Shown here in pieces: positions 1-64,000 of a DNA stretch of 64,000 nt. The position numbers and the translations under genes are program-made. The notes under the pieces were generated by a model that was not told the DNA's origin, ran no database searches, and worked only from the letters and a program-made list of their open reading frames with translations. How positions within the stretch are numbered: position 1 is the first letter of the stretch; every line of letters starts with the position of its first letter. The DNA comes from Micromonospora coxensis (GTDB taxonomy: Bacteria; Actinomycetota; Actinomycetes; Mycobacteriales; Micromonosporaceae): NCBI RefSeq assembly GCF_900090295.1, contig NZ_LT607753.1, positions 62,001 to 126,000 on the forward strand, read 5' to 3'.

Positions 1-491
1 AACGTCTTCGCCCCGGTGACCAGGTAGTCGTCGCCGTCGCGGACCGCCCGGGTCCGCATCGCCTGCAGGTCGGAGCCGCCGTCGGGCTCGGTCATCGCGA
101 TCGCGCCGACGAGTTCGCCGCTGCACAGCCCGGGCAGCCAGCGCCGCTTCTGCTCCTCGGTGCCGTAGGCGACGAGGTAGCCGGTGACGATCCCGCTGTG
201 CACGGCCAGCCCGAGGGTGCTCTCGCCGCAGTGGGCCTGCTCGTGCAGCATCACCGCCTCGTGGGTGAACCCGCCGCCCCCGCCGCCGTACTCCTCGGGC
301 ACGGAGAGCCCGAGCAGGCCCAGCTCGCCCGCGCGCCGGTAGTGCTCGCGGTCCGGATGGCCCTGCGCCAGCAGCCGCTCGGTGTGCGGCAGCACCTCCT
401 TGGTGAAGAAGTCGCGGGCGAGTTCGGCGAGGTCGTCGTGCTCGGGCTCGCGCCACGGCGAGGTGTAGGTGTCGAGTCCAGGCGTCGGCAT
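1..491 (-). CDS. acyl-CoA dehydrogenase, N-terminal part (cut by window edge)
   Basis: An open frame reads leftward from an ATG at 491 to the window edge (163 codons), so the C-terminal catalytic half is missing. The translation starts MPTPGLDTYTSPWREPEH and is colinear with the acyl-CoA dehydrogenase N-terminal helical and middle beta domains: a helical start, the PEEYGGGGGG turn near residue 70, GTEEQKRRWLP near 112, and the AIAMTEPDGGSDLQ signature near 135 that contacts FAD and substrate. The family oxidises acyl-CoA thioesters to trans-2-enoyl-CoA. Acyl length and possible steroid side-chain specificity cannot be judged. A TTGACA-17-GAGGGT promoter ends six bases before the ATG, and the shared palindrome of this locus lies over its -35. 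Expression is therefore probably leaderless and TetR-controlled. Family call is secure, substrate open. Confidence 0.93.
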   Translation of the reverse strand, partial: MPTPGLDTYTSPWREPEHDDLAELARDFFTKEVLPHTERLLAQGHPDREHYRRAGELGLLGLSVPEEYGGGGGGFTHEAVMLHEQAHCGESTLGLAVHSGIVTGYLVAYGTEEQKRRWLPGLCSGELVGAIAMTEPDGGSDLQAMRTRAVRDGDDYLVTGAKT

Positions 492-497
492 GGGTAC

Positions 498-526
498 ACC
501 CTCACCGCTTGTTGGCGACGTGTCAA
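498..526 (-). promoter_or_regulatory. Promoter of the acyl-CoA dehydrogenase gene
   Basis: On the minus strand TTGACA (526-521) is followed after 17 bases by GAGGGT (503-498), six bases before the ATG at 491. The -35 is a perfect match, the -10 is weak. The spacing implies a leaderless transcript, as for two other promoters of this locus. Confidence 0.55.
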
Positions 527-530
527 CAAG
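508..530. promoter_or_regulatory. Palindromic operator, copy 1 (putative TetR site)
   Basis: Inverted repeat with arms CTTGTTG (508-514) and CAACAAG (524-530) and a nine-base centre, GCGACGTGT. It overlaps the -35 of the acyl-CoA dehydrogenase promoter and the stop codon of the alpha/beta hydrolase. Copies 2 and 3 are at 1562 and 4423. Binding by the TetR protein encoded at 3314 is inferred from context. Confidence 0.75.
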
Positions 531-1521
531 TCTCGATCAGCAACCGCGCGCAGGTCTCCGGTGAGTCCGCGAACGGCAGGTGCCCGCACCCGGGCAACGC
601 GACGTGCCGGGCCGCCGGCAGCGCCGTCCGGGCCCGCCGGGCCTGACTCCGGTACGGCAGGACGAGGTCCCGGGTGCCCCAGGCGATCGTCACCGGGATC
701 GCGGCCAGCGCGCCCGGCCCGCGGTGCCGGCCCGGCCGCCCGCCGCCCTGCCCCGGCTGCCTGCCGTCCTGTCCCGGCCGCCCGCCGTGACCTGGCTGCC
801 CGGCCCGGTCCCGGACGGCGGGCGGGTGGCGGCGGTCAGCGGCGGTGGGTGTGGTCCGGGACGCATCGGCGGGCGCGGCGAGGGTCGCGGCGTCGTCCGG
901 CTCCGGGTGCAGCTGCCAGTCGCCGAACGCCGACCGGGCCGCCGCGAAGCCGGGGGCGCCGGCCAGCGCCGCCGCCGCCGACACGCACTCGGCCGGCGTC
1001 AACCGTCCGGGGTGGCCGTGGAACACCCCGCACAGCGCGACCCGGCCGGCCCGGTGGGCGAACGCGCGGGGCAGCGCCGGTCGCAGCGCCGTCCCGGCGG
1101 CGCGCGCGCCGCCGACCACGAGCCGGCACCAGCGCCGTCCCAGCGGACCCCAGAACCCGATCGGCGAGAACGCGGTGACCGCCCGGGCCGCGCCCCGGCG
1201 GCCCAGCTCCAGCGCGACGCCGCCGCCGAGGGAGTTGCCGGCGACCGCGTACCCGGACACGCCGAGGGTGTCGAGGAAGGCGGCCACCCGGTCGGCGAGG
1301 TGGTCCACCGATCCGGGCCGCACCCCGGGGCCGGGGTCGGGCCAGGGCGGGGACGCGCCGAAGCCGGGCAGGTCCAGCGCGATGACGTCCCGGTGCCGGG
1401 CCAGCTCGTCGAGGACCGGCTGCCACACCTGCCAGCGGCTGCCGATGCCGTGGATCAGCACCAGTGGCGGGCCGGCGCCGCGTCGACAGTGGACCAGCCG
1501 GGTCGGGTCGGGGGAGTGCAC
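523..1521 (-). CDS. alpha/beta hydrolase with a low-complexity insertion
   Basis: A 332-aa alpha/beta-hydrolase-fold protein. Visible elements in order: oxyanion HGIGS, nucleophile elbow GNSLGGG (Ser), the acid strand WGTRDLVLP (Asp) and GCGHLPF (His), so the triad is complete. Between the cap region and the Asp strand sits about 55 residues of Gly/Pro/Arg/Gln-rich sequence with GRPGQ-like repeats (DNA about 705-875), which the family does not normally have. GTG at 1521 gives VHSPDPTRLVHC just before the first strand. A longer reading from an ATG at 1602 would run through the operator and the divergent promoter, so I rejected it. The 3' end overlaps operator copy 1. Members near acyl-CoA dehydrogenases and thiolases often hydrolyse esters or ring-cleavage products; the substrate here is unknown. 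The ribosome site is weak, so the start is less certain than the family. Confidence 0.85.
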   Translation of the reverse strand: MHSPDPTRLVHCRRGAGPPLVLIHGIGSRWQVWQPVLDELARHRDVIALDLPGFGASPPWPDPGPGVRPGSVDHLADRVAAFLDTLGVSGYAVAGNSLGGGVALELGRRGAARAVTAFSPIGFWGPLGRRWCRLVVGGARAAGTALRPALPRAFAHRAGRVALCGVFHGHPGRLTPAECVSAAAALAGAPGFAAARSAFGDWQLHPEPDDAATLAAPADASRTTPTAADRRHPPAVRDRAGQPGHGGRPGQDGRQPGQGGGRPGRHRGPGALAAIPVTIAWGTRDLVLPYRSQARRARTALPAARHVALPGCGHLPFADSPETCARLLIETC

Positions 1522-1561
1522 CCACCCACCCTGGCACCGTCGCGGGGCCGGGGGGAAGACC

Positions 1562-1584
1562 CTTGTTGACACGGTGACAACAAC
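1562..1584. promoter_or_regulatory. Palindromic operator, copy 2, between divergent hydrolase and GMC oxidoreductase
   Basis: TTGTTG (1563-1568) and CAACAA (1578-1583) flank ACACGGTGA. The core CAC-G-GTG extends the palindrome. Arms and nine-base spacing match copy 1. A TTGACA lies inside it (1566-1571) on the plus strand, but 17 bases further on the -10 position reads CCACCG, which is poor. Only the geometry, not the -10 sequence, matches the other promoters of the locus. Confidence 0.72.
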
Positions 1585-1600
1585 GGTGCCACCGTACGCC

Positions 1601-3280
1601 ATGACGTACGACTACGACGTCCTGATCATCGGCTCCGGGTTCGGCGGGAGCGTCAGCGCGCTGCGGCTGACCGAGAAGGGCTACCGGGTCGGCGTCCTGG
1701 AGGCCGGCCGCCGCTTCGCCGACACCGAGTTCCCGACCACCTCCTGGCGGCTGCGCCGCTACCTCTACGCCCCCGCGCTCGGCTGCTACGGGATCCTGCG
1801 GCTGAGCCTGCTGCGCGACGTGCTGGTGATGTCCGGCGCCGGGGTGGGCGGCGGCTCCCTCGGCTACGCCAACACCCTCTACGAACCGCCGCCGGCGTTC
1901 TTCGCCGACCCGCAGTGGGCCGACGTCACCGACTGGGCGGCCGAACTCGCCCCCTGCTACGACCAGGCGAAGCGGATGCTCGGGGTGACCGTGAACCCGG
2001 TCGAGACCGCCGCCGACCGGGCACTGCGGGCGGTCGCCGACGACCTCGGGGTCGGGCACACGTACCGGCGTACCCCGGTCGGGGTGCTCTTCGGCGACGC
2101 ACCCGGCGCGGCCGTCGCGGACCCCTTCTTCGGCGGCGCCGGGCCCGCCCGGCGGACCTGCACGCTCTGCGGCTCCTGCCTGACCGGGTGCCGGCAGGGC
2201 GCCAAGAACACCCTGGTCAAGAACTACCTGTACCTGGCGGAGGCGGCCGGGGCGGTGGTGCACCCGCTGACCACCGTGACCGCGGTACGCCCGCTGCCCG
2301 ACGGTGGGTACGCCGTCGACACCCGACGCACCGGCGGCACGCTGCGCCCGCGCCGACGCCGGTTCACCGCCGGTCAGGTGATCTTCGCGGCCGGCGCGCT
2401 GGGCACCCAGCGGCTGCTGCACCGGATGCGCGACCGGGGACTGCTGCCGGCGATCTCGCCGCGGCTCGGCGAACTGAGCCGCACCAACTCCGAGTCGATC
2501 CTCGGCGCGCGCACCCGCCGCCGCGACACCGACCTCAGCCACGGCGTCGCGATCGGCTCGTCGATCCACCCGGACCCGGTCACCCACGTCGAGCCGGTCC
2601 GCTACGGCCCCGGCAGCAACCTGCTCGGCCTGCTGGCCACCGTGCTGGTCGACGACACCGGCGGGCGGCCCCGCTGGGCCGCCGGCCTGCGCGAGCTGGC
2701 CCGAAGCTGGCGCGACCTGCGCCTGCTCGCCTGGCCCGGCCGCTGGTCGGAGCAGACCGTCGTGCTGCTGGCGATGCAGCCGCTGGACAACTCGATCACC
2801 CTCTACACCCGGCGGGGCCCGCTCGGCCGCCGTCGGCTGACCAGCCGGCAGGGCGTCGGCCAGCCGAACCCGACCTGGGTGCCGGCCGCCCACGAGGTGG
2901 CCCGCCGGGTCGCCGACAAGATCGACGGGGTGCCGCTGGGCGCGCTCACCGAACTGGTCGGCCGCCCGGTCACCGGGCACTTCATCGGCGGCTGCCCGAT
3001 CGGGCCGGACCCGGCGCACGGCGTCATCGACCCCTACCACCGGCTGTACGGGCACCCCGGGCTGCACGTGATCGACGGCTCGGCGGTCGCCGCGAACCTC
3101 GGGGTCAACCCGTCGCTGACCATCACCGCCCTCGCCGAGCGGGCGGTGGCGATGTGGCCGCACGCCGGGCAGCCCGACCCGCGACCGGCGCTCGGGCAGG
3201 GCTACCGGCGGGTGGACCCCGTGCCGCCCCGGCGCCCCGCCGTGCCGCCGTCGGCTTCGGCCGCCCTGCGGCTCACCTAG
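1601..3280 (+). CDS. GMC-family FAD oxidoreductase, cholesterol-oxidase-like
   Basis: A 559-aa flavoenzyme. The N-terminus has the ADP-binding fold VLIIGSGFGGSVSALRL followed by an acidic strand end (VLEAGRR). The C-terminal part carries the GMC signature region GHFIGGCPIGPDP and HVIDGSAVAANLGVNPS, which supplies the catalytic His/Asn region and the FAD clamp. Residues 187-197 form a Cys cluster, CTLCGSCLTGC (C-x2-C-x2-C-x3-C), known in the ChoD-like actinobacterial branch of the family and suggestive of an iron-sulfur site. The family oxidises sterol or other alcohols, with isomerisation in true cholesterol oxidases; the substrate here is inferred. There is no clear signal peptide, so the protein is probably intracellular. 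I took ATG 1601, since MTYDYDVLIIGSG is the natural N-terminus and upstream frame is intergenic. Operator copy 2 precedes it. Confidence 0.88.
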   Translation: MTYDYDVLIIGSGFGGSVSALRLTEKGYRVGVLEAGRRFADTEFPTTSWRLRRYLYAPALGCYGILRLSLLRDVLVMSGAGVGGGSLGYANTLYEPPPAFFADPQWADVTDWAAELAPCYDQAKRMLGVTVNPVETAADRALRAVADDLGVGHTYRRTPVGVLFGDAPGAAVADPFFGGAGPARRTCTLCGSCLTGCRQGAKNTLVKNYLYLAEAAGAVVHPLTTVTAVRPLPDGGYAVDTRRTGGTLRPRRRRFTAGQVIFAAGALGTQRLLHRMRDRGLLPAISPRLGELSRTNSESILGARTRRRDTDLSHGVAIGSSIHPDPVTHVEPVRYGPGSNLLGLLATVLVDDTGGRPRWAAGLRELARSWRDLRLLAWPGRWSEQTVVLLAMQPLDNSITLYTRRGPLGRRRLTSRQGVGQPNPTWVPAAHEVARRVADKIDGVPLGALTELVGRPVTGHFIGGCPIGPDPAHGVIDPYHRLYGHPGLHVIDGSAVAANLGVNPSLTITALAERAVAMWPHAGQPDPRPALGQGYRRVDPVPPRRPAVPPSASAALRLT

Positions 3281-3301
3281 GCCGGGCCCGTGAGCTGCCG
3301 A

Positions 3302-3307
3302 TAGGGT
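3302..3307 (+). promoter_or_regulatory. -10 element of the TetR gene (leaderless)
   Basis: TAGGGT ends six bases before the GTG at 3314, the distance expected for a leaderless transcript. I see no good -35 and no copy of the locus palindrome in the 33-base gap, so the regulator may not autoregulate through that site. Confidence 0.4.
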
Positions 3308-3313
3308 CGGCGG

Positions 3314-3997
3314 GTGAGCGTTGACACCGAACCCCGACGCCGCCGGCTGGAGCCCGACGCCCGCCGTGGGCAGATCCTGGCCTGCGCCGTCCGGCTCTTC
3401 GGCGCCCGCCCGTACGCGGACGTGTCGACCACGGACATCGCCCGCGAGGCCGGCGTGGCCCGAGGGCTGATCAACCACTACTTCGGCACCAAGAAGAACC
3501 TGTACCTCGAGGTCATCCGGGTGATGGTGACGATCCCCGAGGTGGCCGTGCAGCGGCTGCCCGCCGGTGACCTGCGCACCCGGGTCGACGCCAGCGTCGC
3601 CTGGTTCCTCGACGTGGTCTCCCGGCACAGCACCTCGTGGCTGGCGGCGGTCACCGCCGGCGGGATGGGCCACGACGCCGACGTCGCCCGGGTGCTCAGC
3701 GAGGCCGAGGAGGTCGCGGCGGACAGCGTGCTCGTCGCGGTCGGGCTGGCCGACGTCACCAGCCACCGCGAGGAGCTGCGCGGGATGATCCGCGCCTACG
3801 GCGGGCTGGCCACGTCGACCGCCCGGGAGTGGCTGCAGCGCGACGCGCTGACCCGGGAGCAGGTGCACCTGCTGCTGGCCACCACGCTGCTGGCCATCGT
3901 GGAGCAGGTCGTGCCCGCCGTGGTCGCCGGCCCGGGGCGGTCGCCGGACACCCGGCCCTCGGGCACCCGGCGGAGGTCAGCCGACGGCGTCGCGTAG
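3314..3997 (+). CDS. TetR-family transcriptional regulator of the catabolic locus
   Basis: A 227-aa TetR/AcrR-type repressor. The N-terminal DNA-binding domain (residues about 16-62) has the helix-turn-helix VSTTDIAREAGVARGLINHY followed by FGTKKNLY, the most conserved TetR block. The C-terminal all-helical part (about 80-205) is the ligand and dimer domain and is not recognisable in detail. It lies among fatty-acid/steroid-type catabolic genes, and three identical-type palindromes sit in the promoters of its neighbours, so it is the natural candidate ligand-responsive repressor, probably sensing an acyl-CoA or steroid-CoA. That is inference. Its 3' end overlaps the convergent SRPBCC gene by 21 bases. 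GTG 3314 is chosen because a -10 box lies directly upstream. Confidence 0.9.
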   Translation: MSVDTEPRRRRLEPDARRGQILACAVRLFGARPYADVSTTDIAREAGVARGLINHYFGTKKNLYLEVIRVMVTIPEVAVQRLPAGDLRTRVDASVAWFLDVVSRHSTSWLAAVTAGGMGHDADVARVLSEAEEVAADSVLVAVGLADVTSHREELRGMIRAYGGLATSTAREWLQRDALTREQVHLLLATTLLAIVEQVVPAVVAGPGRSPDTRPSGTRRRSADGVA

Positions 3998-4405
3998 CCG
4001 GGCCAGGGACTGCTCCTGGGCGCTGCGCAGCTCCCGCTCCAGCGGCCCGGCGACGGCGGCCACGGCGGTGCCCTGCACCTGCTGGCAGAGCCGCACCCGC
4101 GAGCCGTCGGCGGTCGGCTCGACCTCGTAGCTGCTGCGCAGCGTGATCCCCATCGGCCCGCTGCCGGTCATCGCGAGCCGGGCGTTCTCGGCGACCTCGG
4201 CCACCGTCCAGGTCACCTCGGCCGGCATGCCCATCACCCGCACCTTCTGGGTGAACGTCGTGCCGTCGGTGAAGGCGGCCGGCTCGGCGCCCTGGTAGCC
4301 CAGGTGGGTGGTCTGCCAGCGGCCCAGCTCGGCCGGCCCGGCGAGCACCGGCCAGACCCGTTCGGGCGCGGCGGGCAGCTCCACGGTGGAGATCACTGTC
4401 GTCAT
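3977..4405 (-). CDS. SRPBCC (START/Bet v1-like) family protein
   Basis: A 142-aa protein with the polyketide-cyclase/dehydrase-type SRPBCC fold. It opens with a beta strand and TVELPAAPERVWPVLAGPAELGRW, the classic helix-grip start. It continues with the alternating strands TTFTQKVRVMG, EVTWTVAEV and SSYEVEPTADGSRVRL, and ends in a long amphipathic helix. These proteins bind hydrophobic ligands in a deep cavity; a few are cyclases or hydroxylases. Here it probably binds a lipid or steroid-like intermediate. It is transcribed divergently from the thiolase-like gene, from a TTGACA-17-TAGCGT promoter ending seven bases before its ATG (leaderless). Operator copy 3 is shared with that gene. Function beyond ligand binding is not inferable. 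Confidence 0.85.
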   Translation of the reverse strand: MTTVISTVELPAAPERVWPVLAGPAELGRWQTTHLGYQGAEPAAFTDGTTFTQKVRVMGMPAEVTWTVAEVAENARLAMTGSGPMGITLRSSYEVEPTADGSRVRLCQQVQGTAVAAVAGPLERELRSAQEQSLARLRDAVG

Positions 4406-4412
4406 GACCGGG

Positions 4413-4441
4413 ACGCTACGAAGCTATTGGCAGCATGTCAA
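4413..4441 (-). promoter_or_regulatory. Leaderless promoter of the SRPBCC gene
   Basis: TTGACA (4441-4436, minus strand) and TAGCGT (4418-4413) are 17 bases apart, seven bases before the ATG at 4405. The -35 is part of operator copy 3, so a bound repressor would block it directly. Confidence 0.68.
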
Positions 4442-4445
4442 CAAG
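4423..4445. promoter_or_regulatory. Palindromic operator, copy 3, shared by divergent promoters
   Basis: The right half TGTCAACAAG is identical to copy 1. The left half is degenerate (GCTATTGGC against CTTGTTGGC). Spacing is conserved. It covers the -35 elements of both the SRPBCC and the thiolase-like promoters. Confidence 0.7.
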
Positions 4446-4455
4446 CTGCTACGTT
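4427..4455 (+). promoter_or_regulatory. Leaderless promoter of the thiolase-like gene
   Basis: TTGGCA (4427-4432), 17 bases, then TACGTT (4450-4455), seven bases before the ATG at 4463. It interlocks with the opposite-strand promoter of the SRPBCC gene and with operator copy 3. Confidence 0.62.
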
Positions 4456-4462
4456 CGGCCGC

Positions 4463-5980
4463 ATGACAGGCCCCGCCGGCGTCGACCCGGCCGCTGCGGT
4501 CCTCATCGGAGTCGGCCAGGCCGCCCACCGCGACCGCGTCGGCGCCACCCCGGCGGCGGCGCTCGTCCGCGCGGCGGCCCAGCGGGCGCTGGACGACACC
4601 GGCGCCGCCGAGGCCGTCCGCGCCCGGCTGCGCACCGTCGGCGTCGCCCACTGCCTGAGCTGGTCCGCCACCGACCCGGCCGCCACCCTCGCCGCCGCGC
4701 TCGGCGCCCCCGCCGGCCGTACCCTGACCACCCGCCCCGGCGGCACCGCGCCACTGGACCTGCTGCACCACGCCGCCGCGGCGATCCGGGCCGGCGACGA
4801 CCAGGTGACGCTGCTCGCCGGTGGCGAGGGCATCCGCGCGCTGCGCGCCGGACTCGCCGACGACCCGGACACCCCCGACGTCCCCGGCGCCCCACGCGTC
4901 CTCGGCACCGACCGCGCGCCGTCGCACCCGGCCGAGGAACGCGCCGGGCTCTACCAGCCGCTCAACTACTACCCCCTGTTCGAGAACGCGATCCGCGCCA
5001 CCGGCGGCTGGCCCGCCCTGCGCGACGGCGACGCCGCCGACGTCGTCCCCGCCGCCGCGCACACCCGGTGGCTCGGCGAGCTGTGGGCCCGGTTCGCCCG
5101 GGTCGGCGCGGCCAACCCGTACGGGTGCGTGGACGACGAGCCGCCCGACGCCGACCGGATCACCACCGTCGGACCGGCCAACCGGCTGGTCGCCCACCCC
5201 TATCCGAAGCTGCTCACCGCCAACATCGCCGTCGACCAGGCCGCCGCCGTGCTCGTCTGCTCCGCCGGCACCGCCGCCGCCCTCGGCGTGCCCCGCGACC
5301 GGTGGGTCTTCGTCGCCGCCGGCGCCGGGGCCACCGACCACTGGCACGTCGGCGAACGCGCCCAGCTGCACCGCTCGCCCGCCGTCGCCGCCGCCGGACG
5401 GGCCGTGCTCGCCGCCGTCGGCCGGGGCGTCGACGACCTGGCCCACCTGGACCTCTACTCCTGCTTCCCGTCCGCCGTGCAGGTCGCCGCCGCCGAACTC
5501 GGCGTCGACCTCGACCGGCGCACCCCGACCGTCACCGGCGGCCTGACCTTCGCCGGCGGGCCCGCCAGCAGCTACACCTTCCACGCGCTCGCCGAGCTGA
5601 CCGGACGGCTGCGCGCCGGCGAGCCCGACGACGCCGCCCTCGCCACCGCCGTGGGCTGGTTCCTCACCAAGCACGCGGTCACCGTCCTCACCGCCGCGCC
5701 ACCGCCCACCGGCTTCCGGTACGCCGACGTGCAGCCCGAGGTGGACGCCACACCCCGCCGCCGGCTCGTCGACGGGCACCGGGGCGAGGCCGTCGTGGAG
5801 TCCTGGACCGCCACCTACGACCGCGACGGCGCGCCGTCCGCCGCGTACGCGAGCTGCCTGCTGCCCGACGGCGCCCGCGTCCTGGCCAGCAGCACCGACC
5901 CCGACACCGTCACCGCCGTGGCGCAGGCCGACCCGATCGGCGCCCGGGTACGCCTCGACGACGCCACGTTCACCATCTGA
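4463..5980 (+). CDS. thiolase-like protein (acetyl-CoA acetyltransferase superfamily)
   Basis: A 505-aa thiolase-superfamily protein of the lipid-transfer/SCP-thiolase-like branch. Family features are the start AAVLIGVGQAAHRD, the region ANIAVDQAAAVLVCS, DLYSCFPSAVQVAAAELG near residue 330 and TVTGGLTFAGGPASSYTFHAL, followed by a C-terminal extension of about 100 residues rich in beta strands. The canonical N-domain nucleophilic Cys context of biosynthetic thiolases is not evident, so thiolytic or aldolytic activity should not be assumed. Related proteins in steroid side-chain breakdown work as thiolases or as partners of retro-aldolases. It is probably co-transcribed with the flavin monooxygenase 43 bases downstream. 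The leaderless promoter with operator copy 3 defines ATG 4463. Confidence 0.8.
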   Translation: MTGPAGVDPAAAVLIGVGQAAHRDRVGATPAAALVRAAAQRALDDTGAAEAVRARLRTVGVAHCLSWSATDPAATLAAALGAPAGRTLTTRPGGTAPLDLLHHAAAAIRAGDDQVTLLAGGEGIRALRAGLADDPDTPDVPGAPRVLGTDRAPSHPAEERAGLYQPLNYYPLFENAIRATGGWPALRDGDAADVVPAAAHTRWLGELWARFARVGAANPYGCVDDEPPDADRITTVGPANRLVAHPYPKLLTANIAVDQAAAVLVCSAGTAAALGVPRDRWVFVAAGAGATDHWHVGERAQLHRSPAVAAAGRAVLAAVGRGVDDLAHLDLYSCFPSAVQVAAAELGVDLDRRTPTVTGGLTFAGGPASSYTFHALAELTGRLRAGEPDDAALATAVGWFLTKHAVTVLTAAPPPTGFRYADVQPEVDATPRRRLVDGHRGEAVVESWTATYDRDGAPSAAYASCLLPDGARVLASSTDPDTVTAVAQADPIGARVRLDDATFTI

Positions 5981-6023
5981 CCCGGCCGGCGGGCGCCGCC
6001 GCCGGTCGCCGTGAGGGAGCGCC

Positions 6024-7592
6024 ATGACCGACACCACCGGATCCTCCCCACCGTCGCGCAGCGCCGGGCGGGAAGTGCCCGACGTGGCCGGCGCCCGCAC
6101 GCCCCGGGTGGCGATCATCGGCTCCGGGTTCGGCGGGGTGGCGGTCGCCGCCGCGTTGCTGCGGGCCGGCTACGACGACGTCGTGCTGCTGGAGAGGGCC
6201 GACGGGATCGGCGGGGTGTGGCGGGACAACAGCTACCCCGGGTGCGCCTGCGACATCCCCGCGCCGCTGTACTCGTACTCCTTCGCGCTCAACCCGGACT
6301 GGTCGCGGCGCTTCCCGTCGCACGCGGAGATCCTCGGCTACCTGCGCCGCTGCGCCGACGACCTGGGCGTCACCGCACGGGTCCGGCTGCGCACCGAGGT
6401 CACCGACGCCACCTGGGACGAGGCCGGTTCGTGCTGGCGGTTGCGCACCGGCGCCGGCGAGGAGGTCGTCGCCGACGTGCTGATCCCGGCGGTCGGGCAG
6501 CTCTCCCGCCCGGTGGTGCCGGCGCTGCCCGGCGCACACCGCTTCCGGGGCCGGGCCGTGCACACCGCCCGCTGGGACCCGACGGTGCGCGTCGACGGCG
6601 CCCGGGTCGCGGTCGTCGGCACCGGCGCCAGCGCGATCCAACTGGTCCCGGCGATCGCCGGCCGCGCCGCGCACGTCACCGTGTTCCAGCGCACCGCCCC
6701 GTGGACGCTGCCCAAACCGGACCGCCGCTACGGGGCGCTGCGCCGCTCGGCGTACCGGCGGTGGCCGTGGCTGATGCGCCTGCCCCGCGCCGGCGTCTGG
6801 GCGATGACCGTGGTGACCGGGCTCGCCGTCACCGGCAACCGGGCCGCCGGCGCCCTGCTGCGCACCCTGTCGGCCGCCCAGCGCCGCTGGCAGGTGCGCG
6901 ATCCCGACCTGCGCGCCCGGATCACCCCCGACGAGCCGATGGGCTGCAAGCGGGTGCTGTTCACCAGCGACTGGCTGCCCACCCTGGCCCGACCCGACGT
7001 CGACCTGGTCACCGAGAAGATCGTCGAGGTCACCGCGGACGGCGTCCGCACCGCCGACGGCCGCACCCACCCGTGCGACGTGCTGGTCTACGGCACCGGC
7101 TTCGCCGCCACCGACTTCCTCACCCCGATCCGGGTCACCGGACGCGCCGGCCGCCGCCTCGACGAGGTGTGGCGCGACGGCGCGCACGCCTACCTCGGCA
7201 TGGCGGTGCCCGGCTTCCCGAACCTCTTCCTCGTGTACGGCCCCAACACCAACACCGGCAACACCTCGGTGGTCTACTTCCACGAGGCCCAGGCGCGCTA
7301 CATCGCCCAGGCGGTACGCCTGATCGCCGCCGGCGGGCCACCGTTGGACGTACGCGCGGACGTGGCCGCCGCCTACGACGCCGAGCTGCAACGACGGCTC
7401 GCCGGCAGTGTCTGGACCGGGTGCCAGAGCTGGTACCGCACCCCCGGCGGCCGGGTCGTCACCAACTGGCCCGGCCTGGCGGGGGAGTACCGGCGCGCCA
7501 CCGCCCGGTTCCGGCCCGCCGACTACGGCCGGATCAGCCCAGCCGCTGCCGGGCGAGGAACGCCGGCACCACCATCCGCCACGCCTCGGTGA
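6024..7592 (+). CDS. flavin-containing monooxygenase, Baeyer-Villiger type
   Basis: A 522-aa class B flavoprotein monooxygenase. It has an FAD Rossmann motif VAIIGSGFGGVAVAAAL near residue 32, the GIGGVWRDNSYPGCACDIPAPLYSYSF-type block near 63 (quoted in part: GIGGVWRDNSYPGC), the Baeyer-Villiger fingerprint FRGRAVHTARWD (F-x-G-x3-H-x3-W) near 174, and a second Rossmann motif VAVVGTGASAIQ for NADPH. It should insert one oxygen atom into a ketone (ester or lactone formation) or oxidise a soft heteroatom; the ketone substrate is unknown. GGGAG lies nine bases before ATG 6024. It follows the thiolase-like gene on the same strand. The last 59 bases overlap the convergent YjbR gene, and the final residues (PAAAGRGTPAPPSATPR) look non-family, so the natural end may be a recent extension. 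Confidence 0.9.
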   Translation: MTDTTGSSPPSRSAGREVPDVAGARTPRVAIIGSGFGGVAVAAALLRAGYDDVVLLERADGIGGVWRDNSYPGCACDIPAPLYSYSFALNPDWSRRFPSHAEILGYLRRCADDLGVTARVRLRTEVTDATWDEAGSCWRLRTGAGEEVVADVLIPAVGQLSRPVVPALPGAHRFRGRAVHTARWDPTVRVDGARVAVVGTGASAIQLVPAIAGRAAHVTVFQRTAPWTLPKPDRRYGALRRSAYRRWPWLMRLPRAGVWAMTVVTGLAVTGNRAAGALLRTLSAAQRRWQVRDPDLRARITPDEPMGCKRVLFTSDWLPTLARPDVDLVTEKIVEVTADGVRTADGRTHPCDVLVYGTGFAATDFLTPIRVTGRAGRRLDEVWRDGAHAYLGMAVPGFPNLFLVYGPNTNTGNTSVVYFHEAQARYIAQAVRLIAAGGPPLDVRADVAAAYDAELQRRLAGSVWTGCQSWYRTPGGRVVTNWPGLAGEYRRATARFRPADYGRISPAAAGRGTPAPPSATPR

Positions 7593-7872
7593 CCAGTTCG
7601 GTCATCTGCGCCTCGTCGAGCCGCGCGACCCGGCAGCACACCCAGTTGAACCGCAGGTCGGACGCGGGTGGCAGCAGGAACAGCTGCGGATCGGCCGCGA
7701 CGAGACCGGCGCGCTGCTCCTTCGGGAAGGCGAAGCCCATGGTCTGCTCGTCGCGCGAGAACGCCACGTACACCAGCCGGCCGACCCGGAACTTCACCCG
7801 GTCGTGGATCAGGTGCTCGCTGCTGCGGGGCAGCGTCCGGGCCAGGGCACGGACGTCGGCGACGGTGACCAC
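7534..7872 (-). CDS. MmcQ/YjbR-family protein
   Basis: A 112-aa protein of the MmcQ/YjbR (CyaY-like fold) family. It begins VTVADVRALARTLPRSSEH, and contains KFRVGRLVYVAFSRDEQTMGF and the family-typical LRFNWVCCRVARLDEAQMTELVTEAWRM-type end (shown in part: RFNWVCCRVARLD). The fold resembles a nucleic-acid-binding helix-swapped domain, but the function of the family is unsettled. It has no evident link to its neighbours. The 3' end overlaps the monooxygenase gene by 59 bases. GTG 7872 is the first start; other GTG codons lie three and nine bases on. Confidence 0.85.
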   Translation of the reverse strand: MVTVADVRALARTLPRSSEHLIHDRVKFRVGRLVYVAFSRDEQTMGFAFPKEQRAGLVAADPQLFLLPPASDLRFNWVCCRVARLDEAQMTELVTEAWRMVVPAFLARQRLG

Positions 7873-7904
7873 CCCGGCACCCTAGCGCCGACCCCCGACA
7901 CCCC

Positions 7905-7945
7905 GGCCGGCTCGCGGGTCCACCTCCCGGACCCGCGAGCCGGCC
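7905..7945 (-). terminator. Strong hairpin after the DUF5682 gene-end side
   Basis: A perfect 17-bp stem (7905-7921 with 7929-7945) and a seven-base loop, without a T-tract. It lies between the start of the YjbR gene and the 3' end of the five-gene MoxR module, so it probably ends transcription of that module before yjbR. Confidence 0.65.
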
Positions 7946-7957
7946 GACAGTCGTCGG

Positions 7958-10765
7958 CTACCGCCCGACCGCCGCGAACAGCCCCGCCACGGCGTCGACC
8001 GTGCCCGGGTGCGCCGCCAGCAGCCCGGCCACCTCCGACGCACCCGGCGGCACGTCCGCCGGCTGCCAGGCGGCGTCGCAGCCGAACAGCGCCGCCACCG
8101 CGTCCACCGGCTCCGGATGCGCGGCGAGCAGCGCGGCGACCGGCCCCGCCACGACGGCCGGAGCCGCCACCGCCGTCGGCGCCGGCGCGATCCACGGCGG
8201 CACCCAGGCGTCCAGCGCCGGCAGGGTGCCGGGGAAGGTCCGCCCCGCCTCGCGGACCAGCAGCGGCACCAGCTCCGGACCCTGCTCCCGCAGGGTGGTG
8301 ATCAGCGTCGGCAACCAGGGCAGCAGCACCGGGTCGGGCAGCCGGGCGAACGCGGTCGACATCGTCTCCACCACGAACGGCGCCAGCGCCGGCACCGGCT
8401 CCAACGCCTGCACGAACCCGGAGAGGTACTGCGGGAACGCCGGCACCACCAGCGGGTTGCCGAGCAGCTGCGCGCAGCGCTCCCGCAACCCGGCCAGCGA
8501 GAGCAGGCCGAGCTGGTGGCGGGCGGCCCAGAGCAGCGCCACCTTCGCCGGGCTCTCCGGATGCGACTGCGCGACGGCCAGTTCGAGCTGCGAGCGGTCG
8601 CAGCCCAGCGACAACGCCAGCCCCTCCATGCCGAACAGGAACCCCAGCATCGCCCCGACCTGGCGTACGCCGGTCTCCTCGTCCACCACGGCGGTGGGCA
8701 GCAGGGTGCAGTAGTGCGCGTAGCCGGTGGTGACGAACGCCCGGCACCAGGCGGGCAGCGCCCCGGACGCCCGGTGGTGGGCGAGCAGCCGACGGATGCG
8801 GCGCAGCACCTCCGGGGCGTCGTCGACGGTGCGCTCGGCGGCGAGCAGCTCCACCGCCCGGGCACCCAGTTCGTCGACCAGGCGAGGGCTGTCCAGCAGC
8901 CGGATCGCGTCCTCGACCGCCCCGAGGGCGACCGCCGCCGTCGCCCGGGGACCCCGCACCGCCCGGCGCAGCCGCTGCTCCAGCACCTGCTCGACGGTCA
9001 CCCCCTCGTACCCCAGCTCGATCAGGGCACGCTGGTTGCGGCCCAGCGCCAGGTCCCAGCTCTCCTGGATCGACCGGTGCCCCAGCCGGCGCTCGCCCAT
9101 GATGGGACGGACCGCGTCCGGCGGGAGCAGGTGGCGCAGCATCCACAGCAGATCGGAGCAGGGCGCCAGCGCCGGATCGCCGTGCAGGTCCAGCAGCGCC
9201 CGCTGCACGGTCCGCTTCTCCAGGTCCAACCCGAGCGGAGCCAGCCGGTCCAGCACGTCACGGGCCAGCGGCGGCAGGGCGTCGTAGCCGACCTGGCCGA
9301 CCCGGTCGCCGCCGAGCAGGATCTCGCAGAGCCGCCGCACGTCGCGCCGGCCGGGCACCACGTCCTTCTCGATGCAGGTGACGGCCGCGTCGGCGAAGTC
9401 GTACGGGGTGGGCCGGGCCCGGTTGCGCAGCCCGGCCAGCAGGATCGACGTCTCGAACACCGCGATCGCGTCGGCGGTGCTGGCCAGGTAGCCGTTGCGC
9501 CGGGCCAGCCGCACGATGTCGACGCACCAGCCGCGCAGCTCCGCCTCGTCCAGGCCGCCCGGGGTGGGCGGCGCGGCCAGGAACCCGGAGAGCCGGTCGG
9601 TGACCGGGGCGGCCGGGGAGGCGGCCGGCCCGCCCTTGCCGCGCCGGGTCCGCCCACCGCGCTGCCCGTCCAGGCGGAACGGCGCCAGACCGGAGCGGGC
9701 GACCGCCTTCTGCCAGCCCGCCGCGGCGATGGACACCGCGCCGGAGGCGAGCCCGAACTGCGCCTCGATCGCCGAGTGGCTGGACGGGATCAGCCCGTAG
9801 CGCCAGCGGGTGCCGGTACGCGGAGTGATCTCGAAGGGCGGGGCGTCGGCGGCGAGCCCGAACTGCGCGACCCGGCTGGCGGCGTGGAACGCCCCGCAGA
9901 CGTAGAGGCAGTCGGCCGGGTCGGCCCCGGACGCGGCCAGGTGCTGCCGCATCCGCGTCCACATGTACCGCTCCCGGTCCTCGTCGCGGTCGGTCCGCTC
10001 CGACCCGGCCGGGCGCAGCCGCCGGAACAGGCTGCCGATGAGCACCATCACCTGCCGGTAGGTGTCGTGGTCGGCGTCGGCGAGGGGCTGCTCGACGTAC
10101 TGGTCCCACCACTCCGACCAGTGCCGCACCTTGCCGTGGTGCAGCAGGTACGCCTCCAGCTCGGCGAAGCGGGGCCGCAGCTCGCCGATCTCCACCCCGA
10201 CCGCGTCGCCGTGCAGCGCGGCGTCCTCGTCGAGGGTCGCCGGCGGCTCGGTGTCACCGCCGTCGGCCGGACCGTCGTCGCGGGGCGTCCACTGGAAGAC
10301 GTGGTCGGTGGAGCGGTCGACCAGCACCAGCTCGACCCCCGGGGTGTCCAGCGCGTACGCGATCGCCTGGTACTCGGCGGACGCCTCGGTGACCGGCGCG
10401 ACGACGCTGAGCGGACCCCACTCGGCGGGGAAGCCCTCCAGCTCCGAGGCGAACGCCTGCACGGCCACCGGCAGGCGGCAGTTGCGCAGCTCGCCCAAGA
10501 GCGGCTGGAGATCCTCGCAGAGCTCCAGGTAGATCACCTTGGGCTGCTTGGCCCGCAGCCGGCGCACCATCGCCAGCGCGGAGGCCGGCGAGTGGTGGCA
10601 GACCGGGAAGATCTCCAGCGGCTCGCCGAGGGCGCGGTCGACGTCGTCGACCATGCCGGCGAGGATGCCGGCCACCGCGTCGGGAGAGCCGCCGAAGGTG
10701 GCCGCCGCCTCGGCGAGCTGCTCGCGCAGCGCCGCGAACGGGCCGGTGGGGGCGGGCCCGGTCAT
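7958..10765 (-). CDS. DUF5682-family protein of the MoxR/vWA module (YehM-like)
   Basis: A 935-aa soluble protein without signal or membrane segments. The N-terminal third carries the features I associate with DUF5682: PVCHHSPASALAMVRRL near residue 55, VIYLELCEDLQPLL, and a SEYQAIAYALDTPGVELVLVDRSTDH block near 130. The rest is helix-rich and repeat-like (alpha-solenoid appearance) with many Leu/Ala/Arg segments. A short basic linker, GRTRRGKGG, lies near residue 375. It is the last gene of the five-gene operon and its ATG overlaps the ATPase stop by four bases (ATGA). Equivalent genes accompany MoxR-type ATPase, vWA and SWIM genes in enterobacteria (yehL-M-P-Q) and many actinobacteria. The molecular function is unknown; a scaffold or effector controlled by the ATPase is plausible. 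Confidence 0.85.
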   Translation of the reverse strand: MTGPAPTGPFAALREQLAEAAATFGGSPDAVAGILAGMVDDVDRALGEPLEIFPVCHHSPASALAMVRRLRAKQPKVIYLELCEDLQPLLGELRNCRLPVAVQAFASELEGFPAEWGPLSVVAPVTEASAEYQAIAYALDTPGVELVLVDRSTDHVFQWTPRDDGPADGGDTEPPATLDEDAALHGDAVGVEIGELRPRFAELEAYLLHHGKVRHWSEWWDQYVEQPLADADHDTYRQVMVLIGSLFRRLRPAGSERTDRDEDRERYMWTRMRQHLAASGADPADCLYVCGAFHAASRVAQFGLAADAPPFEITPRTGTRWRYGLIPSSHSAIEAQFGLASGAVSIAAAGWQKAVARSGLAPFRLDGQRGGRTRRGKGGPAASPAAPVTDRLSGFLAAPPTPGGLDEAELRGWCVDIVRLARRNGYLASTADAIAVFETSILLAGLRNRARPTPYDFADAAVTCIEKDVVPGRRDVRRLCEILLGGDRVGQVGYDALPPLARDVLDRLAPLGLDLEKRTVQRALLDLHGDPALAPCSDLLWMLRHLLPPDAVRPIMGERRLGHRSIQESWDLALGRNQRALIELGYEGVTVEQVLEQRLRRAVRGPRATAAVALGAVEDAIRLLDSPRLVDELGARAVELLAAERTVDDAPEVLRRIRRLLAHHRASGALPAWCRAFVTTGYAHYCTLLPTAVVDEETGVRQVGAMLGFLFGMEGLALSLGCDRSQLELAVAQSHPESPAKVALLWAARHQLGLLSLAGLRERCAQLLGNPLVVPAFPQYLSGFVQALEPVPALAPFVVETMSTAFARLPDPVLLPWLPTLITTLREQGPELVPLLVREAGRTFPGTLPALDAWVPPWIAPAPTAVAAPAVVAGPVAALLAAHPEPVDAVAALFGCDAAWQPADVPPGASEVAGLLAAHPGTVDAVAGLFAAVGR

Positions 10766-11874
10766 GACAGCGACGCGATCGCCTGGCGGCCGCCGTCGAG
10801 GAAGCCCGCCCAGCCGCCGCCGTCCTGCTTGGCCCGCGGCTCGACCACGCCGTGCAGGTACTTGTTGAGGATCGCCAGGTCCTCCGGGCTGCGCCGGGCC
10901 AGCGACCCCATCAGCGACCCGGCCAGGGTCTCCGGGCGCAGGGTACGGTCGCCGAAGAACTGGCTGTGCAGGATCGCGTCCTCCAGCACGCCGATCTGCT
11001 CGGCGGTCGACAGCGCCGACTCCAGCTTCTCGTCGTCGCTGGTGGCCGACGCGGCGGCGGCCCGCAGGTCGGCGAAGCTCTGCAGCAGGATGTCCAGCAG
11101 CGTCGGCGGCACGTCCAGTTCGATGGCGTGCCGGCGCAGCAGCTCCTCGGTGCGGAACCGGACGATCTCCGCCTCGCTGCGCTTGTTGGTCACCACCGGG
11201 ATGCGGACGAAGTTGAACCGCCGCTTCAGCGCCGACGACAGGTCGTTGACGCCACGGTCGCGGCTGTTGGCGGTGGCGATGACCGAGAACCCGGGCTTGG
11301 CGAACACGATGTTGTCGTCGTTGAGCTCGGGGATGGAGACGTACTTCTCCGACAGGATCGAGATCAGCGCGTCCTGCACGTCGCTGGTGGAGCGGGTCAG
11401 CTCCTCGAAGCGGCCGATGACGCCCTGCTCCATGGCGGTCATGATCGGCGAGGGGATCATCGACTCGCGGGACTGCCCCCGGGCGATGACCATGGAGACG
11501 TTCCAGGAGTACTTGATGTGGTCCTCGGTGGTGCCGGCGGTGCCCTGCACCACCAGCGTGGAGTTGCGGCAGATCGCGGCGGACAGCAGCTCGGCCAGCC
11601 AGCTCTTGCCGGTGCCCGGGTCACCGATGAGCAGCAGGCCCCGGTCGGAGGCGAGCGTGACGATGCTCCGCTCGACGAAGCTGCGGTCGCCGAACCACTT
11701 CTGCGCGATCTCCCGGTCCAGGCCGTCGGCCCGCTCCGAGCCCAGGACGAACAGCCGCACCATGCGCGGGCTCAGCCGCCAGGAGAACGGCTTCGGCCCG
11801 GTGTCGACCGACTCCAGGTAGTCCAGCTCGTCGGCGTACTTGACCTCGGCGGGGGCACGCAACATCTCGGACAT
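10762..11874 (-). CDS. MoxR-type AAA+ ATPase (YehL-like)
   Basis: A 370-aa AAA+ ATPase. Walker A GDPGTGKS is at residues 84-91. The Walker B region reads GVIGRFEELTR, so the usual DE pair is FEE here. Sensor 1 is VIATANSRDRG and an arginine-finger-like ALKRRFNFV follows. The pre-sensor insertions and order fit the MoxR group, and the neighbourhood fits its YehL branch. MoxR ATPases act as chaperone-like remodelers with vWA partners, loading metal or cofactor or changing target conformation. The vWA gene lies 13 bases upstream in the same operon, which supports such a pair. Cytosolic; no membrane segments. The start MSEMLRAPAEVKYADEL follows directly on the short gap after the vWA stop. Confidence 0.9.
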   Translation of the reverse strand: MSEMLRAPAEVKYADELDYLESVDTGPKPFSWRLSPRMVRLFVLGSERADGLDREIAQKWFGDRSFVERSIVTLASDRGLLLIGDPGTGKSWLAELLSAAICRNSTLVVQGTAGTTEDHIKYSWNVSMVIARGQSRESMIPSPIMTAMEQGVIGRFEELTRSTSDVQDALISILSEKYVSIPELNDDNIVFAKPGFSVIATANSRDRGVNDLSSALKRRFNFVRIPVVTNKRSEAEIVRFRTEELLRRHAIELDVPPTLLDILLQSFADLRAAAASATSDDEKLESALSTAEQIGVLEDAILHSQFFGDRTLRPETLAGSLMGSLARRSPEDLAILNKYLHGVVEPRAKQDGGGWAGFLDGGRQAIASLS

Positions 11875-11887
11875 GTGGTGATGACTC

Positions 11888-13468
11888 CTAGGTGAGGAAG
11901 CTCTTGAGCTCGAAGACGAGTTTGCGGATGTGACCGGAGATGACCGGGGTGCCCAGGTCCTTGAAGCGTTGCCGGAACCACGGGTTGACGCTCTGCTGGC
12001 CGGAGCTGTTGACCGAGCCGACCGGGATGAACCGCACCCCGGAGCGGTGCACGGCCTCGATGCCCTCGAACAGGGGCTGGGACCGGTCGAACTCGTAGAA
12101 GTCCGAGATCCACACCATGACGGTGTTCCTCGGCTCGACGATCTTGGGTCGGGCGAGCGCCATCGCCACCGGGCCGTCGTTGCCCCCGCCCAGGTTGGTG
12201 CGCAGCAGCACCTCGAACGGGTCGTGCACCCACGGCGTCAGGTCCAGCGCCCGGGTGTCGTACGCGATGAGGTGCACGTCCACCTTGGGCAGCCCGGCGA
12301 AGATCGACGCGAGGATGGTGCAGTTGACCATCGAGTCGACCATCGAGCCGGACTGGTCCACCACCACGATCAGCCGCGACGGGGTGGTCCTGCGGGCGGT
12401 CTGCCGGTAGTAGAGCCGGTCGACGTAGAGCCGCTCGTCGTCCGGGCTCCAGTTGGTCAGGTTCTGCCAGATGGTGCGGTCCAGGTCGAGGTTGCGGAAC
12501 ACCCGCTTCGGCGGCACCGACCGGTCGATCGTCCCGACGCTGGTCTGCTCGACCTGCGTACGCAGCACCTGGGCGACCTCGTCGACGAAGCGGCGGATCA
12601 GCGCCTTGGCGTTGGCCAGCGCCACCCCGGACAGGTTCGCCTTGTCCCGCAGCAACTGCTCGATCAGCGACATGCTCGGGGTCAGCCGGGCGGCCAGCGC
12701 CGGATCGGCGAGCACCTCGCGCAGGTGCATCCGGCGCACCAGGTCGCCCTCCAGCCCGGCGAGCGTGCCGCCCAGCCCGCCGCTCTGCCGGCGCAGCTCG
12801 CCCGGCGCCGCCCCGCACGCCTGCTCGAACCAGCCGGCGTCGGACTGCCAGCGGGCCAGCTGTCCGGCGCTGACCGGCCCCGCGCCGGTGGCGAAGACGT
12901 TGAGCAGCAGCTTCGACACCAGCGCGGCCCGGCGCACCTCGGCCGCACCCGGCCGGTGCACCTCGGCGACCCCGGCCGTCGCCGGCTCCCGGTCCGCGCC
13001 GCCGGCCGTCGCGGGCTCCGGGTCCGCGCCGCCGGCCGCACCCGGCCGGTCCGCGTCGGCCGTCGCCGGCCCCGGGACGACGCCGGTGGCCCGGTCACCG
13101 GCCGCCGTGGCGCAGCCGCTGTCGACGTCCGACTCCGCCGCCCCGGCGACCGCCGCCGGGGCGGCATCGGCGCCCGCCCCGAGGGCGGACCCGGCGGGCG
13201 TCGCCACCCCGGACGGCGTCTCGTCGGGCGGGGTCAGCAGGCCGCGCAGCTCGTCGGCGAGCGCCGGGAAGCGCTGCACCACGGTGTCCACCGAGACGGC
13301 CGGGTCGAGCAGCGCCGCCGGCAGGCCGAGGTCGTCGACGACGGCCACGCTCGCCGACTCCAGGGTGGGCTGCTCGTCCGGGTCGAACAGCCGGGCCAGC
13401 AGCCGCCAGTACAGCACCTGCCGCCGGTTGGCGTCGGCGAGGTCGTGGGTGGGGATCGGCTCGGTCAT
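11888..13468 (-). CDS. vWA-domain protein of the MoxR module (YehP-like)
   Basis: A 526-aa protein with a C-terminal von Willebrand A domain. The MIDAS motif DQSGS is near residue 371, with the downstream Thr position in LLRTNLGGGND and the Asp in WISDFYEFD, so metal binding looks intact. The N-terminal 85 residues are helical (RRQVLYWRLLARLFDPDEQ). Residues about 90-165 form an Ala/Gly/Pro/Glu linker with imperfect repeats such as ADPEPATAGG and ADREPATAG. A helical middle domain lies between linker and vWA. vWA partners recruit targets to MoxR ATPases. ATG 13468 overlaps the stop of the upstream gene by four bases (ATGA). Frames extending further upstream in this phase are antisense-like and were excluded. 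Confidence 0.88.
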   Translation of the reverse strand: MTEPIPTHDLADANRRQVLYWRLLARLFDPDEQPTLESASVAVVDDLGLPAALLDPAVSVDTVVQRFPALADELRGLLTPPDETPSGVATPAGSALGAGADAAPAAVAGAAESDVDSGCATAAGDRATGVVPGPATADADRPGAAGGADPEPATAGGADREPATAGVAEVHRPGAAEVRRAALVSKLLLNVFATGAGPVSAGQLARWQSDAGWFEQACGAAPGELRRQSGGLGGTLAGLEGDLVRRMHLREVLADPALAARLTPSMSLIEQLLRDKANLSGVALANAKALIRRFVDEVAQVLRTQVEQTSVGTIDRSVPPKRVFRNLDLDRTIWQNLTNWSPDDERLYVDRLYYRQTARRTTPSRLIVVVDQSGSMVDSMVNCTILASIFAGLPKVDVHLIAYDTRALDLTPWVHDPFEVLLRTNLGGGNDGPVAMALARPKIVEPRNTVMVWISDFYEFDRSQPLFEGIEAVHRSGVRFIPVGSVNSSGQQSVNPWFRQRFKDLGTPVISGHIRKLVFELKSFLT

Positions 13469-14865
13469 CGGCGCAGCAACCGTCCCGCGCGCTCGCGCAG
13501 CACGGCCACGGCGTCGCCCGCCCTCGCCTCGGCCTTGGCCACCTTCGGGTCGGTGACGCCGACCGCCCAGTCGCCGGTGTGCGCCTCCACCACCTTGCGC
13601 TTGACGGTCGAGCGGACCGCGAGCGGCTGCACCCGCCACCGGCCGGCGTCCCAGCGGGCCAGGCCGATGCAGGCCGACGAGGTGACGACCAGCTCCGGGG
13701 TGACCGGTCCGCAGGACGGCAGGCGGTCGACCGCCAGGGCGATGCGCTGCCCGTCCAGCTCCAGTTCGGGGCCGCCGTCGGTGTCGTGCACCGTGTACCC
13801 CTCCAGCAGCACCGGCTCGGCGAGCACGGCCGGGTGCCGGTCCAGCGGCGGTGCGGCCGACGCCACGGCGGCGGGCAGCAGCACCCGCGCGGTGGCGAAC
13901 GGGTCGGCCGGTTCGGCCGGGCGTGCCGCCTCGTCGCGCCAGAGCAGGTCCGCGCCGTGCAGCGGCAGGTCGTCGACGGTCACGGCGCGCCGCTGGGCCA
14001 GCGCGTCCAGCAGGACGGGGTGGGCCTGCAGCAGCTGCCACAGCGCCGGACCGGAGATCGTGTCGACCTTCGCGGCGCCCACCGCCGTACGCACCAGCCG
14101 GGGCGCGCTCCCGTCGGCCGGTTCGAGGACCGCGTGCAGCTGGACCTGCACCGCCGTGTCGTGTTCGTGCACGTCCACCCCGAGCGGCAGCAGCCGGCCG
14201 CTGACCCGCTCCACCGTCCCCGGGTCCACCGGCCCGGCCTGGGCCAGCAGCATCCCCCGGCTCCACAGGTCGGCCCAGCGGCGGCTCGGCGGCTGCGGCA
14301 TGGTGGCGACCGGGACGCAGGCCCGCAGCTCGGCGGCCAGGCCGTCGAGCAGGACCGCCAGCCGGCGGGTGCCCGGCGTGGCCAGGGCGGACTCGATCGG
14401 GGCGTCGGCGGCGGCGAGCAACTCGTGGTCGACGCCGCGCCAGCCGGTCACCGCCAGCTCGTGCAGCCAGGCCCGCGCGCCGGCCGGGTCGGGCGGCACC
14501 TCGGTCGGCCCGGCGGTGGTGGCGGGCGTCCACGGCCGGCGCTCGCGTCCGAGCGCGGTGTCGAGCCGGGCCAGCAGGGCGTCGTGGGCGGCGCCGAACA
14601 ACGCCGTGCGCGCCCCGGCGAGCACGGCCAGGTGCTCCTCGGCGACGGAGCCGGCGGTCACCTTGCCCACCGCCTCGGCCACCCGGTCGGCCAGCGGGGT
14701 GGACGCCACCGCCCCGGCGAGGGCGGTCAGCGCGGCCGCGTCGGCCTCGCCGACCCGGGCCAGGCCCCGGATCAGGGCGTCGTCGAATCCGGCGGCGACG
14801 TCGAGCGCGTCGGCCAGCCCGGCCGGGTCGCCGTCGTGCAGCGCGGTGAGGTGGGTGCCCAGCAT
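13465..14865 (-). CDS. unassigned 466-aa protein of the MoxR/SWIM module
   Basis: I do not recognise this protein. The N-terminal half is Ala/Leu/Asp-rich and helical, with HEAT-like spacing. Around residues 110-125 it reads LDTALGRERRPWTPAT. The C-terminal half has more beta character (LDGQRIALAVDRLPSCGPV, ELVVTSSACIGLARWDAGRW), ending in an Arg-rich tail. No signal peptide, membrane segment or catalytic motif is visible. It sits between the SWIM and vWA genes, with a one-base overlap (TGATG) upstream and a four-base overlap downstream, so it is translationally coupled to both and very likely part of the same complex or pathway. A scaffold or substrate-recognition role would be a guess. Confidence 0.8.
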   Translation of the reverse strand: MLGTHLTALHDGDPAGLADALDVAAGFDDALIRGLARVGEADAAALTALAGAVASTPLADRVAEAVGKVTAGSVAEEHLAVLAGARTALFGAAHDALLARLDTALGRERRPWTPATTAGPTEVPPDPAGARAWLHELAVTGWRGVDHELLAAADAPIESALATPGTRRLAVLLDGLAAELRACVPVATMPQPPSRRWADLWSRGMLLAQAGPVDPGTVERVSGRLLPLGVDVHEHDTAVQVQLHAVLEPADGSAPRLVRTAVGAAKVDTISGPALWQLLQAHPVLLDALAQRRAVTVDDLPLHGADLLWRDEAARPAEPADPFATARVLLPAAVASAAPPLDRHPAVLAEPVLLEGYTVHDTDGGPELELDGQRIALAVDRLPSCGPVTPELVVTSSACIGLARWDAGRWRVQPLAVRSTVKRKVVEAHTGDWAVGVTDPKVAKAEARAGDAVAVLRERAGRLLRR

Positions 14866-15368
14866 CAGCGGCCCGCCCCGGTCGCCGGGAACCAGTGCAG
14901 CTCGGGTGCCGGGGTGCTGCTGCCGGGCAGCTCCAGGTAGGCCAGGTGGCGCAGGAACCGGCTGAACACCACCGCGGCGGAGGTCGGCTCGTGCCGGGCG
15001 TCCAACCGGCTCATCAGCTGCCCGCCGGTCTGCACCTCGTCACCGGCCTCGACCCGCAGGTACCGGGCGACCCGGTCGACGCCGTACTGGAGCACCGCCT
15101 CGTCGGCCAGGGCGTGCAGGTGCTTGCAGGGGGTGCCCCGCAGGCCGCCGCAGGGCCGGTTGTTGTTGGTGCTGCAGTGGTAGGCATGGGTGCCGGAGGC
15201 GACCGACGAGACGTACACCCGCTCGATGTCCGACCCGCTGGACACCACGCCCTGGAGCCGCCCGTCGGCCAGTTCCACGAAGGGCACCTTGGCCAGTTTG
15301 CGGGGCCGGGCGGGCGGCACCACCCGCACCGCGCTGCGCCGCTGGGCGGCCCCGTCCATGTCCGTCAC
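14865..15368 (-). CDS. SWIM zinc-finger protein heading the MoxR module (YehQ-like, short)
   Basis: A 167-aa protein with a SWIM-like zinc site. HCSTNNNRPCGGLRGTPCKH spans residues about 68-87 and gives C-x7-C-x7-C-x-H, a variant of the usual C-x-C-xn-C-x-H. SWIM domains bind DNA or proteins. The N-terminal Arg/Ala stretch (VVPPARPRKLAKVPF) precedes strands typical of SWIM proteins. GTG 15368 is chosen because GGAGG lies six bases upstream; an ATG nine bases further in is the alternative. It is the first gene of a five-gene minus-strand operon. The enterobacterial YehQ is much longer, so this is a compact version. The other module genes are close behind, with one- and four-base overlaps. Confidence 0.82.
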   Translation of the reverse strand: MTDMDGAAQRRSAVRVVPPARPRKLAKVPFVELADGRLQGVVSSGSDIERVYVSSVASGTHAYHCSTNNNRPCGGLRGTPCKHLHALADEAVLQYGVDRVARYLRVEAGDEVQTGGQLMSRLDARHEPTSAAVVFSRFLRHLAYLELPGSSTPAPELHWFPATGAGR

Positions 15369-15562
15369 TTCCGACCTCCCCGCCCGCCGGGAGACCGGCG
15401 ACGCCCATGGTGAGGCGGCCGTCGGATCGCACCGACGCCGCCGTGACGACATGGATCATGGACCACGGGTACGACACGATCCACGCCGGACTCCGTGGCG
15501 GTCGGCCGGCGCCGCCCGCCCCGGCGGGTGGGCCGGGGTCGCGGTGCCGGTGAGCCGCCCGA
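15369..15562. other. Non-coding stretch upstream of the MoxR module
   Basis: The gap from 15369 to 15874 is about 500 bases. Besides the two LacI-type operators and the araB promoter (listed separately) I see a GGAGG ribosome site at 15375-15379 for the SWIM gene. I find no convincing promoter for the minus-strand module; the longest palindromic feature is TGGATC (15450-15455) paired with GATCCA further right. No credible small gene. Confidence 0.4.
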
Positions 15563-15576
15563 TGTGAGCGCTCACA
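15563..15576. promoter_or_regulatory. LacI-family operator, distal, TGTGAGCGCTCACA
   Basis: A perfect 14-bp palindrome centred on the CG typical of LacI-type sites. It lies 268 bases before the second, near-identical copy that overlaps the araB promoter. The pair would allow looping repression by the LacI-family protein encoded at 24787; this is inference. Confidence 0.75.
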
Positions 15577-15816
15577 AGCGTCCGAGTATCGCCGGGACGC
15601 ATCGCGCGGTCAACAGGCTGTCGGCGGGGCTGTCGCATCCGGACGGTCGGGTGCCCCCGCCCGGCAGGCCGTGCCGGGGCGGCGCTTCCGCGCTCGTCGG
15701 CCGTGACCGGCGCTCCCTCACATCGACCGAGGTGAGAGCCGTCGTGCCCGTCCGCAGCGCCGGCCCGGCCCGGGAAGGGGGCTCGCAAGAGTGTCGGAAA
15801 TGTTTCGGGACACGTC

Positions 15817-15845
15817 TTGACGGCCATCCATGTGAGCGCTAACAC
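15817..15845 (+). promoter_or_regulatory. araB promoter
   Basis: TTGACG (15817-15822), 17 bases, TAACAC (15840-15845). The LacI-type operator TGTGAGCGCTAACA occupies the spacer and -10. The predicted start point is near 15852, about 23 bases before the araB ATG. Confidence 0.65.
15831..15844. promoter_or_regulatory. LacI-family operator, proximal, over the araB -10
   Basis: TGTGAGCGCTAACA differs from the distal copy by one base. The position over the promoter spacer and -10 predicts direct repression, relieved by arabinose or a derivative bound to the regulator at 24787. Confidence 0.78.
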
Positions 15846-15874
15846 TGTGCGCAGCAGGCCACGGGAGGATGGGC

Positions 15875-17572
15875 ATGGACGAAGCTGCAGGGCGCTGTGA
15901 CCGGTACGTCGTCGGCGTCGACTTCGGCACGTTGTCGGGGCGGGCGCTGGTGGTACGGGTCGCCGACGGCGCCGAGCTGGGCACCGCGGTGCACGAGTAC
16001 CGCCACGCGGTCATGGACACCGCGCTCACCGCCGTTGACGCCCGGCCCCTGCCGGCGGACTGGGCGTTGCAGGACCCCGACGACTACCGCGAGGTGCTGC
16101 GGCAGGCGGTGCCCGCGGCGCTGGCCGCCAGCGGCGTCGACCCGGCCCGGGTGATCGGCATCGGCATCGACTTCACCGCCTGCACGGTGCTGCCCACCCT
16201 GGCCGACGGCACCCCACTGTGCGAGGTGCCCGAGCTGCGCACCCGGCCGCACGCCTGGGTGAAGCTGTGGAAGCACCACGCCGCCCAAGGGCAGGCCGAC
16301 CGGATCAACGCCCTCGCCCACGAGCGCGGCGAGCCCTGGATCGGCCGCTACGGCGGCAAGATCTCCGCCGAGTGGCAGTACGCCAAGGCGCTGCACCTGC
16401 TGGAGGAGGACCCGGAGCTCTACGCCCGCGCCGAGCGGTGGATCGAGGCCGCCGACTGGATCGTCTGGCAGCTCTGCGGCGTCGAGACCCGCAACGTGTG
16501 CACCGCCGGCTACAAGGGGATCCACCAGGACGGCCGCTACCCGTCGCGGGACTACCTCGCCGCGCTGCACCCGGACTTCGCCGACTTCGTCGCCAAGCTC
16601 GACGGCCCGCTCGCGCCGCTGGGCGCCCGGGCCGGCGGGCTCACCGCGCGGGCCGCCGCCTGGACCGGCCTGCCCGAGGGCGTCGCGGTCGCGGTGGGCA
16701 ACGTGGACGCCCACGTCACCGCCGCCGCCGCTCAGGCCCTCGACCCGGGCCGGCTGGTCGCCATCATGGGCACCTCCACCTGCCACGTCGTCAACGGCGA
16801 CCGGCTGGCCGAGGTCGCCGGCATGTGCGGCGTGGTCGACGGCGGCATCAGCGCCGGCTCGTGGGGTTACGAGGCGGGTCAGAGCGGGGTCGGCGACATC
16901 TTCACCTGGTACGTCGCGCACGCCGCCCCCGCCGGCTGGGCCTCGCACGAGGCGCTGAGCGCGGCCGCGGCCGCCCAGCCCGTCGGCGGGCACGGCCTGA
17001 TCGCGCTCGACTGGTGGAACGGCAACCGCTCCCTGCTGGTCAACCACGACCTCAGCGGCGTCCTCGTCGGGCTCACCCTGGCCACCCGCCCCCCGGACGT
17101 CTACCGCGCGCTGCTGGAGTCCACCGCATACGGCACCCGCATGATCATCGAGGCGTTCGCCGACGCGGGAGTGCCGGTCGACGAGGTGATCGTCGCCGGT
17201 GGACTGACCGCCAACACGCTGCTGATGCAGATCTACGCCGACGTGACCCGCCGGCCGCTGGGCATCATCGGCTCGGCGCAGGGCCCGGCGCTGGGCTCGG
17301 CGATCCACGCGGCGGTGGCCGCCGGCGCGTACCCCGACGTGCCGGCCGCCTCGGCGGCGATGGGCCGGGTCGACCGCGACGTGTACCGGCCCGATCCGCA
17401 GCGCGCCCGCGCCTACGACGACCTGTACGCCGAGTACCGCCGGCTGCACGACCACTTCGGTCGCGGCGGCGACGAGACGCTGCTGCGCCTGCGGGCCATC
17501 CGCAACGCCGCCCGGCAGGCGGCCGACCCGACCCCGGCCGCCCCGGCGGCGCCCCTGGAGGTGATGGCATGA
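15875..17572 (+). CDS. araB: L-ribulokinase AraB
   Basis: A 565-aa FGGY-family carbohydrate kinase. The start DRYVVGVDFGTLSGRALVV holds the phosphate-1 loop, with the S-G-R variant typical of ribulokinases. IGIGIDFTACTVLP follows, then MGTSTCHVV and GGISAGSWGYEAGQSGVGD, and the C-terminal adenosine region VIVAGGLTANTLLMQIYADV. It phosphorylates L-ribulose to L-ribulose-5-phosphate with ATP in the cytosol. First gene of the ara operon; its TGA overlaps the araD ATG by four bases. GGGAGG at 15863-15868 is six bases from ATG 15875 but abuts the ATG at 15869, so I chose 15875. Regulated by the two LacI-type operators upstream. Confidence 0.95.
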   Translation: MDEAAGRCDRYVVGVDFGTLSGRALVVRVADGAELGTAVHEYRHAVMDTALTAVDARPLPADWALQDPDDYREVLRQAVPAALAASGVDPARVIGIGIDFTACTVLPTLADGTPLCEVPELRTRPHAWVKLWKHHAAQGQADRINALAHERGEPWIGRYGGKISAEWQYAKALHLLEEDPELYARAERWIEAADWIVWQLCGVETRNVCTAGYKGIHQDGRYPSRDYLAALHPDFADFVAKLDGPLAPLGARAGGLTARAAAWTGLPEGVAVAVGNVDAHVTAAAAQALDPGRLVAIMGTSTCHVVNGDRLAEVAGMCGVVDGGISAGSWGYEAGQSGVGDIFTWYVAHAAPAGWASHEALSAAAAAQPVGGHGLIALDWWNGNRSLLVNHDLSGVLVGLTLATRPPDVYRALLESTAYGTRMIIEAFADAGVPVDEVIVAGGLTANTLLMQIYADVTRRPLGIIGSAQGPALGSAIHAAVAAGAYPDVPAASAAMGRVDRDVYRPDPQRARAYDDLYAEYRRLHDHFGRGGDETLLRLRAIRNAARQAADPTPAAPAAPLEVMA

Positions 17573-18255
17573 GCCTCGACCTGGAGGTGACCCGGCTGCG
17601 CGAGACCGTGGCCGGCCTGCACGCCGAACTGGTCCGGTACCAGTTGGTGGCGTGGACGGCCGGGAACGTCTCGGCCCGGGTGCCGGGGCGGGATCTGATG
17701 GTCATCAAGCCCAGCGGGGTGTCCTACGACGACCTGCGCCCGGAGAACATGATCGTCTGCGACCTCGACGGGGTCGTGGTCGACGGCGACCTCTCGCCGT
17801 CCAGCGACACCGCCGCGCACGCCTACGTCTACCGGGCGATGCCGGAGGTGGGCGGCGTGGTGCACACCCACAGCGGGTACGCCACCGCCTGGGCGGCGCG
17901 CGGCGAGCCCATCCCGTGCCACCTGACCGCCCAGGCCGACGAGTTCGGCGGGGAGATCCCGGTCGGTCCGTTCGCCCTGATCGGCGGGGACGACATCGGC
18001 AAGGGGATCGTGGCGACCCTGTCCGGGCACCGCTCACCGGCGGTGCTGATGCGCAACCACGGCGTCTTCACCATCGGCCGCGACGCCCGGGCGGCGGTGA
18101 AGGCGGCGGTGATGTGCGAGGACGTGGCCCGCACCGCGCACCTGACCCGGGCGCTGGGCACCCCGGCGCCGATGGCCCGCGCCGACATCGACTCGCTCTA
18201 CGACCGCTACCAGACCGTGTACGGCCAGCCGGGCACCCGGTCCACCGCCCGCTGA
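17569..18255 (+). CDS. araD: L-ribulose-5-phosphate 4-epimerase AraD
   Basis: A 228-aa class II aldolase/AraD-family protein. TAGNVSARVPG and IKPSGVSYDDL bind the phosphate. VVHTHSGYATAWA holds the HTH zinc ligands, and MRNHGVFTIG contains the third His and the following Gly motif. It converts L-ribulose-5-phosphate to D-xylulose-5-phosphate, the last step of the pathway. The four-base ATGA overlap with araB and the araA gene in the same operon make epimerase the best family assignment over fuculose aldolase. Confidence 0.93.
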   Translation: MSLDLEVTRLRETVAGLHAELVRYQLVAWTAGNVSARVPGRDLMVIKPSGVSYDDLRPENMIVCDLDGVVVDGDLSPSSDTAAHAYVYRAMPEVGGVVHTHSGYATAWAARGEPIPCHLTAQADEFGGEIPVGPFALIGGDDIGKGIVATLSGHRSPAVLMRNHGVFTIGRDARAAVKAAVMCEDVARTAHLTRALGTPAPMARADIDSLYDRYQTVYGQPGTRSTAR

Positions 18256-18386
18256 CCCGCCCGTGCCCCGGCCGGACCCGCCCCCGCGGACCGGCCGGCC
18301 GATCGCACCACCGCACCACCCACCCGGCCCGTCCGGCGGGACCGGCCGGGTGGCACCCCCACCTCACCCCCGAAGGAGTCACCGGC
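18256..18386 (+). other. Spacer between araD and the binding-protein gene
   Basis: 131 bases without a gene. It contains a 9-bp GC hairpin (CACCCGGCC with GGCCGGGTG, about 18317-18351) and AAGGAG before the next ATG. I see no operator or clear promoter, so transcription probably continues from araB. Confidence 0.4.
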
Positions 18387-19391
18387 ATGGTGCACGTCCG
18401 TACCACCATCACCCGTCGCGGGCTCGGCGCCCTGCTCGCCGCCGGCCTGCTGGCGACCGCCCTGTCCGGCTGCGGCAACAGCGACACCGGCGGCGACGCC
18501 GGCGGCGGCGGAGACAAGATCGTCCTCGGCTTCTCCCAGGTCGGCGCGGAGAGCGGCTGGCGCACGGCGAACACCAACTCGATCAAGGAAGCCGCCGGGG
18601 CGGCCGGCATCGAGCTGAAGTTCGACGACGCCCAGCAGAAGCAGGAGAACCAGATCAAGGCGATCCGCAACTTCATCCAGCAGAAGGTGGACGTGATCGC
18701 CTTCTCGCCGGTGGTGGAGTCCGGTTGGGACACCGTGCTCAAGGAGGCCCGGGACGCCGAGATCCCGGTGATCCTCACCGACCGCAGCGTCGACTCGGCG
18801 GACAAGAGCCTCTACAAGACCTTCATCGGCTCGGACTTCGTCAAGGAGGGGCGCCTGTCCGGTGAGTGGCTGGTCGAGCGGACCAAGTCCGCGACCGGGC
18901 CGGTGCACATCGTCGAGCTGCAGGGCACCACCGGCTCGGCCCCGGCGAACGACCGCAAGAAGGGCTTCGCCGAGGCGATCGCGGCCAACCCCAACCTCAA
19001 GGTCGTCGCGTCGCAGAGCGGTGACTTCACCCGCGCCGGCGGCAAGCAGGTCATGGAGCAGTTCCTCAAGGCCAACCCGAAGATCGACGTGCTCTTCGCG
19101 CACAACGACGACATGGGCCTCGGTGCGCTGGAGGCGATCACCGCGGCCGGCAAGGTGCCCGGCAGGGACATCACCATCATCACCATCGACGCGGTCAAGG
19201 ACGGCATGCAGGCCCTGGCCGACGGCAAGTTCAACTTCATCGCCGAGTGCAGCCCGCTGCTCGGGCCGCAGCTGATGGACCTGGTGAAGAAGGTGCACGC
19301 CGGCGAGTCGGTGCCCGCCCGGGTGGAGACCGAGGAGACCACGTTCACCACCGAGCAGGCCAAGGCCGCGCTGCCGACGCGCAAGTACTGA
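18387..19391 (+). CDS. sugar ABC transporter substrate-binding lipoprotein (YtfQ-like)
   Basis: A 334-aa type I periplasmic-binding protein. The signal peptide has a Tat-like/basic start (TTITRRGLGALLAAG) and the lipobox LSGCGNS, so the mature Cys is lipid-anchored. The mature part begins IVLGFSQVGAESGWRTANTN, the hallmark of the YtfQ-like group, then VDVIAFSPVVESGWD, ILTDRSVD, GTTGSAPANDRKKGF and FAHNDDMGLGALEAI. Characterised YtfQ proteins bind galactofuranose and related pentose furanoses. In this arabinose operon L-arabinose (furanose) is the likely ligand. Good AAGGAG site nine bases upstream of ATG 18387. A stem-loop follows, which probably favours high expression of this gene. Confidence 0.92.
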   Translation: MVHVRTTITRRGLGALLAAGLLATALSGCGNSDTGGDAGGGGDKIVLGFSQVGAESGWRTANTNSIKEAAGAAGIELKFDDAQQKQENQIKAIRNFIQQKVDVIAFSPVVESGWDTVLKEARDAEIPVILTDRSVDSADKSLYKTFIGSDFVKEGRLSGEWLVERTKSATGPVHIVELQGTTGSAPANDRKKGFAEAIAANPNLKVVASQSGDFTRAGGKQVMEQFLKANPKIDVLFAHNDDMGLGALEAITAAGKVPGRDITIITIDAVKDGMQALADGKFNFIAECSPLLGPQLMDLVKKVHAGESVPARVETEETTFTTEQAKAALPTRKY

Positions 19392-19423
19392 CCCTCGCGA
19401 CGAATCCTCGCCGTGACGGCGGC

Positions 19424-19454
19424 GGGCCGGCGGTGTCACCGACACCGCCGGCCC
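19424..19454 (+). terminator. Stem-loop after the binding-protein gene (attenuator or mRNA stabiliser)
   Basis: A perfect 14-bp stem (19424-19437 with 19441-19454) and a three-base loop, no T-run, between the binding protein and ATPase genes. Hairpins here commonly raise binding-protein mRNA over that of the membrane components. Confidence 0.6.
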
Positions 19455-19551
19455 GGCCACCTCCCCGCGCCCCGCGCGCCGACGGACCCCGACCACGCCC
19501 GCGCGGTCGCGTCCGACCCGCACCGCCGAGAATCACGAAAGGTCTGGTGGG

Positions 19552-21096
19552 ATGTCGCAGAGGCATCCGGTCCTGACGATGACCGCGATCAGCAAGCTCT
19601 TCCCGGGCGTACGCGCCCTCGACGGTGTCGACTTCCGGCTGTTCCCCGGTGAGGTCCACGCCCTGATGGGCGAGAACGGCGCCGGCAAGTCCACTCTGAT
19701 CAAGGTGCTGACCGGCGTGTACGGCACCGACGCCGGGACCGTCACCCTCGACGGCGCACCGGTCTCCTTCACCGGCCCGATGCAGGCCACCGCGGCGGGC
19801 GTGAGCACCGTCTACCAGGAGGTCAACCTCTGCCCGAACCTGTCCGTGGCGGAGAACATCTTCATCGGCCGGGAGCCGCGCCGCCTCGGCGTCATCGACT
19901 GGCGCGAGACGCGCCGGCGGGCACAGGCCCTGCTGGCCCGTCTCGACCTGCACATCGACGTCACCGAACTGCTCGGCAGCTACTCCCTCGCGGTGCAGCA
20001 GATGGTGGCCATCGCCCGCGCGGTCGACGTGCGGGCGCGGGTGCTGATCCTCGACGAGCCCACCTCCAGCCTGGACGCCGACGAGGTCGCCCAACTGCTG
20101 CGCATCATGCGGCAGCTGCGCGACGAGGGCATCGCGATCCTCTTCGTCACCCACTTCCTCGACCAGGTGTACGCCATCGCGGACCGGATCACGGTGCTGC
20201 GCAACGGCCGCCTGGTCGGCGAGTACCGCACCGCCGACCTGCCGCAGATCGCCCTCGTGGAGAAGATGATCGGCAAGGAGCTGGACGCGCTGGAGCGCCT
20301 CGACTCCGAGGCCGGGCGTGACCCGGCGGCCGTCACCGCCGGCGCCCCGCTGGTCGAGGCCGACGGGCTCGGCCGTACCGGCTCGGTGGCGCCGTTCCAC
20401 CTCACCATCCACGAGGGCGAGGTCGTCGGCCTGGCCGGGCTGCTCGGCTCGGGGCGTACCGAGGTCGCCCGGCTGCTCTTCGGCGCCGACCGCGCGGACC
20501 GGGGCCGGCTCACCGTGGCCGGGCGACCGGCCGCGGTCCGTACGCCGGTCGCGGCGATCGACCGCGACATCGCCTTCTGCTCCGAGAACCGCCGCACCGA
20601 GGGGCTGATCGGCGAGCTGACCGTACGGGAGAACATCATCCTGGCGATGCAGGCGGCCCGGGGCTGGCTGCGCCCGGTGCCCCGACGCCGGCAGGACGAA
20701 CTGGTCCGGCACTGGATCGAGGCGCTGAGCATCCGCCCGGCCGACCCCGACCTGCCGGTGCGCAACCTCTCCGGCGGCAACCAGCAGAAGGTGCTGCTCG
20801 CCCGCTGGCTGATCACCGAACCCCGACTGCTGATCCTGGACGAGCCGACCCGGGGCATCGACATCGGCGCGAAGACCGAGATCCAGCGCCTGGTGGCCCA
20901 GCTCTCCGACGGCGGCATGGCGGTGCTGTTCATCTCCGCCGAACTGGAGGAGGTGCTGCGGCTGAGCCACACGGTCGCGGTGATGCGCGACCGGCAGCTG
21001 GTCGCCCGGCTGACCAACGACGACACGCTCGACGCCGACCGCGTCATGCGGGCCATCGCCAGCGGCGCCCAGCAGGAAGGGCGGGACGAGGCATGA
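19552..21096 (+). CDS. sugar ABC transporter ATPase, two nucleotide-binding domains (YtfR-like)
   Basis: A 514-aa fused ABC ATPase. Domain 1: Walker A GENGAGKST, degenerate signature YSLAVQQMVAIARA, Walker B VLILDEPTSSLD. Domain 2: a degenerate P-loop LAGLLGSGRTE, intact signature LSGGNQQKVLLARW and Walker B LLILDEPTRGID. This asymmetric arrangement is normal for the RbsA/MglA/YtfR group. It powers the importer formed with the two permeases downstream. GAAAGG lies upstream of ATG 19552. The stop overlaps the first permease start by four bases. Confidence 0.94.
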   Translation: MSQRHPVLTMTAISKLFPGVRALDGVDFRLFPGEVHALMGENGAGKSTLIKVLTGVYGTDAGTVTLDGAPVSFTGPMQATAAGVSTVYQEVNLCPNLSVAENIFIGREPRRLGVIDWRETRRRAQALLARLDLHIDVTELLGSYSLAVQQMVAIARAVDVRARVLILDEPTSSLDADEVAQLLRIMRQLRDEGIAILFVTHFLDQVYAIADRITVLRNGRLVGEYRTADLPQIALVEKMIGKELDALERLDSEAGRDPAAVTAGAPLVEADGLGRTGSVAPFHLTIHEGEVVGLAGLLGSGRTEVARLLFGADRADRGRLTVAGRPAAVRTPVAAIDRDIAFCSENRRTEGLIGELTVRENIILAMQAARGWLRPVPRRRQDELVRHWIEALSIRPADPDLPVRNLSGGNQQKVLLARWLITEPRLLILDEPTRGIDIGAKTEIQRLVAQLSDGGMAVLFISAELEEVLRLSHTVAVMRDRQLVARLTNDDTLDADRVMRAIASGAQQEGRDEA

Positions 21097-22163
21097 GCAC
21101 GGTACGGACCCGGGTCACGAGGATCACCGGCCACCGGCTGTTCTGGCCGCTGGTCGTGCTGCTGGTGCTGCTGGCGGCGAACACGATCCACCGGCCGAGC
21201 TTCCTGTCGGTCGAGCTGAAGAACGGCCACCTGTACGGCAGCCTCGTCGACATCGTCCGGCTCAGCGCCCCGCTGATCCTGGTGGCCCTGGGGATGTCCC
21301 TGGTGATCGCCACCGGCGGCATCGACCTGTCGGTGGGCAGCGTGGTCGCGGTCAGCGGCGCGGTGGCCTGCCTCTACATCAGTGAGCAGCCCGACCAGGA
21401 CGGCCTGGGCGGGGTGCTGACCGCGCTGGCCCTCGCCTTCGGCGTCGCCCTGCTGCTCGGCGCCTGGAACGGGGTCCTGGTCGCGGTCATCGGCATCCAG
21501 CCGATCATCGCCACGCTGATCCTGATGGTCGCCGGGCGCGGCCTGGCCCAGCTGGTCACCTCCGGGCAGATCATCACCGTCAACAGCGGGCCGTACAAGA
21601 CGATCGGGGTGGGGCACCTGCTCACCCTGCCGTTCGCGATCATCGTGGCCCTGGCGGTGACCCTGGTCGTGGCGGTGCTGACCCGGCGCACCGCACTCGG
21701 CATGATCATCGAGGCGGTCGGCGGCAACGCCGAGGCCAGCCGCCTGGCCGGCGTCCGCTCCCGCCGGATCACCTTCCTCGTGTACGTGGTCAGCGCCGCC
21801 TGCGCCGCCATCGCCGGCTTCATGATGACCGCGAACGTCTCCAGCGCCGACGGCAACGCCGCCGGCCTCTGGGTGGAGCTCGACGCGATCCTGGCCGTGG
21901 TCATCGGCGGCACCGCGCTGACCGGCGGCCGGTTCTTCCTCGGCGGCACCGTCGTCGGCGCGCTGATCATCCAGACCCTCACCACCTCCGTGTACGCCAT
22001 GAACATCGACCCGCAGACGGCGCTGCTGTTCAAGGCGGTGGTGGTGATCGCGGTCTGCCTCGTCCAGGCCCCGGCGTTCCGCGCCCGGTTCCGCCGCCGA
22101 CGCCCGTCCACCGTGGCCCCGACCCCCGCCACCGCGCAGCAGAAGGAGCAGGTCCCGGCATGA
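21093..22163 (+). CDS. sugar ABC transporter permease 1 (YtfT-like)
   Basis: A 356-aa polytopic permease of the RbsC/branched-chain type. Many hydrophobic segments alternate with the family motifs [19 protein letters not shown] near residue 70, [17 protein letters not shown] (the ATPase-coupling loop) near 210, and [19 protein letters not shown] near 270. The C-terminal tail [10 protein letters not shown] is basic and cytosolic. It starts within the ATPase stop codon (ATGA) and ends overlapping the next permease by four bases. The two permeases form the heteromeric membrane channel, as in ytfT-yjfF. Confidence 0.93.
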
Positions 22164-23152
22164 CCACCACACCACTGGCCACCCGGGCGGACCGGGCACG
22201 GTGGCGGGTGCCGCCCCGGCACGTGCCGGTGCTGGCCACCCTCGCCCTGCTGCTCGTCATGTACGGCGTCGGCGTGTCCCAGTACCGCGCGTTCTCCAAC
22301 GTCCAGGTCGTGTTCAACATCTTCATCGACAACGGGTTCCTGCTCGTCGTCGCGGTCGGCATGACCTTCGTGATCCTCACCGGCGGCATCGACCTGTCGG
22401 TCGGCTCGGTGGTGGCGATGACCGCGATGGTGTCGGCGTCCCTGCTGCGCGACGGCCTGCACCCCGCCCTGGTGCTGCTGGTCGCGCTGCTGATCGGCCC
22501 GACCCTCGGGTTCGCGATGGGCTGCGTCATCCACTTCTTCGACATCCAGCCGTTCATCGTCACCCTGGCCGGGATGTTCTTCGCCCGGGGCATGTGCACC
22601 TGGATCAGCGCCACCTCCGTCCCGATCACCGACGGGTTCTGGACCTCGGCGGCGCAGGCGCGCATCCGCCTCGGCGAGAACTTCGTGACCGTCAGCGTCC
22701 TGATCGCCCTGGCCGTCGTCGCGGTGGCCGCGTTCACGCTGGCCTACACCCGGCTGGGCCGCGACGTGTACGCCATCGGCGGCAACCCGCAGTCGGCGCT
22801 GCTGATGGGCCTGCCGGTCGGGCGGACCAGGATCGCCGTCTACACGATCAGCGGGCTCTGCTCGGCCCTCGGCGGCATCCTGCTGTCCTTCTACACCCTC
22901 TCCGGCGCCCCGCTGATCGCCGTCGGCATGGAGCTGGACGTCATCGCCGCGGTCGTCATCGGCGGCACCCTGCTCACCGGCGGCTCCGGCTACGTCCTCG
23001 GCACCGTGCTGGGCGTGCTGGTCCTCGGCGTGATCCAGACGCTGATCACCTTCGACGGCACCCTCAACTCCTGGTGGACCAGGATCGTCATCGGTGGCCT
23101 GCTCTTCGCGTTCATCCTGCTCCAACGCCTCGTCGGCATCCGCACCAAGTGA
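22160..23152 (+). CDS. sugar ABC transporter permease 2 (YjfF-like)
   Basis: A 330-aa paralogue of the preceding permease. It contains [40 protein letters not shown] (coupling loop) and [19 protein letters not shown], with about nine hydrophobic segments. The coupling loops of the two permeases differ, as expected for contact with the two unlike ATPase domains. Four-base overlap with permease 1; a 29-base gap to araA. Confidence 0.93.
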
Positions 23153-23181
23153 CCACGACCAGTTCCACGGAAGGCACGCCC

Positions 23182-24687
23182 ATGACCAGCACACCACCCG
23201 CCGCCGAGGTCTGGTTCCTCACCGGCAGCCAGGGCCTGTACGGCGACGAGACCCTGCGCCAGGTGGCGGAGCAGTCCCGGCGGATCGCCGCGCTGCTCGA
23301 CGCCGACCCCGCCATCCCCGCCCGGGTGGTCTGGAAGCCGGTGCTCACCTCCCGCACGGAGATCCTGGCCGTCTGCCGCGACGCCGCCGTGCAGGGGGCG
23401 GTCGGGGTGATCGCCTGGATGCACACCTTCTCGCCCGCCAAGATGTGGATCTCCGGGCTGGACGCGCTGCGCACCCCGCTGCTGCACCTGCACACCCAGG
23501 CCAACGTCGAGCTGCCCTGGTCCGAGATCGACATGGACTTCATGAACCTCAACCAGGCCGCCCACGGCGACCGCGAGTTCGGGTACGTGCAGACCCGGCT
23601 GGGGGTGGCCCGCAAGACGGTCGCCGGGCACGTCAGCAACCCGCAGGTCACCGCCCGTATCGCGGCGTGGACCCGGGCCGCCGTCGGGCACGCCGAGCTG
23701 CGGTCGCTGCGGCTGGCCCGCTTCGGCGACAACATGCGCGACGTGGCGGTGACCGAGGGCGACAAGGTCGAGGCGGAGCTGCGCTTCGGCGTCTCCGTCA
23801 ATACGTACGGGGTCAACGACCTGGTCACCGCCGTCGACGCGGTGCCGGACAGTCGGGTCGACGAGCTGGTCAAGGAGTACGACGACGCCTACCGGCTCGT
23901 CGCCGAGCTGCGCCCCGGCGGGCCGCGGCGCGACTGCCTGCGCTACGCCGCCCGGATCGAGGCGGGGCTGCGCGACTTCCTCGACGCCGGTGGCTTCCGC
24001 GCCTTCACCACCAACTTCGAGGACCTCGGCGGGCTGCGCCAGCTGCCCGGGATCGCGGTGCAGCGGCTGATGGCCGACGGGTACGGCTTCGGCGGCGAGG
24101 GGGACTGGAAGACCTCCGTGCTGGTCCGCACGCTCAAGGCGATGTCGGTCGGCGCCACCGGCGGGACGTCGTTCATGGAGGACTACACCTACGACCTCAC
24201 CCCCGGCCGGGAACTGGTCCTCGGCGCGCACATGCTGGAGGTGTGCCCGAGCATCGCCGCCGCGACGCCGAGCGTGGAGATCCACCCGTTGGGCATCGGC
24301 GGCCGCGAGGACCCGGTGCGGCTGGTGTTCGACGCCCGGCCCGGCCCGGCCGTGGTGCTCGGGCTGGCCGACATGGGGGAGCGGTTCCGCCTGGTCGCCA
24401 ACGAGATCGACGTGGTCGCCCCGCCGCAGCCGTTGCCGAAGCTGCCGGTGGCCCGCGCGGTGTGGCGGCCCCGCCCGGACCTGCCCCGCTCGGCGGAGGC
24501 GTGGCTCACCGCGGGCGCCCCGCACCACACCGTCCTGTCCCAGGCCGTCGGCGTCGAGGAGCTGCACGACCTGGCCGACATGGTGGCCACCGAGCTGGTC
24601 GTCATCGACGCGCAGACGACCACCCGCCGGCTCACCGACGAGCTGCGGTGGAACCAGGCCTACTACCGGCTGGCGCGCGGCTTCTGA
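23182..24687 (+). CDS. araA: L-arabinose isomerase AraA
   Basis: A 501-aa isomerase matching the family length. It starts [20 protein letters not shown], then [39 protein letters not shown] core (shown in part: [12 protein letters not shown]), [15 protein letters not shown], and [12 protein letters not shown] with the catalytic Glu. Metal-binding His residues are in [10 protein letters not shown] and near TAGAPHHT. It converts L-arabinose to L-ribulose with Mn2+. AraA, AraB and AraD together make a full pathway in this window. Start ATG 23182 follows GGAAGG. Confidence 0.96.
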
Positions 24688-24708
24688 CCGGATGCGGGCG
24701 AGCACCGT

Positions 24709-24742
24709 CCGGCGCGTTCCCACGGTGCCGGGGACGCGCCGG
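24709..24742 (+). terminator. Hairpin between araA and the regulator gene
   Basis: A 13-bp stem with one mismatch (24709-24721 with 24730-24742) and an eight-base loop, 21 bases after the araA stop. Likely end of the ara operon. Confidence 0.5.
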
Positions 24743-24748
24743 CCCGGC

Positions 24749-24765
24749 GTGACACGCAGGGTCAC
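24749..24765. promoter_or_regulatory. Inverted repeat before the LacI-family regulator
   Basis: GTGAC and GTCAC separated by seven bases, 21 bases before the start of the regulator gene. It is unlike the AGCGCT-centred operators upstream of araB. Its role is unknown and it could be coincidental. Confidence 0.25.
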
Positions 24766-24786
24766 GATGAGCACGAGGGGGACGGC

Positions 24787-25815
24787 ATGGGCCGGCAGCC
24801 GGCCGTGCGGGCCGCGGTGATGAGCGACGTCGCGCGGCTCGCCGGTGTCTCGCACCAGACCGTGTCCCGGGTGCTCAACAACCATCCGAGCGTCCGGGAG
24901 GAGACCCGGCAACGGGTGCTGCGCGCCGTGCGCCAGCTCAACTACCGTCCCAACGCGCTGGCCCGGGGGCTGGCCGGGCGGCGCTCCCGGGTCATCGGCG
25001 TGGTCAGCTTCGACACCATCCTCTACGGCCCGGCGGCCACCCTGCTGGGGGTCGAGCGGGCCGCCCGGGCGGCCGGCTACGGCATCAACATCGTCGCGCT
25101 GGAGCGACTCGACCGGGCCGGCATGACCTCGGCCATCGACGCGCTCACCGAGCAGTCGGTGGCCGGGGTCGTCCTCATCGCGCCGATGACGACGGCGGCG
25201 GTCGCCGTGCACGGGCTGCCCACCGGGGTGCCGGCGGTGGTGGTCGAGTCCGGCGGGGGAGCGGGCGTGCTGCCCAGCATCTCCGTCGACCAGGTCACCG
25301 GGGCCCGGATGGCCGTGGAGCACCTGCTGCGCCTCGGGCACGAGACGGTGTGGCACGTCGCCGGCCCCCGGGACTGGCTGGAGGCCCGCGACCGCGTCGA
25401 CGGGTGGCGACAGGCCCTGGAGGCGGCCGGTCGGCCCGGGCCGCCGGTCCTCGTCGGCGACTGGAGCCCCCGCGCCGGCTACGAGATCGGGCTGACCCTG
25501 ACGGACCGGTCCGACGTCACCGCCGTCTTCTGCGCCAACGACCACCAGGCGCTCGGGCTGATGAGCGCGCTGCACCAGCGCGGCAGGCGGGTGCCCGACC
25601 ATGTCAGCGTGGTCGGGTTCGACGACATCCCCGAGGCCGAGTACCTGTCACCGCCGTTGACCACCATCCGGCAGGACTTCGACGAGGTGGGCCGCCGGTG
25701 CGTGGCGACCCTGCTGGAGCTGCTCGACGCCGACGGGACGAGCCCGAGGGGCGCGCCGCCGCAGGTGCCGCCGACGCTGGTGGTCCGGGCGAGCAGCGCC
25801 GTACGCCAGAGCTGA
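24787..25815 (+). CDS. LacI-family regulator of the arabinose operon
   Basis: A 342-aa LacI/GalR repressor. The helix-turn-helix MSDVARLAGVSHQTVSRVLNN (shown in part: DVARLAGVSHQTVSRVLN) is at residues 12-33, with the hinge helix YRPNALARGLAG. The periplasmic-binding-like domain begins VIGVVSFDTILYGP and contains the conserved VSVVGFDDIPEAEYLSPPLT. Its position behind araA and the two AGCGCT-centred sites before araB indicate that it is the arabinose repressor, functionally an actinobacterial AraR of the LacI type. The sugar effector is inferred. GAGGGGG is upstream of ATG 24787. Confidence 0.9.
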   Translation: MGRQPAVRAAVMSDVARLAGVSHQTVSRVLNNHPSVREETRQRVLRAVRQLNYRPNALARGLAGRRSRVIGVVSFDTILYGPAATLLGVERAARAAGYGINIVALERLDRAGMTSAIDALTEQSVAGVVLIAPMTTAAVAVHGLPTGVPAVVVESGGGAGVLPSISVDQVTGARMAVEHLLRLGHETVWHVAGPRDWLEARDRVDGWRQALEAAGRPGPPVLVGDWSPRAGYEIGLTLTDRSDVTAVFCANDHQALGLMSALHQRGRRVPDHVSVVGFDDIPEAEYLSPPLTTIRQDFDEVGRRCVATLLELLDADGTSPRGAPPQVPPTLVVRASSAVRQS

Positions 25816-25868
25816 GCCGCCCGTCCCCGCCGCCGCTCGCCGCAGCCGCCGTTCGCCGCCGCCGGGAT

Positions 25869-25913
25869 GGGCGGCGTCCGGCCGGGACGTGGGCTCCCGT
25901 CCGGACGCCGCCC
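25869..25913. terminator. Bidirectional hairpin between convergent genes
   Basis: A 13-bp perfect stem (25869-25881 with 25901-25913), extended inward by GGGA/TCCC, lies between the stops of the regulator (plus) and the beta-helix gene (minus). Confidence 0.65.
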
Positions 25914-25936
25914 ACCGCCGGCGACGGGTCAGCCGG

Positions 25937-27184
25937 TCAGCACCGGCGGATCGTGGAGTTGGTCAGCGTGATGTTGCTGATGGTCAGGTTGTCCGCGCAG
26001 GGGTTCTCCACGATCCGGTTGTTCACCAGGGTGAAGTTGCGCAGGACGATGTCGCGGTTGCCGGGGAACTCGGTGCGCTCGGCCAGGCGCACCTCGCCGC
26101 CACCGCTGATCGTGCCGCCGTTGGCGGCGATGTTCACGCCGTAGCAGTTCTCGATCAGGATCGCGTTGTTGCCGGTGTTGGCGATGTCGACCCGGTCGAT
26201 GCTGGCGCCGCCGGACTCGGAGACGCAGAAGATCCCGCGACCGCCGCCGCGCGCCCGCACCGTGCCGATCCGGATGTTGGTCGGGTACGACGAGCCGATG
26301 CGGCCGTTGCGGTTGGCCATCCGGAACGCGGCGTAACCGGTGCCGGCGCCGGCGTTCTCGGCGTCCACCGTGCCGACCGTGGCGTTGACCGTCTGGTTGA
26401 GCAGCAGGCCGGACTCGCCGACGTTGCGGGCGGTGACCGTCCCGACGGTGAGGCCGTCGACGCCGTACGTCTCGACGGCGTGCGAGCGGGCGCCGGAGAC
26501 GTACACGGAGTCGATGCGTACGTTGCGGGTCCACTGGCTGGTGTCGCCCCGGTTGTCGATCCGGACCCCCAGCCCGCCGGAGAGGCGCATGTCGATCTGG
26601 CCGAGGACGACGTTGGTGACGTTGCGCAGGAAGATGCCGTACAGCGGGGCGCCGGTGACCGAGAGGTGCCCGACCTCCACCTGGGTGGTGCCCCGGGAGT
26701 AGATCGGGGCCTGGTCCCCGGAGCCCGTGCCGGTCACGGTGATCGTGCCGCACACGTCGATGGCGGTGTAGCTGGGCAGCGAGATGCGCGAGCCGGCGCT
26801 GATGGACCCGGAGCCGCGGACCACGACGCGTTGCTTGCTGGTGCGGCCGCTGGTGAGGCTGTTCACCGCGGCCTGGACGGCGGCGCGCATGTCGCCGCCG
26901 GTGTAGACGGTCCGGGTCCCGTTGCGGGCGGTCCAGGTGCTCCCGTTGAGCGTGGCCTCGGCCTGGTAGGTGTTGCTGCCGCAGGCGGCGGCCGTGCGCA
27001 CCGGCCCGGACGCGGTGGCCGCGACGGACGCGGCGGCGGCGCCGATCGCGGTGCCGGTGGACGCCGCTGACGCGCCGGCCGGCACGCCGATCGCCGCCTC
27101 GGTGGCGAGCATGGCCAGTGTCGCGGTGGCAGCCAGGCGCAGGCGTCGGCGGCGGGATCGCGGGTTCGTCGTCGAGAACCTCAT
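25937..27184 (-). CDS. secreted right-handed parallel beta-helix protein
   Basis: A 415-aa exported protein. ATG 27184 is set by GAGGAG seven bases upstream. A basic n-region (RRRRLRLAATATLAM) and a hydrophobic core end in an Ala-rich cleavage region near residue 45. After a short N-terminal domain (CGSNTYQAEATLNGSTW) comes a long series of Val/Ile-N-G coils such as NVRIDSVYVSG, TNVVLGQIDMRLSG and NAILIENCYGVNIAAN, typical of pectate-lyase or polygalacturonase-like beta-helices. Four Cys at the ends may form disulfides. I see no definite catalytic motif, so pectinase or another polysaccharide-lyase role is only suggested. The LacI-type site in its leader and the location next to the arabinose locus fit plant-polysaccharide use. 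Confidence 0.83.
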   Translation of the reverse strand: MRFSTTNPRSRRRRLRLAATATLAMLATEAAIGVPAGASAASTGTAIGAAAASVAATASGPVRTAAACGSNTYQAEATLNGSTWTARNGTRTVYTGGDMRAAVQAAVNSLTSGRTSKQRVVVRGSGSISAGSRISLPSYTAIDVCGTITVTGTGSGDQAPIYSRGTTQVEVGHLSVTGAPLYGIFLRNVTNVVLGQIDMRLSGGLGVRIDNRGDTSQWTRNVRIDSVYVSGARSHAVETYGVDGLTVGTVTARNVGESGLLLNQTVNATVGTVDAENAGAGTGYAAFRMANRNGRIGSSYPTNIRIGTVRARGGGRGIFCVSESGGASIDRVDIANTGNNAILIENCYGVNIAANGGTISGGGEVRLAERTEFPGNRDIVLRNFTLVNNRIVENPCADNLTISNITLTNSTIRRC

Positions 27185-27241
27185 CGCGGAACTCCTCGGG
27201 ATGGGGGTGGCGGTGGCGGCGCAGGCGGCTGAGGACGGGTG

Positions 27242-27255
27242 GGCAAGCGCTTTCC
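27242..27255. promoter_or_regulatory. LacI-type operator in the leader of the beta-helix gene
   Basis: On the minus strand GGAAAGCGCTTGCC, a palindrome with one mismatch centred on AGCGCT. It lies just after the predicted start point, 58 bases before the ATG. The arms differ from those of the araB sites, so another LacI-family regulator may be involved. Confidence 0.6.
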
Positions 27256-27264
27256 GGCATCCCG

Positions 27265-27294
27265 AATGTAGTGACATGCATCGATCGAAGTCAA
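27265..27294 (-). promoter_or_regulatory. Promoter of the beta-helix gene
   Basis: TTGACT (27294-27289) and TACATT (27270-27265), 18 bases apart, on the minus strand. The -35 overlaps the stop codon of the STAS gene (27291-27293). Confidence 0.65.
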
Positions 27295-27740
27295 ATGGTG
27301 CGGGCCCGGCCGTCCCCGGTCAGGTCGAGCGTGTCCGCCCGGCCGTCGGCGGTCAGGTCGAGGGTTCCCGTCCGGCCGTCGCCGGCCAGGTCGAGCATGA
27401 GGTGGTACGCCCCGGTGTGCCGGAGCAGTCGGGTGAGGCACCGGGGTGGCCGGTGCAGCGTCAACCCGCCACCGGCCCGCCCGAGCAGGCGGTCGATCTC
27501 CACCAGGGCGCGTACCCCGTGCAGGTCGACGAAGCGGACCCCGGTGAGGTCCAGCACGACCCGCGGAGTCTCCTCGCGGCCCAGGCCCACCACGAGGTCG
27601 GCCAGGTGGTGGGCGTTGCTCATGTCGATCTCACCGCACACCCGCACCAGCGTGGAGGCTGCCTCGTGTGCCCAGCTGAGCGACATGACGGGCGGGGGTG
27701 CGTCGCCGCGGCCCTGACGGTACGACGGGTTGCTGGACAT
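27291..27740 (-). CDS. STAS-domain protein (anti-anti-sigma-like) with C-terminal repeats
   Basis: A 149-aa protein. Residues about 25-110 form a STAS domain: STLVRVCGEIDMSNAHHLADL, VVLDLTGVRFVDLHGVRALVEI (shown in parts: VVLDLTGVRFVDLHGV), and LTLHRPPRCLTRLLRHTG. In SpoIIAA-type proteins the phosphorylated Ser is in a D-S-S-G loop; here it is D-L-H-G, so classical switching by phosphorylation looks lost. The last 34 residues are three 11-residue repeats, LDLAGDGRTGT, LDLTADGRADT and LDLTGDGRART (27297-27395). GGAGG precedes ATG 27740. The gene is monocistronic, with a possible GTGTGA-14-GGGTAA promoter of SigB/F type. A role in partner switching with anti-sigma factors is inferred. Confidence 0.85.
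   Translation of the reverse strand: MSSNPSYRQGRGDAPPPVMSLSWAHEAASTLVRVCGEIDMSNAHHLADLVVGLGREETPRVVLDLTGVRFVDLHGVRALVEIDRLLGRAGGGLTLHRPPRCLTRLLRHTGAYHLMLDLAGDGRTGTLDLTADGRADTLDLTGDGRARTI
27297..27395 (-). repeat. Three 33-bp tandem repeats in the STAS gene
   Basis: The repeats encode LDLTxDGRxxT three times and share the DNA core CTCGACCTGnCC. They lie at the extreme 3' end of the gene, just before the downstream promoter. Confidence 0.8.
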
Positions 27741-28083
27741 CGCGCCTCCGGATCGCCGGACCTGGTGCACCGTCCCCGGCGCCGGTCTGGGCGCGTGTCT
27801 CGACCCGCGGCCGACGTTACCCCCATCCGGCCCTTGTCACACATTCGTGCAGTTCAGGCCCGGTCCCGTCGCCCGGTTCGGCCCACCGGAGCGATCCGCC
27901 GCCCGGCCGAGGGGTAGGGTTCGGGGTGCCGCGCCGCCTCGGTGAGAGGCCGCGCGGGAGCCGGTGTCCGACCTGCCAGGACGGCCGCCGCCGCTGGGCC
28001 GCCGACGGCTCGGCGTGCCCGACGCCCGCCGCGTGTCCCTCCGCCCGCCCCGCAGGGACGCCCCGTCGTGAGGGGGCCGATCC
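27741..28083. other. Divergent intergenic region, STAS and GAF-ANTAR genes
   Basis: 343 bases. On the minus strand GTGTGA (27842-27837), 14 bases, GGGTAA (27822-27817) resembles SigB/F-type promoters of actinobacteria and could drive the STAS gene. On the plus side only the ribosome site GAGGGGG before ATG 28084 is clear. No small gene is supported. Confidence 0.4.
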
Positions 28084-28794
28084 ATGGCGCAGTCACCGAT
28101 CAACCCGCAGGAAGCCCTCGCCGAACTCGGCCGGATCCGGCTCGACCAGGTCGACGTCGAGGACGTGCTGCGCTCCGTCGCCGACCTGGCCCGCCGCAGC
28201 GTCCCCGGCGCGGCCGAAGTGTCCGTCACCCTCCTGCGGGGCGACACCCCGCACAGCGCGGCCTACACCGGCGAACTCGCCCACTCCCTCGACGAGTGGC
28301 AGTACGCGCAGGGCTGGGGACCCTGCCTGGACGCCTCGGTCAGCGGCGACGCGCTCCGCGTGCCGGACACCGCGACCGAGGACCGCTGGCCGACCTGGGC
28401 GCTCCGGGCCCGTCAGCTCGGCGTGGGCAGTTCGCTCTCGATCGGCCTGCCCATCCAGGAGGCGGTGGTGGGCACCCTCAACGTCTACGGCAGCGCCCCG
28501 CACGCCTTCGACCCGGACGCGGTGGAGCTGGCGAAGACCTTCGCCGCGTACGCGGCCGTGGCCGTCGCCAACGCCCACTCCTACGAGAGCGCGACCACTC
28601 TCGCCGAGCAGATGCGCGGCGCGATGCAGAGCCGCGCGGTCATCGAGCAGGCCAAGGGCATCGTCATGGGCGACCGGCGCTGCACCGCCGAGGAGGCGTT
28701 CGGCGTCCTGGTCAAGCTCTCCCAGGACACCAACCGCAAGCTGCGCGACGTCGCCGAGCTGCTCGTCGCGCGGGCCTCCGGCGAGGCGCGCTGA
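28084..28794 (+). CDS. GAF-ANTAR regulatory protein 1
   Basis: A 236-aa protein. A GAF domain (residues about 20-165) contains EVSVTLLRGDTPHSAAYTG, WGPCLDAS and GVGSSLSIGLPIQEAVVGTLNVYG-type strands (shown in part: SLSIGLPIQEAVVG). A C-terminal ANTAR domain (about 175-232) reads MQSRAVIEQAKGIVMGDRR and CTAEEAFGVLVKLSQDTNRK. ANTAR domains bind two-hexaloop RNA elements and act as antiterminators. The GAF domain senses a small ligand or a partner protein. The gene is convergent, nine bases apart, with a paralogue that starts almost identically (MAQSPINPQEALAELG against MPQSPLDLTEAFIQLG). Targets are unknown. Confidence 0.92.
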   Translation: MAQSPINPQEALAELGRIRLDQVDVEDVLRSVADLARRSVPGAAEVSVTLLRGDTPHSAAYTGELAHSLDEWQYAQGWGPCLDASVSGDALRVPDTATEDRWPTWALRARQLGVGSSLSIGLPIQEAVVGTLNVYGSAPHAFDPDAVELAKTFAAYAAVAVANAHSYESATTLAEQMRGAMQSRAVIEQAKGIVMGDRRCTAEEAFGVLVKLSQDTNRKLRDVAELLVARASGEAR

Positions 28795-28803
28795 CCCCCG
28801 GCG

Positions 28804-29541
28804 TCAGCTGTCGCGTCGCGCCCCCTGGCGCGGCGCCACCGCGGCCGTGGTGACCTGACGCACCAGCGCCTCCGCGACGTCGCGGACCTTGCGGTTGGAC
28901 TTCTGCGAGACCGTGGCCAGGATCCGGAACGCCTCGTCGGCCGTGCACCGGCGCTGGCCCATGATGATCCCCTTGGCCTGCTCGATGACCGCGCGGCTGT
29001 GCATCGCCGCCTGCATCTGCTCGGCCAGGGTCGCGGCGTTCTCGTACAGGTGGGCGTTGGCCAGCGCCACGGCGGCGTGGTCGGCGAAGGTCTGCGCGGC
29101 CTCGGTCACCTCGTCGAACGTGCCCGGCTGTGCGCCGTAGACGTTCAGCGCGCCGACCACCGCCTCCTGGATGGGCAGCCCGATGGACATCGAGCTGCCC
29201 GCGCCGGCCGCGTGCGCCAGCCGGGCCCACTCCGGCCAGCGACTCTCCGTCGCCATGTCCGTCACGACCAGCACGGTGCCGGTGGTCGCCGCGTCCAGGC
29301 AGGGACCACGTCCCCGCTCGTACTGCCACTGGTCCAACCGCAGGGCCAGCTCCCCGGTGTGGGCGGCGGTGTTGGCCGCGCTGCCGTGCACCAGGGTCAC
29401 CGACACCTCGGTGGCGCCCGGGACGCTGGCCCGGGTGAGTGCGACGATCCGGTCGAGGACCGCGTCGAGGGGGGTCTCGTCGTGGCGGATGGTGCCCAGC
29501 TGGATGAACGCCTCGGTGAGATCCAGGGGTGACTGCGGCAT
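28804..29541 (-). CDS. GAF-ANTAR regulatory protein 2
   Basis: A 245-aa paralogue of the preceding gene with the same architecture. GAF: EVSVTLVHGSAANTAAHTG, RGPCLDAATTG and SMSIGLPIQEAVVGALNVYG. ANTAR: MHSRAVIEQAKGIIMGQRR and CTADEAFRILATVSQKSNRK. It ends in a slightly longer, Arg-rich tail. ATG 29541 aligns with the start of paralogue 1; an upstream in-frame start at 29631 would add Arg-rich sequence that is absent from the paralogue. AAGGA lies 11 bases upstream, a rather long spacing. The pair probably arose by an inverted duplication. Confidence 0.9.
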   Translation of the reverse strand: MPQSPLDLTEAFIQLGTIRHDETPLDAVLDRIVALTRASVPGATEVSVTLVHGSAANTAAHTGELALRLDQWQYERGRGPCLDAATTGTVLVVTDMATESRWPEWARLAHAAGAGSSMSIGLPIQEAVVGALNVYGAQPGTFDEVTEAAQTFADHAAVALANAHLYENAATLAEQMQAAMHSRAVIEQAKGIIMGQRRCTADEAFRILATVSQKSNRKVRDVAEALVRQVTTAAVAPRQGARRDS

Positions 29542-29834
29542 GGCGTCTGACGTCCTTGCGAACCGGCGCAACGTTCCGGCGATGGTGCCGGGCAGCGCGT
29601 GACGGAATCGGCCCGCACCCGCCGGCCGCAATGGGCGGCCGGGAGGACGGACCGGGGACCAGCGCCGCTGCTTGACGCTCGCTCGCGACGCTCTGGGCGT
29701 CGGCTACAGCGTCTCACTCTAGCGTCCCGCCCGGTCCTGGTGACCGCCGCACCGCCCGTGCGCCGTACCGACGGTGGCGGCCTCGCGCCGCTGCGGCGAT
29801 GATGATCGCTACGACGGCCGGAGGAGGCGACGGG
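29542..29834. other. Divergent intergenic region, GAF-ANTAR 2 and SGNH hydrolase
   Basis: 293 bases. A TTGACG occurs at 29672-29677 on the plus strand but no -10 at suitable distance. TAGAGT on the minus strand near 29719 could be a -10 of the GAF-ANTAR gene. No small gene is supported. Confidence 0.3.
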
Positions 29835-30467
29835 GTGACGGTTCGGGTGCCGCGCGCAGGGCGCGTGCTCTTCATCGGTGACAGCATCACCGACGCCGGC
29901 CGGGACCGTGCCGACGACGCCGACCTCGGCCACGGGTACGCGATGATGGCCGCGGCCTGGTTCACCGCCCGGCACCCCGGGCACCGGGCCGCCTTCCGCA
30001 ACCGGGGCGTCGGCGGCGACCGGGTGCGCGACCTGCGCTCCCGGTGGGCCGCCGACTGCCTCTCCCTCGCCCCGGACGTGGTGTCGGTGTTGATCGGCAT
30101 CAACGACACCTGGCGGCGGTACGACCACGACGACCCGACCGGCGTCGAGGAGTTCGCCCGCGACTACCGCCACCTGCTGACCACGGCCCGCGAACGGCTC
30201 GACGCGGCGCTGGTGCTCGTCGAGCCGTTCGTCATCCCGCTGCACGACGGGCAGCGGGCCTGGCGCGAGGACCTCGACCCGAAGGTCGAGGTGGTACGCG
30301 GCCTCGCCGCCGAGTTCGACGCCGCCCTGGTGGCGGTGGACGCGGCCTTCGCCGCCGCCGACACCGACGACCGGGTCTGGACAACCGACGGAGTGCACCT
30401 GACCCCGTTCGGGCATGCGGTGCTCGCCCAGCACTGGCTGCGCGCGGTCGCGCCCGCGACCGACTGA
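29835..30467 (+). CDS. SGNH/GDSL-family hydrolase
   Basis: A 210-aa esterase-type protein. Block I is VLFIGDSITDAG (catalytic Ser), block II has the Gly in NRGVGGDRVRDL, block III is IGINDTWRR (oxyanion Asn), and block V is TDGVHLTPFGHAVLA (Asp and His). All four catalytic residues are present. No signal peptide is visible, so it is cytosolic, possibly a carbohydrate-ester or lysophospholipid hydrolase; similar short proteins are often acetylxylan or rhamnogalacturonan acetylesterase-like. GTG 29835 is preferred because GGAGGAGG lies seven bases before it. Confidence 0.88.
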   Translation: MTVRVPRAGRVLFIGDSITDAGRDRADDADLGHGYAMMAAAWFTARHPGHRAAFRNRGVGGDRVRDLRSRWAADCLSLAPDVVSVLIGINDTWRRYDHDDPTGVEEFARDYRHLLTTARERLDAALVLVEPFVIPLHDGQRAWREDLDPKVEVVRGLAAEFDAALVAVDAAFAAADTDDRVWTTDGVHLTPFGHAVLAQHWLRAVAPATD

Positions 30468-30479
30468 CCCCCGCTCCGG

Positions 30480-30514
30480 TCCGGCGACCCGGGCCCCCCG
30501 ACCGGGTCGCCGGA
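30480..30514. terminator. Bidirectional hairpin between SGNH and GNAT genes
   Basis: A perfect 13-bp stem (30480-30492 with 30502-30514) and a nine-base loop between convergent genes. Confidence 0.65.
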
Positions 30515-30519
30515 CCCGG

Positions 30520-31206
30520 TCACCGCGCGACCGGCCCGGTCAGCCGGTCGTTCCTCGCCCGCCGGACCGCTCGGGCGGACGACCAGTGCCCCGTCCCGGC
30601 GTTGCGTCGTCCGGGCGGAAACGGCGACAGCCGCCACGTCGGGTGCACCAGCAGTCCGTTGCCGAGCGGGAAGTCGCCCCGCGCCTGGTACCCGTGCCGC
30701 AGGTACAGGTCACGATGCGCGCCGGTCCAGGTCTCGGCGTACGTCGGCAGGCCCAGGGTGTCCATCCACCGCTGGCTGCCGGCGAGGACCGCCTCCGCCC
30801 GGTCGGCGCGGCGCGGGCCGGGCGGCACCGCCAGGAACGCCAGGTGGTTGTGCGGTTGGGCGGGGCGGTGCGTGGCGACGGCCCGGTCGAGCAGGAGGAA
30901 CCGCTCGACCTGCCCCGCGCAGGCCTCGGTGAGGCGCTGCTCGTACCGGACCGGCGCCGGGATCGGCCGGTAGTGGTGGAACCAGACGGTGGCGGCGGTG
31001 CCGCCGGCGAGCAGGAACGCGTCGCCGAACAGCAGCGCGTGCTCCACCCAGAGGCGGGCCACGTCGCTCAGTACGTCGCGTCTGCGGCGCTCGTCGGGGA
31101 CGAGCCAGGCGGCGACCACGGTGGGGGTGACGGTGGCGGTGACGAGTTCGACGATCAGGTCGACGTCGCGCCAGCGGGCGCGCACGACCGGTGGGGACGA
31201 AATCAT
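30520..31206 (-). CDS. GNAT-fold acetyltransferase-like protein
   Basis: A 228-aa protein resembling the GNAT family that has little sequence identity to well-known members. It has HNHLAFLAVPPGPRRADRAEAVLAG, where the usual acetyl-CoA loop (R/Q-x-x-G-x-G/A) is recognisable only loosely, then WMDTLGLPTYAETWTGAHRDLYLRHGY (end shown: RDLYLRHGY) and GNGLLVHPTWRL, the typical C-terminal 'Y-x-R-x-G-F/Y' end. The N-terminal half holds VDLIVELVTATVTPTVVAAW and WVEHALLFGD. The substrate is unknown. ATG 31206 is preceded by GGGAG. Confidence 0.72.
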   Translation of the reverse strand: MISSPPVVRARWRDVDLIVELVTATVTPTVVAAWLVPDERRRRDVLSDVARLWVEHALLFGDAFLLAGGTAATVWFHHYRPIPAPVRYEQRLTEACAGQVERFLLLDRAVATHRPAQPHNHLAFLAVPPGPRRADRAEAVLAGSQRWMDTLGLPTYAETWTGAHRDLYLRHGYQARGDFPLGNGLLVHPTWRLSPFPPGRRNAGTGHWSSARAVRRARNDRLTGPVAR

Positions 31207-31418
31207 GGGAAGCTCCCTGGTCAGCGGGATGTGCTCACGGTGGGTGGCCGGTACGCCGGGTGCGTCCACCGGCCGTCGGCGACAGGGACGACGGCGGGGC
31301 GGCGGGCGCGGCGAGGCCGGCGGGACGATGCGTGGTCAGGGTCGGCCGGGCGGTGTCGACGTGCCCGACCGGGCGACGCCGGTACGGCGGCCCTGTGGTC
31401 CGTGCCGGCGGGGCCGGC
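31207..31418. other. Gap between the repeat protein and GNAT genes
   Basis: 212 bases, GC-rich, with a ribosome site for the GNAT gene (31206). No other feature is evident. Confidence 0.3.
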
Positions 31419-32711
31419 TCAGGCGGGTCTGCTGCCCGGACGCGGTGAGCGGGAGGGCAGGGCGTCCGGGCCGACCGGACGGCAGCGCAGGCCCCGCTGC
31501 GCGGGCGGCGCCCAGGCCGTCGCAGCGGTGTCGGCCGCGCTGAGCTGGAGACCACCGGACGTCCCGGCGTGGCTCGGCGCCCCGGCCGGGCCCGGGTGCG
31601 CCGGACGGAACAGGTCCGGGACCGGGGCGCGCAGGGCGGATCGGGCGGTGTGCGGGGACGGCATCGCCGCCGAGGGCCGGTGCGAGTGCGGGTGCCCGAC
31701 GGCGTCGGCCTCGACCGTCGCCGCCGTCGCCGGCCCGCCGGTGACCGGCGGCGTCGGCCCGGCGACGGCGGCCGGCGCGGTGGGCGCGGGCCGGGCGACC
31801 ACCGGTGGCTCCCGGTCGGTGGCAATGGCGCGTACCGGCGCCACCAGCCGCACCAGCGGGTCGACCGGTTCCAGCACGGGGCTCAGGACGTCACGCAGCG
31901 GCTTCGTCGCCCGGTGGACCGGGACGAGCACCGGTGCGAGCACCCCGGCGACCGGCGTGACCACCGGGCGCAGTCCTCCCGCCACCGGGCCGATCACCCG
32001 GTCGTGCAGCGGCCCGGTCACGGGGGTGAGCACTGCTGCCACGGGCGCGACCACCCGGTCGCGCAGTGGTTCGGTCACGGGGGTGAGGACTGCTGCCACC
32101 GGCCCGGCCACCCGGTCGGTCAGTGCTCCGGTGACGGGATCGAGGGCTCGGGCCGCCGGTGCGCTCGGCCGGTCGTGCCCTTCGCCGGTGCCGGCGGCGA
32201 CAGGGCCGGTGGCGGGTGCGGTCGGCCGGTCCGATGATCGCGCGCCGGCCGGGGTGGACGCCCGCTGCGCCGGTACGGGCCGCGCCCCGGCGCCGGTGTC
32301 CGGGTGCGGCGCTCCGCCTCGCCGGCCCGGGGCGGCGGTCCCTCGCCGGTGCCCGGCGGCGTCGGAGGCCGCCTGCCGGCGGCCCGGTCCCGCGTCGGCC
32401 TGCTGCTTCGGCGCCGTGGCCCGTCGCCCGCCGTCACCGGATCGGGGCGGGGTCGGGTCGGCCGGTGACGTCGACGGGCCGGCGGGGTTCCGAGCCGGCG
32501 GTGGGTCGGCGACGACGGGGGAGAGGGTGGCCCGGAGCAGGCCGGTCACGCCCTCGACGGCGCCCTCCACGACGGTGGCCGGTGGGGAGTCGGCGGCGTA
32601 CGCCGCGCCGGAGGTGGCCGTGTCGTAGCCGATCCAGGCGCCGGCGACCCCGCCGAGCAGGAGCCCGAGGCGTACCACGCCCCGCGCGAACCGCCCACCG
32701 CGTCGACCCAT
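31419..32711 (-). CDS. exported Pro/Ala-rich protein with 19-residue repeats
   Basis: A 430-aa protein I do not recognise. ATG 32711 follows GGGAGGGG. The N-terminus is basic (MGRRGGRFARG), then hydrophobic (VVRLGLLLGGVAGAWIG), a likely signal peptide or anchor, ending near AAYAADSP. Residues about 70-190 are low-complexity Pro/Arg/Gly/Ala. Three 19-residue repeats follow (PVTGALTDRVAGPVAAVLT, PVTEPLRDRVVAPVAAVLT, PVTGPLHDRVIGPVAGGLR), continuing as degenerate PV-rich heptads predicted to form amphipathic helix or strand. A disordered tail closes the protein. It is probably a cell-surface or wall-associated protein. No enzyme motif is seen. Confidence 0.65.
   Translation of the reverse strand: MGRRGGRFARGVVRLGLLLGGVAGAWIGYDTATSGAAYAADSPPATVVEGAVEGVTGLLRATLSPVVADPPPARNPAGPSTSPADPTPPRSGDGGRRATAPKQQADAGPGRRQAASDAAGHRRGTAAPGRRGGAPHPDTGAGARPVPAQRASTPAGARSSDRPTAPATGPVAAGTGEGHDRPSAPAARALDPVTGALTDRVAGPVAAVLTPVTEPLRDRVVAPVAAVLTPVTGPLHDRVIGPVAGGLRPVVTPVAGVLAPVLVPVHRATKPLRDVLSPVLEPVDPLVRLVAPVRAIATDREPPVVARPAPTAPAAVAGPTPPVTGGPATAATVEADAVGHPHSHRPSAAMPSPHTARSALRAPVPDLFRPAHPGPAGAPSHAGTSGGLQLSAADTAATAWAPPAQRGLRCRPVGPDALPSRSPRPGSRPA
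31968..32138 (-). repeat. 57-bp tandem repeats (three copies)
   Basis: Three adjacent in-frame copies encode PVTxxLxDRVxxPVAxxL. DNA identity between copies is high (runs such as GGGGGTGAGnACTGCTGCCAC on the plus strand), indicating recent duplication or selection on the protein repeat. Confidence 0.75.
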
Positions 32712-32859
32712 CGGTGCCGCCCCTCCCGACCTCGGTGCCCCCGAGGTGCGACAGGACGACTCTACCGAACGAGGCCGTCCGGTGACGTACCGCTCATGGG
32801 CGCGTCGCGAAGGGAGCGGACACGCCGCCGGGCCGCCGCTCCCGCACGGGCCTGGCCGG

Positions 32860-33324
32860 CTACGCCAGCCGGATGCTGTCGCCGTCGACGGTGACGCCCG
32901 CGGCGGGCAGCGGCTGCCGGGCCGGGCCACCCGTCACCGCGCCGTCGGCGATGTCGAAGGCGCTGTTGTGGCAGCGGCAGACGATGGCCCGCTCCCGGAC
33001 CTCGCTGACCGTGCAGCCGGCGTGGGTGCACTTCGCGGAGAACGCCTTGATGGTGCCGGCCTCCGGCTGGGTCACCACCACGCCCTCGGCGGCGAAGACC
33101 TTGCCGCCGCCGACCGGGATGTCGGCGACCGTGGCCAGGGCGGCCGGCGCGCCGTCCGTGGGCGCCGCCGCCCCGCCGGAGGGCGCCGGTGGCGCGGCCG
33201 GGGCCGGCGCGGCCGCCTCGCCGTACGTCTGACAGCCGGTCAGCAGCGCACCCGCGCCCGCGGCGCCCGCACAGGCCAGCACCGTCCGCCGGGACGGGCG
33301 GTGCCGCTCGTCGACGTCGCTCAT
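32860..33324 (-). CDS. Rieske [2Fe-2S] lipoprotein
   Basis: A 154-aa protein. The N-terminus has a Tat-type signal ([15 protein letters not shown]) ending in a lipobox LLTGCQTYG, so the mature protein is exported folded and lipid-anchored. A Pro/Ala linker leads to the Rieske domain, where CTHAGC and CRCHNSAFD supply two Cys/His pairs for the cluster (C-x-H plus C-x-x-H) and two extra Cys for the stabilising disulfide. The proline of the classic CPCH loop is Arg here, and Ser follows Asn in HNSAFD. Such proteins carry electrons outside the membrane. It is the last gene of an operon with DUF6529 and a secreted protein (16-base gap). Confidence 0.92.
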
Positions 33325-33340
33325 CGGCGTCCCTCTCCTC

Positions 33341-33994
33341 TCACGTGCCCACCCCGAAGGTGGTGAAGTACCACAGCGACGACGTCAGCCAGACGCCGAT
33401 CAGGACGGTGAAGACCACGCCGCCGAGCACCGGCAGCACCCAGCCGGCCAGGCCCGGCCGGGGCAGGGCGAGCATCTTGGTGCTGAACGCGCCGAAGAAG
33501 AGGCAGCCGAGCAGCGAGTGGGTCAGCGTGCGCAGGTCGTGGTCGGCGAAGCCGAGCGCGTACAGGCAGTGCACCGCCACCGGCACGGCCAGCAGGAAGG
33601 CGATCCGGCCGGACCAGCGGTGCGCGGTCCCCGCCCAGGACGGCGAGAACCCGCCGAGGCGGCCCCACATGGCCAGCGCGGAGAGCAACTGGACGACGGC
33701 GAAGGCGGCGGCGCCGCTGCCCAGCCACACCTTCACCGCCTGCGCGCTGGAGAAGCCCGCCACGTTGACCGCGATCCCGGTCGGCTCGTGCAGTCGGCCG
33801 TAGACGCCCATGGCGACCGTGACGGCGGCGCCGACCAGCAGCGGCACGAGCAGCGACGCCCGTGGCGCGGCCATCGGCAGGGGCGGGGCCAGGACGGACG
33901 GCTCCGGGCGGGACGGCGGCTCGGGCAGCACCTGTACGGCCACCGTCTCCTCGCTGCGACGGGTGTTCTCGATGGTCCTGCGACGGCCGGCCAT
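33341..33994 (-). CDS. DUF6529-family membrane protein
   Basis: A 217-aa protein with five hydrophobic segments: [40 protein letters not shown] (shown in part), [35 protein letters not shown] and [18 protein letters not shown]. His residues in [20 protein letters not shown] and LTHSLLGC resemble the heme-b ligands of cytochrome b561/ferric-reductase-type proteins, so it may be a quinone- or heme-linked electron carrier. The start ATG 33994 shares one base with the upstream stop (TGATG). Neighbouring Rieske and secreted proteins suggest a transmembrane redox unit. Confidence 0.82.
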
Positions 33995-34755
33995 CACGCA
34001 CCGGCGCCCGGATCCGTCGCCACCGGCTCGGCCCGGACGGTCACGCCGTCGACGATGGTGGTGCCGAACGCGGGATCCAACGGCGGGGCCGACACGGGCT
34101 CGCCGTCGCGGGTGACCACGCCGATCTGGCTGCCGTCGGGCAGCAGGATCCAGCCGCCGTCGACGCCGTCGCGACGCTGCTGGGCGGTGGCCCGGTACAG
34201 CACCGGCGCCGGGGTGGCGCTCGCCTTGGCGGTGAACGCCCACCGCCTGCCGTCGGCGACCAGTTCGCCGGAGGCCCGGCCGTCGCCGAAGCTGCCGGTC
34301 AGCTTCGCGTCCTTCTTGCCGGTCAGCTCCAGCCGGCCGTCGGCCGCCGTGCCGCGCAGCCAGATCTCCAGCCGCCTGCCGTCGCAGACGTAGGCCACCG
34401 CCTGGCCGTCGCGGGCGGTGATGGCGATGGTGGCGCCGCCGTCGAGCCGGCCGGTCCAGTTGCCGGTGGCCTTGCTCCGCTCGGCTCCCGCCGCCGGTGG
34501 CGCCGGTGGTGGGCTGGTCGGTGCCCCGGGGCGGCCCCGCTGTTCCGACGGCTGCGCGGGCGAGGGTTGCCCACCGGGCGGGGCCGGTGGCGCCGACGCG
34601 GCGGGGGCCTGCGGCGACGCCTCGCCCGAGGCCCCGGGCGCGGCGACGGGCCTCGGATCGGCCCCACGCGGCGCCGCCTGGGCGCTCATCGCGAACAGGA
34701 CGGCGGCCATCCCGGCCCCGGTCAACAGGGTCAGCAACGGCGTGATGCGCTTCAT
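33994..34755 (-). CDS. secreted Pro/Ala-rich protein of the Rieske operon
   Basis: A 253-aa protein of unknown function. It has a signal peptide (MKRITPLLTLLTGAGMAAVLFAM, shown in part: LLTLLTGAGMAAVLFAM) with cleavage near SAQA-AP, then about 65 Pro/Ala/Gly residues. The C-terminal domain (about 90-250) is beta-rich: GNWTGRLDGGATIAITAR, AVAYVCDGRRLEIWLRG, ASGELVADGRRWAFTAK. It looks like a small extracytoplasmic beta-barrel or sandwich. GGGAG precedes ATG 34755. A weak TTGAAC-18-GTACGA promoter lies upstream. It is first in the operon with DUF6529 and Rieske, so it probably works with them outside the membrane. Confidence 0.75.
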   Translation of the reverse strand: MKRITPLLTLLTGAGMAAVLFAMSAQAAPRGADPRPVAAPGASGEASPQAPAASAPPAPPGGQPSPAQPSEQRGRPGAPTSPPPAPPAAGAERSKATGNWTGRLDGGATIAITARDGQAVAYVCDGRRLEIWLRGTAADGRLELTGKKDAKLTGSFGDGRASGELVADGRRWAFTAKASATPAPVLYRATAQQRRDGVDGGWILLPDGSQIGVVTRDGEPVSAPPLDPAFGTTIVDGVTVRAEPVATDPGAGA

Positions 34756-34842
34756 CAGCAGCTCCCTTCACCCGGTCGTACGGTGACGGAGCCCCAGTCG
34801 TTCAATTGTTCGCCACATCCGTCGACCGCGGACCGGCCGGCG

Positions 34843-35859
34843 TCACCCCACCGCGCGGGTGCTGTGCCGGACGACCAGCGGGGTGGCCAGCTCGATCCGG
34901 CGGCTGTCGAGCTCCTCGCCGTTGATCGACGTGAGCAGCATCCGGGTGGCCATGGCGGCCATCTCGGTCAGCGGCTGCCGCACGGTGGTCAGCGGCGGGA
35001 TGGCCCACCGGGCGCCGTCGACGTCGTCGAAGCCGACCACGCTCATGTCGTCCGGCACCCGGGCGCCGCGCTCGTAGAGGGCCTCGTACGCCCCCCAGGC
35101 GGTCTCGTCGGAGCAGGCGAAGATCGCGGTGGGCGGCCGGGACAGGTCGAGCAGGGCGTTGGTCTCCCGGTAGCCGGAGGGCGCGGTGAAGTCCCCGGCG
35201 CGGACGTACCCGGCGGGGATGCGCTGCCCGGCGGCGTTCATCGCGGCCCGGTAGCCGTCCACCCGGGCCCGGCTGCACGGCACGTCGGGCGGGCCGCCGA
35301 TGACCGCGATGCGGCGGTGCCCGAGCCCGAGCAGGTGCTCGGTGGCGGCCAACCCACCGGACCAGTTGGTGGCGCCGACGGACGGGATGTCGGGGGTCGG
35401 CTGCCCGGCCGGGTCGATGACGACCACCGGTATGCCGAGTTCGGTGAGCTGGTCGTGCTGGCTGGGCGACAGGTCCGACAGGACCAGCAGGACCCCGTCG
35501 CAGCGGCGGGCGGAGAGCTGCTCGATCCAGCGTCGGTCGGGGCGGCTGCGGTGCCGGCCGTGGGCGGCCGAGACGACCACGCCGAAGCCGGCGCGGTGGG
35601 CGTGCTCCTCGACGCCGTCGATGATCTGCATGGCCCACGGGCTGCCCAGGTCGCGCAGCACCAGGTCGATGAGGCCGGCGCCGCCGACCGGGCGTCCGGC
35701 GCCACGGCCGGTGTAGCCGCGCTCGTCGAGCAGCGCCTGCACCCGTTGCCGGGTGGTGGCCGCCACGTCGGGCCGGCCGTTGAGGACCTTGGAGACGGTG
35801 GGCACCGACACGCCGGCGTCGCGGGCGATCTGCGCCAGGGTCGCGCGTGGGTTGTCCAT
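34843..35859 (-). CDS. LacI-family regulator (BxlR-like site in its promoter)
   Basis: A 338-aa LacI/GalR repressor. The N-terminal helix-turn-helix ATLAQIARDAGVSVPTVSKV and VLNGRPDVAATTR, then the hinge, then the sensor domain LIDLVLRDLGSPWAMQIIDG, IPSVGATNWSGGLAATEHL and MSVVGFDDVDGARWAIPPLT. ATG 35859 follows GGGAG. Its promoter carries the perfect palindrome CGAAAGTTTCG, and another partial copy lies 108 bases away. That sequence is the BxlR-type motif known from Streptomyces xylan/xylooligosaccharide regulons, so autoregulation and a plant-sugar effector are likely. The target operon is not in this window. Confidence 0.88.
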   Translation of the reverse strand: MDNPRATLAQIARDAGVSVPTVSKVLNGRPDVAATTRQRVQALLDERGYTGRGAGRPVGGAGLIDLVLRDLGSPWAMQIIDGVEEHAHRAGFGVVVSAAHGRHRSRPDRRWIEQLSARRCDGVLLVLSDLSPSQHDQLTELGIPVVVIDPAGQPTPDIPSVGATNWSGGLAATEHLLGLGHRRIAVIGGPPDVPCSRARVDGYRAAMNAAGQRIPAGYVRAGDFTAPSGYRETNALLDLSRPPTAIFACSDETAWGAYEALYERGARVPDDMSVVGFDDVDGARWAIPPLTTVRQPLTEMAAMATRMLLTSINGEELDSRRIELATPLVVRHSTRAVG

Positions 35860-35895
35860 GAACTCACTCCCGATGGATCGCCCGGTCAGGCCGGC

Positions 35896-35901
35896 AGCAT
35901 A
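35896..35901 (-). promoter_or_regulatory. -10 element of the LacI gene
   Basis: TATGCT on the minus strand, 37 bases before the ATG. The operator CGAAAGTTTCG is between this and the (poorly conserved) -35 position. Confidence 0.4.
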
Positions 35902-35904
35902 CCC

Positions 35905-35915
35905 CGAAAGTTTCG
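35905..35915. promoter_or_regulatory. CGAAAGTTTCG operator, copy 1
   Basis: A perfect 11-bp palindrome in the promoter of the LacI gene. Confidence 0.75.
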
Positions 35916-36012
35916 ACACTCGCGGACGGCCGCGTCGTCGGCCCGCCCCACCGCGCACACGCGCCTTCCCGCCCTGCTCAGCACCGCGTGGCCGGGACCC
36001 GCCGAGGCCGAC

Positions 36013-36023
36013 AGAAACTTTCG
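36013..36023. promoter_or_regulatory. AGAAACTTTCG operator, copy 2
   Basis: The same motif with one mismatch (on the minus strand CGAAAGTTTCT), 108 bases (centre to centre) from copy 1, in the space between the CopC-CopD stop and the LacI start. It may act with copy 1. Confidence 0.55.
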
Positions 36024-36058
36024 ACCGCCGGCGTTGACGCGGGGGTGCCGGTCACCGC

Positions 36059-37693
36059 TCAGCCCACCGGCACCGTGGCGGTGACGGTGGCCTGGTCGAG
36101 TTCGCCGACCCGGACGGTGAACCGGATCCGCCACCGACCGGCCACCGGGAACCGGACCTCCGCGCTGCCGTGGTTCGGCTCCGGTGTCGCGACCGGCACG
36201 GTCACCGGCTCCACGCCGGCCTCCGGCAGGGCCAGGCTGACCGTCCACTCGGCGACCGGCAGCGCCTCGCCCCCGGGCGTGTAGACGTAGGCGTGCAGCG
36301 AGTTGGGCGCGCCGAGCGTCACCGGATAGACGTCGAACTGGAGCGTGTAGAGGCTGGTGGTCAACGTCTGGGCGACGCCCTCGCGGGCCGCCCGGGCGGC
36401 CTCGGCGTCCGCGGTACGCCCTGGCGGGGTCTGCACGAGTACGGCGGTCAGCGCCAGCACCACGGCGGTGGCGACCAGCTCGACCCCGGCCGCCCGGGCG
36501 ACCACCCGCGGCCGGGCCGCCGCCGTGCCCCGCCGGACCAGGCGGCGCTGCCCGGCGGCGACGGCGAGCACGACGGCGAGCAGTGCCGCCTTGCCGAGCA
36601 GCAGCCGCCCGTAGCCGGTGCCGAGCAGCGCGCCGGGCCGGCCCAGCTCCAGCGCCGCCTGCCCGACCCCGGTGGCGACGAGCCAACCGACCGCCAGCGT
36701 GGCCCAGCGGGACCAGGCCGGCAGGATCCGCGCCAGCACCCGCTCGTGGGTGCCGCGCAGCAGGAACGCCACCAGGGTGAGCAGGCCGCCCAGCCAGAGG
36801 CTCATCGCGGCGAGGTGGACGACGGCGGCGGCGACGCTCACCGGCGGCAGCGGCGAGGCGACCGGATGCCCGGCCAGCGGCCAGGTGGCCAGCCCGGCCA
36901 CCCCGACCAGCGCCAACGTCACCCGCCGCCACCGCCCGGCCCGGCCCGCCACGACCGCCGGCAGCAGGGTGGCGGCGACGGCGGTGACCGCCAGCCGCAC
37001 GGCCAGCACCACGCCGACGTCGCTGTCCCCGACGGCCGCCAGGTCCGCTCCGGTGAGGTCGCCGACCGGCGCCCCGACCGAGTCCGCCGCCTGCCCGACC
37101 CAGGTGGCGGCGGTCGCCGCGACCACCAGGGCGAGTCCGGCGTACGCCGTGCCGGCCACGCCCCGGCGGGAACGTCGGCGGGGCCACAGCGTGGCGGCGA
37201 GCAGGGTCGGGCCGACGACGAGCACCAGCCCCAGGTAGCCGGCGTACTTGGCGGCGGGCACCAGGGCGCCGGCCGGCTGCGGGTCGGCGTCGTCGACCGC
37301 CCGGGGCGGGCTGACCGAGGGCGCTCCGGCGGAGTAGGTGAAGCTGCCGGCCACCGGGTGGCTGTCGGCGGAGATCACCCGGTAGCTCACCAGGTACGTC
37401 CCGAGTGGCCGTTCCGGCACCCGCAGCGGGATCCGCATCGTCGTGCCGCGTACCGACGGTGCGCCGGTGTGCACCCGCCGGCCGTCCGGCCCGAGGACCT
37501 GCACCCGGCCCGGGACGGGGGAGACCGGCTCGCTGAAGGTGACCACCACCTCCGACGGCGGGGACCCGAGCACCGCGTCGCGCACCGGGGTGGTGGCGAG
37601 CAGCACGGCGTGGGCGGACGCCGGGGCCGCCGGGACCAGCGGAACGGCGAGCAGGGCGAGCAGCAGCCCCAGGACGGCCGATCGGGTACGCAC
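36059..37693 (-). CDS. CopC-CopD fusion, copper homeostasis membrane protein
   Basis: A 544-aa protein. A signal peptide (VLGLLLALLAVPLVP) ends at ASAHAVLLATTP; the N-terminal His of the mature CopC domain is a copper ligand, and the second ligand region is ISADSHPVAGSF. After the CopC domain (about 30-125) the CopD domain follows, with eight or more membrane segments (for example LVPAAKYAGYLGLVLVVGP, VHLAAMSLWLGGLLTLVAF). A C-terminal extracytoplasmic beta domain (about 445-544, YPVTLGAPNSLHAYVYTPGG) resembles YtkA/FixH-like domains. It is likely involved in copper uptake or tolerance. GTG 37693 was chosen to give MRTRSAVLG; GTG 37699 is possible. The PucR gene lies 32 bases upstream on the same strand. 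Confidence 0.9.
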   Translation of the reverse strand: MRTRSAVLGLLLALLAVPLVPAAPASAHAVLLATTPVRDAVLGSPPSEVVVTFSEPVSPVPGRVQVLGPDGRRVHTGAPSVRGTTMRIPLRVPERPLGTYLVSYRVISADSHPVAGSFTYSAGAPSVSPPRAVDDADPQPAGALVPAAKYAGYLGLVLVVGPTLLAATLWPRRRSRRGVAGTAYAGLALVVAATAATWVGQAADSVGAPVGDLTGADLAAVGDSDVGVVLAVRLAVTAVAATLLPAVVAGRAGRWRRVTLALVGVAGLATWPLAGHPVASPLPPVSVAAAVVHLAAMSLWLGGLLTLVAFLLRGTHERVLARILPAWSRWATLAVGWLVATGVGQAALELGRPGALLGTGYGRLLLGKAALLAVVLAVAAGQRRLVRRGTAAARPRVVARAAGVELVATAVVLALTAVLVQTPPGRTADAEAARAAREGVAQTLTTSLYTLQFDVYPVTLGAPNSLHAYVYTPGGEALPVAEWTVSLALPEAGVEPVTVPVATPEPNHGSAEVRFPVAGRWRIRFTVRVGELDQATVTATVPVG

Positions 37694-37725
37694 GCACACT
37701 GGTTCGTACGTGACGGCCGGAAGGT

Positions 37726-38940
37726 TCAACGCGCGGGCGGATTGTCTCCGTCGGGCCGGCCCGTGGCGAGGTGGTGGCGCAGGGCGAGCTGGAGGGTGAG
37801 CCGGCTGTCGGGGTCGTCGAGGGCGGCGCCGAACGCGGTGCGCAGCTGGCGCATCCGGTAGCGGACGGTCTGCGGGTGGGTGTGCAGCTCCTCGGCCACG
37901 GCCACCACCTGCCCCTGCCGGCGCAGCCAGCTGTGCAGTGTCTCGGCCAGCGCCCGCCGGCCGGCCGGCCGCAGACCGGCCAGCGGGGCGAGCCAGGCGT
38001 CGGCGAGGTGGTCGGCGAGGCCCGGCTCCCATGCCAGGAGCAGGGTGAGCAGGTGCGCGTCGGCGGTGACGGGCGCGTCGACGGGGAGCCGGCCCGTCTG
38101 CCGCAGGGCCAGGGCCCGCCGCGAGATCCGGTACGACAGCCGGGCCCGGGCCAGCTCGACGGTGGGGCCGAGGGCCGCCCGCCGGCCGGCCAGCGCCTGC
38201 CGGGCCCGGTCGAGGCGTCCCGGGGCGCCCGGGTCGGGCAGCACCACGCGGACGGCGTCGTCGACGACCGTGGCGATCGCGCCCCCGCCGATGGTGCGGG
38301 CCAGGTGCTCGGCGTCGGCGCCGTCGACGCTGAGCACGGCCACGGTGCGGGGCAGCGCCCAGCGGGCCGCGTCGGCGGCGGCGTGCAGTGCGGCGTCGCC
38401 CGGTGGCTCCGGCTGGACGAGCAGGGTGATCAGGCGGCGTCGGGTGGTGGCCCAGTCCTGCGCGGCGTCGCGCTGCTCGTCGAGGAACCCCTCCGCCGCC
38501 GCGCCGGCCAGGGCGTCGGCGTAGCCGAACAGCGCCCCGGCGATGACGTACAGGTCGGGCGGGGCGGTGCCCGGGCTGTGCGCCACCAGGAAGGCCCAGA
38601 TGTCGCGCGCGCCGAGGGTGAGCACCGTACGCAGGGCGTCGACCCGGTGGCCCTCCCGGTACTCGGTGCGCCCGAGCGCGTGGAAGACGGCGCGGGTCGC
38701 GGTCAGGTCCCGGCCGGGGTCGGCGAGCGCGTCGACGAAGGCGTCCACCGCGGTCTGCACGCCCAGGGTCAGGCCCTGACCCTGCCCGCCGGTGAGCGAG
38801 CGGCCCTGGGCCCGCATCGCGGTCCGGACGGTGCCGAGGATCCGCTCGTGCAACGCCTCGCGCAGGCCGCGTACCTGCTCCCCGACGGCCGGCGCCAGGC
38901 CGGCCAGCCCCGGCTCGATGTCGATGAGCGCGTCGGACAC
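37726..38940 (-). CDS. PucR/CdaR-type transcriptional regulator
   Basis: A 404-aa protein. The C-terminal PucR-type helix-turn-helix reads VAVAEELHTHPQTVRYRMRQ with LRTAFG after it (residues about 345-385). A GGDEF-like/diversified middle part (about 165-330) carries TVAVLSVDGADAEHLARTI and ARLSYRISRRALALRQTG, typical of this family. The N-terminus is helical (ERILGTVRTAMRAQG). GTG 38940 is chosen because AAGGAG (minus strand, 38951-38946) lies five bases before it; a GTG six bases upstream would overlap that site. Divergent from an FAD dehydrogenase, which it probably controls, perhaps through the TTGTCA/TGACAA repeat between them. Confidence 0.85.
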   Translation of the reverse strand: MSDALIDIEPGLAGLAPAVGEQVRGLREALHERILGTVRTAMRAQGRSLTGGQGQGLTLGVQTAVDAFVDALADPGRDLTATRAVFHALGRTEYREGHRVDALRTVLTLGARDIWAFLVAHSPGTAPPDLYVIAGALFGYADALAGAAAEGFLDEQRDAAQDWATTRRRLITLLVQPEPPGDAALHAAADAARWALPRTVAVLSVDGADAEHLARTIGGGAIATVVDDAVRVVLPDPGAPGRLDRARQALAGRRAALGPTVELARARLSYRISRRALALRQTGRLPVDAPVTADAHLLTLLLAWEPGLADHLADAWLAPLAGLRPAGRRALAETLHSWLRRQGQVVAVAEELHTHPQTVRYRMRQLRTAFGAALDDPDSRLTLQLALRHHLATGRPDGDNPPAR

Positions 38941-38949
38941 CGGCACTCC

Positions 38950-38967
38950 TTGTCATCGGCGTGACAA
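38950..38967. promoter_or_regulatory. Inverted repeat TTGTCA-N6-TGACAA in the divergent region
   Basis: A perfect palindrome with six-base arms, overlapping the ribosome site of the PucR gene. Candidate operator for that regulator or for autoregulation. Confidence 0.5.
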
Positions 38968-39032
38968 AACAGGGCGGGCATCTTGCGCGCCGGTGGCGAT
39001 CATATTGGCAGCGCCGTACGTACCGTCGGGGT

Positions 39033-40691
39033 GTGGATACCGATGTCATCGTGATCGGCGCGGGCCTGGCGGGCCTGGTCGCCGCCGCCGAGGCCGCCGA
39101 CGCCGGCCGCCGGGTGCTGCTGCTGGACCAGGAGCCGGAGCAGAACCTCGGCGGGCAGGCGCACTGGTCGTTCGGCGGGCTCTTCCTGGTCGACTCACCC
39201 GAGCAGCGGCGGATGGGCATCCGCGACTCGGTCGAGCTGGCCTGGCAGGACTGGACCGGCAGCGCCGCCTTCGACCGGCCCGAGGACCACTGGCCGCGCC
39301 GGTGGGCCGAGGCGTACGTGCACTTCGCGGCGGGGGAGAAGCGGGCCTGGCTGCGGGCGATGGGTCACCGGCTGTTCCCGGTGGTCGGCTGGGCCGAGCG
39401 GGGCGGGGGAGCCGCGCACGGGCACGGCAACACCGTGCCCCGCTTCCACATCACCTGGGGCACCGGCCCCGGCGTGGTGGAGCCGTTCCTGCGGCGGGTC
39501 CGGCGGGCCGAGGCCGAGGGGCGGGTGCGGCTGCTGTTCCGGCACCGGGTGGACGAGCTGGTCACCACCGGCGGCGTGGTCACCGGTGTGCGCGGCGCGG
39601 TGCTGGAGCCCGACGACGCCCCGCGTGGGCGGCGCACCTCCCGGACCGTGGTGGGCGACTTCGCGTACGCGGCGCAGGCCGTGATCGTCACCTCGGGCGG
39701 CATCGGCGGCGACCACGACCTCGTCCGGCGGGCCTGGCCGCAGCGGCTGGGCACCCCGCCGGCCCGGATGGTCGCCGGGGTCCCGGCGTACGTCGACGGG
39801 CGGATGCTGGCCATCACCGAGGCGGCCGGCGGGCGGGTGGTCAACCCGGACCGGATGTGGCACTACACCGAGGGGCTGCGCAACTGGGACCCGGTCTGGC
39901 CGCAGCACGGCATCCGGATCCTGCCCGGCCCCTCGTCGCTCTGGCTCGACGCCACCGGCGAGCGGCTGCCGGCGCCACTCTTCCCCGGCTTCGACACCCT
40001 GACCACCCTGCGGCACCTGCGCGCCACCGGGTACGACTACAGCTGGTTCCTGCTCACCCAGAAGATCATCGAGAAGGAGTTCGCGCTGTCGGGCTCCGAG
40101 CAGAACCCGGACCTGACCGGCCGCAGCGTCCGCCAGGTCCTGGGCCGGGTCCGTCCCGGCGCGCCCGCGCCGGTGGAGGCGTTCAAGCGCCACGGCGCCG
40201 ACTTCGTCGTCGCCGACGGCCTGCCGGAGCTGGTCGACGGGATGAACGCGCTGGCCGCCGAGACCGACGGGCCGCGCCTCGACGCCGCCGAGGTGCGCCG
40301 CGTCGTCGAGGCGCGCGACCGGGAGCTGGCCAACCCGTTCGGCAAGGACGCCCAGCTGCACGCCATCCGGGGCGCCCGCCGCTACCGGGGCGACAAGCTC
40401 GTCCGGGTCGCCACCCCGCACCGGCTGCTCGACCCGGCGGCCGGCCCGCTGATCGCGGTGCAACTGCACGTGCTCACCCGCAAGACCCTCGGCGGGCTGC
40501 ACACCGACCTGGCCGGCCGGGTGCTGCGGGCCGACGGCGAGCCGCTGGGCGGGGTGTACGCCGCCGGCGAGGTGGCCGGGTTCGGTGGCGGCGGGATGCA
40601 CGGGTACAACGCCCTGGAGGGCACCTTCCTCGGCGGCTGCCTCTTCTCCGGTCGTACCGCCGGCCGGGCCGCGGCCGCCGCCGTCGGCTGA
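39033..40691 (+). CDS. FAD-binding dehydrogenase, fumarate-reductase/KstD-like
   Basis: A 552-aa flavoprotein. The N-terminal FAD motif TDVIVIGAGLAGLVAAAEAAD is followed by VLLLDQEPEQNLGGQAHWSFGG (shown in part: QEPEQNLGGQAHWS). The middle contains the capping domain. The C-terminal region holds VYAAGEVAGFGGGGMHGYNALEGTF (shown in part: AGEVAGFGGGGMHGYN), which binds FAD. Members of this group are annotated 3-ketosteroid delta-1-dehydrogenase-like or succinate-dehydrogenase-flavoprotein-like; whether a steroid ring is desaturated here is not provable. GTG 39033 gives the compact start VDTDVIVIG; longer readings enter the regulatory region. Divergent from the PucR gene. Confidence 0.85.
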   Translation: MDTDVIVIGAGLAGLVAAAEAADAGRRVLLLDQEPEQNLGGQAHWSFGGLFLVDSPEQRRMGIRDSVELAWQDWTGSAAFDRPEDHWPRRWAEAYVHFAAGEKRAWLRAMGHRLFPVVGWAERGGGAAHGHGNTVPRFHITWGTGPGVVEPFLRRVRRAEAEGRVRLLFRHRVDELVTTGGVVTGVRGAVLEPDDAPRGRRTSRTVVGDFAYAAQAVIVTSGGIGGDHDLVRRAWPQRLGTPPARMVAGVPAYVDGRMLAITEAAGGRVVNPDRMWHYTEGLRNWDPVWPQHGIRILPGPSSLWLDATGERLPAPLFPGFDTLTTLRHLRATGYDYSWFLLTQKIIEKEFALSGSEQNPDLTGRSVRQVLGRVRPGAPAPVEAFKRHGADFVVADGLPELVDGMNALAAETDGPRLDAAEVRRVVEARDRELANPFGKDAQLHAIRGARRYRGDKLVRVATPHRLLDPAAGPLIAVQLHVLTRKTLGGLHTDLAGRVLRADGEPLGGVYAAGEVAGFGGGGMHGYNALEGTFLGGCLFSGRTAGRAAAAAVG

Positions 40692-40705
40692 GCGCCGGCC
40701 GACGG

Positions 40706-40743
40706 CGCGGCGCCCCGTCCCGGGGGTGGGACGGGGCGCCGCG
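40706..40743. terminator. Perfect 16-bp hairpin, bidirectional terminator
   Basis: Arms 40706-40721 and 40728-40743 are perfectly complementary with a six-base loop (GGGGGT). It lies between the stops of the FAD dehydrogenase and the cellulase. Confidence 0.8.
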
Positions 40744-40754
40744 TGGTGGTGGGC

Positions 40755-42212
40755 TCAGCTGGTGGGGAAGGTGTCCGGGGTACGGATCCGGTTGCGCATG
40801 AACACGCCCGACTCGGTGAGCACCGAGGTGCCGGCGTACGTGCCGCCGTTGCAGGTGCCCGGCTTGAACGCGGCGCTGCCCTCGGCCTTGTCGGAGTAGG
40901 TCCAGTTCGCGTAGCTGATCTTCAGCCGGTCCATCAGGTCCACCCAGGCCGTGCTGCTCGCCGTGTCGACGCCGCCGTCACCGGTGTACGACACCGTGCC
41001 GAACTCGGTGACGAACATCGGCAGCCGGGCGGCGGCCCGCTCCAGCTCGGCGCGGTAGCTGTCCCGGTGCGACGCGGCGTAGAAGTGGAAGGCGTACATG
41101 ACGTTGGCGGCGGCGACCGGGTTGTTGATCACCTCGGTGGCGTTGCTCCCCTCCGAGACGCCGAGCGAGGACCAGGCGCGGGTGCCGACGATGACGATGC
41201 CGTCCGGGTCGTTGGCGCGGATGACCGGGATGACCTGCTCGGCGTAGTTCTTGATGGTCTGCCAGCTCACGCCGTTGGGCTCGTTCGCGATCTCGTAGAT
41301 CACGTTGTTCTTGTCGGCGTTGCGGGCGGAGACGGCGGCGAAGAAGGTCTTCGCCCGCTCCAGGTTGTACATCGGGTCACCGGGGGTCAGCGTGTGGAAG
41401 TCGATCAGCGCGTACATGCCGCGCTCGCTCGCCTCGTCCACCAGCGTGTTGACCCGGTTGGTGAAGGCCGTCGGGTTGGTCTCGTAGCCGTCCTCCTGCA
41501 CGTACATCGCGATGCGCAGCAGGTCGGAGCGCCAGTCGGTGGCCAGCGCGTCCAGCGAGGCGTCGTTGTAGCAGTGCGGGAACCACTGCAGGCCGTGCGT
41601 GCTCATGCCGCGCAGCTGGATCGGCCTGCCGTACTGGTTGCACAGGTTGACCCCGCAGACCCGCAGCTGTCCGTTGATCGCCACCGGCGTCTGCCCGGTG
41701 GGCGGCGGGGTGGTCGGCGGCGGGGTCGTGGGCGGCGGGGTCGTCGGCGGCGGGGTCGTCGGCGGCGGCGGGGTGGTGGGGGTGGTGCTGCCCGTGCAGA
41801 CGGTGCCGTTGAGGGTGAACGACGTGGGCGAGGGGTTGCTGGTGCCGGTCCAGGTGCCGTTGAAGCCGATGGTGGTGGATCCACCACCGGCCAGGGATCC
41901 GTTGTAGCTCACGTTGCGCGCGGTGACGGACTGGCCGCTCTGCTGGTAGGTCGCCGACCAGCCCTGGCCCACCCGCTGGCCCGGGTCGGGGAAGGTGAAG
42001 CCGAGGGTCCACCCGTCGACGGCGTCGCCGAGGTTCGTGATGGTGATGTTCGCGGTGAAACCGCCGGGCCACGAGTTGGCCGTGTAGGTGACGGCGCAAC
42101 CGGTCGCGGCCATGGCGTTCGCGGCCGGCAGTAGCGTCGACGCGCCGAGGGTCAGTGCGGCGGCGGCGCCGGCCGCGAGCAGGTGCCGCCGTGTCGGGCG
42201 GGGAATGTTCAT
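40755..42212 (-). CDS. secreted cellulase: CBM2, Pro/Thr linker, GH5
   Basis: A 485-aa exported glycosidase. A Tat-like signal (RPTRRHLLAAGAAAALTLG) is cleaved after ANAMA. The family 2 carbohydrate-binding module (about 38-140) starts CAVTYTANSWPGGFTANITI and has the surface Trp residues and terminal Cys pair. A TTPPP repeat linker follows (about 141-170). The GH5 catalytic domain (about 180-475) has RGMSTHGLQWFP, DFHTL, the acid/base in YEIANEPNG and the nucleophile in MFVTEFGT. It should cut beta-1,4-glucan. A CebR-type operator lies at the predicted start point and a 16-bp terminator follows the gene. Confidence 0.95.
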   Translation of the reverse strand: MNIPRPTRRHLLAAGAAAALTLGASTLLPAANAMAATGCAVTYTANSWPGGFTANITITNLGDAVDGWTLGFTFPDPGQRVGQGWSATYQQSGQSVTARNVSYNGSLAGGGSTTIGFNGTWTGTSNPSPTSFTLNGTVCTGSTTPTTPPPPTTPPPTTPPPTTPPPTTPPPTGQTPVAINGQLRVCGVNLCNQYGRPIQLRGMSTHGLQWFPHCYNDASLDALATDWRSDLLRIAMYVQEDGYETNPTAFTNRVNTLVDEASERGMYALIDFHTLTPGDPMYNLERAKTFFAAVSARNADKNNVIYEIANEPNGVSWQTIKNYAEQVIPVIRANDPDGIVIVGTRAWSSLGVSEGSNATEVINNPVAAANVMYAFHFYAASHRDSYRAELERAAARLPMFVTEFGTVSYTGDGGVDTASSTAWVDLMDRLKISYANWTYSDKAEGSAAFKPGTCNGGTYAGTSVLTESGVFMRNRIRTPDTFPTS

Positions 42213-42352
42213 GGGACCGTCTCAATCTCGGGTCGGGGCACGGGGGGTCGTCGCACCTGCGCGTCCGCCGTCGGATCACGTGGACGTGGTGCCCACCCCT
42301 GGCCACTGATCCGGGCGGCGCCCGCAGGTTCGCGACGTCGCCATCGACGTCC

Positions 42353-42364
42353 GGGAGCGCTCCC
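42353..42364. promoter_or_regulatory. CebR-type operator GGGAGCGCTCCC at the cellulase start point
   Basis: A perfect 12-bp palindrome, 141 bases before the cellulase ATG. It matches the central 12 bases of the CebR consensus TGGGAGCGCTCCCA. On the minus strand a TTGCGG-18-TACGCT promoter (42399-42394 and 42375-42370) puts the start point near 42363, inside the site. Cellobiose-type induction is inferred. Confidence 0.72.
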
Positions 42365-42369
42365 ACCGG

Positions 42370-42399
42370 AGCGTAGAGGTGTCCGTGACATCCCCGCAA
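42370..42399 (-). promoter_or_regulatory. Cellulase promoter
   Basis: TTGCGG (42399-42394), 18 bases, TACGCT (42375-42370), minus strand. It implies a leader of about 150 bases in which nothing else is obvious. Confidence 0.5.
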
Positions 42400-42468
42400 C
42401 GGCAGCGCGGTCCCGAGCCGGTCACCGGGCCCGCGTCCGGCCGCCGACGGCCCGACCCGCCGGGCGCC

Positions 42469-43338
42469 TCAGCCGACGCCACGGCACAGGTCCCGCCGTT
42501 CCGGCAGGGGCGCGAGGCCGGCGGAACGGTAGGTGGCGACGGCGCCGACGTTGGCGCTCGGACAGCACACGAGGACGCTCGACGAACCCGCCTGCCGCAG
42601 CGCGCGGGCCGCGGCGAGCGTGACCGCCCGGCCGTGTCCGTGGCGGCGGTGCGCCCGGTGCACCCCCAACGGTTCGATCACCCCCGGCCTGCCCTCGCCC
42701 GCCGACCACACCGTCACGGCCGCCACCGGCTCGCCCCGCTCGTCGTGAGCGAGCAGGCATCGCGCGTCGACGAACGGCGCGCCCGCCGCCATCGCGTGCC
42801 AGCGCTCCGCGGAGAACGTCGACCTGTCGAACGACGCCCGCTGCACCGCGGCCCACTCGTGCGCCCGTTCCGGCCCGATCACCTCGACCCGGACGCCGGG
42901 ATCCGGCACCGGCGCGCCGAGGTCCCGCCGAAGCAGTGTCCACGGCTCGCCGCGCGCCCAGCCATCCTGCGACAACAGCTCCTGGACCAGTGCGCCCGGG
43001 GGCGCCTCGACGGACACCGGACCCTCGGGCAGCACGCCCCGCTCGGGCGCCGACGCGTCCTCGACCACCCGCCGCGCCAGCCGCTCGTCCCGCCACGCCG
43101 ACGGCGCGAACGCCAGCCGGAGCAGGTCCGCGCCGTCGAGCAGCCCGACCGCCAGAACCTCTCCCGCCCGGCGCCAGGTTCGGGTGGCCGCCGCCGTGCG
43201 CCGCGGGCCGAAGCGCCAGAACCACCCCAGGTCCCCCGGATGCAGCTGCACGGGTCCGGCGTCGTGCTGCCACTGCCGCAACACGCGCACCACGTCGTCC
43301 AACTCGTCGACCGCCGGCGCGCCCATCTCGATCGTCAT
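42469..43338 (-). CDS. GNAT-family N-acetyltransferase
   Basis: A 289-aa protein, probably a two-domain GNAT. The C-terminal domain has AAVTVWSAGEGRPGVIEPLGV (shown in part: GRPGVIEPLGVHRAHRRHG), with HRAHRRHGHGRAVTL as the acetyl-CoA pyrophosphate loop (R/Q-x-x-G-x-G), then SSSVLVCCPSANVGAVATY and RSAGL at the end. The N-terminal half resembles a degenerate GNAT lobe (GPVQLHPGDLGWFWRFG). Substrate unknown. ATG 43338 has a weak ribosome site; the start is moderately certain. Confidence 0.82.
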   Translation of the reverse strand: MTIEMGAPAVDELDDVVRVLRQWQHDAGPVQLHPGDLGWFWRFGPRRTAAATRTWRRAGEVLAVGLLDGADLLRLAFAPSAWRDERLARRVVEDASAPERGVLPEGPVSVEAPPGALVQELLSQDGWARGEPWTLLRRDLGAPVPDPGVRVEVIGPERAHEWAAVQRASFDRSTFSAERWHAMAAGAPFVDARCLLAHDERGEPVAAVTVWSAGEGRPGVIEPLGVHRAHRRHGHGRAVTLAAARALRQAGSSSVLVCCPSANVGAVATYRSAGLAPLPERRDLCRGVG

Positions 43339-43461
43339 CGCCCGACCACACACCACCCCGGTGGCCCGCCGCATGCGAATTTCGCCCCGCAGGCGGCGGT
43401 CGAGAGCCGGGACAATGCCGATTTATCCGAGATTCGACACTTTTGTCCATCGTCCGTTCGG

Positions 43462-43491
43462 TTGATTAGTGGCCGACCCTTGGTCTAGGGT
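43462..43491 (+). promoter_or_regulatory. Promoter before the sigma-factor gene
   Basis: TTGATT (43462-43467) and TAGGGT (43486-43491), 18 bases apart, 59 bases before the ATG. The overlapping GGTTGAT and GGGTGG also fit a loose SigB/F-type pattern, so autoregulation is possible. Confidence 0.5.
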
Positions 43492-43549
43492 GGGTGCCTG
43501 AGCGGGGGACTGGCAGGTCCGCCACGCCGTACGGCACGGAAAGGACGAC

Positions 43550-44350
43550 ATGATCACCACGACCGTCAGGGCATCCAGCAGCACCTCGGCCACCGGCAAC
43601 GAGGAGCGCGCCGGCGAGCTCATCACGGCGCTCGCCGCGATGCCGGCCGAGCACCCCGAGCGGTCCGCGCTGCGCGACAAGGTGATCGAGGCGTGGCTTC
43701 CGCTGGCCAACCACCTCGCCGCCCGCTACAGCGGCCGCGGCGAGCCCAACGGCGACCTCGCCCAGACCGCGGCGCTCGGCCTGATCAAGGCGGTGGACCG
43801 GTTCGACGCCTCCCGGGGCGTCGACTTCGCGGGCTTCGCCATCCCCACCATCCTCGGCGAGATCAAGCGGCACTTCCGCGACCGCACCTGGAACATCCGG
43901 GTCCCGCGTCGCCTGCAGGAGCTGCGGCTGCGCATCACCGAGGCCAACGGCACCCTCACCCAGACGCTGCACCGGGCTCCCACGGTCGCCGACATCGCGG
44001 CCCACCTCGAGATCACCGAGGAAGAGGTCCTGGAGGGCCTGGAGGGCGCCCGCGCCTACAACGCCGTGTCGCTGTCCACCCCGATCGGCGACGGCGAGAG
44101 CGCCACCGAGCTGGGTGACACCCTCGGCGCCGAGGACAACGAGTACGAGCTGGCCGAGCTGCGGGTCGCCCTCGGCCCCGCCCTGGCCACCCTCGACGAG
44201 CGGGAGCAGAAGATCCTCACCCTCCGCTTCTACGGCAACCTGACCCAGAGCGAGATCGCCGCCCAGGTCGGCGTCTCCCAGATGCACGTCTCGCGGCTGC
44301 TCGCCCGCGCGCTGGTCAAGCTGCGCGGCCAGCTGGTCGACACCCACTGA
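43550..44350 (+). CDS. SigB/SigF-family RNA polymerase sigma factor
   Basis: A 266-aa sigma-70-family protein of the SigB/F/G type with regions 2, 3 and 4. Region 2: LANHLAARYSGRGEPNGDLAQTAALGLIKAVDRFD (shown in part: GDLAQTAALGLIKAVDRFD) then FAIPTILGEIKRHFRDRTW. Region 3: RVPRRLQELRLRITEANGTL and PTVADIAAHLEITEEEV. Region 4: LDEREQKILTLRFYGNLTQS with EIAAQVGVSQMHVSRLLAR. GGAAAGGA precedes ATG 43550. Such factors control stress or development and are usually held by an anti-sigma factor of the SpoIIAB type; no such gene adjoins it here, while a STAS protein lies 16 kb away. The downstream kinase is on the same strand, behind a hairpin. Confidence 0.93.
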   Translation: MITTTVRASSSTSATGNEERAGELITALAAMPAEHPERSALRDKVIEAWLPLANHLAARYSGRGEPNGDLAQTAALGLIKAVDRFDASRGVDFAGFAIPTILGEIKRHFRDRTWNIRVPRRLQELRLRITEANGTLTQTLHRAPTVADIAAHLEITEEEVLEGLEGARAYNAVSLSTPIGDGESATELGDTLGAEDNEYELAELRVALGPALATLDEREQKILTLRFYGNLTQSEIAAQVGVSQMHVSRLLARALVKLRGQLVDTH

Positions 44351-44607
44351 CCTCCCGTACGCCCGGTCGCCGTGCCGGCCGGGCCACGCGGCGCAACCCG
44401 ACGCCCGCACCGTCGTCGAGCCCTCGGCGACCGTGCGGGCGTCGGCGTGCCCGCCGAGGGCGGCGGCGGCCCATGGCGCGAGGGCCGCCGGGCACGGACA
44501 CGTGCGCAGGTCAGCGCCGCCGTCCCGGTGTGGGGGCGACGTCGCGGCTGTGCATACTTGCGCGGTTGATGTTGGCTCGTCGGGCTCCGTCCGGCGGTGG
44601 CGCATAG
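44351..44607 (+). other. Gap between sigma factor and hybrid kinase
   Basis: 257 bases. It holds the hairpin listed at 44399 and a possible extended -10, TGTGCATACT (CATACT at 44553-44558), for the kinase gene. No -35 of quality is visible and there is no additional gene. Confidence 0.35.
44399..44444 (+). terminator. Hairpin after the sigma-factor gene
   Basis: A 12-bp perfect stem (44399-44410 with 44433-44444) around a 22-base loop with some internal pairing; 48 bases after the stop codon. Confidence 0.45.
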
Positions 44608-49131
<4,524 letters not shown>

Positions 49132-49157
49132 GTCCGGCCGGCGCGGCGGCCCGGGCC

Positions 49158-49790
49158 TCAGCGGCGGATCAGCCCCCGCTGCCGGGCCACCGCGACGGCG
49201 GCGGTACGCGAGTCCACGCCGAGCTTGCCGTAGACGTGCACCAGGTGCGTCTTGACGGTGGCCTGGCTCAGGTGCAGCCGGCGGCTGATCTGCTGGTTGG
49301 ACAGTCCGTCGGCGACCAGGCGCAGCACCTCGCTCTCCCGGGGCGTCAACGCGATCCCGGGCGAACGCACCCGGTCGATCAGCCGGTGGGCGACCGCCGG
49401 GGCGAGCGCGGACCGCCCGGCCGCCGCCGCGCGCACCGCCGCGGTCAGCTCCTCCGGCGGGGCGTCCTTGAGCAGGTAGCCGGTGGCGCCGGCCTCGACC
49501 GCGGCGAGGATGTCCGCCTCGGTGTCGTACGTGGTGAGCACCAGCACCCGGGGCGCGTCGGGGCGGGCGACGATGGCCGCCGTCGCCTCGGGGCCCTGCA
49601 TGCCGGAGCCGAACTGCAGGTCCATCAGCACCACGTCCACCGGCTCGCGGGCGCACACCGCCACCGCCTCCTGCGCGGTGGCCGCCTCGGCGACCACGGT
49701 GAGGTCCGGCTCGGTGGACAGCAGGGCGCGCAGCCCGGAACGGACCACCGGGTGGTCGTCGGCGAGCAGCAGCCGCACCGGCCGGCTCAC
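49158..49790 (-). CDS. NarL/LuxR-family response regulator
   Basis: A 210-aa response regulator. Receiver: LLLADDHPVVRSGLRALLS, phospho-Asp in VVLMDLQFGSGMQG, Thr in VLVLTTYDTE and Lys in YLLKDAPPEEL. C-terminal LuxR-type helix-turn-helix: LTPRESEVLRLVADGLSNQQ with ISRRLHLSQATVKTHLVHVY (shown in parts). GTG 49790 overlaps the kinase stop by four bases (GTGA), so the pair is translationally coupled. The divergent ABC exporter and the palindrome at 51019 suggest the target. Confidence 0.93.
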   Translation of the reverse strand: MSRPVRLLLADDHPVVRSGLRALLSTEPDLTVVAEAATAQEAVAVCAREPVDVVLMDLQFGSGMQGPEATAAIVARPDAPRVLVLTTYDTEADILAAVEAGATGYLLKDAPPEELTAAVRAAAAGRSALAPAVAHRLIDRVRSPGIALTPRESEVLRLVADGLSNQQISRRLHLSQATVKTHLVHVYGKLGVDSRTAAVAVARQRGLIRR

Positions 49791-50983
49791 CCGGGCACCT
49801 CCGCCGTCGGCTCCGGCGGGGTGAAGCCCACCGCCACGGCGGTGCCCTGCCCGGGCGCGGACTCCACGCTCAGCGTCCCGCCCAGCTCGGCCGCGCGGGC
49901 CCGCATCGCGTCCAGGCCGAACCCGCCGTCGCCGCCGCCCCGGCCGTCGGCGGCGCCCGGGTCGAAGCCGACGCCGTCGTCCACCACGTCCAGCGCGACC
50001 TGCCGGCCGAGGTAGCTCAGGGTCAGCTCCACCCGCCCGGCGTGGGCGTGCGCGACCGCGTTGGCCAGCGCTGACTGGGCGATCCGCAGCAGCGCCACCT
50101 CGTACCGGGTGGGCAGTGGCCGCGGCGTGCCGTCGAGCCGGAACCGCACCACCGGGCCGGCGTCGCCGCCACCGGCATCGCAGAGCCGGCGCAGCGCCTC
50201 GGGCAGCGACCGGGCCGCCAGGGCGGGCGGGGTGAGCGCCCGCACGAAGCGCCGCGCCTCGGCCAGGTTGTCCTGCGCCGCCCGGCGGGCCTGCTCGACG
50301 TGGCCGGCGACGACGTCCGGCCGCTCGGGCATCGCCCGTTGCGCGGCGCGCAGCAGCAGCTGGATGCTGGACAGCCCCTGGGCGAGGGTGTCGTGGATCT
50401 CCCGGGCGAGGCGTTCGCGTTCGGCGAGCACCCCTGCGGTGTGCTGGGCCTCGGCCAGGTCGGCCCGGGTGGCGGTGAGCTGCTCGATCAACCGGCGGCG
50501 GCGCTCGCTCTCCCGGTACAGCGCCTGGTAGCCGAGCACGGTGGCGACCGCCACGGCGGCCCCGATGACCGGACCGATCACCCCGCCGAGGGTCAGCGCG
50601 CCCTGGTGCCGGGCCACCCCGCCGACGGCCGCCGCCGTGGTGGCGGCCACCGCGACCGTGCCCCACCGGACGGGCAACAGGTGCAGGTGCAGCAGGAACA
50701 GCGGGAACGCCAGCCACACCGCGTCCGGGGTGAGCCAGAGCAGGCCCGCCCAGCCCACGGTCAGCGCGGCCAGCCAGCCGAGCGTCGTACGACGCGAGCG
50801 GGGCAGCGCCGCCGCGACGGCCCACCCGCCGGCCAGCACGGCCGTGCCGAGCAGCACCCCGGCGCGGTGCGGCGGCGCCGCGGCCAGCGCCCGTCCCGCG
50901 ACCACGGCGAGTAGCGCGGCGACCAGCAGGTACAGGCCGATCCGCGCCGCGCGCGGCGGTGGGACGGGCGGGTGGGTGCTCAC
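49787..50983 (-). CDS. NarL-type sensor histidine kinase
   Basis: A 398-aa sensor kinase. Six hydrophobic segments (residues about 12-150) form a membrane sensor with no large extracellular domain, the kind often seen for membrane or envelope stress. HisKA_3 has the phosphorylation His in LAREIHDTLAQGLSSIQL, and the HATPase domain includes VALLRIAQSALANAVAHA (N box) and VVDDGVGFDPG then GGFGLDAMRARA. GTG 50983 follows GGAGG. Partner of the regulator with which it overlaps. The downstream ABC exporter would be the output. Confidence 0.93.
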   Translation of the reverse strand: MSTHPPVPPPRAARIGLYLLVAALLAVVAGRALAAAPPHRAGVLLGTAVLAGGWAVAAALPRSRRTTLGWLAALTVGWAGLLWLTPDAVWLAFPLFLLHLHLLPVRWGTVAVAATTAAAVGGVARHQGALTLGGVIGPVIGAAVAVATVLGYQALYRESERRRRLIEQLTATRADLAEAQHTAGVLAERERLAREIHDTLAQGLSSIQLLLRAAQRAMPERPDVVAGHVEQARRAAQDNLAEARRFVRALTPPALAARSLPEALRRLCDAGGGDAGPVVRFRLDGTPRPLPTRYEVALLRIAQSALANAVAHAHAGRVELTLSYLGRQVALDVVDDGVGFDPGAADGRGGGDGGFGLDAMRARAAELGGTLSVESAPGQGTAVAVGFTPPEPTAEVPG

Positions 50984-51018
50984 GATGCCTCCAGGCTAGG
51001 CCGCGGCGCGCCGCCGCC

Positions 51019-51036
51019 ATCAACCAAAGGGTTGAT
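51019..51036. promoter_or_regulatory. Palindrome between the two-component and ABC genes
   Basis: ATCAACC (51019-51025), four bases, GGTTGAT (51030-51036). Both arms are perfect. Located in the 178-base divergent region, it is the natural candidate binding site for the LuxR-type regulator, controlling its own operon and the exporter. A weak TTGATG/TAGCCT pair on the minus strand overlaps one arm. Confidence 0.68.
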
Positions 51037-51161
51037 CCCGCGCTGCGCACTTCGAGGGCCGGCCGCCCATCGGCGGGGCGATGCCGGCCGGGCCGCGCCG
51101 GGCGAGCGTGGACGGCGTACCACCACGCCACCGGGCGTGGCCCCGCAACGGAAGGCTCGTC

Positions 51162-52226
51162 ATGTTCGTCGCCTGGAGGGACCTGCGGTACGCCAAGGGT
51201 CGCTTCGCCCTGATGGGCGTCGTCGTCACCCTGATGACCCTGCTCGTGGTGCTGCTCTCCGGCCTGACCGCCGGGCTGGGCCGGGAGAGCACCTCGGCGG
51301 TCACCGGGCTCCCCGCCGACCACCTCGTCTTCGCCGTCCCCGACGGCGACCTCTCCTTCACCGGCTCCCGGGTCACCGACGCGCAGTGGCGACGCTGGCG
51401 CGCGGAACCCGGGGTCACCGCCGCCGACCCGCTCGGCGTCGCCACCCTGCGCGCCGGGGCGGGCGACCGGACGGCCCCGCTCGCCGCGTTCGGCGTACCC
51501 CCGGGTTCCGCCCTGGCCCCCGGCGGGCTCGGCGACGGACGGGTGGTGCTCTCCCGTGGCGCCGCCGACGCCCTGGCCGCCGGGCCGGGCGCGACCGTCA
51601 CCCTCGGCGCGGTCCGGCTGACCGTGGCCGCCGTCGCCGGCGACGCCTCCTACAGCCACACCCCGGTCGTCTGGACCTCGCTGGCCGACTGGCGGCGCAC
51701 CGCCCCCGGCGTCCCCGACGACGCCGCCACCGTGCTCGCGCTGACCACCACCGGCAACGTCCGCCTCGACGCCGTCGACCGGGAGGTGGGCACCCGGACC
51801 GTCACCCGCGCCGCGGCGCTGTCCGCGATCGGCTCCTACACCTCGGAGAACGGCTCGCTGCAACTGATGCGCGGGCTGCTGCTGGTGATCTCCGCGCTGG
51901 TCGTCGGCGCCTTCTTCACCGTCTGGACCATCCAGCGCGCCGGGGACGTGGCCGTGCTCAAGGCGCTCGGCGCCGGCACCGGTCACCTGCTGCGCGACGC
52001 GCTCGGGCAGGCCCTGGCGCTGCTGCTGGCCGGCACCGTGGCGGGCACCGCGGTCGCCGTGGCCGTCGGCGCGGCGGCGGCCGACCGGGTGCCGTTCGCG
52101 CTGACCGCCGGCTCGGTGCTGCTGCCGGCGGTGGTGACCGTCCTCCTCGGCGCCGTGGGCGCCGCCCTGGCCGTACGGCGGGTCACCGCCGTCGACCCGC
52201 TGACCGCACTGGGGAGCGCCCGATGA
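51162..52226 (+). CDS. ABC transporter permease, FtsX/MacB type
   Basis: A 354-aa membrane protein. The N-terminal cytoplasmic helix FVAWRDLRYAKGRFALMG precedes membrane segment 1 (GVVVTLMTLLVVLLSGLT). A large extracytoplasmic domain follows (about 45-230, containing SFTGSRVTDAQWRRW and TVAAVAGDASYSHTPVV). Three further segments end the protein (for example MRGLLLVISALVVGAFFTV), and the FtsX coupling loop is DVAVLKALGAGTGHLLRDAL. Mechanotransmission-type exporters of this layout export peptides or lipids or sense antibiotics. The ATPase overlaps its stop by four bases. GGAAGG is upstream of ATG 51162. Confidence 0.9.
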   Translation: MFVAWRDLRYAKGRFALMGVVVTLMTLLVVLLSGLTAGLGRESTSAVTGLPADHLVFAVPDGDLSFTGSRVTDAQWRRWRAEPGVTAADPLGVATLRAGAGDRTAPLAAFGVPPGSALAPGGLGDGRVVLSRGAADALAAGPGATVTLGAVRLTVAAVAGDASYSHTPVVWTSLADWRRTAPGVPDDAATVLALTTTGNVRLDAVDREVGTRTVTRAAALSAIGSYTSENGSLQLMRGLLLVISALVVGAFFTVWTIQRAGDVAVLKALGAGTGHLLRDALGQALALLLAGTVAGTAVAVAVGAAAADRVPFALTAGSVLLPAVVTVLLGAVGAALAVRRVTAVDPLTALGSAR

Positions 52227-52900
52227 GCCTCGACCTGTCCGACGTCACCCTGACCTACCCCGACGGCGACACCCGCCTCACCGCCCTGGACGGGGTCGAC
52301 CTGCGCGTGCCCGCCGGCACCGTCACCGCCGTCATCGGCCCCTCCGGCTCCGGCAAGTCCAGCCTGCTGGCGGTCGCCGCCACCCTGATCCGCCCCGACC
52401 GGGGTCGGGTGGTCGTCGCCGGGGTGGACACCGGCCGGCTGGACCGGGCGGGCGCGGCGGCGCTGCGCCGGACCCGGATCGGCATCGTCTTCCAGCAGTC
52501 GAACCTGATCGCCTCGCTGACCGCCGCCGAGCAGCTGCAGGTGATGGCGCACCTCGCCGGCCGTCCGGTCCGCCCGGCCCGGGCCCGTGCCGAGCGGCTG
52601 CTGGCCGGCGTCGGGCTCGCCGCCCAGGTGGATCGCCGCCCGCACCAGCTCTCCGGCGGGCAGCGGCAGCGGGTGACCATCGCCCGGGCCCTGATGAACG
52701 ACCCGGCGGTGCTGCTCGTCGACGAGCCCACCAGCGCCCTGGACCACGACCGGGGCGCGGCGGTGCTCGACCTGTTGGTCGCACTCACCCGCGAGCGCGG
52801 CACGGCCACCGTGCTGGTCACCCACGACCGGGGGCACCTGGACCGGGTCGACCGGGTGGTGGAGATGGTCGACGGCCGCCTCGCCGTGCCGACCGGCTGA
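52223..52900 (+). CDS. ABC transporter ATPase, MacB/LolD type
   Basis: A 225-aa ATPase: Walker A GPSGSGKSS near residue 39, Q-loop FQQSNLI, signature LSGGQRQRV, Walker B VLLVDEPTSALD, switch His VLVTHDRG. The group matches LolD/MacB-type exporters and pairs with the FtsX-like permease immediately upstream (ATGA overlap). Regulated with it, presumably by the divergent two-component system. Substrate unknown. Confidence 0.95.
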   Translation: MSLDLSDVTLTYPDGDTRLTALDGVDLRVPAGTVTAVIGPSGSGKSSLLAVAATLIRPDRGRVVVAGVDTGRLDRAGAAALRRTRIGIVFQQSNLIASLTAAEQLQVMAHLAGRPVRPARARAERLLAGVGLAAQVDRRPHQLSGGQRQRVTIARALMNDPAVLLVDEPTSALDHDRGAAVLDLLVALTRERGTATVLVTHDRGHLDRVDRVVEMVDGRLAVPTG

Positions 52901-53015
52901 GACCGCCGGCCCGCGGTCGCGCCCCGGCGGCCGGGTCGGCGCGCGGCGGCTCCCGGCCGGCGACTAGGTGCGCGCCGCCGAGGGCCGGCGGCGGCGCTCC
53001 GGACGGCCGTCGCGG
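52901..53015. other. Convergent gap after the ABC operon
   Basis: 115 bases, GC-rich, with only weak pairing (CGGCGCGC with GCGCGCCG across a long loop). No clear terminator or gene. Confidence 0.25.
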
Positions 53016-55715
53016 TCAGGCCGGGCTGCGGACGAAGACCTCCTCGTCCCAGGACCCGTCGTCGGTCTCCAGCCGGATCACCAGTCGCTGCCCGTCGCAG
53101 CGGTAGGACCCGGCCGAGTTGCGCGGGGCGGAGGTGACGTCGACCTCGTGCCGGCCCACCCGCAGCAGGGCGACGAGGCCGGCCTGCACCCCGTCGCGTT
53201 GGGTGTACCGGCCGTCCTCGGCCGTCCACCGGTAGCTGACCGCGCCCCGGGCCACCCGCCGGACCCGCTGCCCGTTCAGCGTGCCCTCGGCCACGGCCAG
53301 GTCGTACAGGTCGGTCGCGGTGCCGTCCGCCCGGTACGCGGTGGCGTACCCGGTCGCCGAGTCGCTGGTCAGGTCCAGGTCCGCGCCCCGGCGCAGCCCG
53401 GCCAGGGTGCCCAGCACCGAGTCCGCCGCGACCGGCGCGTGGTACCGGCCGGTGGTGAGCCGCCACACCCCGACCAGGCAGGGGTCGCGCCCCGCCTCCG
53501 GCGCGGTGGCCGGCAGCCGGTACGTGGCCGCCACCCCACCGGCGACGGCGAGCAGCGCGAGCACCACCGCCCCCGACACCGCCCACCGCCGGTACGGCGG
53601 GCGCCCCACCACCGTCAGCGCGGCCGTCACCGCCGCGCCGAGCGCCGCGGCCAGGGTGGCGAACACCGGGGCGACGAGCAGGGCGTGCCCGAGCGCCCGG
53701 GTGACGGCGGCGCGGTGGACCAGGGCGGCGCAGCCCTGATCGCCTCCGGAGCAGGTCAGCAGCACCGTCGCGGCCAAGGCCGCCGGGGCCAGCACCAGAC
53801 CTGCGGTGAGGGCGGCCAGGGTGGCGTGCCAGGTCGACAGACGGCTGCCGGCCACCGCCGCGACGGCGGCGGTCAGCTCGACCAGCGTGACCGGCAGCAG
53901 GGTGTGCCCGTCGACCAGTCCGCGCAGCGTCGCCGCCCCGAGCCCCGGGTCGCGGGAGGCGACGACGACGCCGAGCACCACCACCGGCAGCGCCAGCGCC
54001 CCGACGACGCCGGTCACCAGGCCGAGCCGGACCGCCCGACGGCGGGCGTGCGGAGTCGCGAGCGCCGGGAACAGCGCCGCGGCGAGTGGCAGCGCGAGCA
54101 GGTAGGGGGCCTGGTCGGCGAGGATCCGCACGTGCCAGCCGACGGCGTCGGCCAGCGTCAGGACGCTCACCTCGCCCGGGTGGCCCTCCCGTGCCGCGAG
54201 CACCAGCAGCATGTTCACCTCGGCGCCGATGGACCAGATGTGCAGCACCAGCAGCGAGCCGACGAACACGGCCGTCACGACCGTCGTCGCGGCCGCCGCG
54301 CCGGCCCAGGCCAGGCGGGTGCGATCCACGTCGACGCGGGGCAGCCGACGCAGCCAGACGCGCGCGCCCAGGGCGACCCAGCGGCCCAGCAGGGCGCCAC
54401 CGGCGACGGCCAGCGCCGCCAGCACCGCCTGCACCCACCAGGTCGGCCGGTCGTCGGCGTACCCGGCGGACCAGGCGAGGCGCCGGCCGACGAGCAGGCC
54501 GAGCACCAGCGCCGCGCCGAACACACCCCCGCCGGCGGCCGGTCCGCCGTGCTCGCGCGCCCACCACGCCGACCGCCACAGCGCGCCGGTCAGCACCAGC
54601 GCCAGCGGCGCGCCCAGCAGCAGCCCGACCACGTACGCGTCGCCGGAAAAGCCGCCCCAGGGCAGCGGCAGGTGGTCGATCAGGCTGAACAGCGGCGGGG
54701 CGGCGATGCCGGCGGCCAGGCCCGCGCCGAGCGCCTCGACCGGCCGGGCCGTCACCAGCCGGCGGGGCCGGTCCAGCTCCTGCACCCGGGCCCGGCCCAG
54801 CGGGTGGAACCGGAACAGCGCGGCCAGCCGCGCCCGGCGTCCGGCCGGGGCCCGGTCACCGCCGAGCAGGGCCCGGGCCGTGGCCGCGTCGACGCCGGTG
54901 AGGCGGGCGTCGGCGGCGAACTCCCGGGCCCGCAGCACCGACCAGGTGGACACCTGCGCGACCAGGACGAACACCGCCAGCCGCCAGGCGTCGCCGGCCA
55001 ACTGCCCGGCGTCGGCGTCGGCGAAGCGGACGACGAACGGGGCGAGCACGCCGAGCGGGAACGCCCACGCCAGCGCGATGGCCAGCCGGGTCAGGTCCAC
55101 GTCGGCGTTGCGCAGGTGCGCCAGCTCGTGCAGGACGACGGTCCGGAACACCGCCGGGGCCGTCCGGTGGGCGTGCACCAGTCCCAGGTCCAGCCGCACG
55201 TACCGGGCCGGAGGCGTGCCGAAGGTGTTGCCGCTGACCCGCGCGGAACGGGAGACCAGGAACGTCGGCGCGCGCCGCAGTCCCGCCTCCCGGACCAGAT
55301 TCGCCAGGTCCGCCCGCAGCGCCTCGGCGCCGGGCACCCGGTCGAGGCGGCGCAGCCCGCGCAGCCGACGCTCGACCCACGGCGCGGCGAGGTAGACCAG
55401 CGCGGTCACCGCCGCGAGCACCGCCAGACCGACGAGCATCTGGCGCAGCACGTCGGTGAGCACGGTGTCGACGCAGCGCCGCACCGCCTCGGCCGACCCG
55501 GCGTCGAGCGTCCCGGTCCGCACGTCCACCGCCGGTGGCAGGCCACGCAGTTCCTGGAGGCAGCCGGCCCGGTCACGCACGGCCTCCGGGTCGATGAGCA
55601 CGTACCGCCAGCCGAACATGCTCGTCCCGACGACCGCGGTGACGGCGGCGACGAAGCGGCCCAGGGTGGCCGACGGCAACGGCGGCAGCGCCGTGCCGCG
55701 CGGCGGCTCACCCAC
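53016..55715 (-). CDS. large polytopic M48-family metalloprotease
   Basis: An 899-aa membrane protein. The Zn site HELAH (HExxH) lies near residue 196 in VVLHELAHLRNADVDL, with the downstream Glu ligand in AREFAADARL near 268, so the peptidase core is intact. Flanking membrane segments: two before (VAAVTAVVGTSMFGW and LVGLAVLAAVTALVYLAAP), then two between the motifs, and a very long series of about twelve hydrophobic segments after residue 315, far beyond a normal HtpX/M48 length of about 300. The C-terminal 150 residues are an extracytoplasmic beta domain (GTATDLYDLAVAEGTLNG, GSYRCDGQRLVIRLETDDG). It probably does intramembrane or membrane-surface proteolysis. GTG 55715 overlaps the upstream gene by eight bases. 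Confidence 0.85.
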   Translation of the reverse strand: MGEPPRGTALPPLPSATLGRFVAAVTAVVGTSMFGWRYVLIDPEAVRDRAGCLQELRGLPPAVDVRTGTLDAGSAEAVRRCVDTVLTDVLRQMLVGLAVLAAVTALVYLAAPWVERRLRGLRRLDRVPGAEALRADLANLVREAGLRRAPTFLVSRSARVSGNTFGTPPARYVRLDLGLVHAHRTAPAVFRTVVLHELAHLRNADVDLTRLAIALAWAFPLGVLAPFVVRFADADAGQLAGDAWRLAVFVLVAQVSTWSVLRAREFAADARLTGVDAATARALLGGDRAPAGRRARLAALFRFHPLGRARVQELDRPRRLVTARPVEALGAGLAAGIAAPPLFSLIDHLPLPWGGFSGDAYVVGLLLGAPLALVLTGALWRSAWWAREHGGPAAGGGVFGAALVLGLLVGRRLAWSAGYADDRPTWWVQAVLAALAVAGGALLGRWVALGARVWLRRLPRVDVDRTRLAWAGAAAATTVVTAVFVGSLLVLHIWSIGAEVNMLLVLAAREGHPGEVSVLTLADAVGWHVRILADQAPYLLALPLAAALFPALATPHARRRAVRLGLVTGVVGALALPVVVLGVVVASRDPGLGAATLRGLVDGHTLLPVTLVELTAAVAAVAGSRLSTWHATLAALTAGLVLAPAALAATVLLTCSGGDQGCAALVHRAAVTRALGHALLVAPVFATLAAALGAAVTAALTVVGRPPYRRWAVSGAVVLALLAVAGGVAATYRLPATAPEAGRDPCLVGVWRLTTGRYHAPVAADSVLGTLAGLRRGADLDLTSDSATGYATAYRADGTATDLYDLAVAEGTLNGQRVRRVARGAVSYRWTAEDGRYTQRDGVQAGLVALLRVGRHEVDVTSAPRNSAGSYRCDGQRLVIRLETDDGSWDEEVFVRSPA

Positions 55716-56241
55716 CGTCGAGGTCCACGCCGAACCGCTCGACGAACGCGTCGCGCACCGCGCCGCGCAGCACCGCGACCTGGTCGTCGGTCAGCTCCCA
55801 GCGCGGATCGCGGGCGGCGGCGGTGACCGCCTCCTCGATGCGCAGCACCTGCCCCGGGCTCAGCCGCACCGGCGGCGCCGCGGGCAGTTCGCGCCGGCGG
55901 CGGGCCCGCCACCGGCGGCCCAGCGCGCGCAGCCGGCCGCGCACCGCGTCGGCGGCCTGCGCCTGCGCGGCGTCGCGCAGCACCGACAGGCCCACACCAC
56001 ACAACACCATGACGTACGGCAGCAGCGGCTCGACGACCTCCGGGAACCCGCTGCCGCCGGCCTCGCCGCCCCCCACCCGCACCAGCGCGCGCGGGTCCCG
56101 CCGCCAGCGCTGCGGCCGCCGTCGGTACGCCGGCCGCAGGAACGCCAGTAGCGGCTCCTCGTCCGGGGCGAGCGTCCGGATCGCGATCCGGACGAGGTCG
56201 TCCTCGACGTCACCGCCGGGGGAGTGCCTGATCGAGGTCAT
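55708..56241 (-). CDS. small protein of unknown function upstream of the M48 protease
   Basis: A 177-aa protein with no family I recognise. The N-terminus is acidic/polar, then a basic RRRPQRWRRDPRALVRVGGGE stretch (shown in part) with a hydrophobic segment PYVMVLCGVGLSVL and a basic helix RLRALGRRWRARRRRELPA. The C-terminus LTDDQVAVLRGAVRDAFVE is helical. It is likely cytosolic or peripheral. It overlaps the M48 gene by eight bases, so the two should be produced together; it may be a regulator or adaptor. ATG 56241 follows GGGAGG/AGGAC. Confidence 0.65.
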   Translation of the reverse strand: MTSIRHSPGGDVEDDLVRIAIRTLAPDEEPLLAFLRPAYRRRPQRWRRDPRALVRVGGGEAGGSGFPEVVEPLLPYVMVLCGVGLSVLRDAAQAQAADAVRGRLRALGRRWRARRRRELPAAPPVRLSPGQVLRIEEAVTAAARDPRWELTDDQVAVLRGAVRDAFVERFGVDLDGG

Positions 56242-56389
56242 GCCGGTCCTGCCTCCCGGTGCGGTCGGGGCGCGGTCGCGCAGCCAGGGTAGGGGCCGCG
56301 CGCCACGGGCACGATCGGCAACCGGACAGTGCGGGAAGACGTCCTGTTGAGGCGCGGGTGCCGGACGCGGGCCCGTCCCGGCCGCAGCG

Positions 56390-56418
56390 ATGACGGTCTA
56401 TCGGGGCGGTGGTACGGT
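56390..56418 (+). promoter_or_regulatory. Leaderless promoter of the SARP gene
   Basis: ATGACG (56390-56395), 17 bases, TACGGT (56413-56418), nine bases before ATG 56427. A start point near 56425-56427 would give an almost leaderless transcript. Confidence 0.5.
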
Positions 56419-56426
56419 CGGCGGAG

Positions 56427-59423
56427 ATGGCCAGCTTCTCGATCCTCGGCCCGCTCGACGTCACCGTGGCCGGTCGCCCGGTCACGCCGCGCAGCAGCAA
56501 GCAGCGTGCCGTCCTCGCGGTCCTGCTGGTCAACGCCAACCGGGTCACCCCGCTCGACCGGCTGCTCGGCGCGCTGTGGCGCGACGACGCGCCGGACACC
56601 GCCGTCGGTCAGGTGCAGACGCTGATCTGGCGGCTGCGCGGCGTGCTGGGCGAGGCGATCGGGACCCGCCCGGGTGGCTACCAGCTCAGCGTCGCCCCCG
56701 GCGAACTGGACGCCGAGGTCTTCGCCGGCACCGCTGCCGAGGCCGCCGAGCTGGCCCGGGCCGGCCGGCTGGCCGACGCGGCGGCCCGCTACGGCGACGC
56801 GCTGGCGCGGTGGCGGGGGCCCGTCCTGGCCGACGTGCGGCTGCCCGGCGACCCGCACGTCACCGGCTTCCACGCGGCCGTGGCGGAGCTGACCGAGCAG
56901 CGTCTCGCCGTGGAGCGGGACCGGGTGGACGTCGAGTTCGCCCTCGGCCGGCACGCCGAGCTGATCCCCGCGTTGCACCGTACGGTCGAGGTCGAGCCGC
57001 TGCGCGAGGAGCTGCGCGAACGGCTGATGCTGGCGCTGCACCGCAGTGGGCGGCGGGCCGAGGCGCTGGAGGTCTACCGGCAGGGCCGCCAGGTGATGGT
57101 CGCCGAGCTGGGCCTGGAGCCCGGACCGGCGCTGCAGCACCTGCACGCCCGGATCCTCGCCGGCGACCCGCTGCTCGACGGCGTCGACCCGGCCCCGGCG
57201 GCGGGCCCCGCCGCCGTCCCGGCCGCCCAACTGCCGATGGCCGCCGCGGACTTCGTCGGCCGGCACGACCTGGCCGCCGCGTTGGCCCGCCACCTCACCG
57301 CCGGGTCGGCCCCCGACGACGGTACGCCGAGCGGCGCGCCCCGGCCGGCCGCGCCCCGCATCGTCGCCGTCTCCGGCGCGGCCGGCAGCGGCAAGACCAC
57401 CCTCGCCGTCCAGGTGGGACACCTGGTCCGGACGCACTTCCCGGACGGTCAGCTCTTCGTGGACCTGCGCGGCGGAGCGGACCCCCTCGACCCGGTCACC
57501 GTGCTGGGCCGGTTCCTGCACGCCCTCGGCGAGGAGCCCCGCGCCGTGCCGGCCGAGCTGGACGAGCGGGCCGCGCTGTTCCGGGCGCGCACCGCCGGGC
57601 GGCGGCTGCTGGTGGTGCTGGACAACGCCGCCGACGGCACCCGGCTGCGACCGTTGCTGCCGGCCGACCCGGGCTGCGCGGTGCTGGTCACCGCCCGCCG
57701 GCGGCTCACCACCCTGCCCGGGGCGCACCACGTCGACCTCGGGGTGTTCACCGCCGAGGCGGCCGTCGACCTGCTGCGGCACGCCATCGGCGCGCAGCGG
57801 GTCGAGGCGGAGCACGCGGACTGCCTGCGGGTCGCCGCGCGCTGCGGGTACCTGCCGTTGGCGATCCGCATCGCCGGCGCCCGGCTGGCCGCCCGTCCGC
57901 ACTGGCCGGTGGGGCGGCTGGCCGACCAGCTCGCCGACGAGCGGGCCCGCCTCGACGTGCTGCGCACCGGTGACCTGGCGGTACGCTCCAGCCTCGCCAC
58001 CAGCTACCAGGAGCTGGACCCGGTCGAGCGGCGGTTGTTGCGGCTGCTCGGGGTGGTCGACCTGCCCCGGGTGCCCGGCTGGGCCGGGGCGGCCCTGCTG
58101 GACCTGCCGTTGGCCGAGGCCGAGGAGCTGATGGAACGGCTGGTCGAGGCGCGGCTGGTCGACGCCGACCGGGGCGGGTACCGGCTGCACGACCTGGTCC
58201 GGGCGTACGCGGGGGAGCTGCGCGCCGACGACCGGCCGGCCGACGAGGGCCCGGCGGCGCTCGGCCGGCTGCTCGGCGGCTGGCTGACCCTGGCCGACGA
58301 GGCGTACCGGCGTACCAGCGGGGGTTTCCGGCGCGGCACGGGCGGCGCGGCCGCCCGCTGGTCGCGCTGGACGGCGGCCGACCTGGACGCCCTGCTCGCC
58401 GACGCGGTCGGCTGGTTCGAGACGTCGCGGGGCATGCTCACCGGCGCGGTGCGCCGGGCCGCCGCCGCCGGCCTGCACGAGCCGGCGTGGAACCTGGCGA
58501 ACACCCTGGGCCGCTTCTTCGAGCTGCGCGAGCACCTGGACGACTGGGGCGCCACCGCCCGGGCCGCGCTGGACGCCTGCGCGACCGCCGGTGACGACCT
58601 CGGCCGGGCCTGGCTGCTGCGCTGCCTGGGCGAGCTGCACCTCAACGTGGACCGGCTCGACGACGCGCTGTCCTGCTTCGATCCGGCGCTGGCGCTGTTC
58701 GAGCGGCTCGGCGAGCGGCAGGGCCAGGCGCTGGTGCTGCGCGCCGCCGGCACCGCCCACCGGCTGCGCCACGACGACGCCGAGGCGATGGCCGCGCTGA
58801 GCCGGGCCAAGGCGATCACCGTGGAACTCGGGGACCGACCCGGCCAGGCCCAGGTCCTGTTCGGACTCGGCGCGGCGCACCGGGTGGCCGGCCGGCCGGG
58901 CCCCGCCGAGGCGGCGTTCCGGCAGGCGCTGGCGATCTTCCGGGAACTCGACGACCGGTTCGGCGTGGCGTACACCTCGACGAGCCTGGCCCTGGTGCTC
59001 GGCGGGCGGGGCGCCGACGCGGACGCGGCCCGACTGCTGCGCGGCGCCCTGGACCTCTGCCGTGACCTGGGTTACCGCCGTGGTGCGGCGATCTGCCTGG
59101 GCCACCTCGGTGACCTGCACCTGCGCGCCGGGGAGCACGAGCGGGCGGTGGCCGAGCTGACCGAGGCGGTCACCGGCAGCCGGGAGGTCGGCGACGGCAT
59201 CGGCGAGCTGATCGCGCTGCGCCGCCTCGGCGTGGCGCTGCTCGCCCTCGGCCGGCTCCCGGCGGCCCGCTCCGCCCTGCGCTCGTGCCTGGCGCTGTGC
59301 CGCCGGTACGGCGAGGACGGCGAGCGGGACCGGGCCCTGCGCCTGCTCGGCGATGCCCGGGCCCGGGCCCTCACCGATGCCGCCGCACCCTCGCCCGACG
59401 CCGCCGCGCCCGGTCAGGACTGA
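56427..59423 (+). CDS. AfsR-like SARP-family regulator
   Basis: A 998-aa protein. The N-terminal OmpR-type winged helix (MASFSILGPLDVTVAGRPVT, RVTPLDRLLGALW, residues 1-95) and BTAD domain (about 100-250) define SARP regulators. An NB-ARC-like ATPase (about 280-560) has Walker A GAAGSGKTT and Walker B RLLVVLDNA. The C-terminal part is tetratricopeptide-like, with repeats such as ELHLNVDRLDDALSCFDPAL. AfsR-type proteins integrate phosphorylation signals to activate secondary-metabolite or other genes. No biosynthetic gene cluster adjoins, so the target is unknown. Its 3' end overlaps the convergent 80-aa gene by ten bases. Confidence 0.93.
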   Translation: MASFSILGPLDVTVAGRPVTPRSSKQRAVLAVLLVNANRVTPLDRLLGALWRDDAPDTAVGQVQTLIWRLRGVLGEAIGTRPGGYQLSVAPGELDAEVFAGTAAEAAELARAGRLADAAARYGDALARWRGPVLADVRLPGDPHVTGFHAAVAELTEQRLAVERDRVDVEFALGRHAELIPALHRTVEVEPLREELRERLMLALHRSGRRAEALEVYRQGRQVMVAELGLEPGPALQHLHARILAGDPLLDGVDPAPAAGPAAVPAAQLPMAAADFVGRHDLAAALARHLTAGSAPDDGTPSGAPRPAAPRIVAVSGAAGSGKTTLAVQVGHLVRTHFPDGQLFVDLRGGADPLDPVTVLGRFLHALGEEPRAVPAELDERAALFRARTAGRRLLVVLDNAADGTRLRPLLPADPGCAVLVTARRRLTTLPGAHHVDLGVFTAEAAVDLLRHAIGAQRVEAEHADCLRVAARCGYLPLAIRIAGARLAARPHWPVGRLADQLADERARLDVLRTGDLAVRSSLATSYQELDPVERRLLRLLGVVDLPRVPGWAGAALLDLPLAEAEELMERLVEARLVDADRGGYRLHDLVRAYAGELRADDRPADEGPAALGRLLGGWLTLADEAYRRTSGGFRRGTGGAAARWSRWTAADLDALLADAVGWFETSRGMLTGAVRRAAAAGLHEPAWNLANTLGRFFELREHLDDWGATARAALDACATAGDDLGRAWLLRCLGELHLNVDRLDDALSCFDPALALFERLGERQGQALVLRAAGTAHRLRHDDAEAMAALSRAKAITVELGDRPGQAQVLFGLGAAHRVAGRPGPAEAAFRQALAIFRELDDRFGVAYTSTSLALVLGGRGADADAARLLRGALDLCRDLGYRRGAAICLGHLGDLHLRAGEHERAVAELTEAVTGSREVGDGIGELIALRRLGVALLALGRLPAARSALRSCLALCRRYGEDGERDRALRLLGDARARALTDAAAPSPDAAAPGQD

Positions 59424-59656
59424 CGGAGAAAGTCGATCTTGACGGAGGCGAGGAACGGCTCGACGCTCACGCACTCCCAGCCGATGGGCTCCACGGCGTT
59501 GATGATCAGGTCGATCTCCCTGCGGATCTGCTTCATCGACACCCGGCGCCGGGTGTCGATGTCGAAGCCGGCGATGAACGTCAGGTCGCCCCGCTCGAAG
59601 GCCGTCCTGGCGTCCGAGACCAGCCTCTGCATGCGCCACGCGTGAATCAGTCCCAT
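59414..59656 (-). CDS. small conserved-looking hypothetical protein
   Basis: An 80-aa protein starting MGLIHAWRMQRLVSDARTAF with GAGGAG seven bases upstream of ATG 59656. It continues ERGDLTFIAGFDIDTRRRV and SMKQIRREIDLIINAVEPIG and ends with WECVSVEPFLASVKIDFLRQ. Charge balance and alternation suggest a small folded cytosolic protein, perhaps alpha/beta. I do not recognise the family. Codon use and the ribosome site support a real gene. A longer frame upstream (to 59728) is Pro/Thr-rich and was rejected. Confidence 0.68.
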   Translation of the reverse strand: MGLIHAWRMQRLVSDARTAFERGDLTFIAGFDIDTRRRVSMKQIRREIDLIINAVEPIGWECVSVEPFLASVKIDFLRQS

Positions 59657-59844
59657 GTCGGCTCCTCTGTGGGGCGGATCGGTGTGGGTGCCCGTGGGTC
59701 CGGTCGGTGTGGGGCGGCGTGCGGGCACCGGGGTCGGCGTTCGTCTGCCGTCTTCGGATGGTATGGCCCTCCTTCGATGCTTGGGAAGCTCTTAATAGAA
59801 CTATGTTCTAGAAGAACTCTTTATTTTGGACTAGGCTGGCGGCC
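59657..59844. other. AT-rich divergent region upstream of the SDR gene
   Basis: 188 bases. The last 75 are strikingly AT-rich for this genome (for example TCTTAATAGAAC and TTATTTTGGAC). They hold the palindrome listed separately and TAGGCT (59832-59837), seven bases before ATG 59845, consistent with a leaderless SDR gene. On the minus strand TATTAA near 59796 could be a -10 of the 80-aa gene. Confidence 0.5.
59796..59817. promoter_or_regulatory. Overlapping palindromes, TAGAAC-TAT-GTTCTA and GTTCT-AGA-AGAAC
   Basis: TAGAAC (59796-59801) and GTTCTA (59805-59810) form a perfect 15-bp palindrome. The right arm again pairs with AGAAC (59813-59817). The tandem arrangement of three half-sites is typical of a TetR-type operator; the likely protein is the TetR regulator encoded at 60653 in the same operon. 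Confidence 0.72.
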
Positions 59845-60663
59845 ATGGTGGAGACGGTGACGGCGGTTGTGACCGGCGCCAATCGCGGCATCGGGCTCGC
59901 GGTGGCCGCCGGGCTGGTGCGACGGGGCTGCCGGGTGGTGCTGGTGACCAGGAACCGGGCACGGGGCGAGCAGGCGATGTCGACGCTCGCGGCGTCCCCG
60001 CACCCGGCGGGTGGGTCGGCGGAGCTGGTGGTGGGCGACCTGTCGGCGATGTCGTCCGTTCGGGCCGTCGCGGCCGAGCTGGGCCGGCGCTGCGAGCGGA
60101 TCGACGTGCTGGTGCACAACGCCGGTGTCTGGCCGACCCGGCTGGTCCGCACCGAGGACGGCTACGAGCAGTCGTTCGCCGTGAACCACCTGGCGCCGTT
60201 CCTGCTCAACCACCTGCTGGCGCAGCGGCTGGGTAGGGTGGTCCAGGTCAGCGCCGGGCTCTACGTCAAGGGCAGGGTGGACCCGGACCGGACGCCCTGG
60301 GGTGAGGACTTCCACCGGATGCGCACCTACTGCGACACCAAGTTGGCGAACCTGCTCACCGTGCCGCTGTTCGCGCGGCACTGGGCGGTCGCCGGGGTGA
60401 CCATCGACGCGGTGCATCCCGGCGTGATCAGGACCGGGCTGGGGGATCCGGGGGGCGTGACCGGCCTGCTGCTCAAATTCGTCAAGCGCCGGTGGGCCGC
60501 CCCGGAGGTCGGCGCGGCCCCGGTGATCCGGCTGGCGTTCGACCCCGGGGAGGAGTCCGGCCGCTACTTCGACGGCGACCGGCCGGTGCCCCGCGCACCG
60601 GTGGCGGACGAACCGGTCCTGGCCCGCCGGCTGTGGGAGCAGGGGATGGCCCATGTCGCCTAA
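59845..60663 (+). CDS. short-chain dehydrogenase/reductase
   Basis: A 272-aa SDR. The NAD(P) motif TAVVTGANRGIGLAVAAGL, the structural NAG in VLVHNAGVW, catalytic Ser in VVQVSAG, and YxxxK in TYCDTKLANLL are all present; the first Arg after the dinucleotide fold (VTRNRARG) suggests NADPH. The substrate-loop region HPGVIRTGLGDPGG follows. Substrate unknown. It shares 11 bases with the TetR gene behind it, making a two-gene operon under the overlapping palindromes. Confidence 0.92.
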   Translation: MVETVTAVVTGANRGIGLAVAAGLVRRGCRVVLVTRNRARGEQAMSTLAASPHPAGGSAELVVGDLSAMSSVRAVAAELGRRCERIDVLVHNAGVWPTRLVRTEDGYEQSFAVNHLAPFLLNHLLAQRLGRVVQVSAGLYVKGRVDPDRTPWGEDFHRMRTYCDTKLANLLTVPLFARHWAVAGVTIDAVHPGVIRTGLGDPGGVTGLLLKFVKRRWAAPEVGAAPVIRLAFDPGEESGRYFDGDRPVPRAPVADEPVLARRLWEQGMAHVA

Positions 60664-61249
60664 GCAGCAGCGGGGCGAGGCGACCGCGCAGCGGCTGCTG
60701 GACTCGGCGCTGGCGGTGTTCGAGGCGGCCGGCCAGCCCGGGTTCACCGTCCACGCGGTGACCGCCGCCAGCGGGGTCAGCCTGGGCAGCCTCTACCACC
60801 ACTTCGGCAGCTTCGACGGGCTGGCCGCGGCGCTGTACTCGCAGTGCATGTCGGCGCTGTTCGACGACCTGATCGCGGCGCTGACCCGGGCCCGGACGGC
60901 GCGTACCGGTGTCCGCGCCATCGTGGTCGCCTACCTGCGCTTCACCGAGGAGAACCCGGCGGCGGCGCGCTTCATCCACGCCTCGGCCCACGCCGGCTAC
61001 CTGGCCACCCACGCCGACCAGGTGGCGGCGGCCAAGGCGCCGCAGCTGGCGGCCGTCGCCGGCTGGCTGCGGCCCCGGATGGCGGCCGGCGAGATCGCCA
61101 CCCTGCCGGAGCCGCTGGTCGAGATGCTGATGATCGGCCCGGTGGCCGAGACCTCCCGCCGGTGGCTCGCCGGCGTGCCGGGCATCGACATCCGGCAGGC
61201 CGCCCGCGTCCTGCCCGACCGGATCTGGCGCTCCCTCGCACCGGACTGA
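60653..61249 (+). CDS. TetR-family regulator of the SDR operon
   Basis: A 198-aa TetR-type protein. The DNA-binding part has FTVHAVTAASGVSLGSLYHH with FGSFDGLAAALY (residues about 26-60). The ligand domain is helical and contains RFIHASAHAGYLATHADQV. It overlaps the SDR gene by 11 bases, so it is produced with it and probably represses the operon at the palindromes upstream of the SDR gene. Effector unknown. Confidence 0.9.
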   Translation: MSPKQQRGEATAQRLLDSALAVFEAAGQPGFTVHAVTAASGVSLGSLYHHFGSFDGLAAALYSQCMSALFDDLIAALTRARTARTGVRAIVVAYLRFTEENPAAARFIHASAHAGYLATHADQVAAAKAPQLAAVAGWLRPRMAAGEIATLPEPLVEMLMIGPVAETSRRWLAGVPGIDIRQAARVLPDRIWRSLAPD

Positions 61250-61495
61250 CCGGCGCTGACCCGGGGACAGCCCGGCGAGGGCGTCCCGGGTGGCCCGGCC
61301 GGTCCAGTTCCGGCACGGGCTCGCCCCGGCGGAAGGCGGACGCGTGGACCCGAGGGCGAAGGCGGGCCGGTGCGTCTGCGGGGACGTGGCGGATGCGAGC
61401 GGGATGAGAGCGGACTGAGAGGACCGGTGACCCGCCGGCCGCGATGGTGGTCACCGAGCGCCACCGCTCGACCACCGTCCCAGGGGAGGCTCCAC
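61250..61495. other. Gap before the exported trio
   Basis: 246 bases, GC-rich. GGGGAGG lies before ATG 61496. I see no clear promoter, operator or terminator. Confidence 0.3.
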
Positions 61496-62500
61496 ATGCC
61501 CGACAACACCACCGCAGCACCGCCGCCGGAGCGGCCCGGACTGTCCCGCCGCCGGTTCCTCGGCGGCGTCGGGGCGTCCGCGGCCGCGCTGACCGTCGGC
61601 TCGGTGCTCGGCACCGCCGAGTCCGCGTCCGCCGCCTACTACATGAAGTGGGGCGCGGTCGTCTCGCCCGGCGACGCCAGCAACAACATCGACTTCAACC
61701 GCAAGGTCGACATCCTGCGACGGATGCGGCCCCAGACCGCCCGGATCTCGATGTTCTGGGGCGACCCGTGGAACCGCCGGTTCAGCGACGCGCAGCTGGA
61801 GGCGCTGCGCGGCACCGGGCTCACCGAGATGATCATCCAGTCGTCGGAGGACCCGGACCCGAACCTGGCCCGCCACCAGCTCAACCTGATGCTGCCCTAC
61901 ATCGACGCCCACCCGAACACGCTCTTCGTCTGGGAACTGGGCAACGAGCCGGACTGGCACCTGCCGAACGACCCGTGGCTGGCCCGGTGGAAGCGGCTGG
62001 CCACCATCCGCGACAACAAGCCGGCCCAGGACCGGGGCAACCTGCTCTGGGCGATCAACATGCCGGCCGGCAGGTGGACCGGCGACGGCAGCGGCTTCAC
62101 CTTCGGCACCTCCGGGCGGTACTTCGACGCGTTCGTCCGGGACACCGGCGACGGGCTCGGCGGCATGCTGTCCGGGCCGTACCAGCCGGACGTGGTGACC
62201 GTGCACTGCTACAGCTCCACGTACCTGACCCGGGGCGCGGACGGCGGCGGCGAGCGCAACCCGTACAAGATGATCGACTACGTACGGGGCTGGAACTCCC
62301 GGATCAGCATGAAGGTCACCGAGGCCGGCATCGACGGGGCGAAGTCCGACCGAGGGTACCGGTACGTCAACTTCGGTTCGTCGGTCGCCAACGAGACCGC
62401 CGGCCAGATCGACAGCGTCTGCTTCTACGGCATCCCGCCGGCCGAACGGCAGTACGGCATCTGGGAGACCGAGGCCAACCAGATCGGCACCCACCCATGA
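61496..62500 (+). CDS. Tat-exported glycosidase-like protein
   Basis: A 334-aa protein. A twin-arginine signal (LSRRRFLGGVGASAAAL) ends near ESASA. The mature domain opens YYMKWGAVVSPGDASNNIDF and contains the clan A glycosidase-like motif WELGNEPDWHLP, where the Glu of NEP is the usual acid/base, and KVTEAGIDGAK near the end, a candidate nucleophile Glu. Between them, VVTVHCYSSTYLTRG fits the His/Tyr strand. The fold is likely a TIM barrel, but the GH family and substrate are unassigned. GGGGAGG precedes ATG 61496; the stop overlaps the next gene by four bases (ATGA). Confidence 0.8.
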   Translation: MPDNTTAAPPPERPGLSRRRFLGGVGASAAALTVGSVLGTAESASAAYYMKWGAVVSPGDASNNIDFNRKVDILRRMRPQTARISMFWGDPWNRRFSDAQLEALRGTGLTEMIIQSSEDPDPNLARHQLNLMLPYIDAHPNTLFVWELGNEPDWHLPNDPWLARWKRLATIRDNKPAQDRGNLLWAINMPAGRWTGDGSGFTFGTSGRYFDAFVRDTGDGLGGMLSGPYQPDVVTVHCYSSTYLTRGADGGGERNPYKMIDYVRGWNSRISMKVTEAGIDGAKSDRGYRYVNFGSSVANETAGQIDSVCFYGIPPAERQYGIWETEANQIGTHP

Positions 62501-63264
62501 GGATCCGCGCCCTGCTCGCGGCGGCCACCGTCGCCGTCGCCACCCTCGCCCTGGCCCCCGCGCCCGCCTCGGCCCACACCGTCAGCGTGATCAACGGCTA
62601 CACGGTCAACCTGCGCACCGGGCCCGGCACGTCGTACCCGTCGATCGGCACCGTCACCGGCGGGCAGCGCGTCGCGATCGCCTGCACCGTACGGGGGCAG
62701 AGCGTGACCGGCCCGTACGGCGCCACCGACGTCTGGGACTACCTGCACCTGGAGGGGTACGTGTCGGACGCCTTCCTCTACACCGGCACCTCCGGCGCGG
62801 TCGGCCCGCCCTGCGGCGGGTCGCAGCTGCACTGGGACGCCGCCTCGATGAACCTCGGGGTGGAGCAGCCCGGCACCCGCCGCCTCTACCACGAGCTCAA
62901 GGCCACCCCCGGCTGGAACCCGCGCGGCGGCGACCGGCACTTCGCCGGCATCTACGTCAACAAGCCCGGCGAGCACGGCGAGGGCCGGGCGCTGGACTAC
63001 TGGATGGACGCCGACAACGCCACCGAACGGCAGATCGGCTGGTCCATCGCCAACCACCTGCGCGCCAACGCCGGCGCGTACGGCGTCCAGACGATCATCT
63101 GGAACGACAAGGTCTGGGTCTCCAGCAACCCCAACGCCGGCTGGCAGGAGTACGACGAGGTCGGCAACTGCGGCAGCACGAGCAAGACCTGCAAGCACAA
63201 CGACCACGTCCACATCAGCCAGAACTGGGCCGGTGCGGTGCTCAAGACCTCCCACTGGATGTGA
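62497..63264 (+). CDS. exported SH3b plus M15-like peptidase protein
   Basis: A 255-aa protein. The signal peptide RALLAAATVAVATLALAPAP ends at ASAH. An SH3-type domain (about 28-95: GYTVNLRTGPGTSYPSIGTV) is followed by a domain with EHGEGRALDYWM (H-x2-G-x-A-x-D) and HNDHVHISQ, the metal and catalytic pattern of M15-type D-Ala-D-Ala peptidases and related ARB_07466-like domains. It probably acts on or binds peptidoglycan. It overlaps the glycosidase-like gene by four bases and precedes the CHAP gene by four bases. Confidence 0.85.
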   Translation: MRIRALLAAATVAVATLALAPAPASAHTVSVINGYTVNLRTGPGTSYPSIGTVTGGQRVAIACTVRGQSVTGPYGATDVWDYLHLEGYVSDAFLYTGTSGAVGPPCGGSQLHWDAASMNLGVEQPGTRRLYHELKATPGWNPRGGDRHFAGIYVNKPGEHGEGRALDYWMDADNATERQIGWSIANHLRANAGAYGVQTIIWNDKVWVSSNPNAGWQEYDEVGNCGSTSKTCKHNDHVHISQNWAGAVLKTSHWM

Positions 63265-63268
63265 CCCG

Positions 63269-64000
63269 ATGACGCGACTCCTCGCGGCGGTCGCCGCCGC
63301 CACCCTCGGCCTGCTCACCCTCACCGCCGCCCCGGCCACGGCGGCCACCACCGCCCGCATCGACACCGGGGGCGGGGCGGCCAACCTCCGCTACGGCCCC
63401 GGCACCATGTACCACGTCACCGGCACGGCGGCGAACGGCTCCACCGTCACCGTCGTCTGCACCACCCGGTCCCAGACGGTCAACGGCCCGTACGGCTCGT
63501 CGACCATCTGGAACAAGCTCAGCAACGGCTCCTGGGTGGCCGACGCCATCACCTACACCGGGGTCAGCCACCCGGTGGAGGGGGAGTGCCCGGCCACGGG
63601 CCGCCGCCCGACCGGCGACGACTACCCGTACCGGGGCAACCCGAACATCGTCGACCGCTGGGCGATGTACTCCGGCCAGTGCACGTCCTTCGTGGCCTGG
63701 CGGATGGAGCAGCTGCAGGGCTACTTCCACAACAACGGCTGGCGGAACGGGATCGCCGGGCACTGGGGCAACGCCCACGAGTGGAACGACAACGCGGTCC
63801 GACTCGGGTACCGGGTGGACCGCACCCCGCGCGTCGGCGCCATCGCCCAGTTCGAGCCGTACGCCGGTGGCGCGTCCTCGCTCGGGCACGTCGCGTACAT
63901 CGCCGGGGTGAGCGCCGACGGCACCACCGTGACCCTCCAGGAGTACAACTGGGCCACGCCCCTGGGCTGGGGCACCCGGACCGTCCCGATGAGCCAGATC
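63269..64000 (+). CDS. exported SH3b-CHAP cell-wall hydrolase (3' end outside window)
   Basis: 244 codons are visible; the end lies outside the window. A signal peptide (RLLAAVAAATLGLLTLTAA) ends at ATAA. An SH3-like domain (GGGAANLRYGPGTMYHVTG) follows. The CHAP domain has the catalytic Cys in YSGQCTSFVAWRM, His in SSLGHVAYI and Asn in LQEYNWATP, all present. CHAP enzymes cut peptidoglycan amides or crossbridges. Tight spacing with the preceding gene suggests one transcript for all three exported proteins, possibly a cell-wall remodelling or lytic set. Confidence 0.88.
   Translation, partial: MTRLLAAVAAATLGLLTLTAAPATAATTARIDTGGGAANLRYGPGTMYHVTGTAANGSTVTVVCTTRSQTVNGPYGSSTIWNKLSNGSWVADAITYTGVSHPVEGECPATGRRPTGDDYPYRGNPNIVDRWAMYSGQCTSFVAWRMEQLQGYFHNNGWRNGIAGHWGNAHEWNDNAVRLGYRVDRTPRVGAIAQFEPYAGGASSLGHVAYIAGVSADGTTVTLQEYNWATPLGWGTRTVPMSQI

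Follow-up and report, generated by a model that had tools for sequence, protein, structure and literature searches.

A yeh-type MoxR–vWA–DUF5682 operon of Micromonospora coxensis and its putative link to a DNA-damage promoter of actinobacteria

The window analysed here, a stretch of 64,000 nucleotides of Micromonospora coxensis (contig NZ_LT607753.1), carries on the minus strand between positions 7958 and 15368 five genes coding for a small SWIM-like protein, a protein X, a vWA protein, a MoxR ATPase and a DUF5682 protein. Our results support that these genes form a single yeh-class unit. Four related types of operon (A–D) are distinguished, of which the window carries type C. New is the link of this operon class to a class of actinobacterial DNA-damage promoters. 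Judged from the sequences this link is strong, and in actinobacteria the operon class probably belongs to the RecA-independent damage regulon. As the best explanation we suggest that the unit is a damage-inducible, ATP-driven machine which remodels nucleoprotein, a reading to which we give an even chance.

The coordinates agree exactly with the original prediction of five genes in the same direction with junctions of 1, 4, 13 and 4 bases. The gene of the small SWIM-like zinc-knuckle protein (167 amino acids, 14865–15368) starts with GTG and is preceded by the ribosome-binding site GGGAGG (15375–15380, minus strand), which can be read directly in the sequence; an alternative longer reading frame is also open from the ATG at 15452. 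This gene overlaps by one base with the gene of X (466 amino acids, 13465–14865), which in turn has a 4-base ATGA overlap with the gene of the vWA protein (526 amino acids, 11888–13468). A 13-base gap precedes the gene of the MoxR AAA+ ATPase of the YehL kind (370 amino acids, 10762–11874), and a 4-base overlap leads into the gene of the divergent DUF5682 protein (935 amino acids, 7958–10765). Directly after the stop codon of the latter, an inverted repeat with two perfectly matching 18-bp arms and a loop of 7 bases is read in the sequence (7904–7946, minus strand). It is likely the end of the transcription unit; a T run is missing after the repeat and a terminator scan did not find it.

Among the genomes surveyed here type C was found only in actinobacteria. 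The order X–vWA–MoxR–DUF5682 is kept in all 14 fetched type C loci, and the small SWIM-like protein was detected in 13 of them by HMM and in the 14th by tblastn. As these loci were chosen through matches to X, MoxR or DUF5682, they do not sample gene content independently, and the better sample for linkage is a test of 80 genomes of the same family, 60 taken from the 76 X-positive genomes (the window's own excluded) and 20 from the 73 without X. The names Micromonospora, Micromonosporaceae, Streptomyces and Amycolatopsis for the genomes compared are our own assignments. X and DUF5682 were located on the same contig and strand, 2,401–2,837 bp apart, in 60 of 60 X-positive genomes, and this DUF5682 was present in none of the 20 X-negative genomes. 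The tight unit of the original prediction is confirmed, and its refuting condition, homologues that mostly lie apart, is not borne out. A split match was represented by a single piece for X in G345, G453 and G461 and for DUF5682 in G467, G480 and G498; the other piece in G480 contains an in-frame TGA. No flanking gene is common to more than three similar loci in the type C neighbourhoods. Type B operons span many phyla among the best 80 of 589 confirmed MoxR loci, a set biased towards type B, as the query began with a type B row. DUF4132 is a partner gene in type A and type D operons, and in the type D operon L039 a single annotated protein (11110–14883) has both DUF5682 and vWA matches, a fusion which supports a physical partnership.

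The labels MoxR, vWA and DUF5682 were confirmed by Pfam matches. By hmmscan the MoxR protein matches AAA_5 (E 2.2e-36) and the vWA protein matches VWA_CoxE (99.5 bits, E 2.4e-28); for the last gene hmmscan gave no DUF5682 match, and in a whole-genome search with PF18934 this gene scores 121.5 bits (E 3.7e-35), over the cut-off, with a 97%-identical homologue at E 4.2e-35. The motifs of the MoxR and vWA proteins are largely intact. MoxR is 40% identical to YehL over 358 aligned columns (E 3e-86), keeps Walker A, the EE of Walker B, IATAN and ALKRRF, and has the signature IATANxRD[RK]G in common with the MoxR proteins of the YehL clade. The vWA protein is 31% identical to YehP (E 2e-44) and contains a low-complexity linker; in its MIDAS, DQSGS and SDF are present and GGGND replaces GGGTN of YehP. 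The label SWIM for the first protein holds in part: its profile matches best, among the profiles compared, the finger of the type B SWIM proteins (hhalign E 9.5e-4, a single comparison), but it has no Pfam match by hmmscan and its spacing is not the canonical C-X-C-Xn-C-X-H. Instead, C-X7-C-X7-C-X-H within a strongly conserved block is found in 13 of 15 aligned sequences, the other two having one residue more in the second gap.

X was described as an extra and unassigned gene of 466 amino acids; the length is correct, but its position corresponds to DUF5691 or to the tail of the long SWIM protein in the sister operons. The predicted model is helical up to about residue 210 and then displays OB-like barrel regions at about residues 217–330 and 340–430, which makes OB-like barrels a suggestive feature of X. 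Such barrels are also known with sugar and protein ligands, and the structure-search matches of X include pertussis-toxin subunits. Comparison with DUF5691 by hhalign gave E 0.63 for the whole and 0.44 and 0.89 for the halves, with low power as the alignment of X has an Neff of only 2.1. The best of 11 templates was the YehQ family for the N-terminal half (E 0.0075) and the type B SWIM tail for the OB half (E 0.008), neither being significant. These values mildly favour a relation of X to the SWIM-protein tail rather than to DUF5691, nothing among them reaching significance.

In an alignment of 84 sequences, H57, E81, R264, E265, M268 and H294 in the N-terminal part of the DUF5682 protein are invariant, and they come in the same order as in the consensus lines of TraB and Ere. 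The catalytic residues of the TIKI/TraB/Ere motif set are in part those which we take to be catalytic in this superfamily. A further part comes from passages of PMC6254334. With hhalign, type B DUF5682 alone finds TraB as the best of eight templates (E 0.014) at the R..M..H motif; type C DUF5682 alone also has TraB nominally as best template (E 0.083), away from the motifs. When all DUF5682 sequences are pooled, MoxR (E 0.030) is ahead of TraB (E 0.055), and the control pair TraB–Ere reaches merely E 0.10. The C-terminal part is mostly helical (pLDDT of the model 75.5), and the structure searches had no TIKI member among the matches listed but helical proteins instead. The TIKI/TraB-like motif set of DUF5682 is therefore best called suggestive, and that the protein is a hydrolase appears possible, at somewhat less than an even chance.

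The same residues bear on a different explanation, the maturation of a metallo-enzyme, by which MoxR and vWA would insert metal into, or activate, DUF5682 or another client, with X and the SWIM-like protein as adaptors or metal carriers and the promoter only setting the time. The invariant H, E and H residues could bind metal, the vWA protein is of the CoxE family, and according to PMC13036017 iron insertion into cNOR requires the MoxR–vWA pair NorQD. A client relation would also fit DUF5682 being found in 72 of the best 80 of 589 MoxR loci. Of the eight loci lacking it, five reach the contig end within about 2 kb after MoxR; L067, L070 and L088 have no DUF5682 match in more than 4 kb after MoxR, which speaks against this explanation, and by itself it leaves the repair-type promoter and the OB-like X unexplained. 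We consider it unlikely.

The promoter evidence concerns the RecA-independent damage promoter of actinobacteria (RecA-NDp/PafBC) and favours a role in the damage response. In passages of PMC5656591 the RecA-NDp consensus is given as tTGTCRgtg-8 nt-TannnT. The core of this consensus, TGTCR-N11-TA, was looked for in 55 type C loci, an earlier set of 15 with the window among them and 40 fetched later. It lies within 160 nt upstream in 43 loci, compared with a mean of 0.4 in base shuffles which preserved base composition only, one locus on the reverse strand and 0–2 loci at six other spacings. All 12 scored bases are right in 10 of the 55 loci (shuffle mean 0.0). Relaxing the last two bases to [TC]A raises the count to 50 loci, but at two other spacings 10 of the 55 loci then match too. 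Since the loci are related, these counts are not independent events. Among type B operons, divided by hand on the basis of record titles or labels, 31 of 41 actinobacterial loci and 0 of 41 others have the site. One type D operon has 12 of 12 promoter bases and one actinobacterial type A operon 11 of 12; the scan of types A and D covered five actinobacterial loci, of which L063 and L064 are without a site and L047 has only 9 of 12 bases. The E. coli yeh operon has no RecA-NDp site. The perfect motif occurs 28 times in genome G161 and 21 times in G023 (reversed control 0 and 1), where it precedes genes named ung, ruvC, uvrA, uvrB, ogt, recD2 and pcrA. The type C unit and two SWIM genes of type B lie behind it as well. 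Of the 30 site loci, 19 proteins were scanned.

In the window the promoter element TGTCGTAC-N8-CATGAT lies at 15455–15476 on the minus strand, 86 bases before the GTG. It reads TGTCG-N11-CA, one base off the core, and its -10 box is CATGAT, not TANNNT. As the strict motif is also absent from the window genome and from G204, PafBC control in the window strain is putative. A search pattern designed after seeing the window's own element was run on two Micromonospora genomes. Both have the element before uvrA and a uracil-DNA-glycosylase (UDG) family gene, and one has it also before Y-family polymerase, AlkZ-like and PD-(D/E)XK genes (proteins scanned at 10 of 29 loci). The element is a candidate for a Micromonospora-specific version of the RecA-NDp/PafBC-type promoter. 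Against the damage link, the S. venezuelae LexA paper (PMC9380542) states that an initial search pointed to a lack of conservation of the M. smegmatis PafBC motif in that species. In favour of it, PMC8533742 reports a D. radiodurans operon with DUF4132 which is strongly up upon depletion of the damage repressor DdrO.

That the promoter is absent outside the actinobacteria (0 of 41 type B loci) means that promoter control need not define the function. The unit could then be a general protein-quality chaperone for which the damage promoter is one input among several and the link to DNA is indirect. The MoxR proteins studied to date are chaperones of protein complexes, as far as the literature excerpts used here go, and passages of PMC5656591 report that MoxR1, MoxR2 and a vWA protein, which may be of another class, are less abundant in M. 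smegmatis lacking pafBC. Within the actinobacteria, however, members of all four operon types carry the site, and we regard a general chaperone as hardly probable.

Another reading is a conflict system, against phages or otherwise, which invading or damaged DNA would trigger. Sites of the damage regulon also precede GmrSD, SUKH-4 and TerD genes, and MoxR–vWA pairs are the core of conflict systems described in passages of PMC7159879. The presence of X is patchy (77 of 150 genomes of the family), some sister copies are on records filed as plasmids, a few of them chromosome-sized, and one adjoins a type I restriction system. On the other hand, the PADLOC matches are weak (TerY with 17.4 bits for vWA, mad8 with 22.4 bits for MoxR, IetA and REase_II weaker still), and none of 23 pattern matches on viral contigs is a relative. 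There is one fixed gene set without variable effector in the 14 loci and 60 genomes, and the identity to the window proteins, 65–96% for DUF5682 and 87–99% for MoxR, is unlike an arms race. Such constancy of gene content and sequence argues against a conflict system of the fast-diversifying kind, and we judge this explanation improbable. The original prediction had left a chaperone, nucleic-acid-linked or conflict role open; all three are kept, but the choice is narrowed, as the damage-type promoter favours a role in DNA damage.

For the preferred remodelling machine we infer the following mechanism. DNA damage would switch on the unit through the RecA-NDp/PafBC-type promoter. The small zinc protein and X with its OB-like barrels could recognise DNA, its single-stranded form or a protein bound to DNA, and the MoxR ring would act on the vWA adaptor, by analogy with NorQ and NorD, so that the substrate is brought in and remodelled. 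DUF5682, with its TIKI/TraB-like motifs and helical scaffold, would be the enzymatic output, most likely a hydrolase cutting or clearing the remodelled protein. Whether the unit acts on DNA or nucleoprotein at all is evenly balanced, and the whole chain from induction over recognition and remodelling to cleavage has a small chance only. In the boldest form, which is quite unlikely, the unit is a bacterial DNA-damage-response machine not described so far: the zinc-knuckle and tandem-OB proteins target MoxR–vWA to single-stranded DNA or DNA–protein crosslinks, and proteins are fed to a TIKI-type DUF5682 protease. If true, this would combine an unfoldase with a SPRTN protease in function, and the yeh-type operons found in other phyla would encode this machine too, under a different control.

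Our literature searches under the yehL/M/P/Q names found no functional study, the papers with at least two of these names being, by their titles, a genome announcement and a strain resource; none was found for DUF5682 or DUF5691 either. Genes of the yehLMPQ type are present in E. coli K-12 and in many phyla (best 80 of 589 MoxR loci). The promoter link makes this long-uncharacterised gene set testable as a DNA-damage-response machine, as it provides a testable condition, an inducer, a candidate regulator and a phenotype, and Streptomyces is genetically tractable. Should DUF5682 be a TIKI-type protease, an energy-dependent proteolytic arm would be added to bacterial DNA repair.

When compared with known systems, NorQ–NorD, CoxDE, CbbQO and RavA–ViaA likewise pair a MoxR ATPase with a vWA partner. 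They belong to other MoxR clades, and we know of no description of DUF5682, SWIM or X with them. The vWA–MoxR ternary conflict systems, according to parts of PMC7159879, combine MoxR, vWA and further subunits as here; unlike them the window type has no variable effector or architectural diversity (14 loci, 60 genomes), and VMAP or another named third subunit had no Pfam match in the window proteins besides bpMoxR, with 12.7 bits below its cut-off of 27. The words SWIM and yeh are absent from the available text of PMC7159879. With the TIKI/TraB/erythromycin-esterase superfamily DUF5682 appears to share the collinear H, E, R-[ED]-x-x-M and H motifs, on which the likeness rests, and differs by an extra helical C-terminal half. 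With the RecA-NDp/PafBC regulon most type C relatives share the promoter core at the exact 11-base spacing, and the window copy deviates by CATGAT for TANNNT, its PafBC control being predicted. The E. coli operon yehL-yehM-yehP-yehQ (type A, with the DUF4132 gene yehI upstream) has homologous MoxR, DUF5682 and vWA proteins plus a SWIM protein, and the yeh-like character proposed originally is borne out by homology for YehL and YehP; the direct match of the DUF5682 protein to YehM is weak (E 5e-06), but both proteins match PF18934. Unlike E. coli, which has one SWIM protein of 614 amino acids, the window unit has the short SWIM-like protein and X, and its order SWIM–X–vWA–MoxR–DUF5682 is without DUF4132. 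Type B operons (SWIM–DUF5691–MoxR–DUF5682–vWA) differ from type C by a long SWIM protein with canonical finger, the presence of DUF5691 and the absence of X, and they share the core trio and a SWIM protein with the window type and, in actinobacteria, the DNA-damage promoter.

The five genes of the unit lie on the minus strand (15368–7958) and encode, from first to last, a small cysteine/histidine knuckle (SWIM-like) protein of 167 aa with the cysteine spacing X7, the 466-aa protein X, a vWA protein of 526 aa, a MoxR ATPase of 370 aa, and a DUF5682 protein of 935 aa (7958–10765). The gene coordinates bear out the original prediction of five genes in a single direction with 1-, 4-, 13-, and 4-base junctions (−1, −4, +13, and −4). 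An exact inverted repeat of 18 bp, read directly in the sequence, follows 3′ of the last stop codon. The host genome is a single contig of 6.77 Mb, of which the window covers 62001–126000, and among the matches listed in a protein search the closest homologues are Micromonospora proteins.

The window's family carries X in 77 of the 150 genomes searched and the phylum in 5/296 sampled genomes; the DUF5682 gene of this operon kind (type C) occurs in 21/296 genomes sampled from the class. Outside the phylum X was sought by protein search alone, and among the best 120 of 2,136 matches type C appears restricted to actinobacteria. In 80 genomes searched, the type C DUF5682 gene was found in 60/60 X-positive versus 0/20 X-negative genomes. 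A check for co-located homologues had been proposed, and both genes proved to be linked in every X-positive genome (60/60), on the same contig and strand and 2,401–2,837 bp apart. The five-gene unit is real and conserved, and since this linkage is kept while flanking genes are common only to three similar loci, the conserved unit comprises these five genes. Among 23 pattern matches for MoxR relatives in viral contigs none was confirmed.

The supposed resemblance to the yeh genes holds as well: MoxR is 40% identical to YehL and the vWA protein 31% to YehP, the DUF5682 protein is weakly similar to YehM, and its gene scores 121.5 bits with PF18934 in a whole-genome profile search. In the protein encoded at 7958–10765 this domain was missed by hmmscan, and precomputed annotation has it for only some homologues. 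YehQ gave no usable BLAST match with X or with the small SWIM protein. The type C unit is a new variant within the uncharacterised yeh genes.

Annotation of 110 loci with HMMs built in this analysis distinguishes four operon types. Type A (DUF4132-MoxR-DUF5682-vWA-SWIM) occurs in E. coli, Iodobacter, Rhizobiaceae, there with DUF4132 at a shifted position, and some actinobacteria. On the Iodobacter plasmid (L154) the YehQ-like match covers two overlapping annotated genes, and a type I restriction system adjoins the operon. Type B (SWIM-DUF5691-MoxR-DUF5682-vWA) has exactly this order in 45 of the 110 loci; variants include those with the SWIM/DUF5691 pair in opposite orientation (17 Streptomyces loci), with no DUF5691 match (9 loci), or with a YehI-like gene following (4 loci). 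Type C (small SWIM-X-vWA-MoxR-DUF5682) comprises 14 loci and the window. The three type D loci have large proteins 5′ of MoxR, DUF4132 and a 'DNA-binding protein' in the annotated one, L039, where the DUF5682 and vWA matches also lie in one annotated polypeptide (11110–14883), a natural fusion. The best 80 of 589 YehL-like MoxR records name Proteobacteria, Chloroflexi, Cyanobacteria, Bacteroidota, Acidobacteria, actinobacteria, and others; a DUF5682 match is found in 72 of these 80 loci, and of the other 8 five reach the contig end soon after MoxR and three (L067, L070, L088) do not. Plasmids of Deinococcus and Hymenobacter also bear the gene set, and two types can share a genome (for example, A and C in G377, C and D in the other Micromonospora genome, G204).

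Upstream alignments of type C loci revealed the block TTGTCAGTG-N8-TA, beside which a passage on coelicolor in PMC5087735 is cited. In 160 nt upstream of 55 type C loci, which like all loci counted here are kin of one another, the core of the RecA-independent (RecA-NDp/PafBC-type) damage promoter, TGTCR-N11-TA, is present in 43; the control counts are a mean of 0.4 and at most 3 over 200 base shuffles, 1 on the reverse strand, and 0, 0, 0, 2, 2, and 0 for six other spacings. All 12 scored bases are matched in 10/55 (mean of 100 shuffles 0.0). With [TC]A instead of TA the count is 50/55 (shuffle mean 1.1), and two other spacings then give 10/55. The core also stands 5′ of SWIM in 31/41 actinobacterial type B loci against a shuffle mean of 0.47 (14 loci match all 12 bases), and in 0/41 non-actinobacterial ones against a shuffle mean of 1.46. 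The type D locus L039 has a 12/12 site 85 nt before the DUF4132 gene and 6.0 kb before MoxR, the actinobacterial type A locus L062 an 11/12 site ∼30 nt before a DUF4132-like frame, and the type D locus L047 at best a 9/12 site 5.7 kb before MoxR at an unannotated gene. The scan found no site in L063 (type D) and L064 (type A), none at the E. coli yeh operon and none anywhere in Iodobacter and Allorhizobium. Judged by sequence, actinobacterial relatives of the window's unit carry this predicted damage-promoter class.

The window's own element (15455–15476, 86 bases before the GTG start) is one base away from the core, with CATGAT where the consensus is TANNNT. The strict perfect motif has no copy in the window's genome or in G204, and the Micromonospora version TGTCGTAC-N8-YANNNT has 13 and 16 copies (reversed controls 0 and 2). 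In both genomes it precedes the type C unit, uvrA (one scanned, the other recognised by sequence), and a UDG-family gene (the two copies 93% identical; one scanned, the other likewise known from its sequence), and once each in G204 genes for a Y-family polymerase, an AlkZ-like glycosylase, and a PD-(D/E)XK nuclease. One such site in the window's genome precedes a WYL-domain regulator gene (L339), whose product may be a partner of PafBC or its paralogue. Among 10 proteins scanned behind these sites three had no family and one had helix-turn-helix domains alone; many other sites, inside long open frames, may be due to chance. We infer that PafBC controls the unit in the window strain. Against the link to a damage regulon, for which all promoter evidence comes from sequence, stand the kinship of the loci, the single-base departure of the window's element from the core, and a passage of a S. 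venezuelae study (PMC9380542), in which an initial search suggested that this species does not conserve the PafBC motif of mycobacteria. The YjbR/MmcQ gene directly 3′ of the unit (7534–7901, minus strand) has its own RecA-NDp-like site, GTGTCGGGG-N8-TAGGGT (10/12), immediately before its GTG. LacI-type palindrome-like sites at 15563–15576 (TGTGAGCGCTCACA) and 15831–15844 (TGTTAGCGCTCACA) lie in the intergenic stretch between the unit and the divergent ribulokinase gene at 15869.

The perfect motif has 28 and 21 copies in two genomes of one genus, probably Streptomyces (reversed controls 0 and 1). We read 30 site loci and scanned 19 distinct downstream proteins. Uracil-DNA glycosylase, RuvC (both genomes), UvrB, Ogt, and, weakly, an AddB-like PD-(D/E)XK nuclease score above curated cut-offs; UvrA, PcrA, RecD2, and a Hel308-like helicase are best matches below cut-off, in part because their frames stop at the locus edge. 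A type C small SWIM gene (L326) and two SWIM genes assigned to type B from this gene alone (L302 and L327, one by a Pfam SWIM match, the other by the CSCPSRKFPCKH signature) also follow perfect sites. The remaining proteins are YjbR (L308, Streptomyces-like), GmrSD, SUKH-4, TerD, two sigma factors, and one without match. As perfect sites precede GmrSD-type restriction, SUKH-4, and TerD genes (L315, L319, L320), the damage regulon may include conflict genes. These genes, and the possibility that a damage promoter responds to phage too, would fit a reading of the unit itself as an anti-phage conflict system, which we regard as unlikely.

We favor a tie of the unit to the actinobacterial DNA-damage response, a new and testable proposal from the sequences; the literature searched yielded no prior report linking a yeh-type unit to DNA damage. 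In M. smegmatis proteomics, MoxR1, MoxR2, and a vWA protein, possibly of another class than those of the unit, are lower without pafBC (PMC5656591). The promoter would set the timing by switching the unit on upon DNA damage. The zinc protein and X would probably supply recognition of a substrate or DNA, and DUF5682, fused to vWA in one type D operon, is probably the enzymatic output, perhaps a hydrolase; DNA binding and complex formation are predicted as well. The MoxR ring would drive the vWA subunit by analogy to the MoxR–vWA pair NorQD, in which the vWA domain inserts a finger into the pore of MoxR and ATPase action remodels the linker of the vWA protein (PMC13036017).
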